Source of the DNA: Desulfosporosinus youngiae DSM 17734
GTDB taxonomy: Bacteria; Bacillota; Desulfitobacteriia; Desulfitobacteriales; Desulfitobacteriaceae
Assembly: GCF_000244895.1 (NCBI RefSeq)
Contig: NZ_CM001441.1
Coordinates: 1,632,226 to 1,696,225 of the forward strand
Direction of reading: 5' to 3'
DNA length: 64,000 nucleotides
The notes under the pieces: generated by a model
What the model saw: only the letters and a program-made list of their open reading frames with translations
Databases searched by the model: none
What the model was told of the DNA's origin: nothing
In this document: one piece after another, positions 1 through 64,000 of the stretch
How positions within the stretch are numbered: position 1 is the first letter of the stretch
How the letters are laid out: each line of letters opens with the position of its first letter
Program-made: the position numbers and the translations under genes

Positions 1-2550
<2,550 letters not shown>

Positions 2551-2727
2551 TAAGGCGAGGTTCGAAGTGCGAGGCGTGAGGTTCGAAAGGACGGAGAGGC
2601 TGAGGGCGAAGGACTTCGGGATTGCTAAGGACTAGGTGAGTGGTTCAAATTCTAACGACAATACTAGATAAACGACTCTGTGCAGTTTTGAGAGAACAGC
2701 GTTCGAAAGAAAGCGGCTATCTCAGAC
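2551..2727 (+). other. 23S-5S spacer
   Basis: Transcribed spacer of about 177 bp. It contains the degenerate direct repeat GAGGTTCGAA / GAGGTTCGAA near 2558-2587. I see no tRNA gene in it. Confidence 0.7.
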
Positions 2728-2844
2728 ATCTGGTGATTATGCCGGAGGGGTTCCACCCGTTCCCATACCGAACACGGAAGTTAAGACCTCCAGGGCCAAG
2801 GATACTTGGAGCATAGCTCCTGGGAAAGCAGGTCATCGCCAGGT
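2728..2844 (+). rRNA. rrf: 5S ribosomal RNA, intact copy
   Basis: A complete 5S rRNA of about 117 nt. It begins with the helix I strand CTGGTGATTATG and ends with its partner ATCGCCAGG. In between are the canonical CCACCCGTTCCCATACCGAACACGG and GGGAAAGCAGGTC segments. It is followed within 10 nt by a strong hairpin. It is the uninterrupted reference for the two interrupted copies downstream. Confidence 0.95.
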
Positions 2845-2852
2845 AAACAAGC

Positions 2853-2882
2853 GAAAGATCGTCTCTAACGAGATGGTCTTTC
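2853..2882 (+). terminator. Hairpin after the first 5S rRNA
   Basis: The inverted repeat GAAAGATCGTCTC-TAAC-GAGATGGTCTTTC forms a 13-bp stem with G-U pairs, a 4-nt loop and a short T-rich end. The same hairpin, with one compensating base difference, recurs at 3170-3199 after the second 5S unit. The 5S unit and its 3' flank therefore look tandemly duplicated. Confidence 0.75.
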
Positions 2883-2914
2883 TGTGTATCAGCGTGTATC
2901 AGTGATAGTGATAT

Positions 2915-3162
2915 TGGATAATGAAAGTAGCGAGGTCCGGGGTTCCACCCGTTCGATCCACACTGCAGGAGTATGCGTTTGGGGACGCAGTGTGGCGAAA
3001 AGCTCATTCCTTCGCCACGAAGTCTTCCTTTTGGGTGGGTGGCTCGGCGATACTGTCCACCGGACACTATCGTGCTTTTCGTATCCCGAACACGGAAGTT
3101 AAGACCTCCAGGGCCAAGGATACTCGGAGCGTAGCTCCCGGGAAAGCAGGTCATCGCCAGGT
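2915..3162 (+). pseudogene. Second 5S rRNA unit, interrupted by one inserted element
   Basis: The 5S segments GGGGTTCCACCCGTTC (2939-2954) and ATCCCGAACACGG through ATCGCCAGG (3083-3161) match the intact copy. They are separated by a ~127-bp insert at about 5S position 35. The first ~20 nt (GGATAATGAAAGTAGCGAGG) diverge from the intact copy and pair poorly with the 3' strand of helix I. The unit is probably not a functional 5S gene unless the insert is removed from the RNA. Boundaries at the 5' end are approximate. Confidence 0.75.
2955..3081 (+). repeat. 5S-inserted element, copy E1
   Basis: About 127 bp, starting GATCCACACTGCAGG and ending TATCGTGCTTTTCG. It contains three nested hairpins: CCACACTGC/GCAGTGTGG, TGGCGAA/TTCGCCA, and CGATACTGTCC/GGACACTATCG, the last with one mismatch. 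There is no open reading frame of note. It lies between 5S bases CCCGTTC and TA(T/C)CCCGAACACGG. A similar copy sits at the same 5S position in the next unit (E2). Confidence 0.85.
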
Positions 3163-3169
3163 AACAAGC

Positions 3170-3199
3170 GAAAGACCGTCTCTAACGAGATGGTCTTTC
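3170..3199 (+). terminator. Hairpin after the second 5S unit
   Basis: GAAAGACCGTCTC-TAAC-GAGATGGTCTTTC, a near copy of the hairpin at 2853-2882. It differs by T to C in the 5' arm, which turns a G-U pair into G-C. It is followed by the same TGTGTATCAGCGTGTATCAGTGATA flank, which marks a tandem duplication. Confidence 0.75.
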
Positions 3200-3265
3200 T
3201 GTGTATCAGCGTGTATCAGTGATATTGGATAATGAAAGCATCGAGGTTTGGGGTTCCACCCGTTC

Positions 3266-3393
3266 GATCCACACTGCAGGAGTGTGCGTTTGGGGACGCA
3301 GTGTGGCGAAAAGCTCATTCCTTCGCCACGAAGTCTTCCTTTTGGGTTGAGTGGCTCGGCGATACTGTCCATCGGACACTATCGTGCTCTTCG
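3266..3393 (+). repeat. 5S-inserted element, copy E2
   Basis: Nearly identical to E1 (GATCCACACTGCAGGAGTGTG... to ...CTCTTCG), with a few base changes and one extra base. It has the same three hairpins and the same insertion point in the 5S sequence. E1 and E2 may have been duplicated together with the 5S unit rather than inserted independently. Confidence 0.85.
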
Positions 3394-3416
3394 TATACCG
3401 AACACGGAAGTTAAGA

Positions 3417-3542
3417 ATCCACACTGCAGGAGTGTGCGTTATAAGTCGCAGTGTGGCGAAAGGCTCGTTCCTTCGCCACGAAGTGTTCCTTTGGGGTAGG
3501 TGGCTCGGCGATACTGTCCACTGGACACTATCGTGCCTTTCG
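3417..3542 (+). repeat. 5S-inserted element, copy E3
   Basis: About 126 bp with the same ends and hairpins as E1/E2 but more diverged (GCGTTATAAGTCGCAG in the first loop). It lies at a different point of the 5S sequence. The different insertion site, inside a unit that already holds E2, argues for independent mobility of the element rather than simple duplication. Confidence 0.85.
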
Positions 3543-3601
3543 TTCCAGGGCCGACGATACTCGGAGCATAGCTCCTGGGAAAGCAGGTTATTGCCAGGTA
3601 A

Positions 3602-3640
3602 GCGAAAAGCCATCTCTTAATGAGATGGCCTTTTCGTTTC
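3602..3640 (+). terminator. Terminator of the rRNA operon
   Basis: The hairpin CGAAAAGCCATCTC-TTAA-TGAGATGGCCTTTTCG is followed by TTTC and, shortly after, a run of Ts at 3656-3661. It has the same position relative to the 5S end as the two upstream hairpins but a different stem sequence. Confidence 0.75.
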
Positions 3641-3730
3641 ATTAGTTAGTGGGGCTTTTTTTAATTTTTAAACTTAAAAGAATTTTTAGATGTTAAGAGA
3701 AAAATTAATAACTAAAAAATTATATAGACA

Positions 3731-3736
3731 TATAAT
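3731..3736 (+). promoter_or_regulatory. Possible -10 box for the ABC transporter operon
   Basis: A perfect TATAAT lies in the AT-rich gap 3641-3833. No good -35 box is seen 16-18 bases upstream (sequence is ATTATATAG-like), so the call is tentative. I recognise no riboswitch in this leader. Confidence 0.35.
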
Positions 3737-3833
3737 GATTAGATAATGTATACTTATAAAAGTGTCGCGGGACGAAACAGGTTAAGTGGGTGATTTTCAT
3801 AAGTTTAGTGAGAGCAGAAAAGGAAGGGAATTT

Positions 3834-4622
3834 ATGCTGGAGGTAGCGGTAAACCATGTAAGCTTTTCTTATGACAAGGATTTGATATTAGCAGACATTA
3901 ATATAAAAGTGGAAGCCGGAGCGTTTGTCTGTTTGCTTGGACAGTCCGGATGTGGAAAAAGCACGTTTCTCCGTTTGCTGGCAGGATTAGAAAAGCCAAG
4001 CTCTGGGGACATTCGTGTGGATGATGCTCCTGTCATGAAAGCGGGTTTGCAAAGAGGGGTTGTGTTTCAGGATTATGGTCTTTTTCCCTGGATGACTGCC
4101 GGGGAAAATATCATGATTGCTCTTAAACAGAAATTTAAGAAGATGAGTTTCAGTGAGCGTAAAGCTGAAGCACTGAGAAGAATCAGGGATGTTGAGCTGC
4201 CGGAGTCTGTTTTTGATAAGCTGCCGAAGGAACTCTCCGGCGGGATGAAGCAGCGCTGCGCAATAGCCCGCGCCTTTGGTATTGATCCGCCGATTCTTTT
4301 GATGGATGAGCCATTTGGTGCCTTGGATGCGGTAACACGAGCTAAGCTGCAAGATTTAGTGTTTAGTTTGTGGAATAAGGAAACCGAAAATCGCAAGACT
4401 ATTTTCTTTGTTACCCATGATGTGGATGAGGCACTGCTTCTGGCAACGGACATTTTTGTCTTTGGGCAATCACCCAGCAAAGTCATTTATAATTATTCAT
4501 TCAAGGATAAGTCGAAATCAGACAGGACGACCATCCTTGACGATCCCCGGATTATGGAGCTGCGCAACAATCTCATTAAGATTATCCATAATGAGGTTAG
4601 AATGAAGTCGTATGCTTTATAA
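3834..4622 (+). CDS. ABC transporter ATP-binding protein, SsuB/TauB type
   Basis: A 262-residue cytoplasmic ATPase that would power import through the permease encoded at 5907. Walker A GQSGCGKST is at residues 36-44 (Lys42), the signature LSGGMKQR at 134-141, and Walker B ILLMDEP ends at Glu159. The H-loop is in FVTHDVDEA. Length and motifs fit the nitrate/sulfonate/taurine/NMT1 family. A GTG 16 codons upstream is in frame, but the ATG at 3834 has the ribosome site GGAAGGG at the right distance. It is the first gene of a seven-gene co-directional run. The substrate cannot be told from the ATPase. Confidence 0.93.
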   Translation: MLEVAVNHVSFSYDKDLILADINIKVEAGAFVCLLGQSGCGKSTFLRLLAGLEKPSSGDIRVDDAPVMKAGLQRGVVFQDYGLFPWMTAGENIMIALKQKFKKMSFSERKAEALRRIRDVELPESVFDKLPKELSGGMKQRCAIARAFGIDPPILLMDEPFGALDAVTRAKLQDLVFSLWNKETENRKTIFFVTHDVDEALLLATDIFVFGQSPSKVIYNYSFKDKSKSDRTTILDDPRIMELRNNLIKIIHNEVRMKSYAL

Positions 4623-4699
4623 AAGTACTTATAACATTTAAGGAGAAGAGTACTTATAGCATTGATAGAGAAGATAGACAAAAGGAGAAGAGAGACAAA

Positions 4700-5773
4700 A
4701 TGAAAAAAGTAGTAAAATTAATTTCCTTATTAGTGGTAGGTATGCTGTTGATGACAGGCTGCTCCCAAGGTGCAGCCAGTACAGGCAGCATCGGCGACCA
4801 GGCAGCAGCTGGTGAGAAGTTAAAGGTAAAGTTAGCCGCCCAGGCAACCTCAGGTCAGGTATTTCAATATATGGCAGAAGACAAGGGATACCTGGAAGAA
4901 GAAGGTATCGATGTTGATCTCGTTTATATTAACAATGCAACAGACGCTTTTTCCGCTTTAAGTTCCGGTCAGGTGGATGTTATTTCCACTTATGGCACGG
5001 GCGGACCGCTGATTCAGATTGCCAATGGTCAGGATTTCACCATTTTCGGCGGCTATATGATTATTGGTGCAACTCCTGTTTTTGCCATGCCAGGTACAAA
5101 ATATAACAGTGTGGAGGATCTCCTGGGCAAAAAGATTGCTATCATGAGAGGCGGAACTCCGGATATTGTGCTCAAGGGTATTTTGTCTGACGCAGGCTAC
5201 GATCCCATCAAAGATGTTACTTTTGTCGAAATGAAAAAGAATACCGATGTCATGGAAGCGGTACGCAGTGGTCAGGCAGATTTTGGCGCAGTATCCACAG
5301 GCTTTGAACTGCAAATCAAAGAAGCGGGTATGAACATTGTGATGTGGCCGGATGAATTGTGGCCTAATCACTCCTGCTGCCGCATGGTTGCCAAAACCAG
5401 CTGGCTTAAAGAAAACCCGGAAGCAGCCCAGAGATTGCTCCGTGCCTATCTGAGAGCAGAAGAGATTATGCCCGCCAATATGGACCGGGTTGTAGAACTG
5501 ACTGTTAAAAATTTGGATATGTCAGAGGAAACTGCCAAAAGCTTTTTGCTAAGCCCTCACATGAAATATGAAACGGACCCCTATAAAAACAGCGTCGTAA
5601 AGATGTGGGAAAAAATGCAGAAATTTGGCTATATCGTTGATCCTACCATGGACATCCGGGATCATATTGATACTTCGAATTATAAGGCGGCACTGGATTA
5701 TTTAGAGGGCAAGTATCCTGACAGCAGCTTCTATAAAGAGAAGCAGAAAGAGTTCAGCGAATTTAATCTCTAA
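4700..5773 (+). CDS. ABC transporter substrate-binding lipoprotein, NMT1/SsuA-like
   Basis: A 357-residue exported lipoprotein. It has a positively charged start, a hydrophobic stretch and the lipobox LMTGC with Cys21. The mature part shows the family pattern KGYLEEEGIDVDLVYIN, a GQVDVISTYGTG segment, and LLGKKIAIMRGGTPD in the second lobe. This family binds small nitrogen- or sulfur-containing organics (pyrimidine precursors, sulfonates, nitrate), but the ligand here is unknown. It lies between the ATPase and permease genes. Its linkage to a methyltransferase set suggests that it brings in a methylated substrate, which is inference only. Confidence 0.92.
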   Translation: MKKVVKLISLLVVGMLLMTGCSQGAASTGSIGDQAAAGEKLKVKLAAQATSGQVFQYMAEDKGYLEEEGIDVDLVYINNATDAFSALSSGQVDVISTYGTGGPLIQIANGQDFTIFGGYMIIGATPVFAMPGTKYNSVEDLLGKKIAIMRGGTPDIVLKGILSDAGYDPIKDVTFVEMKKNTDVMEAVRSGQADFGAVSTGFELQIKEAGMNIVMWPDELWPNHSCCRMVAKTSWLKENPEAAQRLLRAYLRAEEIMPANMDRVVELTVKNLDMSEETAKSFLLSPHMKYETDPYKNSVVKMWEKMQKFGYIVDPTMDIRDHIDTSNYKAALDYLEGKYPDSSFYKEKQKEFSEFNL

Positions 5774-5906
5774 GCGTCTTTTTGATGAATAACGGTATAC
5801 CTGGCAGGGTTTATCTGCCGGGTATGCCGTTTAAAACGATTTTTTGGCCAGTTTAGATCAGTTTGTGTTTGTATTTCCCATTTCCATTTCCAAAGGAGCG
5901 GTTTCT

Positions 5907-6665
5907 TTGAAAAAACTTATTGAAAACAGGTTAGGTATAGCACTAATCCTCAGCGGCTTAGTAATTGCCTACGAGCTTTTGACGGATGTTTTCGGTATAC
6001 TGGATCCCTTTTTATTCCGGGGACTTAGTGAGGTTATGCCTGTGTTTGGCACCCATTACGGCATGCTCCTGAAAGGGCTGGTCAGCTCTTTAGGCTTACT
6101 GGTCCCCGCCTATGTGTTGGCGACTTTCAGCGGCATCAGCCTCGGGGTGCTGATCGGTTTAAAAAAGCCCTTGCGTAAAAATATCACCCCCTTTATCAAT
6201 GCCTTCAGTGCCGTTCCCGCGCCCCTTTTGACCCCTTTTGCCATTCATATTTTTCCGTCATTTAAAGCGGCGTCCATATTCATTATTTTTTTGGGTGCCT
6301 TCTGGCCAACACTGGGCACAACGGTCAATGCAGTCATGACCATTGATAAGAGATATCTGGAAAACGCCGCTACTCTGGAAATAGGCGAAGGGGAAAAATT
6401 ATTCCGTGTGATTCTGCCGGCCGCTTCTCCCACCATACTTTCAGGCTGCACAATTGCCCTTAAGTTCTCTTTTGTCATGCTTGTGGTAGCGGAAATGTTC
6501 GGAGCGACCTCCGGCATGGGCTATTTTGTCCAGTATTATTCCGATTTTGCCCGCTTTGATCTTGTCATTGCCGGCTTTATCTTTATGTCCCTTGTCTTGG
6601 TGGGGATTATGTACCTGTTCGACATTATGAAAGTCAGAATGCTGCGCTGGACTATCAATAATTAA
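5907..6665 (+). CDS. ABC transporter permease, SsuC/TauC type
   Basis: Integral membrane protein of 252 residues with about six hydrophobic segments. It carries the BPD_transp_1 coupling-loop signature around ENAATLEIGEGEKLFRVILP. The start chosen is TTG at 5907, which has AAAGGAG 8 bases upstream. An in-frame TTG at 5844 lacks a ribosome site. It completes an importer with the two genes upstream. Its proline-rich segment SAVPAPLLTPFAIHIFP is typical of this permease family. Confidence 0.9.
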   Translation: MKKLIENRLGIALILSGLVIAYELLTDVFGILDPFLFRGLSEVMPVFGTHYGMLLKGLVSSLGLLVPAYVLATFSGISLGVLIGLKKPLRKNITPFINAFSAVPAPLLTPFAIHIFPSFKAASIFIIFLGAFWPTLGTTVNAVMTIDKRYLENAATLEIGEGEKLFRVILPAASPTILSGCTIALKFSFVMLVVAEMFGATSGMGYFVQYYSDFARFDLVIAGFIFMSLVLVGIMYLFDIMKVRMLRWTINN

Positions 6666-6695
6666 CTACTTGAATAATGGGAAGGGGGTGAAGCG

Positions 6696-7463
6696 GTGAT
6701 AAGCGCCGGGATTGATGTGGGTTCTACTGCCACGAAAGCAGTTATTTTTGATGGAAGGATACGAAGTTCGGCTGTTATGCCCACGGGCTGGAACCCTAAA
6801 GAAGCCGGACGGACTGTATTTCTGGAAGCGCTGAGCAAGGCCGGTCTGCAGGAGCAGGACGTCGATGCCGTGGTTGGGACCGGCTATGGACGGGTGTCCC
6901 TGGCCTTTATCCATAAAAAAGTGACGGAGATAACCTGTCATGCCAAGGGGGCGAAATTTCTCTTTCCCCAAACCAGAACGGTCATAGACATTGGCGGTCA
7001 GGACAGCAAAGTCATTGCGGTGGCTGAGGATGGTGGGGTTGCTGATTTTATCATGAACGATAAATGTGCCGCCGGTACCGGGCGGTTCCTGCAAGTCATG
7101 ACGGGAATTCTTGATATTACTTTAGAAGAATTAGGGCAAATGGCAGCAGCGGGCAAACCCGTGAGCATCAACAGTATGTGTACTGTTTTTGCCGAGTCGG
7201 AGATTATTGGTCTTCTGGCCCAGGAAGTGCCTAAAGAAGCCATTGCTTCAGGAGTGGTGCAAACCATTGCCAATAAAATAATCAGTCTGGCATCCCGGGT
7301 TCCCTGTCAGGAGGAAATTACCTTTTCCGGCGGGGTAGCCAACAATCCGGAGATTTGTGCCAGCTTATCCTCAGCCTTTGGTGCTAAATTTAATATTCCC
7401 CGGCAGCCACAGATTGTCGGAGCCTTGGGTGCTGCCATCGTAGGCTTTGAAAAATTTCAGTAA
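6696..7463 (+). CDS. BadF/BadG/HgdC-type ATPase, activator of a double-cubane or 2-hydroxyacyl-CoA dehydratase protein
   Basis: A 255-residue member of the ASKHA ATPase family. It shows the phosphate-binding loop AGIDVGSTATKAV at residues 3-15, GGQDSKVI, and FSGGVANNPE near the end. Cys124 in NDKCAAGTG and Cys162 in SMCTVFAESE are the two ligands that bridge one [4Fe-4S] cluster across the homodimer in HgdC. Proteins of this family use ATP hydrolysis to push one low-potential electron into a partner. The partner here is very probably the product of the next gene, whose start lies 15 bases downstream. The length fits HgdC (about 260). Confidence 0.9.
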   Translation: MISAGIDVGSTATKAVIFDGRIRSSAVMPTGWNPKEAGRTVFLEALSKAGLQEQDVDAVVGTGYGRVSLAFIHKKVTEITCHAKGAKFLFPQTRTVIDIGGQDSKVIAVAEDGGVADFIMNDKCAAGTGRFLQVMTGILDITLEELGQMAAAGKPVSINSMCTVFAESEIIGLLAQEVPKEAIASGVVQTIANKIISLASRVPCQEEITFSGGVANNPEICASLSSAFGAKFNIPRQPQIVGALGAAIVGFEKFQ

Positions 7464-7477
7464 AGGGTGGATTGAGC

Positions 7478-8626
7478 ATGGAAGCCGATAGCTTAAGTGA
7501 ATTTGAGAATCTGCGCGCCAAGAGCGCCAGGTCGATAACAGCGGCTAAAGAAGAGGGCCGGAAAATTGTCGGCAAGTACTGTATTTACTCGCCTATGGAA
7601 ATCGTGGTAGCTGCCGGAGCGATTCCCATTCCCCTGTGCAGTACCAAGCAGGACCCCATTGCGGCGGCGGAAAAGGTTCTGCCCAGAAATCTTTGTCCTC
7701 TCATTAAATCAAGTTATGGCTATGCAGCTTCCGGTGCCTGCCCATACTTTAATGCCTCGGATCTGCTTATTGCCGAAACCACCTGTGACGGCAAGAAAAA
7801 AATGTATGAACTGCTTTCCGAAATCAAGCCTCTGCACTTACTCCAGCTTCCGCAAAAGCAGGATGAAGAGGCTTTACAGTATTGGTATAGAGAAATCGTT
7901 AAGCTGAAAGAACGCCTGGAAGCCGAATTCAGGGTAACCATTACAGAGCGGGACTTGCGTGAGGCTATCCACCTGATGAATGAAGAACGGCGTTCTCTTA
8001 AGGACTTACAGGATATTGCCAAACTTAAGCCCTCACCCATTAGCGGCGTTGATTTGCTGATGGTTCTTTATAACCGGGGTTTTAGCATTGACAAACAGGA
8101 AGCGGTGCTCATGGTTGACCGCCTGACCTTAGAGCTGAAGGAATTATTCAGCCGGGGGGTGACCCCCTTTACGGCGCAGACGCCCCGAATACTCTTAACC
8201 GGGGTTCCTGTGGGCATCGGCTCTCATAAGGTTGTTCAGATTATTGAAGAGTGCGGCGGCAACGTTGTTTGTTTCGAAAGCTGCGGCGGGTATAAAGGGG
8301 TTTATGACCAAGTTGATGAAGAAAAAGAACCTCTTTCAGCTATTGCTGAAAAATATCTGAGAACCCCTTGTTCCTGTATGTCCCCGAATATCGCCCGCTT
8401 TGAACTTGTGGAACGGTTAGCGCTGGAGTTTAAGGTGGATGGTATCGTCGATCTTACCTGGCAAGGATGTCATACCTATAATATCGAGTCCTATACTCTG
8501 AAAAAATACTTGCAGCAGAAGCGAAGGCTGCCGTTTTTGCAGATTGAAACAGACTACTCCGAGTCCGATGTGGAACAGTTAAAGGTGAGGATTGAAGCCT
8601 TCCTGGAAATGATCAACGTGACCTGA
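7478..8626 (+). CDS. 2-hydroxyacyl-CoA dehydratase D-component family protein (HgdB-like; possible double-cubane cluster protein)
   Basis: A 382-residue protein of the HgdB/FldC/BcrB superfamily. Cysteine-bearing motifs GKYCIYSPMEIV, PRNLCPLIKS, GACPYF and ETTCDGKKKMYE lie in the N-terminal half, and CFESCGG and WQGCHTYNIES in the C-terminal half. True dehydratases have two such subunits (A and B). Only one is present here, beside a single activator, which is the arrangement described for double-cubane cluster proteins that reduce small molecules with ATP. An alternative role is reductive reactivation of the corrinoid protein encoded next. The start at ATG 7478 has AAGGGTGG upstream; a TTG two codons earlier is less likely. 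Confidence 0.85.
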   Translation: MEADSLSEFENLRAKSARSITAAKEEGRKIVGKYCIYSPMEIVVAAGAIPIPLCSTKQDPIAAAEKVLPRNLCPLIKSSYGYAASGACPYFNASDLLIAETTCDGKKKMYELLSEIKPLHLLQLPQKQDEEALQYWYREIVKLKERLEAEFRVTITERDLREAIHLMNEERRSLKDLQDIAKLKPSPISGVDLLMVLYNRGFSIDKQEAVLMVDRLTLELKELFSRGVTPFTAQTPRILLTGVPVGIGSHKVVQIIEECGGNVVCFESCGGYKGVYDQVDEEKEPLSAIAEKYLRTPCSCMSPNIARFELVERLALEFKVDGIVDLTWQGCHTYNIESYTLKKYLQQKRRLPFLQIETDYSESDVEQLKVRIEAFLEMINVT

Positions 8627-8691
8627 CGTGGTTCTGAGAAGCAGAGGGCGGTTGTTGTTGGCAAAGTTAGAAAGGGAAGAGGAGTGAGGGT

Positions 8692-9345
8692 ATGCCGGAT
8701 TTAAAGCAAAAGTTGTTGGTGCAATTAGCGGATGCGGTTGTGAATATGGATGAGGACATGACCAGAGAACTTGCCCAAACCTATGCGGAAAATGGCTTTG
8801 ATTCCCATGCAGGCATTCATCAGGGCTTAGCTCAGGGAATGGACAGAGCAGGCCAATTATACGAAGAAGAAGAGTACTTTATTCCCGAGCTGCTGATGTG
8901 TTCGGACGCTATGTATGCGGGACTGGACGTCTTAAAACCTCATTTAAAACAGGATAAGCTTGGCGAAAAGTTTAAAGTTGTGATTGGAGTTGTGCAAGGG
9001 GATACCCATGATATCGGGAAGAACCTGGTTAAAATCATGTTGGAAACCCTGGGCTTTGAGGTGACGGATTTAGGAAGAGATGTGCCTCCGGCAGATTTTG
9101 TGGAGAAAGCCAAAGAAATCGAAGCGGATATTATCGCTTTATCCACGTTGATGACAACCACAATGGAAGGCATGCAGGAAGTGATGCAGCTCTTGGCCAG
9201 AGAGAAGCTGGGGGACAAGGTCAAAGTTATGATCGGCGGAGGGCCCATCTCCCAAAGCTTCGCTGCTAAAATCGGTGCCTATTATGCCGTAGACGCCTCA
9301 AAGGCCGCTAATCTGGCCCAAGATTTAGTACGGGAGGTTGGATAA
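8692..9345 (+). CDS. Corrinoid (B12-binding) methyl-carrier protein, MtaC/MtbC family
   Basis: A 217-residue cytoplasmic protein. The N-terminal four-helix 'cap' domain (about residues 1-90) precedes a Rossmann-type B12 domain. The axial-ligand motif is D104-T-H106-D-I-G109, followed by LSTLMTTTMEGM and GGGPISQSFAAKIGA. It would carry a methyl group on cobalt between a substrate-specific methyltransferase and the MtaA-like protein encoded 2 bases downstream. No substrate-specific (MtaB/MttB-like) methyltransferase is present in the operon, which is unusual. Confidence 0.93.
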   Translation: MPDLKQKLLVQLADAVVNMDEDMTRELAQTYAENGFDSHAGIHQGLAQGMDRAGQLYEEEEYFIPELLMCSDAMYAGLDVLKPHLKQDKLGEKFKVVIGVVQGDTHDIGKNLVKIMLETLGFEVTDLGRDVPPADFVEKAKEIEADIIALSTLMTTTMEGMQEVMQLLAREKLGDKVKVMIGGGPISQSFAAKIGAYYAVDASKAANLAQDLVREVG

Positions 9346-9347
9346 GG

Positions 9348-10421
9348 ATGAAGGACAAAATGACCCCCCTTGAGAGAGCTAAGGCCATAGCCAAAGGGGA
9401 AAGGGCGGACCGCCTCCCCTGTAATCCCAATGTGGCCAATGGGGTTGCCCGGATTTACGGCTGTAAAATATCTGAATTTAATAGTAGTGCCAGGACGATC
9501 GCCGCTGCCCAAATCGCTTCTTACCGCCGTTTTGGCTATGATGGGGTAAGAATATTTACGGACTTGTTTGCCTGGGCGGAAGCAATGGGAGCGAAAGTTT
9601 ATTTCCCGGAGGACAATACTGCCGACCTGGCGGCTCCGGCTCTTGACGACATCGCAAAAAGTGACAGCTTAGTGCCGGCTGATCCTTATAAGGACGGCCG
9701 TTTGTCTGTCCATATCGAAGCGATGAAATATCTCGTCGATGAATTAGGAACAGAAGTCCCCTGTGCGGGAGGGATGGTCGGTCCTTTTACCAATGCCTTT
9801 TTTTTATTGGGCATTAAAAAGATGAGCAAGCTGTTCTTCACCAATCCGGAGGTAGTTCACCGGGCCTGTCAGGTGTCCCTGGAAACTTGTCTAAGATATG
9901 CCCAGGCGATCATTGATGCCGGTTTGACCCCAACCATTTCCGAGCCCATGTCTTCCTGTACGGTGGTGGGGCCCAAGCATTTTCGTGAATTTGCTGAGCC
10001 CTATCTGAAAAAGCTGGTGCAATATATTACTGCCCAAGGCAAGCCGGTGACCATGCATATTTGCGGGAAGACAGAAAAAATCTGGGAGGATATTGTCGCT
10101 ATGGGTGTAGCCGGCTTCAGTGTCGACAATGTGGTGGATCTCCAAAAATGCAAGGAACAGATTGGGGATCGGGTTAAAATACTGGGCCATGTGGATCCTT
10201 CGGCTGTGATGTATGCCGGGAGCCCCGCCGATGTGCGGGAGGCTGTGTTTAAGTGTGTGCAGCAGGCTTGGGATGCCCCGAAAGGATATGTCATTATGTC
10301 AGGCTGCAGTTTGCCTGTGGAAACGCCGTTAGGAAACATTGAAGCGATGATGGAGGCAGCCAGGGAGATTGGTTATCCCATTGATCCTGAAAAGCTGAAC
10401 AAAATGTTAAGCTCATGCTAA
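9348..10421 (+). CDS. Uroporphyrinogen decarboxylase-family methyltransferase, MtaA/CmuA-like
   Basis: A 357-residue TIM-barrel protein. The likely zinc ligands are His237 and Cys239 in MHICGKTEKIW and Cys320 in SGCSLPVETP, the same arrangement as in MtaA-type methylcobamide:thiol methyltransferases. True HemE lacks this Cys pattern, and no haem genes are nearby. In bacteria the acceptor may be tetrahydrofolate or a thiol; alternatively the enzyme may act on the substrate itself, as in CmuA. It overlaps functionally with the corrinoid gene just upstream and ends the operon. Confidence 0.88.
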   Translation: MKDKMTPLERAKAIAKGERADRLPCNPNVANGVARIYGCKISEFNSSARTIAAAQIASYRRFGYDGVRIFTDLFAWAEAMGAKVYFPEDNTADLAAPALDDIAKSDSLVPADPYKDGRLSVHIEAMKYLVDELGTEVPCAGGMVGPFTNAFFLLGIKKMSKLFFTNPEVVHRACQVSLETCLRYAQAIIDAGLTPTISEPMSSCTVVGPKHFREFAEPYLKKLVQYITAQGKPVTMHICGKTEKIWEDIVAMGVAGFSVDNVVDLQKCKEQIGDRVKILGHVDPSAVMYAGSPADVREAVFKCVQQAWDAPKGYVIMSGCSLPVETPLGNIEAMMEAAREIGYPIDPEKLNKMLSSC

Positions 10422-10448
10422 ATGACCCATAAGAACTGTCTTTGTCAG

Positions 10449-10488
10449 GGGGCTGTTGCAAAACGAACAGTGTTCGAGCATCAGCCCC
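10449..10488 (+). terminator. Hairpin after the methyltransferase operon
   Basis: The outer stem GGGGCTG/CAGCCCC encloses CGAACA-G-TGTTCG. It sits 28 bases after the stop codon and is followed by a T-rich stretch. The segment GGGCTGTTGCAAAACG resembles the ends of several insertion sequences, so it could instead be a mobile-element remnant. Confidence 0.55.
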
Positions 10489-10506
10489 TCATTTATTTCC
10501 CAAAAA

Positions 10507-10534
10507 AACAGCGGGTCCAAAAGAACCCGCTGTT
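10507..10534 (+). repeat. 10-bp perfect hairpin AACAGCGGGT/ACCCGCTGTT
   Basis: Perfect inverted repeat with a 7-nt loop, directly upstream of the orphan E4 element. It could be a second terminator read in either direction. A run of As precedes it, so it would have a T tail when read on the minus strand. Confidence 0.6.
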
Positions 10535-10539
10535 GACGT

Positions 10540-10620
10540 GATCTACACGGCAGGAGTGTTCGTCACGGGGTGCCATGTGGCGAAACTCTCCACTGGAGAC
10601 TTTCGTATCGCCAGGTAAAC
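10540..10620 (+). repeat. Orphan, shortened copy (E4) of the 5S-inserted element joined to a 5S 3' tail
   Basis: GATCTACACGGCAGGAGTG...CATGTGGCGAAA matches the first ~46 bases of E1-E3. CTCCACTGGAGACTTTCG matches their last hairpin and end; the middle is deleted. It is followed by TATCGCCAGGTAAACAA, which equals the 3' end and flank of the intact 5S gene (ATCGCCAGGTAAACAAGCGAA at 2834-2854). The segment is a relic of an interrupted 5S copy 7 kb downstream of the rRNA operon. Confidence 0.7.
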
Positions 10621-10677
10621 AAACGAAGGGGCTTTTGCACTACGAACTCTGTTCGTAGTGCAAAAGCCCCTTCGTTT
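10621..10677. repeat. Perfect 27-bp inverted repeat
   Basis: Two 27-base arms (AAACGAAGGGGCTTTTGCAC... and its exact complement) are separated by TCT. The repeat occupies the place that the terminator hairpin holds after normal 5S units (…AGGTAAACAA|GCGAAAG…). Perfect conservation of both arms suggests a recent or selected structure. It may act as a bidirectional terminator. Confidence 0.8.
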
Positions 10678-11016
10678 ATGTTGTCAAATGCTACAACTCC
10701 TACATACTATTGGGCCCCGAGGGCACACCTATACCCATAAATGGGCGTATAGGTTAGCTTATTGGGGTTATGAGCATAGTATATTAGGTCAGACATTTTC
10801 CGGACGGTCTGCCCTTTTTCTAGTATCATTTTGCTTTCGCAGGAAGGAAAATGGCGGAAGATATGGAATAAATATAAGGGTCGATAGCGTTAGTTCATTC
10901 AACAACCTATTTGGAGACAAAAGGTATCGCAACAACATCCGAAGTAATTACTGATTCCTTAGAAATTCGTTCACGAATATAGTGAAACCTAATTGAAAGC
11001 AAAGGGGGTGTAAATT
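10678..11016. other. Non-coding gap with small hairpins
   Basis: No convincing gene. It holds the hairpin ACCTATAC-CCATAAATGG-GCGTATAGGT near 10729-10756, and GGTCAGAC...GACGGTCTG followed by CCCTTTTTC near 10788-10820 (terminator-like). A 98-codon open frame beginning inside the upstream inverted repeat has no ribosome site and looks spurious. Confidence 0.5.
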
Positions 11017-11220
11017 ATGGGCGGTAATCCAATCCAATTCGATTATTCTTTACTTTTGTCCCTTGTTTTTCCTCTTGGATTTTTTGCGATCGTAGTTTAC
11101 TTTATGCTGAGCATTATACAATTTTTAAAACATAAAGCCATAACTGATAAACAACTAGTAGAGAAAATGGACGAGCTAATCAAGTTACAGCAACAGTCTA
11201 ACAAACTATCTAAACCCTAG
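11017..11220 (+). CDS. Small membrane protein, unknown
   Basis: 67 residues with one hydrophobic helix (LLLSLVFPLGFFAIVVYFML, about residues 11-30) and a charged, Lys/Gln-rich C-terminal tail that may be a short coiled coil (EKMDELIKLQQQSNKL). The start has the good ribosome site AAAGGGGGTG. I do not recognise a family. It stands alone between hairpins and a possible gene remnant. Confidence 0.6.
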   Translation: MGGNPIQFDYSLLLSLVFPLGFFAIVVYFMLSIIQFLKHKAITDKQLVEKMDELIKLQQQSNKLSKP

Positions 11221-11408
11221 CATTATCTGATTCCCCAAGGTCGAATAAAAATGTTGCCAACGCTCTCGCAACCGAGTTCGATGCGCATAGTTTTTCGCCC
11301 CCAATATGGGGTTGGGATGCTCTTATTGCAAACGAGGCAGTCCTGCAAAAATATTACCGGTACGAGTCTGCTGGGATTTATCTTGGCAATGGCTGCGCTG
11401 GAGAATAG
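11210..11408 (+). pseudogene. Possible 3' remnant of a lost gene
   Basis: An open frame without a start codon encodes a peptide that looks protein-like (…NALATEFDAHSFSPPIWGW… then …EAVLQKYYRYESAGIYLG…) and ends at TAG 11406-11408. It has no ribosome site, and its beginning overlaps the end of the preceding small gene in another frame. I cannot assign a family. It may be the tail of a gene removed by deletion. Confidence 0.25.
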
Positions 11409-11430
11409 AGGAAGAACGAAGGAGGATTTT

Positions 11431-11931
11431 ATGGAATTAGGTGTTAAAAGTAAGGCTTGGCTCAAAGGTTTCCATATATTGTTCGCATGTGCTTGGTTAG
11501 GGTCGGCTCTATCGATGATCTTGGTTCTGGCAACGCAAGCTCGACCAAATTCGGGTCTTGATTTATACTCAGTAACCTTATCGTTAAAAGTTATTGATGA
11601 CTTTATTATTATACCAGGCGCGATGGGGTGTTTATTCACAGGACTTTTATATTCTTGTTTCACAAAGTGGGGTTTCACCAAATTTTATTGGATAATATTT
11701 AAGTGGGTCATGATAATTTTACAGATAGCTATGGGAACATTTTTTCTTGGTCCCTGGTTGAATAATATGTTGACCATCTCCAATGAGATTGGCTTTAAGC
11801 CCGCCGAAAATTACCTATATGCCAGCAATTTTAATTTAAACCTTTATTTTGGTATACTTCAGGCATCCCTGCTTATAGTGGTAGTCTTTGTTTCAATTCT
11901 CAAACCTTGGGGGAGAAGGGTTAAGAAATAG
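11431..11931 (+). CDS. Integral membrane protein, DUF2269-like
   Basis: 166 residues with four or five hydrophobic helices. The pattern KGFHILFACAWLGSALSMIL followed by a later GPWL and a C-terminal helix resembles small DUF2269-type membrane proteins with an early conserved His. The start ATG 11431 has AAGGAGG at a good distance. The frame stays open upstream, but that part has no start signal. Function unknown; no clear operon partner. Confidence 0.65.
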   Translation: MELGVKSKAWLKGFHILFACAWLGSALSMILVLATQARPNSGLDLYSVTLSLKVIDDFIIIPGAMGCLFTGLLYSCFTKWGFTKFYWIIFKWVMIILQIAMGTFFLGPWLNNMLTISNEIGFKPAENYLYASNFNLNLYFGILQASLLIVVVFVSILKPWGRRVKK

Positions 11932-11978
11932 GCACTTGTATTTATTATCCAATAACCTAATAACTGGGGGGAGTCACA

Positions 11979-12126
11979 TGCCATTATCAAAGAAATTTAC
12001 ATATGCTGATTATCTAGAATTCCCGGACGATGAACGATGGGAAATTATCGATGGCATACCTTATATGTTGAAGTATCGGTTTTTCCTGATCTTAAAATCG
12101 AATTAAGTTCAGTTTTTGATTTTTAA
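11979..12126 (+). pseudogene. Uma2-family gene with an internal deletion
   Basis: A ribosome site GGGGGGAG and ATG lead into MPLSKKFTYADYLEFPDDER and WEIIDGIPYM, the N-terminus of a Uma2 (DUF820) protein. The sequence then jumps, with a frame change at about 12068, to VEVSVFPDLKIELSSVFDF and a stop at 12124-12126, which matches the Uma2 C-terminus. Roughly 120 codons, including the nuclease core, are missing. Compare the complete Uma2 gene at 58148. Confidence 0.75.
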
Positions 12127-12159
12127 TGACTATGGATATTAAGAGAAAGGTGAAGAGCA

Positions 12160-12190
12160 AGGGACTATCTCAGTGAGGTAGTCTCTTTTC
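12160..12190 (+). terminator. Terminator after the Uma2 relic
   Basis: GGGACTATCTC-AGT-GAGGTAGTCTC followed by TTTTC. The stem of about 9 bp includes G-U pairing. Confidence 0.7.
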
Positions 12191-12227
12191 ATAAATCAGC
12201 AAGAGAAAAAGGAAAGAGGGGGTAAAG

Positions 12228-13367
12228 ATGACAACTATCGTTTTTTCAGAGAAATTAGCTGATCGGCAAGGGAATCAAATAACAACGGAAGGTTTGAAAA
12301 AGGCTTTTAAAGAAGCAATTATCATCAATCAGAAACTGATAGCCAATAATAAGCGGATAGCCTATTTCTTTATTGATCCACTTATCAGAACCTTTGAGGC
12401 AGCAAATAACTTCTATTTTAATATCTTAGAATGCAGCGTTATAGAAAAATTGAATACTTACAAGAGTGGAGCCGGCCCTGTGCAGGCACTTTTCGATGCC
12501 AAAGAGCTGATCGATCAGGATTGGTATGATGCTGTGTTTATCTTTGGATATGATCCATTGCTTACAGACAAACTGGTGCTTGGTAAGGATGTCATCAAAC
12601 AGGCTATGAATATATTTGGCAGTAAGAGTATTTTAGAGTGTTACAATTTAATATCCCATAAACTGTGCCAGGAATTAGGGATTTCAAAGGAATTCTTTTT
12701 TCAATTAACGGACGGTCTATATAAGAATTATCTTAGAACATATGCAGAGAAATCAGGGGAAGATGTTCCTGATCATAGAGGCAGATTACTGGAGGATCGA
12801 AACGGGGATTTATTCAGAATCACTGACTGTGCTAACCCTAATATCGATTTTGCAGGTGGGGTTATTCTTGCAAATGATGGTACGGCAGATTTATTAGATA
12901 CTAATAAACGGGTTAAGGTTTCAGGTGTTAAGTACAGTATGGTTAAAGGAATTCCTGAAAATATTGATAGAATCGTGGGAGATAGAGATAATATCTTTGA
13001 ACATCTAAAAAGCGCCTTTTTGGAAGCCCAACGCCAGGCTCAAATTAATGCTATTGAGGAATTCCAAAAGGGGAATCTCATCTTGGAGCTATATACCTGT
13101 TATCCTCCCATTCCCTTGGCGTTCTTAATAACGACAAAGATGGCTGACAGTGTAATTGAGATACCCGAATTGCTCAGTAATCACCCTATTACTATTACAG
13201 GTGGAATGAACTTTGCCGGAGCGCCCTGGAACAACCCGGCACTAAATGGTTTAATTGAGATGGTTGCGGTCATGAAAAATGGTGCAAAGGATTACGGGCT
13301 GATTCATGGCAACGGTGGCATTGGAGAAGTACAAGGAGTTGCCATATTAGAAAAAATAAGATCGTAA
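12228..13367 (+). CDS. Thiolase-superfamily protein lacking the usual active-site cysteine
   Basis: 379 residues with a thiolase-like layout. The segment YKSGAGPVQALFDAKELI near residue 80 stands where thiolases have their nucleophilic Cys, but no Cys is present there. DFAGGVILANDGTADLLD is mid-protein. The C-terminal TITGGMNFAGAPWNNPALNG and GLIHGNGGIGEVQGVAIL match the divergent thiolase-like group rather than GGxxxxGHPxGATG. It probably does not do classical Claisen chemistry; acyl-CoA binding is plausible. The ribosome site AGAGGGGG precedes the ATG. It stands alone, with terminator-like structure upstream. Confidence 0.65.
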   Translation: MTTIVFSEKLADRQGNQITTEGLKKAFKEAIIINQKLIANNKRIAYFFIDPLIRTFEAANNFYFNILECSVIEKLNTYKSGAGPVQALFDAKELIDQDWYDAVFIFGYDPLLTDKLVLGKDVIKQAMNIFGSKSILECYNLISHKLCQELGISKEFFFQLTDGLYKNYLRTYAEKSGEDVPDHRGRLLEDRNGDLFRITDCANPNIDFAGGVILANDGTADLLDTNKRVKVSGVKYSMVKGIPENIDRIVGDRDNIFEHLKSAFLEAQRQAQINAIEEFQKGNLILELYTCYPPIPLAFLITTKMADSVIEIPELLSNHPITITGGMNFAGAPWNNPALNGLIEMVAVMKNGAKDYGLIHGNGGIGEVQGVAILEKIRS

Positions 13368-13456
13368 TTAGGCTTACAAGTGTTCGGCTTTTGCACTTGA
13401 CAAGAACATATGTTTTGTGTATCATTGATCTATAGTCACGACTTACGAAGTAGGAG

Positions 13457-14776
13457 ATGTTTGTCATAGATATTTTTGCTAAGCTGACAATCTTAACAGA
13501 TTCAGCTAAATATGATGTGGCCTGCACCTCCAGCGGGGTAGACCGAAAGGGGAAGTCCGGCAGTATTGGAAGTGCTGCCAAAGCCGGCATATGTCATAGC
13601 TTTTCAGCTGATGGCCGGTGCATATCTTTACTGAAAGTTCTGATGACGAACGTTTGCATCTTTGACTGCAAATACTGCGTCAATCGTGTGTCCAATGATA
13701 CCGAAAGGGCTGCCTTTACGCCCCAGGAACTGGCTGAACTGACCATGAACTTCTACCGGCGCAATTACATAGAAGGCTTGTTTTTGAGTTCGGGGGTGAT
13801 TAAAAGCCCTGCCTATACAACAGAGCAATTGATTAAAGCCTTGGAGTTATTGCGAAACACTTACCGCTTTAATGGCTATATTCATGTCAAGGCTATTCCT
13901 GGCGCGGATAGTGAACTCATTGCTCGTTTAGGATGTTTAGCTGATCGGATGAGTGTGAATATTGAGCTGCCCTCTCAGGAAAGTCTGAAACGTTTGGCTC
14001 CCAACAAGACGAAGGAATCCATCCTGCGTCCGATGGGACTGATTACTAATAAAATTCAGGAAAACAGCACAGACCTAGTAAAATACCGGCATGCTTCGAA
14101 ATTTGTGCCGGCTGGACAGAGTACACAGCTCATAGTAGGGGCAACTCCCGATACTGATCATAAAATATTAACCCTGACTGAAGGGCTATATAGAAAATAC
14201 CGTCTTAAAAGGGTCTTTTTTTCTGCCTATATGCCCGTAGCAGAACATTCCCTGCTGCCTTCTGTGCATACGAAACCGCCGCTTTTACGGGAGCACCGGC
14301 TTTACCAGGCCGACTGGCTATTGCGCTTTTATGGTTTTGAGGCAAAAGAACTGCTTGATGAGCAAAACCCCAATTTTAATCTGCAAGTTGATCCCAAGTG
14401 TTATTGGGCGCTTAACCATCTGGAAAAATTCCCGCTGGAGATTAATAAAGCACCTTATGAGATGCTTTTACGGGTGCCGGGAATCGGGGTAACCAGTGCC
14501 CGGCGAATTCTTACAGCCAGAAGAAGCGGACCGCTTGATTTTTCAGGACTTAAAAAGATCGGTGTTGTTCTAAAACGTGCCCAGTATTTTATCACTTGCA
14601 AAGGCAGGATCCTGGAGGGTTTGAAAATAACCTCAGATGGGGCAATCCGAGCGCTGATGGCCGACCAGTATAAACTTCCGTCACAATCTCCTGAACAGCT
14701 CTCCTTGTTTACAGATTTCCCGGAGCCTTTTATCACGAGAGAGGATGTGCAGCAATGCCTGACAGGACAGATTTGA
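13457..14776 (+). CDS. Putative DNA modification/repair radical SAM protein (TIGR03916-like)
   Basis: 439 residues. The radical SAM cluster motif is C67-IFD-C71-KY-C74. A C-terminal helix-hairpin-helix (APYEMLLRVPGIGVTSARRI, about residues 334-353) points to nucleic-acid binding. The N-terminus DIFAKLTILTDSAKYDVACTSSG is typical of this family. It overlaps the start of the next gene, its usual partner. The exact reaction is unknown. The ATG lies directly after TAGGAG, so the ribosome site spacing is unusually short; a nearby non-ATG start cannot be excluded. Confidence 0.85.
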   Translation: MFVIDIFAKLTILTDSAKYDVACTSSGVDRKGKSGSIGSAAKAGICHSFSADGRCISLLKVLMTNVCIFDCKYCVNRVSNDTERAAFTPQELAELTMNFYRRNYIEGLFLSSGVIKSPAYTTEQLIKALELLRNTYRFNGYIHVKAIPGADSELIARLGCLADRMSVNIELPSQESLKRLAPNKTKESILRPMGLITNKIQENSTDLVKYRHASKFVPAGQSTQLIVGATPDTDHKILTLTEGLYRKYRLKRVFFSAYMPVAEHSLLPSVHTKPPLLREHRLYQADWLLRFYGFEAKELLDEQNPNFNLQVDPKCYWALNHLEKFPLEINKAPYEMLLRVPGIGVTSARRILTARRSGPLDFSGLKKIGVVLKRAQYFITCKGRILEGLKITSDGAIRALMADQYKLPSQSPEQLSLFTDFPEPFITREDVQQCLTGQI

Positions 14777-15549
14777 CCTATGCCTACGATGGAAGCTTTG
14801 AGGGACTAATGTCTTGTGTCTTTGCAAGCTACGAGCGAAAAGAAATTCCGGGTATGATCCGGCCCCCGGGTAATCAGCAGACCCTTTTTGATACGGCTGA
14901 ATGGATTGAAACCGACGAACATAAGGCAGACAGGGTTTACAACTCAATCCCCTTTAAAATATCTCATCAAGCTCAGGAATTAGTAAAACTCGGTTTTTTA
15001 TCCTGTGCTCCCAACAAAGAAATGCTTATCTTCCATTTCCTGCGTTTAGGATTTAAGCATGGGGGCAAAGTCATGACCATGCTCACCGATGACATCGTGT
15101 GTTCCCTTCAGAAAGCAGTACGCCATCTCACATCAGAAAGCCATAAGTTCAAAGGTTTTATCCGGTTTTCGGTATACGGGGAAGTGCTGGTAGCGGTTAT
15201 AGAACCTAAAAACTTTGTTTTACCCCTTTTGTCACCGCATTTTTGCGATCGTTACCGTAGTGAGAGATTTATGATTTATGATAAAACCCATAGTATGGCT
15301 TTAGTTTACCAGTCTCAAAAAGCAGAGCTGATTTATGTCGAAGAGTTAACCCTGCCCAACCTTGATTCTGCAGAGGCTGAATACCGCCGGTTATGGAAGC
15401 AATTCTATAAAACCATTGCCATTGAAGGAAGAAAAAACCCAAGATGCCGGATGACATTGATGCCGAAACGGTATTGGGGTCAATTAACCGAATTAGATGA
15501 GAAGAGCGAAGAAGATTTAGTCGTTGTTTCGATAAAGCGCTTACTTTAA
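14755..15549 (+). CDS. Putative DNA metabolism/repair protein (TIGR03915, DUF4130 family)
   Basis: 264 residues, beginning with the family signature TYAYDGSFEGLMSCVFASYERKE. The C-terminal part FIRFSVYGEVLVAVIEPKNFVLPLL fits the DUF4130 domain, distantly related to uracil-DNA glycosylase folds. It overlaps the end of the radical SAM gene by 22 bases; the two are a conserved pair and probably act together on DNA. The late motif YRRLWKQFYKTIAIEGRKNP is also typical. Confidence 0.87.
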   Translation: MPDRTDLTYAYDGSFEGLMSCVFASYERKEIPGMIRPPGNQQTLFDTAEWIETDEHKADRVYNSIPFKISHQAQELVKLGFLSCAPNKEMLIFHFLRLGFKHGGKVMTMLTDDIVCSLQKAVRHLTSESHKFKGFIRFSVYGEVLVAVIEPKNFVLPLLSPHFCDRYRSERFMIYDKTHSMALVYQSQKAELIYVEELTLPNLDSAEAEYRRLWKQFYKTIAIEGRKNPRCRMTLMPKRYWGQLTELDEKSEEDLVVVSIKRLL

Positions 15550-15677
15550 TGATCGTTAAAGAGGCGCTTTTTTCATGTTTGGCAAGGCGAATGGAAAAAG
15601 AAAATCTGATCAAAACAAGGAAATCAGAGGTTCATGGCGAATTAAATCTAACAAATATGATTTAAGGGGTTTGGTTT

Positions 15678-16859
15678 ATGATTAGGATTCCCTCCCTGCA
15701 TAAGAAAGTTTTAATTAGCGTCATTGGCGCCTTTCTTTTAGTCTCGTTGTCCCTGCCTGTGCGTGCTGATAACTTACAGGAGCAGCTGAAAAAATCTCAA
15801 CAAGAAGCTAATCAGGCAAACGGAGCCTTAAATGCTCAGAAAGAAAAAGTAGCAAGTGCAACGACACAGCTTGTGGCTTTAAAGCAATCTGTTGAGGCCT
15901 TGAATAATAGTATCGCCCGGGAACAAGCTAAACTCAATGAGGAACAAAAGCATCTGAAGGATTTGGAGAATGAGCAAAAAAAACTTGAGGCGAAGCGCCA
16001 GGAGTATATTAACTCATTAGGACAAGTATTAAGGAGCAACTATGAAGATGGTGTGAATACATACTTGGCTGTTTTATTTGAAGCCACCAGTTTATCCGAT
16101 TTTATTGATCGGGCTGACAAGATACAGATGGTTGTCGATAATCACAGCAAGCTTCAAAAAGACATTGCCGAGTTAAAAGAGACCATGAATCAGCAAATGG
16201 ATGAGATAGAACAAAAAAAAGTAAGTATTCAGGCCACAATACAGGATAAGAGTGAAACCCAGCGAGCTGTTCAGCAAGTGCTGGATAAACAAAAGGCGGT
16301 ACTGGACGAATTAAGCAAAGAAGAAAAAGCAGCGCTTAATACTTCCTTATCAGCTAAAGCAAAGGTTAATCGAATCCAGCAGTTGATTGAACAGGAAAAA
16401 CTTGAAGCAGCTTATGCAGAGCAGGAAAAGGCATCCGGTTCAGTTAAGCAAGGATCGTCCAGCGGGGTTGCAGGTACGGTTGCGGTTTCAGGCGGAGCAA
16501 AACAAGTATTAAATTATGCAGCAGAGTTTTTAGGGACAAAGTATGTCTGGGGAGGCACATCTCCCTCCGGATTTGACTGCTCAGGTTATGTTCAGTACGT
16601 ATTCCGCAATAACGGCATTACTCTTAGCAGAACATCTGAACAGCAGTTTAATAATGGGGTTTCCGTGAAAAAATCTGACCTGAAGCCGGGTGATTTAGTG
16701 TTTTTTGCCACATACTCTTCCGGAGCTTCCCATGTTGGAATCTATACCGGGAATAACACCATGATTCATTCCTCTTCAGGTGGCGTATCCTACGATGACA
16801 TGACTAACTCTTATTGGTCAAAACGATATCTGGGTGCTCGTCGGGTTATCGCTCCTTAA
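15678..16859 (+). CDS. Secreted NlpC/P60 peptidoglycan hydrolase with N-terminal coiled coil
   Basis: 393 residues. A signal peptide (MIRIPSLHKKVLISVIGAFL… to about VRADN) is followed by a long coiled coil, residues about 35-255, rich in Glu, Lys and Gln, as in CwlO/PcsB. After a Ser/Gly linker comes an NlpC/P60 domain (about 275-393) with catalytic Cys301 (FDCSGY), His352 (SHVGIY) and the third polar residue His364. It should cleave D-glutamyl-diaminopimelate peptides during wall growth; in CwlO-type proteins the coiled coil is the site of FtsEX control. Monocistronic, with a terminator downstream. Confidence 0.93.
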   Translation: MIRIPSLHKKVLISVIGAFLLVSLSLPVRADNLQEQLKKSQQEANQANGALNAQKEKVASATTQLVALKQSVEALNNSIAREQAKLNEEQKHLKDLENEQKKLEAKRQEYINSLGQVLRSNYEDGVNTYLAVLFEATSLSDFIDRADKIQMVVDNHSKLQKDIAELKETMNQQMDEIEQKKVSIQATIQDKSETQRAVQQVLDKQKAVLDELSKEEKAALNTSLSAKAKVNRIQQLIEQEKLEAAYAEQEKASGSVKQGSSSGVAGTVAVSGGAKQVLNYAAEFLGTKYVWGGTSPSGFDCSGYVQYVFRNNGITLSRTSEQQFNNGVSVKKSDLKPGDLVFFATYSSGASHVGIYTGNNTMIHSSSGGVSYDDMTNSYWSKRYLGARRVIAP

Positions 16860-16895
16860 ATTGGAAAATAAACGTTTGCATACTATGACCGACGG

Positions 16896-16947
16896 AAAAG
16901 AAGGCGCTCCCCATGCATTGCCGATGCAGGAAACGTCTTCTTTTTAA
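16896..16947 (+). terminator. Terminator-like hairpin after the NlpC/P60 gene
   Basis: The arms AGAAGGCG and CGTCTTCT enclose a smaller GCAT/ATGC hairpin and are followed by a run of Ts (TTCTTTTTAATGG). Confidence 0.6.
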
Positions 16948-17264
16948 TGGCCGGGTTTTTTATGAAAAACATATCTCTAGCCCGGAGATTTTTGATTTAG
17001 GAGAATTACTATTCAATAATGTCCTGAATTAGTAAGAAGATAGATGATTAAATAGTAATTCCGCGGCCAGAGTATTGTATTGATTAGATCAGACTATAAT
17101 AGTCAAGATCGGAGAGATTTTACCGGAGTGCTGGAAACTATGGTTATCAATGCTATTTTATCTGAAGGCAGGCAAGCAGCTTTAGGCTGAACAAGTTATA
17201 GTTCTATTATATGGTATAATGACAAAGGCCATTTTGTCCGATGGCTTCTGAAGGGTGATAGAGT
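16948..17264 (+). other. Leader region of buk: inverted repeat, peptide remnant, promoter
   Basis: An 11-bp inverted repeat GAATTACTATT (17003-17013) / AATAGTAATTC (17051-17061) could be an operator or hairpin. An open frame at 17059-17190 without a good start ends in …GVLETMVINAILSEGRQAALG and may be a gene remnant. A perfect TATAAT lies at 17215-17220 with a weak -35 region; transcription would begin about 40 bases before the buk start. Confidence 0.4.
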
Positions 17265-18329
17265 TTGAAAGTACTTGCCATTAATCCAGGTTCAACATCA
17301 ACGAAAATCGCAGCTTATGAGGGTGAAGTTTGTCTTTGGAAAGAAGTGATTGACCACCCGTCAAGTGAGCTCAACGCTTTTGCTCATGTAAGTGATCAAT
17401 GTGACTATCGGATCGGGCATATTTTGAAGCTGCTTGAAGAGAAAGATACACGATTGGATGTTTTTAATGGAATTGTAGGCCGCGGCGGTATGCTCAAGCC
17501 CCTTGCCGGAGGCACTTATATCGTTGATGAGTATCTGACAAAGGTCCTACAGAACCCGCCCGGCGGAGAACATGCTTCAAATTTAGGCGGAATTATTGCT
17601 TACTATTTGGGTCAGAGAATCAACTCCCCGGCCTTTATTGTAGACCCTGTTTCCGTTGACGAGTTTGAACCGCTTGCCAGGCTTTCCGGGTTTCCGGAAT
17701 TACCCCGTTCGAGTCAATCTCATGCCTTAAATATGAAGGCAGTTGCTCGTAAAGTGGCTCGTAAGCTGGGAAAAAGCTACCATGCTCTGAATCTCATCGT
17801 TGCGCACCTCGGTGGAGGGATTTCTGTAGCCCCGCACCGCAAAGGGAAAATGATTGATGTCAATAATGCTAATAATGAAGGGCCGTATTCTGTTGAACGT
17901 TGTGGAACCTTACCCATCTCACAATTAGTCAAACTTTGCTATTCAGGAAAGTATACCGAGCAGGAACTCCGAACAAAAATCCTTAAACAAGGCGGTATGT
18001 TTGCTTATCTGGGAACAAAGGATGCCCGGGAAGCTGAGAAGCGCATGAACGAAGGAGACCAGTATGCCAGGCATATATTAGAAGGACTGTGTTATCAGGT
18101 GGCTAAAGAAATCGGTGGGATGGCCACTGTCTTAGCTGGAGACGTTGATAATATTGTCTTGACCGGTGGGCTTGCTCATTCAGAATTTATAACCAGGGAA
18201 ATTATTCGCAGAGTATCGTTTATTTCCCCAGTTATAGTAGTCCCTGGCGAAGAGGAGATGGAGGCCTTGGCTCTCGGTGCTTTGAGAGTCCTTTCCGGCG
18301 CAGAGGAAGCACTGACTTATAAGATATAA
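17265..18329 (+). CDS. buk: Butyrate kinase
   Basis: 354 residues of the acetate/butyrate kinase (ASKHA) family. The N-terminal NPGSTSTKIA is the phosphate-binding loop; VGRGGMLKPLAGGTY, HLGGGISVAPHRKGKMIDV and the late VLTGGLAHSEF are family blocks. Length fits Buk (about 355) rather than acetate kinase (about 400). It converts butyryl- or branched-chain acyl-phosphate plus ADP to the acid and ATP. The start is TTG at 17265 with GGGTGAT upstream. ptb follows after 25 bases, in reversed order compared with the common ptb-buk layout. Confidence 0.93.
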   Translation: MKVLAINPGSTSTKIAAYEGEVCLWKEVIDHPSSELNAFAHVSDQCDYRIGHILKLLEEKDTRLDVFNGIVGRGGMLKPLAGGTYIVDEYLTKVLQNPPGGEHASNLGGIIAYYLGQRINSPAFIVDPVSVDEFEPLARLSGFPELPRSSQSHALNMKAVARKVARKLGKSYHALNLIVAHLGGGISVAPHRKGKMIDVNNANNEGPYSVERCGTLPISQLVKLCYSGKYTEQELRTKILKQGGMFAYLGTKDAREAEKRMNEGDQYARHILEGLCYQVAKEIGGMATVLAGDVDNIVLTGGLAHSEFITREIIRRVSFISPVIVVPGEEEMEALALGALRVLSGAEEALTYKI

Positions 18330-18354
18330 TGGTTTTTGAGAATGGGGTGTAAAA

Positions 18355-19263
18355 ATGCGCTTTAGCGGATTTGGTGCTTTATACGACAGGGCAAAAAGTT
18401 TAGGCCGGGCAAAGGTGGCTGTGGCTGCGGCCGCCGATAAAGAAGTTATGGAGGCCGTCAAATTAGCTGAGAAAGAAGGCCTGATTATCCCTGTTCTCAT
18501 CGGCGATCTTGAAAAAATTAAGCAATTGGCCTTGGAAATCGGCTTAGGTTTAGACGGCGCGGAGCTGATCCATGAGCCGGATTCACTTAAAGCTGCACAT
18601 AGAGCGGTAGATGCCATTGTTGATGGACAAGCGCATTTTTTGATGAAGGGGCTGATCAATAGTTCGGACTTTTTGCGAGCGGTGCTTCGCTCAGAACGAG
18701 GGCTTCGAACAGGGCGATTGCTCAGTCACTTAGCGGCATTTGAAGTACCCGAATTTTCTCGGTTGCTGTTTGTCACAGATGGAGGAATGAATATTGCTCC
18801 GAATTTAGCTCAAAAAAGGGAAATATTGGAGAACAGCTTATTATACTTGCAGGGCATTGGAATGGATTTGGTAAATGTCGTGATTTTGGCCGCCAATGAA
18901 ATGGTAGATTCCAAAATGCCTGTTACCATAGATGCCCGGGCCTTGGTAGAGATGAATCAAAACGGTGAATTTCCCGGGGCGATCGTGGAAGGTCCGTTGG
19001 CTCTTGATGGAGCAGTCAGTGCAGTCGCCTTAAAACACAAAGGAATCAGCAGTAAGATCAATGGGAACGTCGATCTGATCCTGGCTCCGACCATTGAAGT
19101 TGGAAATGTCCTGGGCAAATCGATGGTATATTTTGCGGGGGCTACAATGGCGGGGATTGTACTCGGGGCCCAGGTTCCCATAGTATTAACCTCCAGAAGT
19201 GACACTCCGCGCAGTAAGTTTATGGCTTTGACTATGGCTGCTCTAAATCGAATGATCAAGTAA
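18355..19263 (+). CDS. ptb: Phosphate butyryltransferase
   Basis: 302 residues of the phosphotransacylase superfamily (PTA_PTB domain). Recognisable blocks are GRAKVAVAAAADKEVMEAVKLA, FLMKGLINSSDFLRAVL, LLFVTDGGMNIAP, VEGPLALDGAVS and the late GAQVPIVLTSRSDTP. It converts acyl-CoA plus phosphate to acyl-phosphate and CoA, feeding the kinase upstream. No butyryl-CoA-forming genes are adjacent. The pair may therefore serve branched-chain or aryl acyl-CoA, for example from keto-acid oxidation such as IorAB at 31.5 kb. Confidence 0.93.
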   Translation: MRFSGFGALYDRAKSLGRAKVAVAAAADKEVMEAVKLAEKEGLIIPVLIGDLEKIKQLALEIGLGLDGAELIHEPDSLKAAHRAVDAIVDGQAHFLMKGLINSSDFLRAVLRSERGLRTGRLLSHLAAFEVPEFSRLLFVTDGGMNIAPNLAQKREILENSLLYLQGIGMDLVNVVILAANEMVDSKMPVTIDARALVEMNQNGEFPGAIVEGPLALDGAVSAVALKHKGISSKINGNVDLILAPTIEVGNVLGKSMVYFAGATMAGIVLGAQVPIVLTSRSDTPRSKFMALTMAALNRMIK

Positions 19264-19686
19264 CTGTAAAAGAAATTATGAATCTAAATACCTGTTATAA
19301 AAGTATCAAATCCAAATCAGGGTATTCTTCTAAAAGTGCGGTACCTGATGATGATAACGTGTATAGGCTCATGTGCTTATTTAGCAGATGAGCTTTTTTT
19401 TGCCCTGATTTCGGATAATTTACTATTCATCAGAGTATATGTTAACGTAAAGTAACTTGCCAGGCTAGGGTTTCTTCATAAAAATAAACAATTGTCACAA
19501 TAAGCTCCAGACCTTGTTTTGAAAGATTTATCAGCAATAACCGGGGATATTAATAAAATAATTTAATTATTACCATATTGTAGGGATATAGATTATGCAA
19601 TTTAAAAGTGATATGCTCATTTCAAATATCCTTAGGGACTTTTTCCCAGGGAGGAATTCCCTGATTCTACGAAGGGAGGTGATTAA
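19264..19686. other. Intergenic gap with a terminator
   Basis: A hairpin with arms GCTCAT/ATGAGC near 19368-19394, followed by a run of Ts, probably ends buk-ptb transcription. The rest is AT-rich, and I see no gene. A palindromic CCCAGGGAGGAATTCCCTG near 19645-19664 lies just before the next gene. Confidence 0.5.
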
Positions 19687-19881
19687 ATGTCAGATTTACT
19701 TAATTTTTGGGTTACCGCTTGTGCTTATTTCTTTATTGCAGTACCTATTATGATTGCGATACTTGCCATTTCAGGCTGTCTTATGTTTGGTCTGCTGCAG
19801 TATATCGTTTTAAGCTTATCGAGAAGCAAGGTCTATAAAAGTGAAATAACCGTGGCTTTGCGGCAAGAGGTCCTTGATTGA
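19687..19881 (+). CDS. Small membrane protein, unknown
   Basis: 64 residues. Most of the N-terminal 45 are hydrophobic (WVTACAYFFIAVPIMIAILA then GCLMFGLLQYIVLSLS), suggesting one or two membrane helices with a short charged tail. Strong ribosome site GAAGGGAGGTG. No family recognised. It is followed by another small gene and the glucan synthase. Confidence 0.6.
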   Translation: MSDLLNFWVTACAYFFIAVPIMIAILAISGCLMFGLLQYIVLSLSRSKVYKSEITVALRQEVLD

Positions 19882-19942
19882 TAATCCGGATAGGTTAGAA
19901 TGAATCGAGTTTTCATTAAGTCATACTTTTAGGGGGTGCTTC

Positions 19943-20155
19943 ATGATGTACATTGTGTTAAAAGGAGAGGAGAGGGCTAGACTTGAGGCGGTCTGTAAAT
20001 CACTCGATATAACGCTTGAAGAGTGGTTTAGGACAGCGCTGCATGAATCGGAGTGCAATGTATTAAATAGATTCCTTGAAGACCCGGAAAAATCCAAACA
20101 CTGGAAGTGGGATAAAACAATGTGCCACTTCGTCAGAAAAACTGAGCTTGAATAA
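19943..20155 (+). CDS. Small hypothetical protein
   Basis: 70 residues, soluble, with alternating charged and hydrophobic positions (EERARLEAVCKSLDITLEEWF). This suggests a short helix-turn-helix or ribbon-helix-helix-like fold, but no family is recognised. The ribosome site AGGGGGTG precedes two consecutive ATG codons. It lies 78 bases before the glucan synthase gene, in the same direction. Confidence 0.55.
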   Translation: MMYIVLKGEERARLEAVCKSLDITLEEWFRTALHESECNVLNRFLEDPEKSKHWKWDKTMCHFVRKTELE

Positions 20156-20232
20156 GTGTGTTTGATTTAGATAAAAGTCTGATTTAAAAAGTAAGAAACC
20201 AGACTCGGCATAGAAAACGAGGTGAATATAAA

Positions 20233-23200
20233 ATGTTCGAGCAAAACACTAAGATTTCGGAGGAGCTTAAACAACGTGCCCGTACTCTTGCACTTGAAAA
20301 TACTACGGTTTATAACAGACAAGGAAATGTATCCTTACGTAATCTGAAAAAGATCGTCAAGCAGCTTGAAGACTATAGTCATAAATCTGAAGTTGATGAA
20401 AACGCCGGATTCCCGTTATTGCCGGCGATGGAATGGTTGATGGATCATGTAAGTTTATTTAAGGAACAGTACCTTCATGTTGAGAAGAATCTTCCCCAAT
20501 CTTTCTATAGACGTTTACCCAAATGGGATGCTAAATCATCACAAACCCGCATTGCAGCTATCTTAAAGGAGTTCCTGCAAAACATGGGCGGACAAGCCGG
20601 TTTACCGGCACTTACTCAATATATTAGGGCTTTTCAAGAGATTACTACCCTAACGATGGGTGAACTTTGGGCTATTCCGTTATTTTTACGGATCAGCTTG
20701 CTGGAAGAGCTGGGTGATCTATTTGAGGAAGTTTGTGAACGTCATGAAGATCGTAAGCAGGCCGAAGAATTATTTCAAAAGTGGGTTCCCTATCTTAATG
20801 ATCCGGATAAGCTGATTAGCGAAATAGAGCGAACCACGAAGGGGATGAATATTCTACCTAAGGTCTTAGTGGTTTATATTATAGGAAGGCTTCGTGACTA
20901 TGGGGAAGAGGGCATTCCTATTAGTCAATGGATTGAACGCAAGATTGGTTTGCAAACAGAAGGTATCGAGAAATTGATGGGTCATGAACACCAGCTGCAG
21001 GCAAACTATCAGGTAGCCGCCGGAAATCTCATCACCAGTCTGCGCAATGTATCCCGTTGGAAATGGGAGGAGGAGTTCGAATCTTTAAGCTCGGTCGAAA
21101 GGATTCTGGAAACTGATCCTGGTCGAATTTATGCCTTAATGGATTTCGCCAGTCGAGATCAATTAAGACATGCAGTCGAACACATCGCTAAAACTCTGAA
21201 AATGCAAGAATGTTCAGTCGCCCAAACAGCTGTGGCACTGGCTAATAATTTCCGGACAAAACATGCCGGCGAAAATGCGCCTGAAAAACATGTGGGCTAT
21301 TATCTTATCGATCAGGGAAAGGATAAACTCTACGCGGCGTTGCTGGGACGCCGTAAAGCTTGGTATTATCCGTCACTAAGCCCAAAAAGACATCCGAACT
21401 TTACGTTTTTAAGCATGTTTACGATATTCACGCTGCTAACCTTAGTCGTTTTCTGGCTAGTCATCGGAGAATTCACGAATCTTGATCCTTGGAAATTGAT
21501 CGTTTTGAGTTTGGTCTTATCAGTCCCAGCCAGTGAGTGGGGCTTAACTCTTGTTAATTCGTTTATTCAACGTTTCTTTCCTCCCCAACCCTTGTTAAGA
21601 TTAGAATTCAAGGAAGGAATCAATCCCGAGTCTGCAACTATGGTGGTTATTCCAACCTTATTGTCAAGTGAAACGGATGTCCGTAAGTTGATGCATGATA
21701 TTGAGGTGCATCACTTAGCCAATCAGGATACTCACATCCATTTTGCGATTCTGGGGGATTTTCGTGACGCCCACGAGGAAACATTGCCCCAGGATGATCA
21801 AATACTGGAGATTGCGCGCCTTAGGATAGATGACTTAAATAAAAAGTACCCCTGTCAAGAGGGTTCAACCTTCTATTTATTAGTACGCAAACGTCACTGG
21901 AATCCAAAAGAAGGGGTTTGGATGGGGTGGGAACGTAAACGTGGTAAATTGACTGAATTTAACGCCCTGTTATTGGGAAGTCAGACAACTAGCTTTACAG
22001 ATATCTTTGGGGATTCGGAAATCTTTTCTAAAATACGGTATGTAATCACTCTTGATTCGGATACGGAGTTACCCCGGGATGCCGCTAAACGTTTGATCGG
22101 TACCATAGCTCATCCCTTGAACATCCCCATACTTAATGAAAAGCACACCCGGGTTGTGCGCGGTTACGGCTTGCTGCAACCCAGAATTCTGGTTAAGCAT
22201 GAGAGCCTGTATCGTTCAAGGCTGTCCTATTGGTTCGCCGGAGTGACGGGTATCGACCCCTATACCTTTGCGATTTCTGACCCTTATCAGGATCTTTTCG
22301 GGCATGGAATCTTTACGGGCAAAGGGATTTATGACGTAGCGGTTTTTGACAAAATTCTTTGCCAGCGTTTTCCGGACAATACGGTTTTAAGCCATGATTT
22401 GTTAGAAGGCGGATTTTTACGAGCGGGCCTTGTCACCGATATTGAGCTGCTGGATGATTTTCCTTCCAATTACTATTCTTATCTGAAACGCATGTGCCGC
22501 TGGGTACGTGGGGATTGGCAGCTTTTGCGCTGGTTTTCTCCCCTGGTACGGAATCGAAGGGGGACACGTCTGTGGGTGGATCTCCCGATCATCACACGCT
22601 GGCAAATGATCGACAATTTGCGGCGCAGCTTACTAAGTCCGGTCTTATTTGGTTTGATAATTTTCAGCATTTTGGGATTGCCGGGTTGGAAATGGGGTTG
22701 GCTGGGGATTGTCCTGGCAACGATTGCTATTCCGTTTTTCATAAATTCCCTTAATAGTTTTAAGCAAAGGCTGAAGTGGCGCTGGAGATGGAGAAACCTG
22801 CTGGGGGTTTTAGGTCAAATTATGGTCACCGTCGTAATGCTGCCCTTTAACAGTGCGATGTTGCTGGATGCTATTATGCGTACGCTTTATCGCTTGTTCA
22901 TCTCCCATAGGCATTTATTGGAGTGGGTAACGGCTGCCGACGCAGAAAGAGAAACCCCAAGAACCGTCGGTGTGTTCATTCGCCGCTTAAGTAAGGGATA
23001 TCTTTTTGTAGTGCTCTTTATACTGGGAACCTTATTCTCGGAACCGGATATAGCCGTACCCAGTCTTGGGATAGGTTTCATCTGGATGCTCGGTCCCTTT
23101 TGGGCATATTGGCTGAGCAAACCACAACCCAGTAAAAAAGCAGAAATGATTACGGAAGAGCGGGACTATGTCCGGGCTTTGGCTTATGATACCTGGCGTT

Positions 23201-26200
23201 TCTTTGAACTTGTCGTGCAGGACGGAGAAAATTGGCTTCCGCCGGATAATCTGCAGGTTGATCCGCCCAAGGGTATCGCCCACCGGACATCTCCCACGAA
23301 TATAGGAATGCTCTTGGGATCGACATTGGTAGCCCGGGATTTAGGCTTTTTAACGACGACAGAACTAATGGAGCGTATAGAACGTACCCTGGATTCTCTG
23401 GAGAAGATGCAGCGCTGGCAGGGACATTTTTATAACTGGTATGATACCTGCACTCTCGAACCCCTGCCGCCTCTTTATGTATCGACGGTAGATAGCGGTA
23501 ATATGATAGCCTATCTTTTAACGGTTAAACAAGGACTTAAGGAATGGGGAAAGAAGCCCCTCGTTGATCAAGCCACGATTCCGGGAGTCTTGGATCGAAT
23601 TACCCGGGAAGAGCAGACTCACCATAAGGAAGGGGCAGAATTAAGGGCCTGGAAACAACGGCTAACAGAGGCCGGCAACGAACCGTCAACCTATTTAAGC
23701 TGGTACCGCTTACTTAAGGAAGCAAAGGTTGAAACCTTCCCGGATTTAATCCGACACAGAGTAAATCTGGCACTTCAAGAATTAGAAGGACTCATTCCCA
23801 GCATAGAGATCATCGCCCGATTATGTAAACAAGATTCCGCTGTTGTAAAGGAGCTTGGCGAACAAGGAGCTGAGATAGGTTTACGTTGGGCGAAGGCTCA
23901 AACCATACCGGAGCTTGTTGAGGCTACACGGGCAAGCTTGCAGGTTTGCGGGAAAATGAGCGGGGAGTTTGCCGGACAGTGGAAGAAAACCCTTGAAAAG
24001 GGCCTTGTCAACCTTACCAGGGCTGCGGAAAGGCTGGAAACTTTACAAATTCGCTTAGAAAAGCTGATCGTGGAACCTGATTTTCGTCCCCTTTATAATG
24101 ATAAGATCAGGTTTTTGGCCATTGGCTATAACGTTTCCAGCCAACAAAGGGATAATGCCTACTATGATTTGATGGCATCTGAAGCCAGGCAGGCCAGCTT
24201 TATAGCGCTGGCGCTGGGTCAGCTTCCGACAGAGCATTGGTTTGCTTTAGGACGCTCCTTAACCATGGTAGGACGGGACACGGCTTTGTTATCCTGGACC
24301 GGGACGATGTTTGAATATCTCATGCCCTTATTGCTTATGAACTGCTATGAGGATACTCTCTGGGATGAAACCTACAAGTCGATTGTGAAAAAACACATTT
24401 CCTATGCTTCTAATCTGGGATTGCCTTGGGGAATTTCCGAGTCGGGTTTTTACGCCTTTGATTTTCAGATGAATTATCAGTATCAGGCTTTTGGGGTCCC
24501 GGATTTAGGCCTCAAGCGAGGGTTAGGGTATGAAAGGGTTATAGCTCCCTACGCCACTGTGCTGGCCGCTTTGATTGATCTTAAGGGGGCCTTGAAAAAC
24601 CTGAATCTGCTTGAGAGGTTAGGTGCCAGAGGAACCTATGGTTTTTATGAAGCGTTGGATTTCACCAAGGAACGCTTGCCTGAAGCTGAGCAGCACGTCG
24701 TGATTAAGAGCTTTATGGCTCATCATCAGGGTATGTGCTTAGTGGCTTTAAGTCATTTGCTTTTAGAGCGCACCCTGGGCAGCCGATTTCATGAAGACCC
24801 CCGGATTCAGGCTGTAGAGCTGCTTTTGCAGGAACGAGTTTCGCAAAAGCCCCTGATTATAGACCGCTGGAAATGGACGCCGAAAAGACCTATTCGTGCT
24901 GAAGATGACAATGAGTTTGAACGGCATTTCCAAAGTGTGGATACACGTATTCCGGAAGCCAGAATTCTCTCCAATGGCCGTTATGTGGTCATGCTGACAA
25001 GCAGCGGGAGCGGGTTCAGCCGCTTCGGGGAGATCGCTTTATCCCGGTGGCGGGAGAATCCTTATAAGGACCCCTGGGGAACGTTTTTCTATATCAATGA
25101 CCTGACGGAACGCAAAATTTGGTCGGCTACCTATCAACCTTGCCATGATCAGCAGACGGTTGATGACATGAGTTTTTCCTTAGAGAAAGTAACCTTTAAC
25201 CGAACCAACGATGATATTCACTGTCAAACCGAGGTTTCAGTTTCGCCGGAGGTGGATGCCGAGATACGTCGGCTTACCTTTACAAACAATGGCGATCGGC
25301 CTCATATTTTAGAGGTGACAAGTTATTCGGAGGTTGTTTTATCCTCGGGGAGGGCCGATGATGATCACCCCTCTTTTAATAAGCTTTTTGTACACACGGA
25401 ATTTTCCGATCACCCCGAAGCCCTGGTAGTCAGCCGCAGAGGAAGGACCCCGGAAGAGCGTTACCCCTGGTTAGCGCATTCCGTGAATGTTGAAGGGAAG
25501 ATTGTGGGAGTTTTAGAGTATGAGACGGATCGGGCGCGCTTTTTAGGACGGGGCCATTTCTATGATCGTCCGAGGGCGGTGGTAGAGAATCAAAGACTCT
25601 CCGGAACCCTTGGCGACGTGCTTGACCCAATTATTTCCTTAAGAAGGCGTGTAGAAGTGCCGCCCGGTAAAAAAGTCCGCCTGACGTTTGTGATCGGCGT
25701 TGCCGATACAAAGGAAAACGTGCTGACCATGATTCAGCAGCTTTCCGCCCCTCATCAGATCGAACGTTCCTTGGAATTAGCCTGGACCAGAAGCAGAATT
25801 GAATTGAGATACCTGAACCTGTCCAGCCGGCAAGCGGACATCTACCAGTGGATGCTTTCCCAAATCTTCTATTTTAACCCTTTAAGCATAACAAGAGCGG
25901 AAAGTATCATGAAAAATAAAAAGGGGCAATCTGCTTTATGGAATTATGGTATCTCGGGAGATATACCCATCGTGCTTATCCATGTTTCCGAAGTGGAAAA
26001 TCTGGATTTTGTGGACTCTGTGCTCTCTGCCCATGAATATTGGCGCTTGCGGGGGCTTAAAGTGGACTTGCTGATTCTTAATGATTTCGAAGGGAGTTAT
26101 GAGCAGCCACTGACAGAGGCCTTGCGCCACCTTGTCTTTGCCAGCTCAGATCGTGATTTTCTGGATAAGCCGGGAGGAGTCTTTATTCGTTCAGCGAATA

Positions 26201-28806
26201 TTATGCCGGAAGAGGATAAAGCCCTCTTTGCTACTGTAGCGCGAATTTCTTTGCGGGCGGACGGCAGAAGTTTAGCTAAACAACTGGCCATACCTAAATC
26301 AGAAAGTAACCTGCCGGCAGTTTTGGTGCCTGAATCATCTCCTTGGGTTTCAGAACCCTTCTACACCACGGACTATGCCAAGGAAATAGCTTTCTTTAAT
26401 GGGCTGGGGGGATTTGTAGCCGAGGGAAGGGAGTACGCGATCTACCTTAATGACCATAAGCTGACTCCCCTGCCTTGGTCGAATATCCTGGCTAATCCTT
26501 GGTTCGGAACTCAGATTTCGGAATCCGGTGCGGGATATACCTGGGCGGAAAATAGCCGGGAAAACAAACTAACGCCCTTGTACGGTGATCCGATTACGGA
26601 TCTTCCCGGGGAAGTATGCTATCTTCGTGATGAATGTAACGGTGAGTTTTGGTCCCTGACTTGTTTGCCCATTCAGGAGGAAGCTCCCTATATAGTCCAT
26701 CATGGTTGGGGATACAGCCGTTTCGAGCATACAAGCCACGGGATTGTCCAGGAAGGGTTAGTGTTTGTTCCCCTTAATGATCCCCTTAAGGTTTGGCAGA
26801 TTACCTTAAGAAATCCCGGCCGGGAGGTTCGTCAAATTTCCCTTACCTATTATGTGGAGTGGGTTTTAGGAGTACAAAGGGCCGTTAATACACCCTTTAT
26901 TATCACCGAGATCGACGAGGCTTCGGGTGCTTTGATAGCACGCAACACCTACCAAGAGGTATTCCCCGACCGGAAAGCCTTTTTGGGGGTTCAAACGGAG
27001 GGGGAAGAAGCTAAGCGGACCTGGACCGTAGATCGCCTGGAGTTTATTGGGCGCTATGGGTCTCTGAGTAAACCGGCTGCCTTGTCCAGAGTTGCTTTGT
27101 CCAAGGCAAGCGGCATGATGTACAATTCCTGCGGAGCTATTCAAGTAACCCTAAGCTTAGACCCCGGGGAAGAAAAACAGGTCTTAGTGCTTCTGGGGCA
27201 AGCCCGGACAATGGAGGAAGTAGCCGGCCTGATGTCCCGCTACTCAAAACCGCAGCTGGTTTCAGACAAATTTCAGGAGATTCGGGACTTTTGGGTCCAG
27301 CTGGTGAAGGGGGTTCAAGTCGTTACTTCGGATAAGAGTATGGACCTGATGCTTAATGGCTGGTTGTTATATCAAACCCTCTGTTGCCGGATGTGGGCAA
27401 GATCCGCCTATTATCAAGCCGGAGGCGCCTACGGGTTTAGGGATCAGCTCCAGGACAGTTTAGCCCTCCTGCATGTTTACCCGGAACTTACCAAGGAGCG
27501 AATCCTTCACCATGCCGCCCATCAATTTCGCGAAGGGGATGTGCAGCACTGGTGGCATGAAGAGACAAAGCGGGGAATCCGCACGAAGTTTTCCGATGAT
27601 TTACTATGGTTGCCCTATAGTGTGCTGCGTTATTTGGAACATACTGAAGACGAGGAAATTTTAGTTCGGGAAGTGAACTTTTTAGAAGACCTGCCCTTGG
27701 GGCCGGATGAGGATGAGCGCTATTCCGAAACTAAGGTTTCCCTGGAACAGGCCTCGATCTTCGAACATTGCTTGCGCGCCATCGAACGTGCGCTGCGGTT
27801 TGGTTCACATGGTCTTCCCTTAATGGGCACGGGCGACTGGAACGATGGGATGAATAGGGTTGGACGTGAGGGAAAAGGAGAAAGTGTCTGGCTCGGCTGG
27901 TTCTTATATACCATCCTGGAAGGATTTGCGGAACTGTGTGCCCGCGGGAAAGCCGGGGATATGGATATCGCTTTAAGGTATCGCCAGGTTGCCCAAGAGT
28001 TGGCACGTAATCTCAATGAAAACGCTTGGGACGGACAATGGTACCGCAGGGCCTATTTTGATAATGGTCAGCCCCTGGGTTCAGAGCTGAATCAGGAATG
28101 CCGGATTGATGCTATCGCCCAGGCTTGGTCAGTAATTTCCGGGGCAGCACCTCCTGAAAAAGCGAAGCAGGCTATGTTGGCGTTGGATCGGGAATTGGTC
28201 TGCCGCGAGTACTCTTTAGTACGTCTATTGACGCCTCCTTTTAAGAATACTGATCCCAGTCCGGGCTATATTCAAGGTTATCCTCCCGGGGTGAGGGAAA
28301 ATGGGGGACAATATACCCATGGCGTTATCTGGAGTATCATTGCTTGGGCCAAATTAGGAGAAGGGGATAAGGCCTGGGAACTTTTTCATATGCTTAACCC
28401 TATTAATCATGCCCTGACTCCCAGTGGGGTTTTGCATTACAAAGTGGAACCTTATGTTATGGCCGCAGATGTCTACTCGGTTGAACCCCATATGGGACGA
28501 GGGGGGTGGACTTGGTACACGGGTGCAGCCGGCTGGATGTATCAAGCGGGGCTTGAATGGATTTTAGGATTACAAAGGCGGGGAAAACGTCTGTATTTGA
28601 GGCCTTGTATTCCCAGTGCTTGGGGCGAATATAATGTAACTTATAAGTATCAAAAAACAACTTATCATATTCAGGTTCAAAATCCCTTGCATAAGTGCAC
28701 TGGTGGAAGCCTGTTAGCCCTTGATGGACGAGAATTAGAATTTTCCGAGCCGTATATTGAGCTGCTTGATGACGGCGAAGAACATGCCGTAAGGTTGGTT
28801 TTATAG
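20233..28806 (+). CDS. ndvB: Cyclic beta-1,2-glucan synthase (NdvB/ChvB-like, GT84 plus GH94)
   Basis: A giant 2857-residue membrane enzyme. An N-terminal region of about 390 residues precedes two hydrophobic segments (about 392-445). The GT84 glycosyltransferase has D608-S-D610 (ITLDSDTELPRD) and a QxxRW-like R753-MC-RW757. More membrane helices lie near 795-870 and 985-1030, then a glycoamylase-like domain (about 1280-1510), and a C-terminal GH94 phosphorylase-like region with GDWNDG (Asp2535/Asp2538). It should polymerise glucose from UDP-glucose, trim and cyclise the chain. Length and order match NdvB/ChvB. GalU, which makes UDP-glucose, lies 670 bases downstream. Confidence 0.92.
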   Translation: MFEQNTKISEELKQRARTLALENTTVYNRQGNVSLRNLKKIVKQLEDYSHKSEVDENAGFPLLPAMEWLMDHVSLFKEQYLHVEKNLPQSFYRRLPKWDAKSSQTRIAAILKEFLQNMGGQAGLPALTQYIRAFQEITTLTMGELWAIPLFLRISLLEELGDLFEEVCERHEDRKQAEELFQKWVPYLNDPDKLISEIERTTKGMNILPKVLVVYIIGRLRDYGEEGIPISQWIERKIGLQTEGIEKLMGHEHQLQANYQVAAGNLITSLRNVSRWKWEEEFESLSSVERILETDPGRIYALMDFASRDQLRHAVEHIAKTLKMQECSVAQTAVALANNFRTKHAGENAPEKHVGYYLIDQGKDKLYAALLGRRKAWYYPSLSPKRHPNFTFLSMFTIFTLLTLVVFWLVIGEFTNLDPWKLIVLSLVLSVPASEWGLTLVNSFIQRFFPPQPLLRLEFKEGINPESATMVVIPTLLSSETDVRKLMHDIEVHHLANQDTHIHFAILGDFRDAHEETLPQDDQILEIARLRIDDLNKKYPCQEGSTFYLLVRKRHWNPKEGVWMGWERKRGKLTEFNALLLGSQTTSFTDIFGDSEIFSKIRYVITLDSDTELPRDAAKRLIGTIAHPLNIPILNEKHTRVVRGYGLLQPRILVKHESLYRSRLSYWFAGVTGIDPYTFAISDPYQDLFGHGIFTGKGIYDVAVFDKILCQRFPDNTVLSHDLLEGGFLRAGLVTDIELLDDFPSNYYSYLKRMCRWVRGDWQLLRWFSPLVRNRRGTRLWVDLPIITRWQMIDNLRRSLLSPVLFGLIIFSILGLPGWKWGWLGIVLATIAIPFFINSLNSFKQRLKWRWRWRNLLGVLGQIMVTVVMLPFNSAMLLDAIMRTLYRLFISHRHLLEWVTAADAERETPRTVGVFIRRLSKGYLFVVLFILGTLFSEPDIAVPSLGIGFIWMLGPFWAYWLSKPQPSKKAEMITEERDYVRALAYDTWRFFELVVQDGENWLPPDNLQVDPPKGIAHRTSPTNIGMLLGSTLVARDLGFLTTTELMERIERTLDSLEKMQRWQGHFYNWYDTCTLEPLPPLYVSTVDSGNMIAYLLTVKQGLKEWGKKPLVDQATIPGVLDRITREEQTHHKEGAELRAWKQRLTEAGNEPSTYLSWYRLLKEAKVETFPDLIRHRVNLALQELEGLIPSIEIIARLCKQDSAVVKELGEQGAEIGLRWAKAQTIPELVEATRASLQVCGKMSGEFAGQWKKTLEKGLVNLTRAAERLETLQIRLEKLIVEPDFRPLYNDKIRFLAIGYNVSSQQRDNAYYDLMASEARQASFIALALGQLPTEHWFALGRSLTMVGRDTALLSWTGTMFEYLMPLLLMNCYEDTLWDETYKSIVKKHISYASNLGLPWGISESGFYAFDFQMNYQYQAFGVPDLGLKRGLGYERVIAPYATVLAALIDLKGALKNLNLLERLGARGTYGFYEALDFTKERLPEAEQHVVIKSFMAHHQGMCLVALSHLLLERTLGSRFHEDPRIQAVELLLQERVSQKPLIIDRWKWTPKRPIRAEDDNEFERHFQSVDTRIPEARILSNGRYVVMLTSSGSGFSRFGEIALSRWRENPYKDPWGTFFYINDLTERKIWSATYQPCHDQQTVDDMSFSLEKVTFNRTNDDIHCQTEVSVSPEVDAEIRRLTFTNNGDRPHILEVTSYSEVVLSSGRADDDHPSFNKLFVHTEFSDHPEALVVSRRGRTPEERYPWLAHSVNVEGKIVGVLEYETDRARFLGRGHFYDRPRAVVENQRLSGTLGDVLDPIISLRRRVEVPPGKKVRLTFVIGVADTKENVLTMIQQLSAPHQIERSLELAWTRSRIELRYLNLSSRQADIYQWMLSQIFYFNPLSITRAESIMKNKKGQSALWNYGISGDIPIVLIHVSEVENLDFVDSVLSAHEYWRLRGLKVDLLILNDFEGSYEQPLTEALRHLVFASSDRDFLDKPGGVFIRSANIMPEEDKALFATVARISLRADGRSLAKQLAIPKSESNLPAVLVPESSPWVSEPFYTTDYAKEIAFFNGLGGFVAEGREYAIYLNDHKLTPLPWSNILANPWFGTQISESGAGYTWAENSRENKLTPLYGDPITDLPGEVCYLRDECNGEFWSLTCLPIQEEAPYIVHHGWGYSRFEHTSHGIVQEGLVFVPLNDPLKVWQITLRNPGREVRQISLTYYVEWVLGVQRAVNTPFIITEIDEASGALIARNTYQEVFPDRKAFLGVQTEGEEAKRTWTVDRLEFIGRYGSLSKPAALSRVALSKASGMMYNSCGAIQVTLSLDPGEEKQVLVLLGQARTMEEVAGLMSRYSKPQLVSDKFQEIRDFWVQLVKGVQVVTSDKSMDLMLNGWLLYQTLCCRMWARSAYYQAGGAYGFRDQLQDSLALLHVYPELTKERILHHAAHQFREGDVQHWWHEETKRGIRTKFSDDLLWLPYSVLRYLEHTEDEEILVREVNFLEDLPLGPDEDERYSETKVSLEQASIFEHCLRAIERALRFGSHGLPLMGTGDWNDGMNRVGREGKGESVWLGWFLYTILEGFAELCARGKAGDMDIALRYRQVAQELARNLNENAWDGQWYRRAYFDNGQPLGSELNQECRIDAIAQAWSVISGAAPPEKAKQAMLALDRELVCREYSLVRLLTPPFKNTDPSPGYIQGYPPGVRENGGQYTHGVIWSIIAWAKLGEGDKAWELFHMLNPINHALTPSGVLHYKVEPYVMAADVYSVEPHMGRGGWTWYTGAAGWMYQAGLEWILGLQRRGKRLYLRPCIPSAWGEYNVTYKYQKTTYHIQVQNPLHKCTGGSLLALDGRELEFSEPYIELLDDGEEHAVRLVL

Positions 28807-28857
28807 CCCCTGCTAAAAACGGAGTAATCGGTGACAGATAAGAAAGGTGGTATGAAT

Positions 28858-29289
28858 ATGTTTAAAAAAATTTTAGTTCCTACAGACTTTTCGAAATCCT
28901 CACGCCAGGCCCTGATCACTGCCTTAAAATTTGCGCAGCAATTTAATTCTGAAATTGAGCTGTTTCATGTCATTGAACCCCCCAGGACCTATTCGGAATA
29001 CACAGGGTATTATGGGTCTTTAGTACCTGCCGACGAAATGGAAGAGCTGGCAGTGAAAGCCTTAGATTCAGCATTAGCGGGTATCGAAGTGGGGGATGTC
29101 CGGTTACACAAGAAGCATGTTTCAGGTAAACCTGCCTTGGAAATTATTGAAAAAATTAAGGAAGATTTTGATTTAGTAATAATGGGTTGCCGCGGCTATG
29201 GCGGGAATGCCGGGGCAATCCTGGGAAGTGTGACTCAGCGGGTTCTAGCCTATTCAACATGTCCGGTGCTGGTTGTCTATTCGATGTAG
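28858..29289 (+). CDS. Universal stress protein, UspA family
   Basis: 143 residues. It starts FKKILVPTDFSKSSRQAL and ends with the ATP-binding pattern GCRGYGGNAGAILGSVTQRV followed by a strand CPVLVVY. This is a single Usp domain of the ATP-binding type. Start chosen at ATG 28858, 7 bases after AAAGGTGG; an ATG two codons earlier is too close. It follows the glucan synthase by 51 bases and may be co-transcribed. Its precise role is unknown. Confidence 0.9.
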   Translation: MFKKILVPTDFSKSSRQALITALKFAQQFNSEIELFHVIEPPRTYSEYTGYYGSLVPADEMEELAVKALDSALAGIEVGDVRLHKKHVSGKPALEIIEKIKEDFDLVIMGCRGYGGNAGAILGSVTQRVLAYSTCPVLVVYSM

Positions 29290-29295
29290 GGAATA

Positions 29296-29352
29296 CGTGA
29301 CGGGGGGCGGTCCTTTTGACATAATATGCCGAAAGGACCGTCCCCCGTCACG
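29296..29352. terminator. Long hairpin, 21-bp stem
   Basis: CGTGACGGGGGGCGGTCCTTT and its complement (one G-U pair) are separated by 15 bases. There is no T run, so it is either a bidirectional terminator or a dispersed hairpin repeat. A structurally similar hairpin with a GGGGACAGGT core lies at 58801-58850. Confidence 0.65.
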
Positions 29353-29476
29353 CTGATCTGATAAGTATTGATGTTCTTTCTAACAAGGGCATAGAGAAAC
29401 TGGACTCCTACCGATATCATAGAGTCTTATCCGGTGAAATAAGTATTCACAGACTGTTATGGAAGGAGAATGAAGC

Positions 29477-30370
29477 GTGCGTAGAATTCGTAAGGCGATA
29501 ATTCCAGCAGCAGGATTGGGAACCCGTTTTTTACCCGCCACAAAGGCTCAGCCCAAAGAGATGCTGCCTATAGTCGATAAGCCGACCATTCAATATATAG
29601 TGGAAGAAGCTATTAGCGCCGGAATCGAGGATATTGTTATTGTTACAGGGCGGAATAAGCGAGCTATCGAAGACCACTTTGATCGATCAATGGAACTTGA
29701 GGGGTTTTTAGAGAAAAATGCTAAAGATGAATTACTGGATTTGGTACGGGATATTGCTCGTATGGCAGATATTTACTATGTCCGCCAAAAAGAAGCGTTA
29801 GGCTTGGGACATGCAATTTATAGTGCGCGTAAGTTTATTGGCAATGAATCCTTTGCGGTCCTTTTAGGGGATGATGTTATTTATTCTGAGGTGCCTGTTA
29901 TACGTCAGATGATCGATCAGTATGAGCGTTATGGGGCAAGCATAGTGGGGGTTCAAGAAGTCCCACTACAGGATACGCCGAAATATGGAATCGTAGATGG
30001 TCAAAAGTTTGCGGATCGGCTTTATCGAGCTAAAACTATGATAGAGAAGCCTCGTTTGGAAGAAGCCCCGGAAACTCGTTTAGCGATCATGGGGCGGTAT
30101 ATCCTTAATCCGGAAATTTTCCATATATTAGGGGAACTCCCTGCGGGTAAGGGTGGAGAGATTCAGCTTACTGATGGGATTAAAGAACTTGGACGATATC
30201 AAGACGTCCACGCCTATGAGTTTGAAGGTCGGAGATATGATGTGGGAGATAAGCTGGGCTTTGTAGAAGCAACTATCGAATACGCATTGCGGAGAGAAGA
30301 TTTATCTGAGAATCTTACGCTTTTCTTGCGAAATCTGGTTAAAACGATTGAACAAGATGAGCTTGAATAA
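29477..30370 (+). CDS. galU: UTP-glucose-1-phosphate uridylyltransferase
   Basis: 297 residues. The nucleotide-binding start [23 protein letters not shown], the block [24 protein letters not shown] and the C-terminal [12 protein letters not shown] and YDVGDKLGF are diagnostic for bacterial GalU. It makes UDP-glucose, the donor for the cyclic glucan synthase upstream. The start is GTG 29477 with GGAAGGAG at a suitable distance. Confidence 0.96.
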
Positions 30371-30427
30371 GGTCATGTAACGATTATCCGAAAAATGTGT
30401 TTAGTATTAACTGAAATGAGATGATAC

Positions 30428-30886
30428 ATGTTGACAAAGAAACTAAGTATAGCCTTATTGTTATTTTTATGTTTTGGAATTATATCCTACTACACAATCA
30501 ATAATCATATTCCAAAAGAAGCACCTGTCCCAATCGTCGAATACAATAATAAACTAATTCCAACAACTGAGTCCATGTATAATTGGTTTGATAAGGGAAA
30601 AGGTGGAAATAGTCATCTTGCGCTTCCACCAGAAGAGAATACAAAGGACCTAGAAGCCATTGCAGTTGAACAGAATAGGGATATAATGATTAAATTTGAT
30701 ACCAAATATCAACCACAACAAATCGAAATAATACACTGGACCCAAGGGAGAATTAAGTCCAGCTTGATCTTAAACGGTATGACATTTAAAACAGCCACTG
30801 TTCCCGGTATTTATGTTTATGAAGTTATAGGTAAATGGGACGAAACTCATCAGTCTGCACACTCATTTGGAATTGAAGTAAAGTAA
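30428..30886 (+). CDS. Hypothetical exported or membrane-anchored protein
   Basis: 152 residues. An N-terminal hydrophobic segment after two lysines (LSIALLLFLCFGIISYYTI) is a signal anchor or signal peptide. The remainder is polar, probably beta-rich (…EIIHWTQGRIKSSLILNG…, …ATVPGIYVYEVIGKW…), and resembles an extracellular immunoglobulin-like module. No catalytic motif is seen. The ribosome site is weak. Function unknown. Confidence 0.65.
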   Translation: MLTKKLSIALLLFLCFGIISYYTINNHIPKEAPVPIVEYNNKLIPTTESMYNWFDKGKGGNSHLALPPEENTKDLEAIAVEQNRDIMIKFDTKYQPQQIEIIHWTQGRIKSSLILNGMTFKTATVPGIYVYEVIGKWDETHQSAHSFGIEVK

Positions 30887-30952
30887 ATATGAATCTAAAA
30901 ATGCAAGACTCTCTTCCGGGATTCCGAGGAGGATGAGTGCCTGGGTGTAGGT

Positions 30953-30979
30953 CAAAATCGACACCAGTGTCGTTTTTGG
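30953..30979 (+). terminator. Terminator
   Basis: AAAATCGACA-CCAG-TGTCGTTTTT. A short GC stem flanked by A and T runs, as in a bidirectional intrinsic terminator. Confidence 0.7.
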
Positions 30980-31071
30980 ATTGCCCCACCGTCATCATGC
31001 TCAATATGTTAAACCTTACCTGTTAAGAAATCTTAATATTCATAAAGTAATATTTGGAAGGAAATGCAAAA

Positions 31072-31377
31072 TTGAACAACAATGAAGTATCTAAAAAAGG
31101 AACATTGCTTGATAAAATTTCAATCGGCATCGCGATTACGCTTGTGATAGTTATCTGTAATGAGTTTTTTCAGGTTATACCTACACATAAAACCAAACTG
31201 GAAGGAGCTTTACTCTTATCACCATTATTGATAGCTCCTATTGGTATAATAATTGGTTTAATCTCAATCATAAAAGATAGAACTATTCTGGCAATATGGG
31301 GTGTAATTATAAATATTATTCTAGGTTCTTTCCCCTTTTTTTATAGGATATTAGTAACTTTGATAATAGGCCCTTAA
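31072..31377 (+). CDS. Small membrane protein, unknown
   Basis: 101 residues with three predicted membrane helices (ISIGIAITLVIVICNEFF; LLLSPLLIAPIGIIIGLISI; ILAIWGVIINIILGSFPFFY). The start is uncertain. TTG 31072 has GGAAGG about 11 bases upstream; an in-frame TTG at 31054 lacks one. No family recognised. Confidence 0.5.
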   Translation: MNNNEVSKKGTLLDKISIGIAITLVIVICNEFFQVIPTHKTKLEGALLLSPLLIAPIGIIIGLISIIKDRTILAIWGVIINIILGSFPFFYRILVTLIIGP

Positions 31378-31544
31378 TTCCAAAATCTTCTATGGTTCTT
31401 TTGGCAATTGTGGTTCATGGGTTTGTCGTGAAAGAACCTGCTTGCCCTCTTTACAGTTTTCTATTTTCTGAGTTAAAATGTCTATATGACTCAAATTTAG
31501 AAAGATTTTGCTCATTTCCATTAAGGGGGGAGACTAAAGAAGGC

Positions 31545-33272
31545 ATGAAAACATTAATGACAGGCAATGAGGCAATAGCCCGAGGTGTCTACGAATACGG
31601 TGTCAGCGTTGCCGCAGCTTACCCTGGTACACCCAGCACTGAAATCCTCGAAACGATTGCCAAATACCCGGAAGTTTATTCTCAATGGTCGCCTAATGAA
31701 AAAGTAGCGATGGAAGTTGGCATTGGCGCAGCTATTGCCGGTGCACGCTCGATTGTTGCCATGAAAATGGTGGGAGTTAATGTAGCTGCCGATCCGCTCT
31801 TCACTGTGGCTTACACCGGAGTTCGTGCCGGATTAGTCTTGATCTCAGCCGATGATCCTGGAATGCACTCTTCACAAAACGAGCAGGACAATAGATTATA
31901 TGCGGCCTTTGCTAAGATACCGCTTTTAGAACCCTCGAATTCCCAGGAAGCGAAAGACATGGTTGGCTTGGCTATGGAAATTTCCGAAACCTTTGATACG
32001 CCGGTTATGCTAAGGATTACGACTCGAATAGCCCACTCTCAAAGTTTAGTGGAGCTGAACGATCCCTGTGAACGGCTGGTTAAGACCTATGAACGGGACC
32101 TGCGTAAATACGTGATGCTCCCGGGGAATGCGCGGGCCAGGCGTTTGGTAGTAGAAGACAGAATGCATAAACTCGCCGAATACAGCGAAACAGTGGCAGT
32201 CAATAATATCGAATTGCAAGACCGGTCCATTGGGGTTATCACCTCCGGTATTTCTTATCAATATGTCAAAGAAGCTCTTCCTGCGGTTTCCGTCCTTAAA
32301 TTAGGCTTAACCAATCCTTTACCTTCAGGGTTAATCAAAGAGTTCGCTGCCAAAGTGGACAAACTTTATGTCGTCGAGGAATTAGAACCCTATATAGAAA
32401 ACGAAGTCCGCCGCCTGGGCATCAATGTCATCGGGAAAGAGCTCTTCCCTCCCTATGGCGAATTTTCCGTGCGTATGGTATCGGAAAAGATCAGCGGTCA
32501 GCCCGGAATAACCGTAGCGCCGGCTTTTGACTCTCCGATCCGGCCGCCGGTTATGTGTCCCGGATGTCCGCACCGCGGAATGTTTTACGCCTTAAAACAG
32601 CTTAAACTGGTTGTTTCCGGCGATATTGGCTGCTACACTCTGGGAGCCATGGCTCCCCTCGAAGCAATGGATACCACGATCTGCATGGGAGCCTCAATAT
32701 CCGCAGGCTTAGGAATGATAAAGGCTCATCCGGAAATGGCCGGCAATATGGTGGCCGTGATTGGTGACTCAACCTTTTTGCATTCAGGAATTACCGGTTT
32801 GATGGATGTGGTTTATAATAAGGCCAATCTGACCACGATCATCTTAGATAACTCTATTACAGCCATGACAGGGCACCAGGATAACCCGTCCACAGGTAAG
32901 AACCTGATGGGTCAGCCGGCGCCTCAGGTGGACGTTGTAGCCTTGTGTAAAGCCCTGGGAATAAAACGGGTCACGGAAGTTGATCCCTTTGACCTTAATA
33001 ATGTTAAAGAGATAATCAAGACAGAAGTAGCCGTTCCGGAGTCATCCGTGATTATTGCCCGGCGTCCTTGTGCGCTTATTATCAAAAATAATGAAAAACC
33101 GCTTACGGTTCAAGACTGTACCGGATGCAAAATGTGCTTAAAATTAGGCTGTCCGGCACTTTCCTTTGATGAAGAAATGAAAACAGTTGTGGTTGACCAG
33201 GCCCTATGTACTGGGTGCGGATTATGTATTAATGTATGCAAATTTAATGCCTTGCGAAAGGCGGGTGAATAA
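31545..33272 (+). CDS. iorA: Indolepyruvate ferredoxin oxidoreductase, alpha subunit
   Basis: 575 residues. The N-terminal pyrimidine-domain region (TGNEAIARGVYEYGVSVAAA, YPGTPSTEILE) is followed by the TPP-binding domain (CPGCPHRGMFYAL, GDSTFLHSGITGL, ITAMTGHQDNPSTG) and two C-terminal [4Fe-4S] motifs (CTGCKMCLKLGCP and CTGCGLCINVCK). It decarboxylates aryl pyruvates to aryl-acetyl-CoA with ferredoxin reduction. Start set at ATG 31545, where the family begins; the frame extends 51 codons upstream without homology. The beta subunit follows directly. Confidence 0.95.
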   Translation: MKTLMTGNEAIARGVYEYGVSVAAAYPGTPSTEILETIAKYPEVYSQWSPNEKVAMEVGIGAAIAGARSIVAMKMVGVNVAADPLFTVAYTGVRAGLVLISADDPGMHSSQNEQDNRLYAAFAKIPLLEPSNSQEAKDMVGLAMEISETFDTPVMLRITTRIAHSQSLVELNDPCERLVKTYERDLRKYVMLPGNARARRLVVEDRMHKLAEYSETVAVNNIELQDRSIGVITSGISYQYVKEALPAVSVLKLGLTNPLPSGLIKEFAAKVDKLYVVEELEPYIENEVRRLGINVIGKELFPPYGEFSVRMVSEKISGQPGITVAPAFDSPIRPPVMCPGCPHRGMFYALKQLKLVVSGDIGCYTLGAMAPLEAMDTTICMGASISAGLGMIKAHPEMAGNMVAVIGDSTFLHSGITGLMDVVYNKANLTTIILDNSITAMTGHQDNPSTGKNLMGQPAPQVDVVALCKALGIKRVTEVDPFDLNNVKEIIKTEVAVPESSVIIARRPCALIIKNNEKPLTVQDCTGCKMCLKLGCPALSFDEEMKTVVVDQALCTGCGLCINVCKFNALRKAGE

Positions 33273-33273
33273 T

Positions 33274-33855
33274 ATGTCTAAAATAATGAATGTCCTACTG
33301 GTGGGAGTTGGTGGTCAGGGAACAATTTTGGCTTCGAAAATTCTGACCCATGTTGCTCTGGCCCAAGGCTACGAAGTGAAAATGTCAGAAATTCATGGCA
33401 TGGCTCAGCGAGGCGGATCAGTGGTAACTCAAGTTCGTATAGGAAAAGACGTTTACTCACCTGTCATTGAACCGGGGGAAGCAGATTTTATTGTTGCTTT
33501 CGAACAGTTGGAAGCCTACCGGTGGGCACACTACTTGAAAAAAGACGGGGTTTTAATCGTTAACAATCAAAAGATTGCACCCTTACCCGTACTCATCGGA
33601 GCCGCAACCTATCCTGAGACTATCCTGGCCGACCTGAAGGACCGAGTTGAGCGCTTTATCGAATTAGACGGCTTAAAGTTAGCTCACGAGGCCGGAAATT
33701 CTAAAGCCACCAATGTAGTGCTGATGGGGGTTCTCTCTAAGTATATGGAATTCCCTGAGGATTCCTGGCAAAACGCTCTTGCCGCGAAGATTCCGGCCAA
33801 ACTGCTGGACTTAAATCAAAGAGCCTTTGCTTCCGGAGTTGCTGAGGTCAAGTAA
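33274..33855 (+). CDS. iorB: Indolepyruvate ferredoxin oxidoreductase, beta subunit
   Basis: 193 residues of the pyruvate:ferredoxin oxidoreductase gamma-domain family. It begins NVLLVGVGGQGTILASKIL and carries EIHGMAQRGGSVVTQVRIG, both diagnostic. It begins one base after the iorA stop codon, so it is translationally coupled. Start at ATG 33274 rather than the in-frame extension inside iorA. It forms the heterodimer with IorA. Confidence 0.95.
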   Translation: MSKIMNVLLVGVGGQGTILASKILTHVALAQGYEVKMSEIHGMAQRGGSVVTQVRIGKDVYSPVIEPGEADFIVAFEQLEAYRWAHYLKKDGVLIVNNQKIAPLPVLIGAATYPETILADLKDRVERFIELDGLKLAHEAGNSKATNVVLMGVLSKYMEFPEDSWQNALAAKIPAKLLDLNQRAFASGVAEVK

Positions 33856-33912
33856 ACTTTGTAATTCGTATTGAAATTGCAACAGAATTGAAACTGCAGC
33901 AAAACTAATAAA

Positions 33913-33954
33913 ACAAGCCCGTGAACGTCTAATAGGAACGTTCACGGGCTTTGT
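33913..33954. terminator. Terminator between iorB and the minus-strand Arc-like gene
   Basis: ACAAGCCCGTGAACGT/ACGTTCACGGGCTTTGT, a 16-bp stem with one bulge and a 9-nt loop. It serves two convergent genes and could act in both directions. Confidence 0.75.
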
Positions 33955-33962
33955 CTATTCAC

Positions 33963-34151
33963 TCACTCACTCGGATTCCCCGCATCCTTAGGACCGTCCG
34001 GATCCTTCAAGCGACCCGCTCGCCGGACAGCGTCCCGGAGCAAAAACTCGATGTGAGCGTTGGCACTTCGAAATTCATCGGCTGCCCAGCGTTCTAGAGC
34101 TGCATAAAGTTTTGGATCAAGGCGTAAGGGGAATTGCTTTTTAGTTGCCAT
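33963..34151 (-). CDS. Small Arc/ribbon-helix-helix-like protein
   Basis: 62 residues. [20 protein letters not shown] followed by an Ala-rich helix and [12 protein letters not shown] fits a ribbon-helix-helix DNA-binding fold of the Arc/HicB-antitoxin type. The start at 34151 has GGATGTGG upstream; an in-frame ATG at 34190 has no ribosome site. It lies downstream of, and in the same direction as, the SPFH gene and is probably co-transcribed with it. It may regulate that gene; no toxin partner is visible. Confidence 0.65.
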
Positions 34152-34232
34152 TTTACCACATCCAATGTCAAACTGCTGCTTTTTAGGCATGATGGAATGT
34201 ACGTTGGCTTAGTGCCGGCCCAGGCTTTCATG

Positions 34233-35072
34233 TTAATACATGGTTCCGGCATTTATGACAGGTTGGGTTGCGCGTTCTGAAACAATTGATACGAGAAGGT
34301 TATTAATCATAGCGGCTTTGCGCTCTTCGTCAAGCTTTACGACACCGTCGTTTTCGATTCGTTCAATAGCCATCTGGACCATACCAACCGCACCCTCCAC
34401 AATGATCTGGCGGGCGGAAAGGATCGCTGAAGCTTGCTGTCTCTGCAGCATTGCGCCTGCGATTTCAGTAGCATAGGCCAGGTGGGTAAGACGTGCTTCG
34501 CTTACTTCCACTCCCGCAAGGCTCAAGCGCTGTTGGAGTTCGTTCGTTAGCTCATTTGATACCTCTTCGGGATTACCTCTTAGGGAGAACCCTTCACTTT
34601 CGTAGTTATCGTATGCGTACCGGGTTGCTACGTGACGCAAAGCGGTTTCACTTTGAATTTCAACGAATTCTTCATATTTCTCCACATCGAAAATTGCTTT
34701 AGCGGTATCAACGACCCGAAAGACGACAACGGCAGCAATCTCAACCGGATTACCCTCGATGTCATTAACCTTGAGGGTTTTGCTGTTGAAATTCCGAACC
34801 CGTAAAGAAACCCCTTTGCGTATGGCGAGGGGAACGCTTAACCACAGACCGGGTTCGCGGATCGTGCCCAGATAACTCCCGAAAAAGACCAGGGCATAGG
34901 ACTTATTAGGCTGCACAACAAAAATTCCGGTTGCTGAGATAATGGCCAGGATAATCAGTGGAATACCTACAAAGTTGAGCTGCGCGACTAAAGCGATCCC
35001 TCCGATCAATAAGGCCAGGATAAGAATCAGGGCGAGATAACCGTTGATAGCCCATGCTTTTTTTTCAGTCAT
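34233..35072 (-). CDS. SPFH/Band 7 domain membrane protein
   Basis: 279 residues. Two N-terminal hydrophobic helices (about 9-28 and 32-50) precede an SPFH domain (…FGSYLGTIREPGLWLSVPLA… to …LTHLAYATEIAGAMLQRQQA…), with a coiled C-terminal region. The family organises membrane microdomains or supports membrane stress responses. The ribosome site AAGGAGG lies just upstream on the minus strand. A small Arc-like gene follows. Confidence 0.88.
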   Translation of the reverse strand: MTEKKAWAINGYLALILILALLIGGIALVAQLNFVGIPLIILAIISATGIFVVQPNKSYALVFFGSYLGTIREPGLWLSVPLAIRKGVSLRVRNFNSKTLKVNDIEGNPVEIAAVVVFRVVDTAKAIFDVEKYEEFVEIQSETALRHVATRYAYDNYESEGFSLRGNPEEVSNELTNELQQRLSLAGVEVSEARLTHLAYATEIAGAMLQRQQASAILSARQIIVEGAVGMVQMAIERIENDGVVKLDEERKAAMINNLLVSIVSERATQPVINAGTMY

Positions 35073-35294
35073 ATAGTTTCCTCCTTAAGAAATAATTGTT
35101 TTGCTTCCTTTAGTTAATACTAAAAATAATAACAAAACTTGATACTGATATGATATCATTTTTATATCAAAGTGTAAAGTTCTTGAAAAAATAGATGATT
35201 ATACAATAGGAATATGGGTCATTTTATAAATGATTGTCAGAATACTGGTTTTAAAGGGTTTCAATAGTTTAAAGTATGGAAGGAGTGCCAGCTA

Positions 35295-36164
35295 ATGACT
35301 CAAGCGCCAGTTCCTAAACCTACGTTTCCGGCTCAGCACCAAGATCGACAACCAGGTTTCGAATCGATTATGAATCCAAAACCAATAGCTGAAGATGTGA
35401 ATTATCTGGGCAGTGCCAAGTTAAAAGGAAAAGTTGCTGTCGTAACCGGAGGGGATAGCGGAATAGGACGGGCAGTGTCTATAGCCTATGCTAAAGAAGG
35501 TGCTGATTTAGTCATTGTCCACTTAAACGAACATGAGGATGCCAATGAAACAAAAGTCCGCGTAGAACAATTAGGTCAGCGCTGCTTAATTATGGCAGGG
35601 GATATGGGAGATGAGGTCTTTTGCCAACAAGTTGTCGATCAGACCATTAAGACCTTTGGTAAACTTGATATCTTAGTCAACAATGCCGGAGAACAACATC
35701 CCCAGAACAGTTTATTGGATATCACAAGTGCCCAGCTGGAAAGAACCTTCCGAACCAATATCTTTGGTTACTTCTATTTAACCAAAGCAGCTTTACCCCA
35801 TCTGAAATCAGGGAGTGTGATTATCAACACTGCATCGATTACCGCCTATGAAGGACATGACCAACTCATTGATTACTCGGCAAGTAAAGGTGCCGTGGTT
35901 TCCTTCAACCGGTCTTTGTCGGAATCTCTCTGTAAGTTAGGGATTCGGGTGAATGGGGTTGCTCCGGGGCCTATTTGGACACCGCTGATTCCTGCCTCGT
36001 TTCAAGCCAACGATGTGGCGACGTTCGGAAGCACAACTCCAATGCAGCGAGCCGGGCAGCCAAAAGAACTGGCTCCGGTTTATGTTTTTTTGGCTTCGGA
36101 AGATTCTTCGTATATGTCAGGCCAGATGCTTCACGTCAATGGCGGTACAATCATTAACAACTGA
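35295..36164 (+). CDS. Short-chain dehydrogenase/reductase
   Basis: 289 residues. An N-terminal extension of about 45 residues (…TFPAQHQDRQPGFESIMNP…) is typical of the YhdF/YghA 'general stress' SDR group. The cofactor loop T51-GGDSGIG58, NNAG, and the catalytic Y194-SAS-K198 are present. It is a cytoplasmic NAD(P)-dependent oxidoreductase of unknown substrate. The ribosome site GGAAGGAG precedes the start. Monocistronic. Confidence 0.92.
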   Translation: MTQAPVPKPTFPAQHQDRQPGFESIMNPKPIAEDVNYLGSAKLKGKVAVVTGGDSGIGRAVSIAYAKEGADLVIVHLNEHEDANETKVRVEQLGQRCLIMAGDMGDEVFCQQVVDQTIKTFGKLDILVNNAGEQHPQNSLLDITSAQLERTFRTNIFGYFYLTKAALPHLKSGSVIINTASITAYEGHDQLIDYSASKGAVVSFNRSLSESLCKLGIRVNGVAPGPIWTPLIPASFQANDVATFGSTTPMQRAGQPKELAPVYVFLASEDSSYMSGQMLHVNGGTIINN

Positions 36165-36510
36165 TATCTTTAATTAGGCTGTAGGAAGGGAATTATCCAT
36201 TCGCAGAGCCAAAGCTTTTCTCCGGGCCGGTGCCAGGCCAATGACTACTTCCGGATTCGGGCAATCTCTTTTTGTCGGGACCTCATGCTTGGATTAGTCA
36301 TGTTTTTGGGATGGAAAAGCAGAGCATTTAAGTCATTCAAGTCACAAATGACTGAGAAGAGTCCTTTGTGACTTGCTTTTTGTTAATTGAACAAACAAGG
36401 CTGGTTATAAAACAATATTCAAGCGAAACAAGTGAAAATGCGTTGGGGAGCATCCTTAAGACGACAGTTAAGTAGCAGTTATAGATAAAATAATATTCCG
36501 TAGCTGAACT
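36165..36510. other. Non-coding gap after the SDR gene
   Basis: It holds a hairpin AAGTCACAAA...TTTGTGACTT followed by GCTTTTTG at 36338-36382, terminator-like. The same segment contains AAGTCA/TGACT half-sites (36330-36352) of the kind found upstream of other sigma-54 promoters in the window. A short protein-like stretch near 36195-36290 has no start and ends quickly. No tRNA gene is seen. Confidence 0.45.
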
Positions 36511-36515
36511 TAAGG

Positions 36516-36533
36516 TTGGCATTGAATTTGCAT
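36516..36533 (+). promoter_or_regulatory. Sigma-54 promoter (distal) upstream of pylB
   Basis: TTGGCATTGAATTTGCAT has the -24 GG and -12 GC elements separated by exactly 10 bases. Transcription should start near 36543 and run towards pylB, 331 bases downstream. A perfect hairpin at 36646-36690 lies between it and the proximal promoter. Confidence 0.75.
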
Positions 36534-36645
36534 AATTCATAATTACATAATAAAATTTTAAGTGCCTATAGCATTCTTAATTATAGGACCTTATTACTAT
36601 TAAATACTCACTCACTTCTCAAAACCTCTAATTCACCATCATTCT

Positions 36646-36690
36646 GTATAGAAAGGGTTCAGTGATCTCGAAACTGAACCCTTTCTATAC
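36646..36690. repeat. Perfect 17-bp hairpin between the two pyl promoters
   Basis: GTATAGAAAGGGTTCAG and its exact complement are separated by 11 bases. No T run follows, so it is not a standard terminator. It would end or structure a ~150-nt RNA made from the distal sigma-54 promoter. Confidence 0.7.
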
Positions 36691-36810
36691 TATGATTGCG
36701 GCAAGGCACCTCCTCATCAACGGGATATTTAATAATTTACTATAAAATTGAGTAAATATGGACAACTCTCCCAGTGTATGCGGGTTTTAGGATCTAAAAA
36801 GCCTCTGATC

Positions 36811-36828
36811 CTGGCATAGAATTTGCGC
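36811..36828 (+). promoter_or_regulatory. Sigma-54 promoter (proximal) of the pyl operon
   Basis: CTGGCATAGAATTTGCGC: GG and GC are 10 bases apart, a close match to the -24/-12 consensus. Transcription should start near 36838, 36 bases before the pylB start codon. Confidence 0.8.
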
Positions 36829-36873
36829 TTTTGAAATCATATGGCTGGAGAAACTTAAAAAGTAGGGGATTAT

Positions 36874-37977
36874 ATGATCAACACGACATCCTTGATGTTA
36901 GATGTAATTCTGGAAAAGGCTGAGCAGGAGAACCCTTTGAGCAGAGAGGAACTTAAGTTTTTGCTGACATTATCAGAAGAAAGTGATCTTTCTAAGGTAT
37001 TTACCCTTGCTCGTCAGCTTCGCAGGCGCTATTTTGAGGATAAACTATTTATTTATGGATTTGTGTATTTCTCAACTTATTGCCGCAATGACTGTGCTTT
37101 TTGTCTGTATCGCAGATCAAATCACGCTTTAGACCGGTATCGTAAAACAGACTTGGAAATTATGGAGACCGTTTCGAGTCTTGTGAAGTCAGGCGTTCAC
37201 TTAGTGGACTTGACCATGGGAGAAGATCCTCAATATTTTGACAACCGGGAATCAGGCTTTGCACATTTGATAAGTACTGTGGAACAAATCAAAGATAGAA
37301 CGGGAATTCCGATTATGATCTCGGCAGGAGTTGTTCCGGAGCAGGCACTGCGGGAGTTTAAAGCGGCTGGGGCTGATTGGTATGCAGTCTATCAAGAAAC
37401 CCATAACCCTGATTTATATCATAAACTCAGACTTGGACAAAGCTACACTGAACGAATGGAACGAAAAAAGTTAGCCCATAAGTTAGGCTTCCTCATTGAG
37501 GAAGGGTTACTGACAGGCGTGGGCGACACGGAAGAGGACTTGGTAAATTCTCTGGAGAGGATGAGGGATTTAGGTGCGGAGCAGGTCCGGGTAATGAGTT
37601 TTGTTCCGCAGAAGGGTACTCCTATGCAAGACGTCACTTCGGTATCCCGGCATAGAGAATTGTTGATCATCGCTGTTATGCGTTTAATATTTCCGGATCG
37701 CTTGATTCCGGCTTCACTGGATGTTGATGGACTGAATGGCTTGGCCAACCGCCTGAATGCCGGGGCGAATGTCATAACCTCAGTTATACCGCCACATTCC
37801 GGCTTGGCTGGAGTGTCCAATCATTCGTTGGATATTGAAGACGGAAATCGAACGATAAGTAAAATTATCCCCGTTCTTGCTGAACAAGGACTGGCTCTGG
37901 CAACCAGAGATGACTTTGCAGAGTGGATCAGGCAGCGGCAGACGTTAATTATTCCTTCAGGAGGAGCATTAGTATGA
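36874..37977 (+). CDS. pylB: Methylornithine synthase, pyrrolysine biosynthesis radical SAM protein
   Basis: 367 residues. The radical SAM motif C70-RND-C74-AF-C77 lies in VYFSTYCRNDCAFCLYRRSN, which is typical of PylB. PylB converts lysine to 3-methylornithine by carbon-backbone rearrangement, the first step of pyrrolysine synthesis. The ribosome site is GTAGGGGAT. It ends in TGA, overlapping the pylC ATG by four bases (ATGA). The identification is strengthened by pylC, pylD and pylSn immediately downstream. Confidence 0.95.
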   Translation: MINTTSLMLDVILEKAEQENPLSREELKFLLTLSEESDLSKVFTLARQLRRRYFEDKLFIYGFVYFSTYCRNDCAFCLYRRSNHALDRYRKTDLEIMETVSSLVKSGVHLVDLTMGEDPQYFDNRESGFAHLISTVEQIKDRTGIPIMISAGVVPEQALREFKAAGADWYAVYQETHNPDLYHKLRLGQSYTERMERKKLAHKLGFLIEEGLLTGVGDTEEDLVNSLERMRDLGAEQVRVMSFVPQKGTPMQDVTSVSRHRELLIIAVMRLIFPDRLIPASLDVDGLNGLANRLNAGANVITSVIPPHSGLAGVSNHSLDIEDGNRTISKIIPVLAEQGLALATRDDFAEWIRQRQTLIIPSGGALV

Positions 37978-39164
37978 AGGTTGTAGTTGTAGGGGGTAAA
38001 CTTCAGGGGGTTGAGGCGGTCTATTTAGCTAAGAAGGCTGGCTGGAAAGTTGTTCTGGTCGATAAGGATAGTTGGGTTCCGGCCGCAGAACTTTGTGACC
38101 GGTTTTATCCGATGGATGTCACAAACGTTGCAGAGTGGATAGCTTTTCTTAAAAATATTGATCTGATCATTCCTGCGCTGGAGAATCAAGCCGCCTTAGA
38201 CAGCCTTATAAGAAGTGCCAAATCCGCAAATGTGCCGCTGATGTTCGATGAGGGCGCTTATGCCATTTCATCGTCAAAAATCAAGTCTAATGAATTGTTT
38301 GCCCGCATAGGAGTACCTGCGCCAATCCCTTGGCCGGAGTGTGGTTTTCCGCTCATAGTAAAACCATCAGGAGCCAGCGGGAGCAAAGGGGTTGTAAAAC
38401 TCAAGTCCAGTCAGCAATTTCATCGTTTGTTTGAAAAAGGCCTTAAAGATTGGGTAATAGAAGAGTACCTGGAAGGTCCGTCCTATTCGCTGGAGGTTAT
38501 GGGTTTTTCCGGGGTCTACAAAGTATTGCACATTACGGAATTGCATATGGATCAAGTCTATGATTGTAAGCGAGTTGCGGGCTCAGCCCATTTATCGGAT
38601 CAACTCAGAGCAGAGTTTGAGAAGATCGGATTAAGTTTGGCCAAGAATTTGAATTTAAATGGGATTATGGATGTTGAGACAATACTGCATCAAGGACACT
38701 TAAAGGTCCTTGAAATTGATGCGCGTCTTCCCAGCCAAACTCCCATCGCGGTTTATCATGCGACTGGTATTAACATGTTAGAAATTCTGGGGCAAGCCTT
38801 TGTCATCAATCGACCATGGCCGGCTTTTGAGGTCAGCGAAAGACGGGGTGTCATTTTAGAACACATTCGGGTGGAAAATGACAGTCTTGAAGTTTCAGGT
38901 GAACATATTATGTCGGATGTTGGTCCGCTCTATCTTTATCCGGATTTTTTCGGAACCCATGAAGCACTCACTAATTATTTGCCAGGTAAAACGGAGTGGT
39001 CGGCTACCCTGATCATAACAGGAGAAGATCTGAAAGAGGCGTGGGATAAGCGCTGCTCTGTCATTCAAGCGATCCGGAATGAATGGGGTATCCGGCATTA
39101 TGTTGACCGGTATCCTGTGTATGAAGAGGATGATTATCATATCAAATGCGCTTCAGGGAGTTGA
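37974..39164 (+). CDS. pylC: 3-methylornithine-L-lysine ligase
   Basis: 396 residues of the ATP-grasp family. It begins MKVVVVGGKLQGVEAVYLAK, characteristic of PylC. The ATP-grasp part includes PLIVKPSGASGSKGVVKL and the metal-binding VLEIDARLPSQTP. It joins 3-methylornithine to the epsilon-amino group of lysine. Start at ATG 37974 with GGAGGAG upstream, overlapping the end of pylB; an upstream in-frame extension is within pylB and not used. It ends in TGA. Confidence 0.95.
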   Translation: MKVVVVGGKLQGVEAVYLAKKAGWKVVLVDKDSWVPAAELCDRFYPMDVTNVAEWIAFLKNIDLIIPALENQAALDSLIRSAKSANVPLMFDEGAYAISSSKIKSNELFARIGVPAPIPWPECGFPLIVKPSGASGSKGVVKLKSSQQFHRLFEKGLKDWVIEEYLEGPSYSLEVMGFSGVYKVLHITELHMDQVYDCKRVAGSAHLSDQLRAEFEKIGLSLAKNLNLNGIMDVETILHQGHLKVLEIDARLPSQTPIAVYHATGINMLEILGQAFVINRPWPAFEVSERRGVILEHIRVENDSLEVSGEHIMSDVGPLYLYPDFFGTHEALTNYLPGKTEWSATLIITGEDLKEAWDKRCSVIQAIRNEWGIRHYVDRYPVYEEDDYHIKCASGS

Positions 39165-39170
39165 ACCATC

Positions 39171-40007
39171 ATGACACGACTTAAGGAAAAGGATGTTAAC
39201 CAAATAACGGCAGCTTTAGGGGATTATAATGAGGAGCTTGTGAGAACAACGGGATGCTCCTTAAATGAGATAGCCGCCCTGGCTTCCGGTAAGGAGATTG
39301 ATTGTCCCGATAAACAGAATCCGCTCGTGGCTGTAATTCCTATGACCTGCGGCCAGGGGATTATCGAAGGGTTTGTCGAATCCGTAGCCGGGATTATTGC
39401 TTATCTGGGCTTTCAGGCGGTTGTTACGAAAAACAGCGATGCCGGCGGTGTTGCGGAAGCAGTTAAAAAGGGCGCGGATATCTTATTCATGGCTGATGAT
39501 GATCAATTTGTGGCCATTAATATTAGAACAGGTAAGGTTTCTGATAACGGGGAAGCTACCGGCAAAGGATATGTAACTGGCTTGGAGTGCATGTGCCATG
39601 GACTGGAAGGTAAGAAGGTGCTGCTTCTCGGCGCCGGTCCTGTGGGAAGCAGTGCGGCTTTAGCTCTTGTACGTAAGGGGGCGGTGGTAAGTGTTTTTGA
39701 TATAAATATTGCTGCAAGCCAACGTTTGAGCGGCGTGATCGAAGGATTGGGTTTCAGCGTTAATATAGTGACGGATTTAGAGAGCTCATTAGCCGGACAT
39801 CAGATCTTTGTTGATGCATGTCCGGCTGAGAAGGTTATAGACTCCAGGTATATCACGAAGGATACTATGATTGCGGCCCCAGGAATTCCCTTGGGGGTTC
39901 AGGCGGAAGGGTTAAAACAACGACTTACTGACCGGCTGCTTCATGATCCGCTGCAAATCGGAGTAGCCACCATGCTGTGGGAGGTTTTCGAATCACAGAA
40001 ATTGTAG
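39171..40007 (+). CDS. pylD: Pyrrolysine synthase (3-methylornithyl-N6-lysine dehydrogenase)
   Basis: 278 residues. VAVIPMTCGQGIIEGFVESVA and the Rossmann loop KVLLLGAGPVGSSAALAL identify PylD, the NAD-dependent enzyme that oxidises and cyclises the dipeptide to pyrrolysine. It starts 6 bases after pylC. It ends in TAG (40005-40007), and the frame continues open through seven codons into pylSn, so suppression by pyrrolysine would give a fused protein. Confidence 0.95.
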   Translation: MTRLKEKDVNQITAALGDYNEELVRTTGCSLNEIAALASGKEIDCPDKQNPLVAVIPMTCGQGIIEGFVESVAGIIAYLGFQAVVTKNSDAGGVAEAVKKGADILFMADDDQFVAINIRTGKVSDNGEATGKGYVTGLECMCHGLEGKKVLLLGAGPVGSSAALALVRKGAVVSVFDINIAASQRLSGVIEGLGFSVNIVTDLESSLAGHQIFVDACPAEKVIDSRYITKDTMIAAPGIPLGVQAEGLKQRLTDRLLHDPLQIGVATMLWEVFESQKL

Positions 40008-40028
40008 GATGTATTGGAGTTGAAAGAG

Positions 40029-40349
40029 ATGACCATAGATTCGTCGAAAAGGCGTTATTATCGAAAAAACGTGGATTTCTTCAAGTTTGTAGAGAAACTT
40101 AAACTATGGCCCTCGAAAAGCGGGACCTTACATGGCATTAAAAGTATGACCATTAGAGGGAATCGTGCTGAAATCGTAACTCATTGCAATGAATCATTCC
40201 AGACTTACAATTCAAAAAATAGCCGGGCCGCCCGTTGCTTAAGAAATAAATTGTTTTTTAAAGCCTGCAGCAGTTGCCAAATACCCAGCTGGAAACTGGA
40301 AAAATACTCATCCACCTTTGTCAACCAAAGCTACGGGTCCCGTTTATAG
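40029..40349 (+). CDS. pylSn: Pyrrolysyl-tRNA synthetase N-terminal domain, separate subunit
   Basis: 106 residues, rich in basic residues. RRYYRKNVDFFKFVEKLKLWPS, the CNESFQTYNSKNSRAARCLRN block and CSSCQIPSWKLEKYSS match the bacterial PylSn, which binds tRNA-Pyl and assists the catalytic PylSc. ATG 40029 has GGAG 9 bases upstream. The stop is TAG (40347-40349) and lies inside the terminator hairpin. The catalytic pylSc and the tRNA gene pylT, found near pylSn in related bacteria, are not in this window. Confidence 0.9.
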   Translation: MTIDSSKRRYYRKNVDFFKFVEKLKLWPSKSGTLHGIKSMTIRGNRAEIVTHCNESFQTYNSKNSRAARCLRNKLFFKACSSCQIPSWKLEKYSSTFVNQSYGSRL

Positions 40350-40392
40350 GAACACTGGTTACTTTCGATGAAAGTAACCAGTGTTCCTATAA
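40344..40392. terminator. Perfect 23-bp hairpin ending the pyl operon
   Basis: TTATAGGAACACTGGTTACT plus TTC pairs exactly with its complement across a GAT loop, followed by TTTTAAG. The pylSn amber stop is within the 5' arm. Confidence 0.85.
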
Positions 40393-40408
40393 TTTTAAGT
40401 TGCGGCTA

Positions 40409-40424
40409 TGACTCAAATAAGTCA
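40409..40424. promoter_or_regulatory. Dyad upstream of the microcompartment promoter, possible activator site
   Basis: TGACTCAAATAAGTCA, a TGACT-N6-AGTCA dyad about 85-100 bases upstream of the -24/-12 promoter, the usual place for a sigma-54 activator site. A related TTGAGACTCA follows at 40426-40435. Similar dyads occur at 52650 and 52681. Confidence 0.5.
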
Positions 40425-40506
40425 ATTGAGACTCAGGTTTGCGGTTATTCCCGGCCTTAAAACCTGCTTATTTTGTTAGGTACCTTTAAATAGGGAGTAT
40501 TTTTAA

Positions 40507-40524
40507 ATGGCATAATTTTTGCAT
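40507..40524 (+). promoter_or_regulatory. Sigma-54 promoter of the ethanolamine microcompartment operon
   Basis: ATGGCATAATTTTTGCAT, with GG (40509-40510) and GC (40521-40522) 10 bases apart. Predicted start near 40534, 42 bases before the first shell-protein gene. Confidence 0.8.
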
Positions 40525-40575
40525 AATAGATTTGTAGATTTCAAAAAGCATGATTTGTGAAAGGAGAAAACATAA

Positions 40576-40899
40576 ATGGCTATAAGAGCGGATCTCGTAG
40601 CATTAGGAATGGTAGAAACCAGAGGAGTCGTAGGGGCCATTGAAGCGGCTGATGCCATGGTCAAAGCAGCTAATGTCACCCTGATAGGGAAAGTTAAAGT
40701 AGGAGGAGCCTTAGTTACTGTTATGGTGCGAGGAGATGTCGGAGCCGTTAAAGCCGCGGTTGATGCCGGAGCAGCCGCAGCGGAACGTGTCGGAGAGCTT
40801 GTCAGTTGTCACGTCATTCCCCGCCCCCATCAAGAACTCGAGGCAATCCTTCCTGCATTACCGGCCAATGAAGAAAAGCCGAAGAATAAAAACGTCTAG
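40576..40899 (+). CDS. eutM: Microcompartment hexameric shell protein (BMC-H, EutM/PduA type)
   Basis: 107 residues, one BMC domain: [26 protein letters not shown], then [24 protein letters not shown] and [15 protein letters not shown]. Forms the hexagonal facets of the shell. First gene of the operon, with ribosome site GAAAGGAG. A second BMC-H gene lies at 43266; the two differ mainly near the pore and C-terminus. Confidence 0.95.
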
Positions 40900-40955
40900 A
40901 ACGGCAGTAATTCGTCGGAACTAAAAAGGTCCCGGCATTAATAGGGAGGGTAACC

Positions 40956-41603
40956 ATGATAGAACCCATTAAGCCCAAAGTATTAGCCGTTAGATTAATA
41001 CCTAATGTGGCCCCGGATTTTGCGGAAAAATTAGGACTCACGGGTTACCAGCGATCGATTGGCATGATCACAGCTGACATTGATGATGCGGCCTACGTAG
41101 CATTAGACGAAGCCACCAAAAAGGCCGAAGTGGAAGTAGTGTATGCTAAAAGCTTCTATTGCGGAGCGGCACGTGCCTCAGGGCCATTATCCGGAGAAAT
41201 CATCGGAATCTTAGCCGGTCAAAACCCCGCTGAAGTACGGGCTGGGGTTGACGCCTGCATAGATCACCTGGAAAACGAATGTTTCTTCTATACCTGTGAC
41301 GGAGGAAAAACAGCCTGGTTCCCGCATACCGTTTCCCGAACAGGAAGTTACCTTTCTAAAATTGCGGGAATTCAAGAGGGAGAACCGCTCTCCTACCTCA
41401 TCGCACCGCCGATCGAAGCTATGTATGGCTTAGATGCCGCGTTAAAAGCTGCCGAAGTCACCATGAAGGCCTTTTACGGACCTCCAACTGAGACGAACTT
41501 TGGCGGTGGGCTGCTGACCGGGTCGCAGAGCGCGTGCAGATCCGCCTGCGAGGCCTTCCAACGCTCAGTCATTGATGTTGTGGAAAATGGTCTGAACTAT
41601 TAG
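40956..41603 (+). CDS. eutL: Microcompartment trimeric shell protein EutL
   Basis: 215 residues with two fused, permuted BMC domains. IKPKVLAVRLIPNVAPDFAEKL, SFYCGAARASGPLSGEIIGIL and the late NFGGGLLTGSQSACRSAC are EutL signatures. The pseudohexameric trimer has a gated pore and binds ethanolamine in homologues. The presence of EutL, rather than PduB, assigns this as an ethanolamine-type compartment. The gene ends with two stop codons in tandem, TAG TGA. Confidence 0.95.
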   Translation: MIEPIKPKVLAVRLIPNVAPDFAEKLGLTGYQRSIGMITADIDDAAYVALDEATKKAEVEVVYAKSFYCGAARASGPLSGEIIGILAGQNPAEVRAGVDACIDHLENECFFYTCDGGKTAWFPHTVSRTGSYLSKIAGIQEGEPLSYLIAPPIEAMYGLDAALKAAEVTMKAFYGPPTETNFGGGLLTGSQSACRSACEAFQRSVIDVVENGLNY

Positions 41604-41627
41604 TGAATGAGGAGGTGGGACTTCGTA

Positions 41628-43115
41628 ATGGAACTTGATCGTGACTTATGTTCCTTACAGGAAGCCCGAAATTTAGTGCGGGATGCCAGAAAAGCCCAGG
41701 AAGCTCTTATGAACTTCACACAAGAACAAGTCGACAAAATCATCGACATGATGCGGGAAGCAGGAGAAGCTAACGCAGCGCGCCTGGCCATGATGGCCGT
41801 CTCCGAAACGGGAATGGGAAATTACAATGATAAATGCTTTAAGAACTATTTTGCTTCCCGAACTCTCTATGACTTCATAAAACCTATGAAAACAGTCGGA
41901 ATAATTCGAGAAGACCACGACCGGAAGCTATGGGAAATAGCCGAACCTGTAGGTGTCATCGCAGGAATTATTCCTACGACCAATCCCACCTCAACCGTTA
42001 TTTACAAAGCGATGATAGCCCTTAAATCCCGCAATGCCATCGTCTTCTCTCCGCACCCTGGCGCCGTACGCTGTACAAATGAAGCTGCGAAAATCATGCA
42101 TCAGGCAGCGATAGCCGCGGGTGCCCCCGAAGGGGTCATAGGGTGTATCACGAATGTTTCAATGGGCGCCACTAACGAACTTATGAAACACCCAAGTGTA
42201 GCCATGATTCTGGCAACCGGGGGAAGTCCCCTGGTCAAAGCTGCCTACAGCAGCGGCAAACCGGCCCTGGGCGTCGGCCCTGGAAATGTACCTGCCTTTG
42301 TGGAAAGAAGTGCCGATTTGCCGAAAGCCGCGGAATACATCGTCCTGGGAAAAACCTTTGATAACGGAACTATCTGCGCGTCTGAGCAAGCTGTTGTCGT
42401 CGAAGAATGTATCGCTGACGAACTTATATCTCATCTCAAACGACAGGGTGCCCATTTCCTCGATCCCGAGGAAGTAAATAAAGTCTCCAATGTCGTTATG
42501 TCAGCGAACGGAGGAGTTAATCCCAAAGTCGTGGGAAAAGAGCCCAAATTCATAGCCCAGCTCGCGGGAATTGTCATCCCGGATCAAACAAAATGCTTAG
42601 TGGCCCCATTGTCGGGGGTCGGACCTCAGTGGCCTTTATCTTATGAAAAGCTCACCACCGTCTTGGGCTTTTACAGGGTGGCAGATTGGCATGAAGGCTG
42701 CGAACGCTGCTTCCAACTCTTAGAAGCAGGCGGAGTGGGACACAGTCTTGCCATGCATTGCAATAACCAGGAGGTCATTCGCGAGTTTGCCCTCAAGAAA
42801 CCAGTCAACCGATTGCTTATTAACACCCCGGCGTCCATGGGAGGAGTCGGAGCAAGCACCGGATTATCGCCATCCTTTACCTTAGGGTGTGGAACTTGGG
42901 CGGGTTCAAGCGTTTCAGAAAACGTGACCCCACTTCACCTGATCAATATTAAGCGAGTAGCCTGGCATCAAGGGATACCTGAACGCAAAACCATGCAGCC
43001 CATGGGCGTTGCAGGAATCTGGGAAAAGCCGCAGGCCCAACAACTAAACCAACAAGTTGATGCCCGATTATTAAAAGAAATTATTGACAAAGTCCTGCAG
43101 CATTTAAATGTATAA
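41628..43115 (+). CDS. eutE: Acetaldehyde dehydrogenase (CoA-acylating), microcompartment type
   Basis: 495 residues of the aldehyde dehydrogenase superfamily, CoA-acylating branch. The nucleophile is Cys250 in DNGTICASEQAVV; GVIAGIIPTTNPTSTVIYKA is the cofactor region. It turns acetaldehyde, CoA and NAD into acetyl-CoA inside the shell. The N-terminal helix and EEARNLV-like segment (EARNLVRDARKAQEALMNF) may serve as an encapsulation signal. Start at ATG 41628, 8 bases after GAGGAGGTGGG. No alcohol dehydrogenase (EutG) gene accompanies it. Confidence 0.94.
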   Translation: MELDRDLCSLQEARNLVRDARKAQEALMNFTQEQVDKIIDMMREAGEANAARLAMMAVSETGMGNYNDKCFKNYFASRTLYDFIKPMKTVGIIREDHDRKLWEIAEPVGVIAGIIPTTNPTSTVIYKAMIALKSRNAIVFSPHPGAVRCTNEAAKIMHQAAIAAGAPEGVIGCITNVSMGATNELMKHPSVAMILATGGSPLVKAAYSSGKPALGVGPGNVPAFVERSADLPKAAEYIVLGKTFDNGTICASEQAVVVEECIADELISHLKRQGAHFLDPEEVNKVSNVVMSANGGVNPKVVGKEPKFIAQLAGIVIPDQTKCLVAPLSGVGPQWPLSYEKLTTVLGFYRVADWHEGCERCFQLLEAGGVGHSLAMHCNNQEVIREFALKKPVNRLLINTPASMGGVGASTGLSPSFTLGCGTWAGSSVSENVTPLHLINIKRVAWHQGIPERKTMQPMGVAGIWEKPQAQQLNQQVDARLLKEIIDKVLQHLNV

Positions 43116-43265
43116 CATTTAAATGTTAACAGAAGGTTTTAAGATGAAGAGTTTGATCAAAGTTCAGCGATCAGGGTCATAAAGCTTGGATCAAACACTT
43201 AGGAATTGAGCATAATTCCCAAAACGCGAACATGGGATAGAAGAACATAATAGGGAGGAAAAAAG

Positions 43266-43577
43266 ATGGCACAAGATCGTAGTGTAGTAGCACTTGGCAT
43301 GGTTGAAACAAAAGGACTAATCCCAGCGATCGAAGCAGCGGATCAAATGTTAAAGGCGGCGAATGTGACCCTGTGTGGAAAAGAGCATGTCTCCGGAGGA
43401 CTCGTCTCAGTCATGGTCCGGGGAGATGTCGGAGCAGTCAAGGCAGCCGTAGACGCAGGAGCCGCAGCAGCCCAGCGGGTCGGAGCACTCCTCAGTGTGC
43501 ATGTTATACCACGCCCTCATCAGGACGTTGAGTACATTTTACCAGTCGGTGACAACAAAGGTTATGGAGATAAATAG
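43266..43577 (+). CDS. Second BMC-H shell protein
   Basis: 103 residues, single BMC domain ([56 protein letters not shown]). Close to EutM at 40576, probably an in-locus duplication that gives shell facets with a different pore. The ribosome site AGGGAGG precedes it, and a 150-base gap with no promoter that I can recognise separates it from eutE. Confidence 0.95.
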
Positions 43578-43622
43578 TTCTCTTTCATCTGATCTCCGAC
43601 TTCTGTGGAGGGAGTTGAGGAA

Positions 43623-44945
43623 TTGATCGTAACTGAGCAAGAACTAAGAGCCAATTGGCATAAAACTAAGGATAAACTAATCAAATTACCTCCTGGAAGT
43701 GTGATTACCCCGTCCGCCAGGGACTTTATCCGCTCCAAAGGAATCGATGTTCAAATCGAAGGAAACGGACTTGTAAACCAATTCAACGGGTACAGGCGTT
43801 TCAATGAAAAACCCAGCCCGGCATCGGAACGACAAACCCGGAACGGCCAGGGCATCAAACCGGAACACATGACCCATTTGCGCTCAGGGGACTTAGTCAC
43901 TAAAGTCCACCCGGTCGTCGCCTACCGAGGACAACTGGACCTCTTTCAATGTGAAATCGTTGAAGCCCAGGTCTTCTTTCAGCAAAAAGGGGAAGTCAAG
44001 CTAATTCAATACTTAGATGAGATCGCTGCTTTTGCCAGGCAAATAATGGTCAGTGAAGTTAAAGAAGAACCTTTTCACTGGGAAACCCTCATCGGCCTAA
44101 ATCCCCAAGAACTCCGGGAACGATCCCATCATCCTAAAAAGTATTTCGGGATCGAACACACCCCTTTAAGCTACACCAACGGGAGTATCGTAGCAAAACT
44201 ACATCATTTAAGAGCAAAGTGCCGGGAAGTTGAACTCTATGCCAACCGAGCGTTCACTGATGAGACAGGAGGCTGCAGACGAACGGACCTCATCCAAGCC
44301 TTAAACCGGCTTTCCAGTGCCTTTTATATCCTGGCTTGTGAAGTTCAAGGTCGGAAAGATCAAGATCCAGCCGGGAAAACCGTTCCCATAGGGATCTCAA
44401 ACCGGCACGTCCATCTCTCACAGGACGATTTACGAGCATTGTTTGGAGAAGACCATGAATTAACCTTCCAAAAAGCCCTTTCCCAACCGGACCAATTCGC
44501 CGCCAAAGAAACCGTCACCCTAGTAGGTCCTAAAGGACGATTTGAAAATGTGCGCATCCTTGGCCCCGTGAGAAAAAGCACCCAAGCGGAACTCAGCGTC
44601 ACAGATTGTTTTAAACTGGGGATTAAACCCGTTATAAGAGACTCAGGCCGGCATGAAGGAACTCCGGGTCTAAAGATCCTGGGTCCGGTCGGCAACGTCG
44701 AGCTTGAAGCCGGCGTCATAGTAGCCGGCAGGCATATTCATCTCCACACTGACGATGCCAGAGATTGGTCTTTAAAGGATGGAGACCGGGTGCGCGTAAA
44801 AGTCGAAAGCCAACGGCCGACGATCTATGAAGATGTGTTGATTCGGGTCAGTAACCAATACCATAAAGAAATGCACCTGGATCTTGATGAAGCCAATGCG
44901 GCTCTCATCGATTCAAAGAGCCTGGGAAAACTCATGGGGGTATAA
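43623..44945 (+). CDS. Fusion of EutT-like cobalamin adenosyltransferase and PduL phosphotransacylase
   Basis: 440 residues. Residues about 1-235 resemble EutT: IVTEQELRANW, VITPSARDFIRSKGIDV, HPKKYFGIEHTPLSY and LRAKCREVELYANRAF. Residues about 245-440 are PduL: VPIGISNRHVHLSQDDLRALFG, a mid VVAGRHIH-type His motif (VIVAGRHIHLHTDDA) and YHKEMHLDLDEANAA. One chain would both make adenosylcobalamin for EutBC and convert acetyl-CoA to acetyl-phosphate. The HX11CCX2C metal motif of enterobacterial EutT is not present. Start at TTG 43623 with GGAGGGA 9 bases upstream. Confidence 0.88.
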   Translation: MIVTEQELRANWHKTKDKLIKLPPGSVITPSARDFIRSKGIDVQIEGNGLVNQFNGYRRFNEKPSPASERQTRNGQGIKPEHMTHLRSGDLVTKVHPVVAYRGQLDLFQCEIVEAQVFFQQKGEVKLIQYLDEIAAFARQIMVSEVKEEPFHWETLIGLNPQELRERSHHPKKYFGIEHTPLSYTNGSIVAKLHHLRAKCREVELYANRAFTDETGGCRRTDLIQALNRLSSAFYILACEVQGRKDQDPAGKTVPIGISNRHVHLSQDDLRALFGEDHELTFQKALSQPDQFAAKETVTLVGPKGRFENVRILGPVRKSTQAELSVTDCFKLGIKPVIRDSGRHEGTPGLKILGPVGNVELEAGVIVAGRHIHLHTDDARDWSLKDGDRVRVKVESQRPTIYEDVLIRVSNQYHKEMHLDLDEANAALIDSKSLGKLMGV

Positions 44946-44948
44946 ACC

Positions 44949-45710
44949 ATGAATGAAGAACTAATCAGCCAAATCGTGCACCGTATCCTCTCAGACCCTT
45001 CCCTGCAAGGGCTGCTGTATGGAAATAGCAGTACGGAAGGTGACAGAGCAAATAAATCCGAAGCCTTAGTTCTCTTAAACTATGCTCCAGATTTTCCGCG
45101 TGTCCTGAAATCAGTTCGGCGGCGCTGGGGAGCAGATTACAGCCTTAACATCCTGCCCAGTGACCAGGTTTATAGAGTCAAACCGGACCTGCTTGCCGGC
45201 ATGACCTGGATTGGGGCTGAAGACGCCTTGGCTAAGTCAGACTGGAAAAAACTAATTTTGCCCGCGTGTTCTCCGAATACCTTGGCAAAAGCTGCCTTAG
45301 GGATACGAGATAACCCCATCTGTGAGATGATTGGCCGTGGGATAAGCAATGGAAATTCCATTGAGTTAGTGACGGAGTATCTTGGCTTGAACGCCCAAAC
45401 CCCTTTGGCCTATAGAGAGCTCTATGAAGGATATATTCAGAAGCTTCAATCTTACGGCGTAATAGTGTCGGCGACTTTAGAAGCAGGATGTCCATTTTCA
45501 TCCATACCCGCCTCTTTTGAAGAAAGTACTTCCCCGCGTGAGGAGATCAGCTTCGCAAAGAGGTTCCTTGGAGACAAACAAGCCTATGGATTTCCGGAAG
45601 AGTCGAGAATTCTTGTGAGGCCAGGGACCGTCATCTCCCCTCTCGCCCGAGATACCCTTAAGCTGCGCCGGATTGAGCTGTGTATAGAGAAGGAGGAGGG
45701 AAGCCGATGA
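44949..45710 (+). CDS. Microcompartment-associated flavoprotein-like protein
   Basis: 253 residues. KLILPACSPNTLAKAALGIRD resembles the flavin-binding segment of HFCD-type flavoproteins, and a late VRPGTVISPLARDTLKLRRIEL recalls the short 'TPSAR' module of EutT and EutQ. Proteins like this occur in several microcompartment loci and have no settled function; a redox role with PduS is possible. It starts 3 bases after the previous gene and overlaps eutN (ATGA), so it is tightly coupled. Confidence 0.65.
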   Translation: MNEELISQIVHRILSDPSLQGLLYGNSSTEGDRANKSEALVLLNYAPDFPRVLKSVRRRWGADYSLNILPSDQVYRVKPDLLAGMTWIGAEDALAKSDWKKLILPACSPNTLAKAALGIRDNPICEMIGRGISNGNSIELVTEYLGLNAQTPLAYRELYEGYIQKLQSYGVIVSATLEAGCPFSSIPASFEESTSPREEISFAKRFLGDKQAYGFPEESRILVRPGTVISPLARDTLKLRRIELCIEKEEGSR

Positions 45711-46000
45711 TCTTAGCCCGCGTCATTGGAAATGTCTGGTCAACCCGAAAAGAAGAATCCCTGCGAGGCTTGAAGTTTCTCGTCGTTCAACCTGTTACCC
45801 TCACTTATCATGAAGATGGAACACCAAGACTTCGGGAATTTGGAAATTCCCTGATTGCAGCGGATCAAATTGGTGCGGGAGAAGACGAAATCGTCATGGT
45901 AGCCAGCGGTTCCTCAGCCAGACAGAGTCTTGTGAACCATAACATTCCCATTGATGCCGCTATCGTAGGCATTATTGATAAAGAAACCTTTGAAGTGTGA
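45707..46000 (+). CDS. eutN: Microcompartment pentameric vertex protein
   Basis: 97 residues of the EutN/CcmL (BMC-P) family: ARVIGNVWSTRKEESLRGLKF, a middle LIAADQIGAGEDEIVMVASGSSAR and the terminal IDAAIVGIIDKETFEV. It closes the vertices of the shell. Start at ATG 45707 overlapping the previous stop; the strong ribosome site AAGGAGGAGG lies inside the upstream gene. Confidence 0.96.
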   Translation: MILARVIGNVWSTRKEESLRGLKFLVVQPVTLTYHEDGTPRLREFGNSLIAADQIGAGEDEIVMVASGSSARQSLVNHNIPIDAAIVGIIDKETFEV

Positions 46001-46018
46001 GCTTAAGCAGGTGAAAAA

Positions 46019-47362
46019 GTGAGCGAGATTAATATGAAAGAGATCAGCGCTAAGGTTCTGGAAGCTGGGGTTGTGGGCGCAGGCGGAGCAGGATTTCCGA
46101 CTCATGTAAAACTCTCGGCTCAAGCAGAGATTGTCATCGTCAATGCGGCAGAATGTGAGCCATTGCTGAAAACAGACCAACAACTGATAGCTCAAAGCCC
46201 GGAGCTTCTCCTTAAAGGATTGACTCTGGCCATGGAGTCCACCGGGGCACAGAAAGGGATTATCGCTGTCAAAGCAAAATACAAGAAAGCGATAGCGGCT
46301 TTAGAGCCCTTAATCACCAACAGGGATAATCTGGAGATTGTCCTTATACCGGATATCTATCCCGCCGGAGACGAAGTTATCACTATCTGGTTAACCACCG
46401 GAACGAGGGTCCCTCCAGGCGGAATTCCATTAAACATCGGAGTTGTTGTTAATAACGTACAGACTCTGATCAATGTGGCAAAGGCTATGGATGGAACCCC
46501 CGTCACGACCCGGACTCTAACCGTCACTGGAGCCGTCGAAAATCCTGTCACCGTCACAGTACCCATCGGAACATCACTGCAGGAGGTTCTTGAATTGGCT
46601 GAAGTCGGAAGCGGGGACCTGGCTTTTATTCAGGGGGGACCGATGATGGGGACTCTGATCACCGATCTGTCGGCCCCGGTGACTAAAACCACAGGAGGAC
46701 TGATAGCTCTCCCCAAAGATCATATGCTTATCCAACGCAAACTCAGGACTATCGAAAGCATTTTACGGATTGCCAAAACCGTCTGCGAACAGTGCAGTTT
46801 CTGTACCGAGCTCTGTCCCAGACACATCATAGGGCATGAACTATCCCCGCATCGGCTGATTCGAGCGGTAAATTATAAAAACCTTGGAGATCCCTCTTTG
46901 ATAACCAGCGTTCTGAGCTGTTCCGAATGTGGTGTGTGTGAGGCCTATGCTTGTCCGGTGGGAATCTCGCCGCTGAGAGTGAATATGGCCTTAAAAGCGG
47001 AGCTTCGTTCCAAGGGCATTAAATATCAGGGTCAACTAGGGCAAGAAGATCCGCTGGCCAAAAACCGCTTAATCCCGTCGTCACGGTTAATAGACCGCTT
47101 GAGACTCCGGCCATGGTACAAAGAAGCCCCCTTATCCTTAGACGTATATGAACCGGACGAAGTCACTCTAAAGCTCCATCAGCACATTGGCGCCCCCTCA
47201 GCTCCCCTGGTCAAAGTTGGAGACGTCGTTCGCCTTGGGCAGCTGATCGGGGAAATCCCTGAAGGAGGACTGGGGGCAAAGGTCCATGCCAGTATCGAGG
47301 GAACCGTGGTTCAATTGACTCCTCAAACCATAAGGATACGAAAAGGTGGTGCAGCCAAATGA
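46019..47362 (+). CDS. pduS: PduS-like cobalamin reductase / RnfC-like iron-sulfur flavoprotein
   Basis: 447 residues. The N-terminal glycine-rich GAGGAGFPTHVKLSAQAEIV and the SLBB-like region match RnfC/NuoF-type proteins. Two [4Fe-4S] motifs, CEQCSFCTELCP and CSECGVCEAYACP, lie near residues 258-315. PduS reduces cob(III)alamin and may regenerate NAD within the shell. Presence in a eut locus is unusual for enterobacteria but known in clostridial-type loci. GTG start at 46019; an ATG five codons later is possible. Confidence 0.9.
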   Translation: MSEINMKEISAKVLEAGVVGAGGAGFPTHVKLSAQAEIVIVNAAECEPLLKTDQQLIAQSPELLLKGLTLAMESTGAQKGIIAVKAKYKKAIAALEPLITNRDNLEIVLIPDIYPAGDEVITIWLTTGTRVPPGGIPLNIGVVVNNVQTLINVAKAMDGTPVTTRTLTVTGAVENPVTVTVPIGTSLQEVLELAEVGSGDLAFIQGGPMMGTLITDLSAPVTKTTGGLIALPKDHMLIQRKLRTIESILRIAKTVCEQCSFCTELCPRHIIGHELSPHRLIRAVNYKNLGDPSLITSVLSCSECGVCEAYACPVGISPLRVNMALKAELRSKGIKYQGQLGQEDPLAKNRLIPSSRLIDRLRLRPWYKEAPLSLDVYEPDEVTLKLHQHIGAPSAPLVKVGDVVRLGQLIGEIPEGGLGAKVHASIEGTVVQLTPQTIRIRKGGAAK

Positions 47363-47907
47363 TCCATGCCATAGGGCTGGTCGAATTCACAAGTATCGCC
47401 CAAGGAATTGAATGCGCCGATATCATGACCAAGACAGCCGACGTGACTATTTTGGCAGCGAAAACCATCTGTCCCGGCAAATATATCGTCTTGGTGAGCG
47501 GAGATGTATCGGGAGTACAGCAATCTGTTGATGCCGGCATCGACATAGGAGCGGAGACCGTGGTGGATTCCTTCGTGATTCCCAATGTTCATCCCTCCAT
47601 ATTACCTGCTATCAGTCGGGCCAACACCTTAAACGATATCAAAGCCTTAGGGATTATCGAAACGTTTAGCGTTGCTTCCCTAATTGAAGCCGCAGATGCC
47701 GCCCTAAAAGCGGGAGATGTCGAGCCCGTGCTTATTCATTTGGCCTTTGGCATTGGCGGCAAGAGCTACACCCTTCTCACCGGAGAAGTAGCCTCCGTGA
47801 AAGCGGCGGTAGAAGAAGGAAGTGCCATTGCCGGCAAAAAGGGACTCCTCATCCGCCAGGTGATCATCCCCAGACCCTCCAGGCAGCTTATTGAAAGCCT
47901 GGTTTGA
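47359..47907 (+). CDS. pduT: PduT-like trimeric shell protein with a predicted Fe-S pore
   Basis: 182 residues, two tandem BMC domains (AIGLVEFTSIAQGIECADIM and ALGIIETFSVASLIEAADAA). Cys38 in KTICPGKYIVLVSG matches Cys38 of PduT, which binds a [4Fe-4S] cluster at the trimer pore. Together with PduS it suggests an electron path across the shell. It overlaps the pduS stop by four bases. Confidence 0.93.
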   Translation: MIHAIGLVEFTSIAQGIECADIMTKTADVTILAAKTICPGKYIVLVSGDVSGVQQSVDAGIDIGAETVVDSFVIPNVHPSILPAISRANTLNDIKALGIIETFSVASLIEAADAALKAGDVEPVLIHLAFGIGGKSYTLLTGEVASVKAAVEEGSAIAGKKGLLIRQVIIPRPSRQLIESLV

Positions 47908-48004
47908 TCAAAACGGGTACAAGGCATGAGGGTCGAAGTTCGAACGGAAAAATTAAGCAGCGAACCAGGAATCTCGAATCTCGAACTTTGATAAGGAGTG
48001 TATT

Positions 48005-48646
48005 ATGGGACGATTTATTTCGGCAGCCGTGCTGAGAGATTTGGCAAAATCAGATAAAAATATAGTTTTAGAAGAAGATAGTGTGCTGACTCCCTCTGCT
48101 AAAGATCTGGCCAAAGAGTTAGGTCTTACAATTATCAAAGGGAGGCAGGAAATCATCGGCCGGAGTGTAAGCGCACAGAAACAGAAAGAGGTTACTCAAA
48201 AACCTGTAAAATCTGAACCGGTTATCCTAAAGGATGACCTTAAAGCAGCGGTGCAAAAGATTCTTGGAGAGGTTCTCAAGCCGGCTTGTGAAAACCCCAA
48301 AGCGACTCATGTTAAGGGAGAAACCATAGTCGTGCAGCCCTTTCCGGAAGCTCCTCCCGGTCAAAAAGTCGGACTCCTTGATGTGATTGACTCACGAGTA
48401 GGTAACCTGGCATGTGGGTTTATGACGTTTGACCACTCAAGATTGCCTTGGTTTTTAAACTATGATGAAGTGGATTACATTATTGAAGGAGATTTTGTCC
48501 TTGAAGTTGAGGGTAATGTATTCCACGCCAAAGCAGGAGATGTGGTCTATATCCCGAAGGGAAGCCAAGTCGTCTTCTCTTCTCCAACGTTTTGCAAAGT
48601 TTTTTATGCTACTTATCCAGCGAACTGGGCTGATTTTTGCGAATAA
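48005..48646 (+). CDS. eutQ: Ethanolamine utilisation protein EutQ
   Basis: 213 residues. The N-terminal TPSAKDLAKELGL module is followed by a variable linker and a C-terminal cupin (…TFDHSRLPWFLNYDEVDYII…, GDVVYIPKGSQVVFSSP). EutQ has been reported to act as an acetate kinase-like enzyme in Salmonella, so it may turn acetyl-phosphate into acetate and ATP here, since no acetate kinase gene is in the locus. Ribosome site AAGGAG. Confidence 0.9.
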   Translation: MGRFISAAVLRDLAKSDKNIVLEEDSVLTPSAKDLAKELGLTIIKGRQEIIGRSVSAQKQKEVTQKPVKSEPVILKDDLKAAVQKILGEVLKPACENPKATHVKGETIVVQPFPEAPPGQKVGLLDVIDSRVGNLACGFMTFDHSRLPWFLNYDEVDYIIEGDFVLEVEGNVFHAKAGDVVYIPKGSQVVFSSPTFCKVFYATYPANWADFCE

Positions 48647-48674
48647 GGACATTATGTCAGATCGGAGATAAGAG

Positions 48675-50039
48675 ATGATTTTAAAAGCAAAAGTTTATAA
48701 TAAAATTTTTGCCTTTCAAAACCTCAAAGAAGTTTTAGCTAAGGCCAATGAAGAGAAGTCCGGAGATGAACTGGTCGGGATTGCCGCGAAATCGGCTTCC
48801 GAGCGGGTAGCTGCTAAGTTGGTCCTGAGTAACCTTACCCTTGAGGATATTTACAATAATCCGGTTATTCCCTATGAAGAGGATGAAGTCACCCGAGCGA
48901 TCTACGACGGCCTTAATTTAAGAATCTATCAAGAGATTAAAGGCTGGACGGTCGGGTATTTGCGCGAGCATATCCTGGATTATAAGACCACGGGAGAAAA
49001 GCTGGCTCATATTAGCCGGGGACTAACCAGTGAAATGATTGCTGCGGTGGTCAAGCTGATGTCCACGATGGACCTGGTTTTTGGGGCGAAGAAGATGCGT
49101 GTTCAGTCACACTGCAATACCACTCTTGGTATACCGGGAACTCTGGCTTTCCGGTGCCAGCCCAATCACCCTACAGATAGCGTTGAAGGGATGCTGGCTT
49201 CTCTTAAAGAGGGATTGTCTTATGGTTCCGGAGATGCAGTCATCGGGATCAATCCGGTGGAAGATAATGTAGAGACAGTCAGCCGCCTCCTGGATACAGT
49301 AAAGAATTTCATGATCAAATGGGAAATCCCGACTCAAAACTGCGTTTTAGCCCATGTAACTACACAAATGAAAGCCATTGAAAAAGGCGCTCCTGTTGAT
49401 CTGGTTTTCCAAAGTATTGCCGGAACTCAAAAGGCAAACGATGCTTTTGGAGTTAACAAAGCCATACTTGATGAAGCCTTTGCTTTAGCACAGCGCCAAG
49501 GTACTGCCACAGGGCCTAATCTGATGTACTTTGAGACAGGTCAGGGTTCGGAGGTCTCTCTCGACGCTCATCTCGGTGTCGATATGGTGACCTTAGAAGC
49601 AAGAACTTACGGCTATGCACGCGGGTATCGCCCTTTTATGACGAACAATGTTTCAGGGTTTATCGGACCGGAGACCATCTATTCCGGGCGGGAAGTAATC
49701 AGGGCAGATTTGGAGGATCTATTCATGGGTAAGCTGCATAATTTACCCATGGGAAATGCACCTTGTTATACTAACCATATGAAAGCGGACCAGAATGATC
49801 AGGAAATGGGAACCCTTCTCTGCGCCATGGCAGGTTCGAACTTCTTCATGGGAGTTCCAGGCGGTGACGATGTTATGTTAAGTTATCAGGATACCAGTTT
49901 TCATGATGATGCAACGACACGGGAAATTTTAGGTTTACGACCCCTTCCTGAGTTTGAGCAATGGTTGGAAAAGATGGGGATTTTAGAAGACGGTCACTTG
50001 ACAGAGAGAGCCGGAGACCCATCCATTTTTGATAAATAG
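48675..50039 (+). CDS. eutB: Ethanolamine ammonia-lyase, large subunit
   Basis: 454 residues, the normal EutB length. VFGAKKMRVQSHCNTTLGIPGTL-type and FETGQGSEVSLDAHLGVDM segments are family hallmarks, as is YTNHMKADQNDQEMGTLL. It is the catalytic TIM-barrel subunit that uses adenosylcobalamin to split ethanolamine into acetaldehyde and ammonia. It is followed by eutC after 13 bases. Confidence 0.97.
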   Translation: MILKAKVYNKIFAFQNLKEVLAKANEEKSGDELVGIAAKSASERVAAKLVLSNLTLEDIYNNPVIPYEEDEVTRAIYDGLNLRIYQEIKGWTVGYLREHILDYKTTGEKLAHISRGLTSEMIAAVVKLMSTMDLVFGAKKMRVQSHCNTTLGIPGTLAFRCQPNHPTDSVEGMLASLKEGLSYGSGDAVIGINPVEDNVETVSRLLDTVKNFMIKWEIPTQNCVLAHVTTQMKAIEKGAPVDLVFQSIAGTQKANDAFGVNKAILDEAFALAQRQGTATGPNLMYFETGQGSEVSLDAHLGVDMVTLEARTYGYARGYRPFMTNNVSGFIGPETIYSGREVIRADLEDLFMGKLHNLPMGNAPCYTNHMKADQNDQEMGTLLCAMAGSNFFMGVPGGDDVMLSYQDTSFHDDATTREILGLRPLPEFEQWLEKMGILEDGHLTERAGDPSIFDK

Positions 50040-50052
50040 GGAGGAAATCGAG

Positions 50053-50961
50053 GTGGCGGCTGCAAATAAGGAAGTTGAGAGAGTTATTATCCAAAGTGTT
50101 ATGGAAGAACTGGCCAGGAAAGGGCTGCTGTCCCAAAAGGGAAAAGACCATATGATGTCGGCGGCGATGATGGATACACCTATAGTTCCTCTCCCGGAGT
50201 CCGAGAAAATGGTTTCGTTGCCTCCACTTGAAGAAATGCAGATTTCTAACCCTTTTAATGCCGATGCGGTTAGGGCCATGAAAAAGCTGACTCCGGCCCG
50301 GATCGGGGTTGGCAGAGCCGGTGCCCGCCCTAAAACCATGTCATTGCTAAGGTTTTTGGCAGATCATGCTGTAGCACAAGATGCAGTATTCCTGGATGTT
50401 TCCGAAGAATTCCTCCAACGGATGAGTTTGATGTCTGTTCAAAGTGCTGCTGCCAATAAAAATGAATTTCTGCAAAGACCGGAGCTAGGGAGGCGTTTAT
50501 CGGCGGAAGCAATAAAAACAATTTCAGAGAAGTGTGAAAAGAATGTTCAAGTTCAGATTCTGATCGTCGACGGGCTAAGTTCAAATGCCATTGAGGCCAA
50601 TATTCCTGATTTATTACCTGCTTTGCTGCAGGGACTAAAATCTGCAGGAATTAAAGTAGGCACTCCTTTTTTCGTGAGGAACGGAAGAGTCTGGATACAG
50701 GATCATGTAGCCTCTATCGTTAATTCGGATGTTATTATTTCCTTGATAGGAGAGCGTCCGGGACTGGGAACTGCGGAGAGTCTCAGCGCTTACGTGATTT
50801 ATCAGCCGGATAATCAGACTGTGGAGGCTGATCGTACAGTGATCTCCAATATCCACAAAGGCGGAATCCCTCCAGCTGAAGCCGGTGCCCATCTCACAGA
50901 TGTTATTAAACAAATTCTTGATGCTAAAGCAAGTGGTGTTAAGCTGAACCAGCAAAAATAG
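50053..50961 (+). CDS. eutC: Ethanolamine ammonia-lyase, small subunit
   Basis: 302 residues. TPARIGVGRAGARPKTMSLLRF, VQSAAANKNEFLQRPELGRR and VISLIGERPGLGTAESLSAY are EutC hallmarks; the last part contacts the cobalamin. The N-terminal 70 residues are a predicted helical extension that targets the enzyme to the shell in homologues. The start is GTG 50053, 8 bases after AGGGAGG, rather than the upstream ATT/ATG-like alternatives within eutB. Confidence 0.95.
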   Translation: MAAANKEVERVIIQSVMEELARKGLLSQKGKDHMMSAAMMDTPIVPLPESEKMVSLPPLEEMQISNPFNADAVRAMKKLTPARIGVGRAGARPKTMSLLRFLADHAVAQDAVFLDVSEEFLQRMSLMSVQSAAANKNEFLQRPELGRRLSAEAIKTISEKCEKNVQVQILIVDGLSSNAIEANIPDLLPALLQGLKSAGIKVGTPFFVRNGRVWIQDHVASIVNSDVIISLIGERPGLGTAESLSAYVIYQPDNQTVEADRTVISNIHKGGIPPAEAGAHLTDVIKQILDAKASGVKLNQQK

Positions 50962-50974
50962 GGGCGGTGATAAA

Positions 50975-52432
50975 ATGCCCGAATCGACGAATCAAAGGAT
51001 CACGAGCGTGGGCATTGATATTGGAACCACAACGACCCAACTGGTGATCAGCCAATTAACCATTGAAAATACCGCCTCCGGAACCTTAGTTCCTCGTGTG
51101 GAAATCACGGATAAAGAGGTGATCCATCGCAGCGGGATTTATTTTACGCCTCTTATAGACCGGGACTTAATTAATGCGGTTGAGGTCTCGAAGATTGTGG
51201 AAACTGAATATCAGGCTGCAGGGCTGACTCCTGAGATGATTGACACAGGTGCCGTGATCATTACGGGAGAAACGGCAAAGAAAGAAAACGCTAAAGCAAT
51301 TATTGATGCTTTGGCCGGATTTGCAGGTGACTTCGTCGTGGCCACTGCCGGCGCCAATTTGGAGGCGATTTTTGCAGGTAAAGGATCAGGGGCTGCCTTA
51401 TATTCAGCCCGGAGGCACCAAGTTGTTGTCAATATCGACGTGGGCGGCGGAACATCTAACTATGCTGTCTTTCATGAGGGCAAGGCCATCGATTCTTCTT
51501 GTATTAATGTCGGCGGACACTTAATAGAGTTTGAACGGAACGGGGACCGGATCACTTACATTTCCGAACCGGCAAAAATTGCTTTACACGCTACAGGACA
51601 AAGGCTTCAGGTCGGAGAGCGGGTAACTCTTCCTCAGCTTCGTCCCATTGTCAAAGCGATGGCTTCATGTGTTGCAGAGGTACTTAAGACTTCTGTGCAC
51701 TCTGGATTAACGAACGAACTTCTCATGACACCTCCTTTACGGTTAGAACACCCGATTGGAAAAGTGATGATTTCCGGCGGGGTAGCAGACTATGTTTATG
51801 CTTTAACCGGACCGGCAACCATGGCTGAAGTGACTGCTTTTGGAGATTTTGGACCGCTTTTGGGATGGGAGCTTAAAGTGAACTTGGAGGCATCCGGTTT
51901 TGTCTTAGAAAAGCCAGATGAGACAGTGCGAGCAACCGTCATCGGAACTGGGACTCAGTCCGTCAATCTGAGCGGCAGCACTATTCATCTTCAGGAAACT
52001 AGATTGCCGCTGCGCAATGTGATGGTTATTTTCCCTTTTACATCGGCGATTCCCGAAACGCCGCAGGAGATTGCCGAAGTTGTCAAAAAGGTTATCCTTG
52101 GACTTCAAGTGGAACACTCTGAGGAAATTGTGGCTATTGCCTTGAAAGGACCCCGAACGATGTCCTTTACAGATATCAATAGTTTGGCTCAAGGATTACT
52201 TTTGGGGCTGGAAGACTATTTATATAGAGATAAACCTCTCATTCTTGTAATCGAAGCAGATTGTGGAAAAGTCTTAGGACAGTGCATAAATGCTTCAGAC
52301 AATCGCCCCCTTGAATTGGTCTGTATAGATCAGCTCGAAGTAGAAAATTGTGATTTTATTGATATTGGAAAACCTCTTATGGGGGGAAGAGTTGTGCCGG
52401 TAGTCCTAAAGACGTTAGTCTTTAATCGTTAA
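50975..52432 (+). CDS. eutA: Ethanolamine ammonia-lyase reactivating factor
   Basis: 485 residues of the ASKHA fold. SVGIDIGTTTTQLVIS at the start, ITGETAKKENA, VVNIDVGGGTSNYAVF and MISGGVADYVYAL are typical EutA segments. It uses ATP to exchange damaged cobalamin in EutBC for adenosylcobalamin. It is the last gene of the operon; eutH (permease), eutJ, eutP and eutVW are absent. Confidence 0.95.
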   Translation: MPESTNQRITSVGIDIGTTTTQLVISQLTIENTASGTLVPRVEITDKEVIHRSGIYFTPLIDRDLINAVEVSKIVETEYQAAGLTPEMIDTGAVIITGETAKKENAKAIIDALAGFAGDFVVATAGANLEAIFAGKGSGAALYSARRHQVVVNIDVGGGTSNYAVFHEGKAIDSSCINVGGHLIEFERNGDRITYISEPAKIALHATGQRLQVGERVTLPQLRPIVKAMASCVAEVLKTSVHSGLTNELLMTPPLRLEHPIGKVMISGGVADYVYALTGPATMAEVTAFGDFGPLLGWELKVNLEASGFVLEKPDETVRATVIGTGTQSVNLSGSTIHLQETRLPLRNVMVIFPFTSAIPETPQEIAEVVKKVILGLQVEHSEEIVAIALKGPRTMSFTDINSLAQGLLLGLEDYLYRDKPLILVIEADCGKVLGQCINASDNRPLELVCIDQLEVENCDFIDIGKPLMGGRVVPVVLKTLVFNR

Positions 52433-52649
52433 ACTAATTAAATCATTACAATATAATATTATATTGACACTTCACAGTCGCTTTTATCGATTGGTTAAAT
52501 ATCTGATAAGAGGATTTTGGCTATATTTGACGAATACTATAGTTTTAGAAAGATCTAGAGTTGTAATTTGAGCTTACAAATGATGGAAGGTCATGTAATC
52601 TTTTTGAAGTTTCTAAGACGTTTTGAATAAAATCTAAATTAAGTCCTGT

Positions 52650-52698
52650 TGACTTGTTTAGAAGTCAGTAGTTGGAGGTGTAAGTCAAAATAGACTTA
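52650..52698. promoter_or_regulatory. Pair of AAGTCA-type dyads, candidate sigma-54 activator sites
   Basis: TGACTTGTTTAGAAGTCA has perfect 6-bp arms with a 6-bp gap; TAAGTCAAAATAGACTTA has perfect TAAGTC/GACTTA arms. Their centres are 31 bases apart, three helical turns. Position and tandem arrangement are typical of enhancer-binding-protein sites. Confidence 0.55.
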
Positions 52699-52807
52699 CA
52701 AGAGCATCACTTTCTTGAATAATAGAATTTATTCAAATATACTTGAAATTCCAGCGGTAAATCGACTGTTTTTAATGAATGATCAGCGGATTATTAGCTA
52801 AGATGTA

Positions 52808-52825
52808 TTGGCATCAAATTTGCAA
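52808..52825 (+). promoter_or_regulatory. Sigma-54 promoter of the C1 methyltransferase gene
   Basis: TTGGCATCAAATTTGCAA, GG at 52810-52811 and GC at 52822-52823. It is nearly the same as the distal pyl promoter. Predicted start near 52835, about 50 bases before the gene. Confidence 0.8.
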
Positions 52826-52885
52826 ATACTTATGAAATGATCGTTCTAAAATTATTATTAAGCCGAATATGAGGAGGAAAAAAAC

Positions 52886-53689
52886 ATGTTAGTTGTCGGA
52901 GAATTAATTAATGCAAGCCGCAAGGCGATTGGAGAAGCCATCAAGGCACAAGACGCTGAATATATCAAGCAGGTGGCTAAAGATGAATATGAAGCCGGTG
53001 CCCATTTTATTGATGTCAATGCAGGTGTTTTTGTCGGAAAGGAAGCGGAATACCTCCAATGGCTAGTGAAAAATGTACAAGAAGCCGTCGACGCACCTTG
53101 TTGTATCGACAGCCCGGATCCCAAGGCTATTGAGGCTGCTTTATCTGTGCACAAAGGCATCGCAATGATTAATTCCATATCCTTGGAAAAAGAGCGCTAT
53201 GATGCCTTGGTCCCTATTGTTGCAGGAACAGACTTAAAGGTTGTCGCGCTGTGTATGAGTGACGAGGGAATGCCGGAAACAATGGATGCACGGCTGAGAA
53301 TTGCCGAAAAACTAATTGATGGACTCGTTAAAAACAATGTGGCCCTTGAAAACATTTATGTTGATCCCTTGGTTCAGCCGGTCTCTACTAATAGTACCTT
53401 TGCTGTTGAATTTATTAATTCCGTAGAGGCCATCATGACTCGTTTTAAAGGAGTCCATACGATTTGTGGCCTGTCAAACGTATCCTATGGTCTTCCTGTC
53501 CGTAAATTCATGAACCATGCCTTTGCAATTATGGCGATTGGCAAAGGTCTGGATGCTCTCATTATCAACCCATTGGATAAGATGATGATGGCAAGTTTGG
53601 TTACTGCTGAGACATTGGCCGGAAGAGATGACTATTGTGTCAACTATCTCAAGGCTTATCGGAATAAGCAATTTGACTTCTTAGGCTGA
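52886..53689 (+). CDS. Methylcorrinoid/methyltetrahydrofolate methyltransferase (MtgA/AcsE-like, pterin-binding family)
   Basis: 267 residues of the dihydropteroate-synthase fold. VVGELINASRKAIGEAIKAQDA, GAHFIDVNAGVF, CIDSPDPKAIEAAL and TICGLSNVSYGLPVR are typical of enzymes that move a methyl group between a corrinoid protein and tetrahydrofolate. AcsE acts in the Wood-Ljungdahl pathway; MtgA-type enzymes act in glycine betaine or methylamine demethylation. The sigma-54 promoter and pyl linkage favour the demethylation role. Strong ribosome site GAGGAGG. It is transcribed alone and is followed by a terminator. Confidence 0.88.
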   Translation: MLVVGELINASRKAIGEAIKAQDAEYIKQVAKDEYEAGAHFIDVNAGVFVGKEAEYLQWLVKNVQEAVDAPCCIDSPDPKAIEAALSVHKGIAMINSISLEKERYDALVPIVAGTDLKVVALCMSDEGMPETMDARLRIAEKLIDGLVKNNVALENIYVDPLVQPVSTNSTFAVEFINSVEAIMTRFKGVHTICGLSNVSYGLPVRKFMNHAFAIMAIGKGLDALIINPLDKMMMASLVTAETLAGRDDYCVNYLKAYRNKQFDFLG

Positions 53690-54067
53690 TGAACCCGTTC
53701 GACGAGAGCAGAATATAATGTGTTCCATCCTGAAACAATACTTTAATTGAGCAAGTATTTATCTAAAATCCCCTTCTCTGATAAGAGTAGGGGATTTTAT
53801 ACAGCAAGTATCTTTAGTATCCCGGGTTGGGATTAACCCGGATTATCTTGTCAATACCCTGAAAAAACTTGCAGACTTTCTTGTTAAGGTACGAATAAGA
53901 AGGAAAAACATTAGTAAAGATCGAATATTCCTATAATGGGATAAAGTGTCTTTGTCCCATCGTTGCCTGAGTAGTAAAGTTAAACTAAGGACTAGATTTT
54001 AACTATCACGCAAAACTCAGTCTGTTTTATGGATAGCTTTTAGTAAAAATGTTGGCAGGAGGTAATC
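53690..54067 (+). other. Gap with terminator and possible promoter
   Basis: AAAATCCCC...GGGGATTTT at 53765-53798 ends the upstream gene. A second hairpin CCGGGTT/AACCCGG lies at about 53823-53842. A perfect TATAAT at 53932-53937 is the only promoter-like box for the gene at 54068; its -35 is weak. I recognise no riboswitch. Confidence 0.5.
53765..53798. terminator. Intrinsic terminator
   Basis: AAAATCCCC/GGGGATTTT with the inner stem CTCT-GATA-AGAG, followed by ATAC. The A/T-flanked stem would work in both directions. Confidence 0.8.
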
Positions 54068-55900
54068 ATGGAAGTTAAAGTACTCCCTAACCGAGTTATT
54101 AGAACTAATGAAAATGAAACATTAATGGAAGCCCTCACTCGTCATCAGCTGCCGGTCGAGAATATTTGCAATGGTCGCGGGACCTGCGGTAAGTGTAAAG
54201 TTCGAATCACTGGCAATCCATCCGCACCAAGTGCCCAGGATTTAGAGCATCTCACTGAGGTAGAAATTAAGGCAGGATTTCGCCTGGCTTGCAAGGTGAT
54301 TCCCCAAGAGGGAATGGTTATCGAACTGAATTTTGTAGAAAGTCAGGATCGCAAAGAAAGCGCCCTTTTAGGGATGAAAGTTTCAGCGTTAGACCCTGGA
54401 ATTGAAAAATTTTGTCTGACTCTCAGCAAGCCTTCACTAGAGGATGAGAGAGCAGACTTGGATCGTGTTCTGGATGCTCTGACTGCCATCACGGGCAGGA
54501 ATTATAATCGCCCGAGTTTGCCTGTCCTGAGAAAGGTATCCAACGTTTTGCGTGCGGATCAATTTGTTCTTACTGTAACTGTTTCTGAAAATGAGATTTT
54601 GGAGATCGAACCAGGAGATACTGCGCAGAGATTGTATGGGGTTGCAGTGGATATCGGGACAACCAGTGTAGGGCTGGCCTTATATGATTTGATCGCCGGT
54701 AACCTGCTCAAGGTTGTTTCCGTTGAGAATGAGCAGACTGCTTATGGTGCGGACGTAATTTCCCGGATTTCATTTGCAAAAGCAAGCTCGGAAAATGCTT
54801 TGACAATGCGCAATGCGGTTAGGAGAACCATTAATCACTTATTAAAAGAAATCGAGTCCAAAACCGGTGTGCCTAAAAACGAGATTGTTAAAATGACCAT
54901 TGTAGGCAACACTACCATGCATCACCTGTTACTCGCCTTGGATGTGTCTCATCTGGCGGTATCGCCCTTTGTCTCCGTTTGCAACAGACCGTTGGAATTC
55001 TCAGCGTTGGATTTAGGGCTGGAGATCAATTCCCAGGCTAAAGTTTTCCTGCTGCCAAATATCGGCAGCTTTGTCGGGGGGGATACCGTCGGGGCTATAG
55101 TCGGAGCGCCTGAGGTTCTGGGACAAGGAAATCATTTGCTCATTGATTTAGGTACTAATTGTGAACTGTTCCTGCATACAGATAAGATGATGCTGGCTTG
55201 TTCCACAGCGGCCGGACCGGCCTTTGAAGGGGCGGGGATAGCCTATGGCATGAGAGCGAAACAGGGAGCCATTGAAAGTGTAACCATCACAGAAAGCGGT
55301 GTTGACTGTAAAGTTATCGGCGAGCAGGAGCCAATTGGAATTTGCGGGTCCGGTCTGATTGAAGCCATCGATGAGATGCGTAAGGCTGGGGTCATTAATA
55401 AACAAGGAAAAATAAGTGTTCCGGAAACAGCAGACAAACTTTCCAATGAACTTCGCCAACGGATACGATCTGTCGAAAAGGGTCGTGAATTTGTCTTAGC
55501 TTATGGAACGGATCAAAGCGCGGATGTGACCATTAGTCAAAAAGATGTCGGGGAATTGCAGTTGGCTAAAGGAGCAGTCTGTGCCGGGATTAAAACCTTA
55601 GTAGAGATGGCTGGCATCAGCGTTGCGGAACTCGATTCGGTCACTTTATCGGGAACCTTTGCAACCTATCTCAAGGCTGACAACATCTTGAACATTGGTT
55701 TGGTACCGGATATTTCTCCGGAAAAAGTTAAGATGGTAGGAAATGCTGCTCATGTTGGAGCCATACGGGCCCTCCTGAATCACAAGGAAATGGATATGAC
55801 CCAAGAATTGTATAAGAAAATTCGTCACATTGAACTTGGGGGGAGTGCTAAATTCTCCAATTATTTCATGAATAGCATGTACCTGGAGCGATTAAGTTAA
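54068..55900 (+). CDS. Corrinoid protein reductive activator (RACo-like, 2Fe-2S plus ASKHA domain, DUF4445)
   Basis: 610 residues. The N-terminal [2Fe-2S] domain has Cys34, Cys40, Cys43 and Cys75. A linker precedes an ASKHA ATPase region (VAVDIGTTSVGLALYDL near residue 196, MTIVGNTTMHHLLL, LIDLGTNCELFLH, GICGSGLIEAI, LSGTFATYL). Proteins of this type use ATP to return inactive Co(II) corrinoid to Co(I). It would service the corrinoid proteins that pair with the neighbouring methyltransferase. Ribosome site CAGGAGG. Confidence 0.92.
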   Translation: MEVKVLPNRVIRTNENETLMEALTRHQLPVENICNGRGTCGKCKVRITGNPSAPSAQDLEHLTEVEIKAGFRLACKVIPQEGMVIELNFVESQDRKESALLGMKVSALDPGIEKFCLTLSKPSLEDERADLDRVLDALTAITGRNYNRPSLPVLRKVSNVLRADQFVLTVTVSENEILEIEPGDTAQRLYGVAVDIGTTSVGLALYDLIAGNLLKVVSVENEQTAYGADVISRISFAKASSENALTMRNAVRRTINHLLKEIESKTGVPKNEIVKMTIVGNTTMHHLLLALDVSHLAVSPFVSVCNRPLEFSALDLGLEINSQAKVFLLPNIGSFVGGDTVGAIVGAPEVLGQGNHLLIDLGTNCELFLHTDKMMLACSTAAGPAFEGAGIAYGMRAKQGAIESVTITESGVDCKVIGEQEPIGICGSGLIEAIDEMRKAGVINKQGKISVPETADKLSNELRQRIRSVEKGREFVLAYGTDQSADVTISQKDVGELQLAKGAVCAGIKTLVEMAGISVAELDSVTLSGTFATYLKADNILNIGLVPDISPEKVKMVGNAAHVGAIRALLNHKEMDMTQELYKKIRHIELGGSAKFSNYFMNSMYLERLS

Positions 55901-56020
55901 TTAAAAGTTGAGAAAAGACTGAATATGTCTTAAATTATTGGCCAAGAAGAGTTATAATGATTAGAGAATAAAAGGGCAATGTCCAAGAACTAATTGGTAA
56001 TAAGGGAGAGGAAATGTGTA

Positions 56021-57586
56021 ATGGAAAATAAATTCAAAGAATCGCTGCTTGACAAGAACACCCTATCTGTGACCTGGGAACTTGTACCTGGAAGAGGTGC
56101 CAATGAAAAAGCCCAGCAAACCGCGATTGCCTCGGCGGAACAAGCTGCTAAAGGCGGCAGGATTCATGCACTTACCATCACGGATAATCCCGGGGGTAAC
56201 CCGGCTATTCTGGCGGATTATTTGGGAATGGAAATCCTCAAATTGGGGATTGAACCATTAGTGCATTTTACATGTAAAGATAAAAACCGCAACCAAATGG
56301 AGAGTCAGCTCTATGCCTTAGATCGTGCAAAGGTTCGTAATCTTCTGGTTATGACGGGAGACTATACCTATTCCGGATTCAAGGGACGTCCCAAGCCGGT
56401 TTTTGACCTTGACCCCTCTAACACTCTGCAATTAATAACAGAGATGAATAAGGGTTTGGAAGTGCCGGGTATGAAGGGACCTACTTATCACGCACCCAGT
56501 GATTTTTTTGCAGGCGCGGCTGTTTCCCCCTTCAAATCCACAGAGGCCGAGCAAATGATCCAGTACTATAAGCTGAAAAAGAAAATCCAAGGCGGCGCGC
56601 AATTTATCGTTACCCAACTCGGTTATGATGCACGTAAATGTCACGAAGTTCTCCAGTTCCTGAAAGTTAACAAACTTGATGTTCCAGTTGTCGGAAATAT
56701 CTATGTTCTCCCCTATGGTGCTGCTAATGTTATGAACCAAAATAAGCTGCCTGGTTGTGTTGTCACTGACAAGCTGTTAGCAGAACTTAATGAAGAAAAG
56801 ACTGCCGCCGACAAAGGGGTCGGTCAGCGGATGCTGAGAGCTGCTAAAATGTATGCCTTTATGAAAGGCATGGGTTTTGCAGGTGTGCATATCGGCGGGC
56901 ATAATCTTAAATACGAGCAAGTGGAATACATCATTGATAAAGGAGAAGAACTCAGCGCGAATTGGCAGGATTACATTAAGGAGTTTGATTATCCTCAAAA
57001 CAATGGTTTCTATTACTTTGAAAAGGATGAAAAGACCGGCCTGAATACAGACCGGCCAGCCAACCGCAAGGGTCGGCCCTTAGATGCTCCTGCAGGTGCA
57101 ATGAACTCGCTGATGAGAGGGATGCACAGTTTAATGTTTACACCTAACAAGAAGCTCTTCCCTGTATTGCGCAGTATGTATCATGCCGCGGAAGGCAAGA
57201 AAAAAGCAGAGAAGAGACTTCACGCAGTTGAGCATATTGCCAAAGTTGTCATGCTCGATTGCAAGGATTGCGGTGATTGCGCTATTTTGGATATAGGTTA
57301 TCTTTGCCCAATGTCACAATGCCCTAAAAATCAACGTAATGGAGCCTGTGGCGGAAGCTTGGATGGCTGGTGTGAAGTTTTCCCGAAAGAGAAGAAATGC
57401 GTTTGGGTTAGAGCGTATGCAAGGCTTAAAAAGTATGGGGAAGAGCACACTCTAGATGTTCCTCCGGTACCGCCCGCTAACTGGGATTTATATCAGACTT
57501 CCTCATGGTCTAATTTCTACTTAGGAAAAGACCACTCAGCGCCTATTTTAGGGATCAAACGTCCGGAGAGCAAGATCAAGAAGTAA
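56021..57586 (+). CDS. Methylenetetrahydrofolate reductase with MetV-like C-terminal domain
   Basis: 521 residues. Residues about 1-300 are a MetF-type TIM barrel (LSVTWELVPGRGANEKAQQT, ALTITDNPGGNP, LLVMTGDYTYSGFKGRPKPVFDLD). Residues about 395-490 form the MTHFR-C/MetV cysteine cluster (CKDCGDCAILDIGYLCPMSQCP, GACGGSLDGWCEVF). The fusion of the two parts, usually separate MetF and MetV in acetogens, would couple methyl-THF oxidation to an iron-sulfur partner. Start at ATG 56021 with GGGAGAGG upstream. It follows the corrinoid activator by 120 bases. Confidence 0.9.
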   Translation: MENKFKESLLDKNTLSVTWELVPGRGANEKAQQTAIASAEQAAKGGRIHALTITDNPGGNPAILADYLGMEILKLGIEPLVHFTCKDKNRNQMESQLYALDRAKVRNLLVMTGDYTYSGFKGRPKPVFDLDPSNTLQLITEMNKGLEVPGMKGPTYHAPSDFFAGAAVSPFKSTEAEQMIQYYKLKKKIQGGAQFIVTQLGYDARKCHEVLQFLKVNKLDVPVVGNIYVLPYGAANVMNQNKLPGCVVTDKLLAELNEEKTAADKGVGQRMLRAAKMYAFMKGMGFAGVHIGGHNLKYEQVEYIIDKGEELSANWQDYIKEFDYPQNNGFYYFEKDEKTGLNTDRPANRKGRPLDAPAGAMNSLMRGMHSLMFTPNKKLFPVLRSMYHAAEGKKKAEKRLHAVEHIAKVVMLDCKDCGDCAILDIGYLCPMSQCPKNQRNGACGGSLDGWCEVFPKEKKCVWVRAYARLKKYGEEHTLDVPPVPPANWDLYQTSSWSNFYLGKDHSAPILGIKRPESKIKK

Positions 57587-57622
57587 TTATCAGATTAATT
57601 CATATTTTGGAGGAGCATATTT

Positions 57623-57940
57623 ATGGCGACAGGGGTAATCAAGGCCGGGATATGCGGCTTCACCATTAATGTGAAAGCCGTAGCCGGTGATAACCATAAA
57701 GTAAAATTGGAAATAACAAGTGATTGTCCGAATTACCAAAAAATAGCTAACGAATTAGATGAAATAGATGCCTTCCAAGAGATTTTTCAGAAACTTCATA
57801 TGGGGAAAGTGTATGAAGCCTTCGCCAAGCACAGCCCGCATCCAAGTTGCCCGGGAGTTTCCGGGATCATGAAAACGATTGAAGTTGCGGCTGGGTTAGC
57901 ACTGGCTCAAAATGCAAGTATCGAAATAACCAAGGAATAA
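57623..57940 (+). CDS. Small conserved protein of C1 loci (DUF6951-like)
   Basis: 105 residues, beginning TGVIKAGICGFTINVKAVAG with two conserved Cys-containing spots (SDCPNY and HPSCPGVSG). It is of the type found beside MetV-like genes. Function unknown; the cysteines could bind metal. The ribosome site TGGAGGAG precedes it, and it lies 36 bases after the reductase gene, so co-expression is likely. Confidence 0.7.
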   Translation: MATGVIKAGICGFTINVKAVAGDNHKVKLEITSDCPNYQKIANELDEIDAFQEIFQKLHMGKVYEAFAKHSPHPSCPGVSGIMKTIEVAAGLALAQNASIEITKE

Positions 57941-57960
57941 AAACTAAAGATTGATGCAGA

Positions 57961-58000
57961 AGGGGCTGTGCGAAAACTTTTTATCGTTTTATCACAGCCC
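57961..58000 (+). terminator. Terminator of the C1 gene cluster
   Basis: AGGGGCTGTG and CACAGCCC(T) arms with a 22-nt loop rich in A and T; a T-poor tail follows, so strength is uncertain. Confidence 0.6.
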
Positions 58001-58147
58001 TGCTTTCGTCCGGATAATCATGAACGAAAGACGTCCCACGTTTATCGTGAGAGAAGAATGCTTCTTGTTGCCTGTACCCACGTTGAATTAAAGATTTACC
58101 CTATGATATAATTTACAAGGAAGGAACTGGAATAGGAGAGAAAGCCC

Positions 58148-58726
58148 ATGAGTAAATCGGCCTTGACTCAAAGGGAGCATTATAATTATACGGATTACTT
58201 GTCCTGGGTTAATGGAAAACGCTGCGAGTTGATTGACGGTATTCCTGTGGATATGGCACCGGCACCTTCCCGCATGCACCAAAAGGTTTTGGGGGATCTC
58301 TATAACCAGTTCTACAATTTTCTAAAGAATAAACCTTGTGAAGTTTACATCGCTCCTTTCGATGTGCGATTGCCAAACTCAGGAGAACAAGACGAGACTT
58401 CCAGTACCGTCGTTCAACCCGATCTGGTAGTGGTCTGTGACCCTGAAAAATTGGACGACCGAGGGTGTAAAGGGGTTCCTGATTTAGTCATCGAGGTATT
58501 GTCGCCGGAAACAGCGAAAAAGGATCTTTCGATAAAATTGCACCTTTACGAGCGGACCGGTGTATCGCAATACTGGATTGTCCATCCGGTAGATAAAACG
58601 GTCATGGTTTTCATGCTGGATGAACGGAATCAGTACAGCAAGCCTAGTGTTTTTGGCGCAGGTGAACAAATAAGGGTCGAACAGCTTAATAGCTTAGTAA
58701 TAGACTTAGCCACTGTTTTTAAGTAA
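58148..58726 (+). CDS. Uma2-family (DUF820) putative endonuclease
   Basis: 192 residues, complete. NYTDYLSWVNGKRCELIDGIPV, the nuclease-core motif VVQPDLVVVCD, PDLVIEVLSPETAKKDLSIKL and YWIVHPVDKTV are typical of Uma2 proteins with a PD-(D/E)XK-like fold. Function unknown. A deleted relative lies at 11979. Ribosome site AGGAGAG. It has its own terminator downstream. Confidence 0.9.
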   Translation: MSKSALTQREHYNYTDYLSWVNGKRCELIDGIPVDMAPAPSRMHQKVLGDLYNQFYNFLKNKPCEVYIAPFDVRLPNSGEQDETSSTVVQPDLVVVCDPEKLDDRGCKGVPDLVIEVLSPETAKKDLSIKLHLYERTGVSQYWIVHPVDKTVMVFMLDERNQYSKPSVFGAGEQIRVEQLNSLVIDLATVFK

Positions 58727-58742
58727 GCTATTCTTATAGTTT

Positions 58743-58770
58743 AGATCTGCAGTATTGCAGATCTTTTTTG
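58743..58770 (+). terminator. Terminator of the Uma2 gene
   Basis: AGATCTGCA-GTAT-TGCAGATCT followed by TTTTTT, a classical intrinsic terminator. Confidence 0.9.
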
Positions 58771-58800
58771 GTGCGCCGGGCAGTTCTATTTGTGATGAAA

Positions 58801-58850
58801 AACAGGGGACAGGTATATCGTTTCGAAACGATGTACCTGTCCCCCTGTTT
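58801..58850. terminator. Long hairpin at the 3' end of glnN
   Basis: AACAGGGG-ACAGGTATATCGTT and its near-perfect complement, with TTCGAA in the centre, flanked by A and T runs. It lies between two convergent genes and works as a bidirectional terminator. The GGGGACAGGT core recurs in long hairpins in related genomes as I recall it, so it may be a dispersed repeat. Confidence 0.75.
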
Positions 58851-58887
58851 TTTTCCTTATTAAACACCTTCTGGTAACTGATGAGGT

Positions 58888-60981
58888 TTAAAGCATATAT
58901 AACATTTGAGCATAGGTGGGCAGTGGCCAAAGCTCTGCATCTATCATGGTTTCGAGCTTATCTCCATCCGTTCTAAGGGCCTTCATGCCCCGAAAGACGA
59001 CGTCACGGTAATAGACCCCTTTAGCGTAAGCATCATCAGGGACAGAGGCTGAACCTTGAATATCTTTTTCCAGAGCATCTAAGTTTGATCTGAAGGAAGT
59101 CAGGGTCGAACAAAGATCTATCAGAAGGTTTTCCTGGACGGATATATCGACAGCGCTTGAGGCAGATTTAATAGCATTGATGGAACCTGCCAGCTGAGCA
59201 GAATACTTGACGGCTGCTGGAATAATCAGATGTTTGGCCATGTCAATCATAGTCAGAGCCTCAATGTTAATCTGTTTGCAATATCTCTCCAGGTTAATCT
59301 CATAACGTGATTCCAGCTCGGTCCGGTTCAAAACGCCATGTTTCTTATACAATTCGACGGTTGATTCACGCAGAAGAACAAGGGCAGCATCAACAGTGGA
59401 CGTTATATTGGGAAGTCCTCGTTTAGCGGCCTCTTCAACCCATTCCGCGCCGTAGCCATTACCATCAAATAGAATCCGTTTGTGGTTGGCAACGGTTCCC
59501 TTTAGAAGTTCGAGAAGAGCTTGATCGAAGTTTTCTGCTTGCTCCAGGCGATCAGCGAACTGGGAGAAGACTTCCGCAAAAATAGTGTTGAGCACTACGT
59601 TGGGACCTGAAATGGATTGAGAGGAGGCTACCATTCGGAACTCAAATTTGTTTCCGGTAAAGGCGAAAGGAGAGGTTCGATTTCGATCCGTTGAATCTTT
59701 ATGGAAGGCAGGCAGAGTTTCTACGCCGCTGGCCATCTTTCCTCCTTGGAGGGAACGTGTGATTCCTCCATTTTGCAATTGTTCAAGGATATCTGTGAGT
59801 TGATCACCAAGGAAGATTGAGATAATTGCGGGAGGAGCTTCGTTGGCCCCGAGACGGTGGTCATTACCCGGCATGGCGGCGGAGACCCGCAATAGTTCAG
59901 CATAATCGTCAACGGCTTTAATAATAGCGCAAAGAATAGTAAGAAATTGAAAATTCTCATGGGGGTTATGACCGGGGTCAAGGAGGTTCAGACCATCATC
60001 GGTAGACATTGACCAGTTGTTGTGTTTACCGGAACCATTGACTCCGGCAAAGGGTTTTTCATGAAGCAAGCACACCATGTCATGGCGGAGAGCAACTTTT
60101 TTCATGCTGTCCATAACGAGTTGGTTATGGTCGGTTGCGATATTGGTTGTCCCGAAGATCGGTGCCAGTTCAAATTGACCAGGCGCCACTTCATTATGCT
60201 GGGTTTTAGCCAGAACACCCAGTTTCCACAACTCAATATTTAAATCATGCATAAAAGCAGCAACCCGCGCTTTTAAGCTTCCAAAGTAATGATCATCCAT
60301 TTCCTGCCCTTTGGGGGGCATAGCTCCGAATAGGGTCCGTCCGCTAAGCATGAGATCTAAGCGTTTGTCGTAGAATTTTTTATCGATCAGGAAATACTCC
60401 TGCTCTGCTCCGACCGTACTGGTGACCTGAGTCGTTGTCGTATTACCAAAGAGCCGCAAGATTCGTAGGGCTTGCTTGGAAAGAGCCTGCATAGAACGCA
60501 GAAGCGGGGTTTTCTTGTCAAGTGCTTCCCCTGTATAGGAGCAGAAGGCTGTAGGGATACATAAGGTCAAGATACCGGCATCTTCTTTCAGAAAAGCGGG
60601 AGAGGTACAGTCCCAAGATGTGTACCCTCTCGCTTCAAAGGTAGCGCGTATGCCGCCATTTGGGAAGGAGGAGGCATCCGGCTCGCCTTGAATCAGTTCC
60701 TTACCCGAGAATTCCATGCCTACCAGACCATGCATAGTCGGTGAGATAAAGGAATCATGTTTCTCCGCGGTAATGCCGGTTAAGGGCTGAAACCAGTGAG
60801 TAAAATGTGTTGCGCCCTTTTCAATTGCCCAATCTTTCATGGCGTTAGCCACTGTTTCGGCGACACTTGGATCAAGCGGAAGTCCGCCTTCGATTGTTTT
60901 ACGTAACGATTTATAGGTTGCTTTCGGTAAACGTTTTCTCATCACGGCATCGTTAAAGACATTTTGTCCAAAAATATCCAT
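58888..60981 (-). CDS. glnN: Glutamine synthetase type III
   Basis: 697 residues, the length of GSIII (about 700) rather than GSI (about 450). [20 protein letters not shown] at the N-terminus, [39 protein letters not shown] and [18 protein letters not shown] are family hallmarks; the last holds active-site residues. It makes glutamine from glutamate, ammonia and ATP. Ammonia release by the ethanolamine lyase upstream may be linked. Upstream on the minus strand is a leader with a terminator-like structure (61022-61074). Ribosome site GGAAGGGG. Confidence 0.95.
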
Positions 60982-61021
60982 TGTTTGATTTCCCCTTCCT
61001 ATGTGTTGTCATGGTAATAAC

Positions 61022-61074
61022 AAAAAGACGCCCTCAAAGATTATTCCTTAATCTTCAAGGAGCGCCATTGCTCC
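61022..61074 (-). promoter_or_regulatory. Leader attenuator of glnN
   Basis: Read on the minus strand, GGAGC-AATGGC-GCTCC (61059-61074) forms a 5-bp hairpin. It overlaps a longer terminator stem made from CGCTCCTTGAAGATTA and TAATCTTTGAGGGCG (G-U pairs included) with the tail TCTTTTTG. The two folds are mutually exclusive, as in attenuation. The six-base loop has A1 and G4, as in ANTAR-target loops, but a clear second hexaloop is not seen. Confidence 0.5.
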
Positions 61075-61089
61075 GTTGGAATATACTTT

Positions 61090-61118
61090 AATTTAACACT
61101 TTATTAGTCATCTGACAA
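61090..61118 (-). promoter_or_regulatory. Promoter of glnN
   Basis: On the minus strand TTGTCA (plus 61113-61118) and TAAATT (plus 61090-61095) are 17 bases apart. This is a plausible sigma-A promoter that would start the RNA just before the leader hairpins. Confidence 0.5.
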
Positions 61119-61188
61119 GAGAATTTTACTAAAAATACTGTATAAAAAAGAAAACAGAAATATGAAAATTTTATTGAAGGAATTATAA

Positions 61189-61219
61189 CTGAATTATCGA
61201 ACTAATATATATAATTCAG
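61189..61219. promoter_or_regulatory. Inverted repeat before the sensor kinase gene
   Basis: CTGAATTAT and ATAATTCAG, perfect 9-bp arms with a 13-base gap, 25 bases before the start codon. Possibly an operator or a leader hairpin. Confidence 0.4.
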
Positions 61220-61243
61220 ATATTTCAAGGAGGGAATAGGCAT

Positions 61244-62836
61244 TTGAATAGGCCCCATTTGAAATTGGGAACCAAGATAGCTATTCTCTCATTTTTCTTA
61301 ATCTTATTATCGGTCTTTTTGGCCGGAGTAATTATTGTCAACCGGATTTCAGACAAAATGGAACAGGAAATCGGATACCGAGCGATAGCTATTGCCCGAA
61401 CAGTGGCTCAATTACAGGATATACAGGAAAATCTGGGTGCCGAGCAGGGTTCTAAGGTGATCCAGCCCCTCGCTGAGCGGATTCGTATTGCAACCGGGGT
61501 AGAGTATATTGTGGTCTTTGATATGAAACGAATGCGCTATTCCCATCCCTATTTAGATCGAATCGGTACAATCTTTAATGACGGGGATGAGGGGCCGTCT
61601 CTGCAAAGAAAAGAATATCTTTCTCAGGCAGTCGGGGTATTAGGTCCGTCTATACGGGCTTTCGTACCGGTACTTGCCGATGAAGGCACCCGTCAAGTCG
61701 GGGTAGTAGCGGTCGGAATTCTGGTTCCTACAATAAAAGACATTATCAGTACCCTGAGAATCCAGCTGTATTCTTCCTTAATAATGGTATTGAGCTTGGG
61801 AATCCTGGGTTCTTTCTATTTGGCAAGCAATATTAAAAAGAATATGTTTTTCCTTGAACCCAATGAAATCGCGAGGATGTTAGAAGAACGGGTGGCTATT
61901 TTTCAAGCAATGGATGAAGGGGTCGTTGCCTTGAATATGGAAAACCAGATTACAGTCATTAACCAAAAAGCCTGTCACATCGCCGGAATTACTAAAAATG
62001 TAATCGGAGTCCATTTGAACGACCTCGAAGTACTTTCCGTTCTTAATGATCTTCCTGAAGCAAGAGATTCTTCGGAAACCATGGAACTTCTCCTGAATCA
62101 GACCTGGGTAATTATCAATTTTTTGCCGGTTAAAGTGAAGGATCAGATTGTAGGGCAAGTGATAACTATAAAAGACAAAACAGAAGTGCGTAAAATGGCG
62201 GAGGAATTAACAGGTGTCAGGACGTTTATAGAAGCTCTAAGAGTACAAAATCATGAGTCATTAAATAAATTGCATACGATTGCGGGTCTTATCCAGTTAA
62301 ACAGAGTACAGGAAGCGATGGAGTATGTTTACAACGTAACAGCGGAACAACAGGAAGTGACCAGATTTTTAAGTCAGAATATCAAACACCCAAGTGTCGC
62401 GGGTTTACTTTTAGGAAAGTATAACCGGGGAAAAGAACTAAAAGTCGATGTTTTATTTGAGCATGATTCCAGTTTGGGAGAATTGCCGGAGAGTATTGAT
62501 AGTACTGCGTTGACGATTATTTTAGGAAATTTATTGGAAAATGCTATGGAAGCGGTTGTGGGAAAAGAATTATGTGAGGTGCATTGCCGTATAAAGCAAG
62601 AGGATACAGTTTTGATTTTCAGCGTTGAAGATACTGGGGGAGGAATCCCCCCGGAGGATCAGATGAAAGTATTTCAATGGGGATTTTCAACGAAAGGAAC
62701 CGGAAATCGCGGGATTGGTCTTCCTCTGGTTAAACAGACTATAGAAAGGCTTGGGGGGACGATAGAACTTGAGTCCGGAAACTGGGGGACGCGCTTCGGC
62801 GTCAGGCTGCCTCTTAAAGGTGCACATTTATTATAG
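61244..62836 (+). CDS. Sensor histidine kinase, CitA/DcuS family
   Basis: 530 residues. A first membrane helix (about 11-34), an extracytoplasmic Cache/PAS sensor (about 35-165) with the RMRYSHPYLDRIGT motif typical of DcuS/CitA, a second helix (about 170-192), a cytoplasmic PAS domain (about 210-310) and the SpoOB-like kinase core with phospho-acceptor His337 (RVQNHESLNKLHTI). ATPase motifs NLLENAMEAV and DTGGGIPPED follow. It probably senses C4-dicarboxylates or citrate. Start TTG 61244 with CAAGGAGGG upstream. The response regulator gene lies 45 bases downstream. Confidence 0.93.
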   Translation: MNRPHLKLGTKIAILSFFLILLSVFLAGVIIVNRISDKMEQEIGYRAIAIARTVAQLQDIQENLGAEQGSKVIQPLAERIRIATGVEYIVVFDMKRMRYSHPYLDRIGTIFNDGDEGPSLQRKEYLSQAVGVLGPSIRAFVPVLADEGTRQVGVVAVGILVPTIKDIISTLRIQLYSSLIMVLSLGILGSFYLASNIKKNMFFLEPNEIARMLEERVAIFQAMDEGVVALNMENQITVINQKACHIAGITKNVIGVHLNDLEVLSVLNDLPEARDSSETMELLLNQTWVIINFLPVKVKDQIVGQVITIKDKTEVRKMAEELTGVRTFIEALRVQNHESLNKLHTIAGLIQLNRVQEAMEYVYNVTAEQQEVTRFLSQNIKHPSVAGLLLGKYNRGKELKVDVLFEHDSSLGELPESIDSTALTIILGNLLENAMEAVVGKELCEVHCRIKQEDTVLIFSVEDTGGGIPPEDQMKVFQWGFSTKGTGNRGIGLPLVKQTIERLGGTIELESGNWGTRFGVRLPLKGAHLL

Positions 62837-62881
62837 AGCGTATGGAACTATACGTGAAGGTTCTAAAAGGAGGAGAAACTT

Positions 62882-63577
62882 ATGAATCCAATTGACTTAG
62901 TCTTAGTAGAAGATGATCCCATGGTGATGGAAGTCAATGAGGGATTTGTTAAACGAATCGGCGGATTTCGAATTTGCGGTAAAGCAAAGACAGGAAAAGG
63001 AGCCTTAGAACTTATTCAAGAGTTAAGACCGCATTTGGTAATTTTAGACATTTACCTGCCGGATTGCAATGGTATTCAAATACTTCGGGAAATAAGACGT
63101 CAGGGGATACCTACCGATATTATTTTGATTACGGCAGCTCAAGATGTGGCAACTGTTCAAGCCGGTTTACATTTCGGCATCGTAGACTATATCATCAAAC
63201 CCTTTAAATTTGAACGGATCGAAGCCGCCCTGAACAATTATCGCTCCTATGCCGAACAATTCAGAAATCGGGGAGAAATGAATCAAGAAGATTTAGACCG
63301 CCTGATCAAAATTCTGCCCAGTCAGGAAAGTTATTACAGAAAGAGCCGTGAACCATTGCCCAAAGGATTGCGGGAGATTACTCTTCAGCAAGTTTATAAT
63401 TTCCTTAAAGAGAGACAAGTCGGGCTCTCAGCGGAGGAAGTCGCTGAAGGGGCGGGTCTGGCACGGGTCACCGCCCGAAGGTATTTAGAGTATCTGGAAA
63501 AAATCGATCAAGTTCTACTGGAAACTCAATACGGATCTGTGGGCAGGCCGATTAACAAATACAAAATTGTACTTTAG
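62882..63577 (+). CDS. Response regulator, CitB/DcuR family
   Basis: 231 residues. Receiver domain (1-120) with acidic pair Asp11-Asp12, phospho-acceptor Asp56 (VILDIYLPD), Thr in LITAAQ and Lys in IIKPFKFER. The C-terminal part (about 160-231) is a helix-turn-helix of the CitB type (LSAEEVAEGAGLARVTARRYLEYL). It pairs with the upstream kinase and most likely activates the TRAP transporter gene downstream, possibly through the 9-bp repeats at 63593. Confidence 0.95.
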   Translation: MNPIDLVLVEDDPMVMEVNEGFVKRIGGFRICGKAKTGKGALELIQELRPHLVILDIYLPDCNGIQILREIRRQGIPTDIILITAAQDVATVQAGLHFGIVDYIIKPFKFERIEAALNNYRSYAEQFRNRGEMNQEDLDRLIKILPSQESYYRKSREPLPKGLREITLQQVYNFLKERQVGLSAEEVAEGAGLARVTARRYLEYLEKIDQVLLETQYGSVGRPINKYKIVL

Positions 63578-63592
63578 AGTACAATTTTTTTT
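63563..63592 (+). terminator. Terminator after the response regulator gene
   Basis: AAAATTGTAC-TTTAGA-GTACAATTTT with a T run. The stem begins within the last codons of the gene. Confidence 0.85.
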
Positions 63593-63628
63593 ATTAGACC
63601 AATAAGACCAGAAACATCAATAGGACCA
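63593..63628 (+). promoter_or_regulatory. Four tandem 9-bp repeats before the TRAP transporter gene
   Basis: ATTAGACCA, ATAAGACCA, GAAACATCA and ATAGGACCA follow each other without gaps, consensus ATAAGACCA; the third is degenerate. They end 6 bases before a possible -35 box (TTGAGA, 63635-63640; -10 TAAACT, 63658-63663, spacing 17). The position suits an activator site, most simply for the CitB-like regulator encoded just upstream. Confidence 0.6.
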
Positions 63629-63701
63629 AAAGTATTGAGAATAGTCTGAAAATATACTAAACTTAAAACACTTTATATTGACAGATGAAAGGGAGCAACG
63701 A

Positions 63702-64000
63702 ATGGCCGGAAAACGTTGGATTTTAGTTATCATAATCTTGGCTCTGGGATTATCAGGTTGTCATAGCAGAGTTATAGATGGGCAGCAAGTTAATAAGGAA
63801 GACAAAATAATCATTAAGTTTTCCCATGTCGTTGACGAAAACACTCCCAAGGGACTGGCAGCTATTCGCTTTGCTCAGCTTATCTCAGAACGCTCCGGCG
63901 GCTCAATCGAAGTTCAGGTTTTTCCAAACTCTCAATTATTTAAGGATGGCGAAGAATTTGAGGCTTTAAGCCGGGGAGATGTACAAATGATTGCCCCGGC
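63702..64000 (+). CDS. dctP: TRAP transporter substrate-binding lipoprotein DctP, cut off by the window end
   Basis: The first 99 codons are present. A hydrophobic leader ends in the lipobox GLSGC, so the product is an exported lipoprotein. The mature start IIIKFSHVVDENTPKGLAAI and the segment ISERSGGSIEVQVFPNSQLF are typical of DctP solute receptors for dicarboxylates. The ribosome site AAAGGGAGC precedes ATG 63702. It lies downstream of the CitA/CitB-type regulators, which supports dicarboxylate import; dctQ and dctM are expected beyond the window. Confidence 0.9.
   Translation, partial: MAGKRWILVIIILALGLSGCHSRVIDGQQVNKEDKIIIKFSHVVDENTPKGLAAIRFAQLISERSGGSIEVQVFPNSQLFKDGEEFEALSRGDVQMIAP

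Follow-up and report, generated by a model that had tools for sequence, protein, structure and literature searches.

What are the inserts that interrupt 5S-like units at the end of an rRNA (rrn) operon of Desulfosporosinus youngiae DSM 17734, and how could they have come to lie there? The window, namely, the whole 64,000-nt stretch of DNA that was analyzed, starts with a 23S rRNA gene (1–2552). An intact 5S rRNA gene (unit 1, 2729–2844; Rfam RF00001, 87.4 bits) follows on the forward strand, together with two 5S-like units, unit 2 (2936–3163; only 30.5 bits with the Rfam 5S model) and unit 3 (3247–3601, recognized by sequence comparison), and a terminator-like hairpin (3609–3639, same strand) lies 3′ of unit 3. 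A preliminary description had reported the intact 5S gene and the two 5S-like units with three inserts, and our comparison confirmed this. E1 (2956–3082, 127 nt; placed by an R1 match from 2956, its boundaries, and its fold) interrupts unit 2, and E2 (3267–3394, 128 nt) and E3 (3417–3543, 127 nt), both placed by R1 matches and boundaries, interrupt unit 3, all on the forward strand. E1 and E2 occupy one 5S position in loop C, between CCGTTC and ATACCGAAC, and E3 lies at a different position in the unit that carries E2, between GTTAAGA and TCCAGGG. The inserts have common ends, ATCCACACTG...TTCGT, with E2 terminating in CTCTTCGT.

The 5S match in units 2 and 3 begins at approximately position 18; the first ∼17 nt, corresponding to the 5′ strand of helix I, are absent. 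Because both units lack this strand and are located after an intact 5S gene, the view that they are pseudogenes, offered earlier as one possibility, is supported. Structured inserts in a 5S remnant at the distal rrn end agree with the class of 5S expansion segments and pseudogene inserts, and since the complete core of an expanded 5S gene is missing from units 2 and 3, we assigned them to the pseudogene inserts. An rRNA intervening sequence has an otherwise functional rRNA gene as its host and is cut out of the transcript, so that the rRNA is fragmented, whereas the units in the window are truncated and downstream of an intact 5S gene. Rfam contained no family for the elements described below or for the dispersed repeat in which one of them occurs, at either gathering or relaxed thresholds, and group I and group II introns were likewise not matched. 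The RNA fold of a whole inserted unit was not better than those of shuffled sequences (z −0.23). An assembly artefact, a possibility raised beforehand, is excluded because the same arrays recur in many independent assemblies, including the single-contig genomes G005, G014, and G018, and DNA matches in relatives with E values down to 6e-51 show that the array is not a product of chance.

The inserts had been taken for a single element of approximately 127 bp with three hairpins. The lengths held (127, 128, and 127 nt), but each insert consists of two elements: a 63-bp two-hairpin element, alpha, and a 66- to 67-bp two-hairpin element, beta, which lies in the second hairpin loop of alpha. The beta copies, on the forward strand, occupy 3008–3073 in E1 (66 nt; R2 88.3 bits), 3319–3385 in E2 (67 nt; 81.7 bits), and 3469–3534 in E3 (66 nt; 89.3 bits). 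The nesting junction reads TCRT[CC]GC when empty and TCRT[TCC...CGT]GC when filled, which accounts for the length of the composite (63 + 66 − 2 = 127). This reading agrees with the RNA fold of E1, in which hairpin 1 is followed by an 8-bp stem that encloses the two beta hairpins. Elsewhere in the genome, both 5S positions are also occupied by a short, 63-nt alpha that lacks beta (L020, L021, and L023, in other operons).

Alpha and beta share the plan (A/T)TCC-hairpin1-GG-CGAnn-hairpin2-nnTCGT. In alpha, ATCC leads into a 9-bp hairpin, followed by CGA..TCG around an 8-bp hairpin and a final T. Among 31 distinct copies, 99.2% of the pair cells in the alpha stems were standard pairs, and five pairs covaried, with 30 doubly changed cells compared with 6.8 in shuffles and 0 to 1 in a sliding control. 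G-U pairs occupied only 2 of 527 cells, and this near absence suits DNA palindromes better than RNA. Beta follows an alpha-like plan, and its long second hairpin was kept in 25 copies. A fourth copy, absent from the earlier list of three inserts, lies on the forward strand at 10541–10606, 7 kb from the rrn operon. It is joined directly to the terminal bases and trailer of a 5S gene (ATCGCCAGGTAAACAA; 10607–10622, forward strand), with an ORF that ends at 10421 shortly upstream and a long hairpin downstream. This copy is chimeric, with an alpha-like hairpin 1 and a beta-like hairpin 2, and was matched by both models (R1, 51.4 bits; R2, 39.8 bits). It supports the view that alpha and beta would be subfamilies of one superfamily of 63- to 69-bp elements.

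The preliminary description had left room for the element to occur in this one array only; this was not the case, as both the own genome and its relatives contain further copies. The own genome, a single contig of 5.66 Mb, contains nine rrn operons, and the first 5S gene is intact in every one. One or two insert-bearing units occur in six of them, including that of the window, and two operons have none; across the arrays, the number of units differs and units are truncated or lost. A check of the 16S insert regions, which had been proposed as possible sites, revealed no relation to alpha or beta: two of the eight 16S genes found (L058, G000:C1:540316–541978; L059, 529826–531489) have a 5′ region longer by ∼95 nt, from approximately base 70, and these extra segments are unrelated to the elements. 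We also observed a structured-looking dispersed repeat of ∼290 nt with at least 40 copies in the own genome (L060–L089, e.g., G000:C1:842818–843107), several internal hairpins of which are present or absent between copies. Rfam gave no support for regarding this repeat as a group II intron. Beta lies in approximately two dozen of its copies, distributed 16 versus 9 by replication strand (counted by eye, taking base 1 as the origin), which is no indication of a strand bias, and the remaining copies include empty ones. Another small hairpin repeat, GTGCGAAGACAGTGTCTTCG, is inserted in the same dispersed repeat and also occurs alone elsewhere (L027–L051, e.g., L048).

Among relatives, DNA matches to the inserts were found in 39 of the 46 genomes of the host's family. 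The alpha model matched 31 of the 83 genomes of the class, every one of them in this family, and the exact alpha pattern was restricted, among named genomes, to Desulfosporosinus. The beta model matched 44 of the 83, namely, 42 of the 46 family members and two genomes that belong to another single genus of the order. A phylum sample of 392 genomes from outside the family, in which few candidates were scored per genome so that weak or rare copies could be missed, gave no match. Occurrence of the elements is almost wholly limited to a single bacterial family. Counting those in 5S, alpha matches numbered 56 in G009 and at least 50 in another genome, G023.

Within rRNA, alpha occupies three main 5S positions, a shifted variant of the second (L135), and a 23S 3′ fragment (L154), and its orientation is sense wherever it was seen in 5S. 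In Desulfitobacterium dichloroeliminans (G005), the expanded 5S (NC_019903.1, 2241573–2241816), a more complete first 5S, has alpha as its insert near the 3′ end. The same genome also has other structured 5S inserts that are similar in plan but differ in sequence (L131–L133; e.g., TGCCGGCGCC...ATTTCGT at 5S loop C). Dispersed alpha copies outside 5S sit in hairpin loops outside rRNA, among them loops of several repeats, in G009, G011, G014, G022, G023, G024, G025, and G036, and the hosts of beta are mainly alpha, beta itself (L048, L101, and L139), and the dispersed repeat. The earlier statement that the element targets 5S DNA thus holds for the 5S sites but not as an exclusive preference. The many unrelated host sites known in both empty and filled versions support the earlier suggestion that the elements are noncoding and probably mobile.

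Comparison of ten host positions in empty and filled form, of which two are known empty from a single copy each and three are themselves superfamily members, gave a common picture: in the simplest reading, (A)TCC...CGT takes the place of a YC dinucleotide (background frequency 0.12), and the target is not duplicated. With the lost dinucleotide in brackets, the empty sites are GTTC[CC]ATACC, AAGA[CC]TCCAGG, and TAGG[TC]ATCGCC in 5S; CRT[CC]GC in the alpha loop; ACTC[TC]CACC and CTGT[CC]ACCGG in beta loops; GACT[YC]GCCAAA in the dispersed repeat; and GGCCA[TC]CATGGCC, GCGCCR[TC]CTTGGCGC, and GGTTC[CC]GCCAAA in other hosts. The first 5S site often has 1 to 3 extra G (GTTCG/GTTCGGG), and the edge of the L135 site is shifted. 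The YC rule was derived after the pairs had been seen, and the position of some edges is uncertain by one base; for these reasons, and considering the extra G, the single empty copies, and the self-hosts, we attach no probability to it. The filled YC site is often in an apical loop. Flanking stems of at least 5 bp were present in 25 of 77 context clusters, which are not fully independent because alpha itself serves as a host, compared with a mean of 6.3 and a maximum of 13 in 2000 shuffles; many insertion contexts have no flanking stem.

From the architecture, stem covariation, dispersal, nesting, net junction change, loop bias, and taxonomic limits of these elements, we consider that alpha and beta are probably small, noncoding, nonautonomous palindromic mobile elements that enter loop-forming or single-stranded DNA, and we regard the 5S units that carry them as probable pseudogenes. 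A copy would enter such DNA at a pyrimidine-C dinucleotide, which would be lost, leaving (A)TCC...CGT in its place. Hairpin loops would be the preferred targets, and the second hairpin of the element would itself be one, so that elements stack inside one another. Movement would take place at the DNA level through a putative trans-acting, hairpin-binding enzyme, in the manner of REP mobilization, and nonfunctional 5S pseudogene units would remain at rrn ends in arrays that recombine and gather elements. A Y1 transposase (PF01797) was not found at E ≤ 0.001 in the alpha-bearing genomes G005, G018, and G030; this enzyme was rejected as the mobilizer, as its presence does not track with the elements, although a Y1-type enzyme may once have been present and since been lost. 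We put forward more tentatively, as a possibility, that the elements make up a superfamily new to the literature, in which mobile twin hairpins insert preferentially into loops by replacing YC with ATCC...CGT and colonize structured RNA genes and their own loops, and that a putative mobilizing enzyme recognizes single-stranded hairpin loops.

Movement through RNA has to be weighed against this. An intervening sequence or retro-element could insert into an RNA loop, be reverse transcribed to DNA, and be either excised from the rRNA by an RNase III-like activity or tolerated in it. The targets are loops of structured RNAs (5S, the 23S fragment, and structured-looking repeats), and the helices of the elements are long enough for RNase III. 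The sense orientation of alpha in 5S also fits, but it is equally expected from lagging-strand insertion of single-stranded DNA in co-directional genes and does not decide between the DNA and RNA routes. With G-U pairs nearly absent from the alpha stems, and with truncated pseudogenes after intact 5S genes as the carriers in the own genome, we regard the RNA route as unlikely.

Passive spread, in which duplication, gene conversion, and horizontal transfer of rrn ends carried a single old 5S insertion to its present sites, is the model of Stepanov and Fox for this family, already published for these species (PMC7812874). It finds some agreement in our data: the near-identical alpha copies that a DNA search found in the own genome sit at rrn ends, and clustering of alpha sequences by site exceeds chance in a 48-nt tree that includes redundant loci (65 label changes versus 105 in shuffles). 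Gene conversion among rrn arrays could indeed have spread alpha between 5S units without transposition. However, the occurrence of alpha in other species within unrelated hairpin loops outside rRNA, and the nesting of beta in alpha, beta, and the dispersed repeat with the same junctions, make passive spread quite improbable as the explanation. It is very improbable that the elements are selected for a function, for example, as additional terminators at rrn ends or as hairpins that stabilize the RNA there, with stems covarying for that reason. The arrays are kept across the genus Desulfosporosinus, a terminator-like hairpin closes unit 3, and the copy at 10541 lies upstream of a long hairpin at an operon end, but the variable number, truncation, and loss of units, with two own operons having none, and the lack of an obvious terminator role for insertion into loops of other elements speak against selection.

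Insert-bearing 5S pseudogenes downstream of normal 5S genes at rrn ends are already known in D. youngiae and D. orientis from Stepanov and Fox (2021), who proposed horizontal transfer and recombination (PMC7812874); the window inserts represent the same phenomenon in the same species set. The accessible part of that paper treats the inserts as 5S, 16S, and 23S expansion segments and does not describe non-rRNA dispersal, the alpha/beta composite, or the shared junction change. A literature search, outside which most subscription papers and supplements lay, found no description of a dispersed twin-hairpin superfamily with its nesting and junctions, nor of nested loop-targeting repeats in Desulfosporosinus. 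As far as searched, the shared alpha/beta architecture, non-rRNA dispersal, mutual nesting, family-level confinement, and YC replacement are new. This places a known oddity of 5S genes within a broader family of very small, probably mobile elements, and insertion of dispersed hairpin elements, rather than a ribosomal peculiarity, is offered as a source of bacterial 5S expansion segments, at least in the host's family. With many host sites known both empty and filled, and with the order of nesting, insertion chemistry and loop preference can be tested directly, and the elements could be used as a marker for the history of rrn ends and repeats in Desulfosporosinus.

Among known systems, MITEs are defined by terminal inverted repeats and target-site duplication, whereas the ATCC and CGT ends are not inverted repeats and YC is lost. 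Very small mobile repeats of 21 to 27 nt that nest in one another occur in the cyanobacterium Nostoc; going by their general description, they resemble alpha and beta in small size and mutual nesting. The intervening sequences of 23S and 16S rRNA genes, such as that of Coxiella, are likewise rRNA inserts at a helix; the Coxiella sequence differs in its 428-nt length and in containing an ORF (PMC4990558). REPs and REPINs, including the GTAG- and CGTC-tagged families, are also palindromic, nonautonomous elements of tens of bp, often with paired hairpins (PMC3116915, PMC3733652). GTAG and CGTC REPs have an unpaired tag beside the stem, CGTC elements with 8 to 9 bp and a CCA-like tail (PMC3733652). 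By contrast, alpha and beta have no GTAG tag; their ends are ATCC...CGT, with the CG of the terminal CGT base-paired in hairpin 2, their two unlike hairpins stand in direct order, and the RAYT/Y1 transposase association of GTAG REPs and REPINs is missing, with no PF01797 in the three genomes named above. Rickettsia palindromic elements are likewise palindromic and inserted in RNA genes (tmRNA and RNase P RNA), but they measure 105 to 146 bp, also enter protein genes, and belong to another lineage, and nesting in their own loops is not mentioned (PMC2229807). The nearest parallels are thus these Rickettsia elements in RNA genes (PMC2229807) and the REPs inserted within palindromes, GTAG-23 of T. 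roseum and CGTC-1 of H. neapolitanus (PMC3733652).
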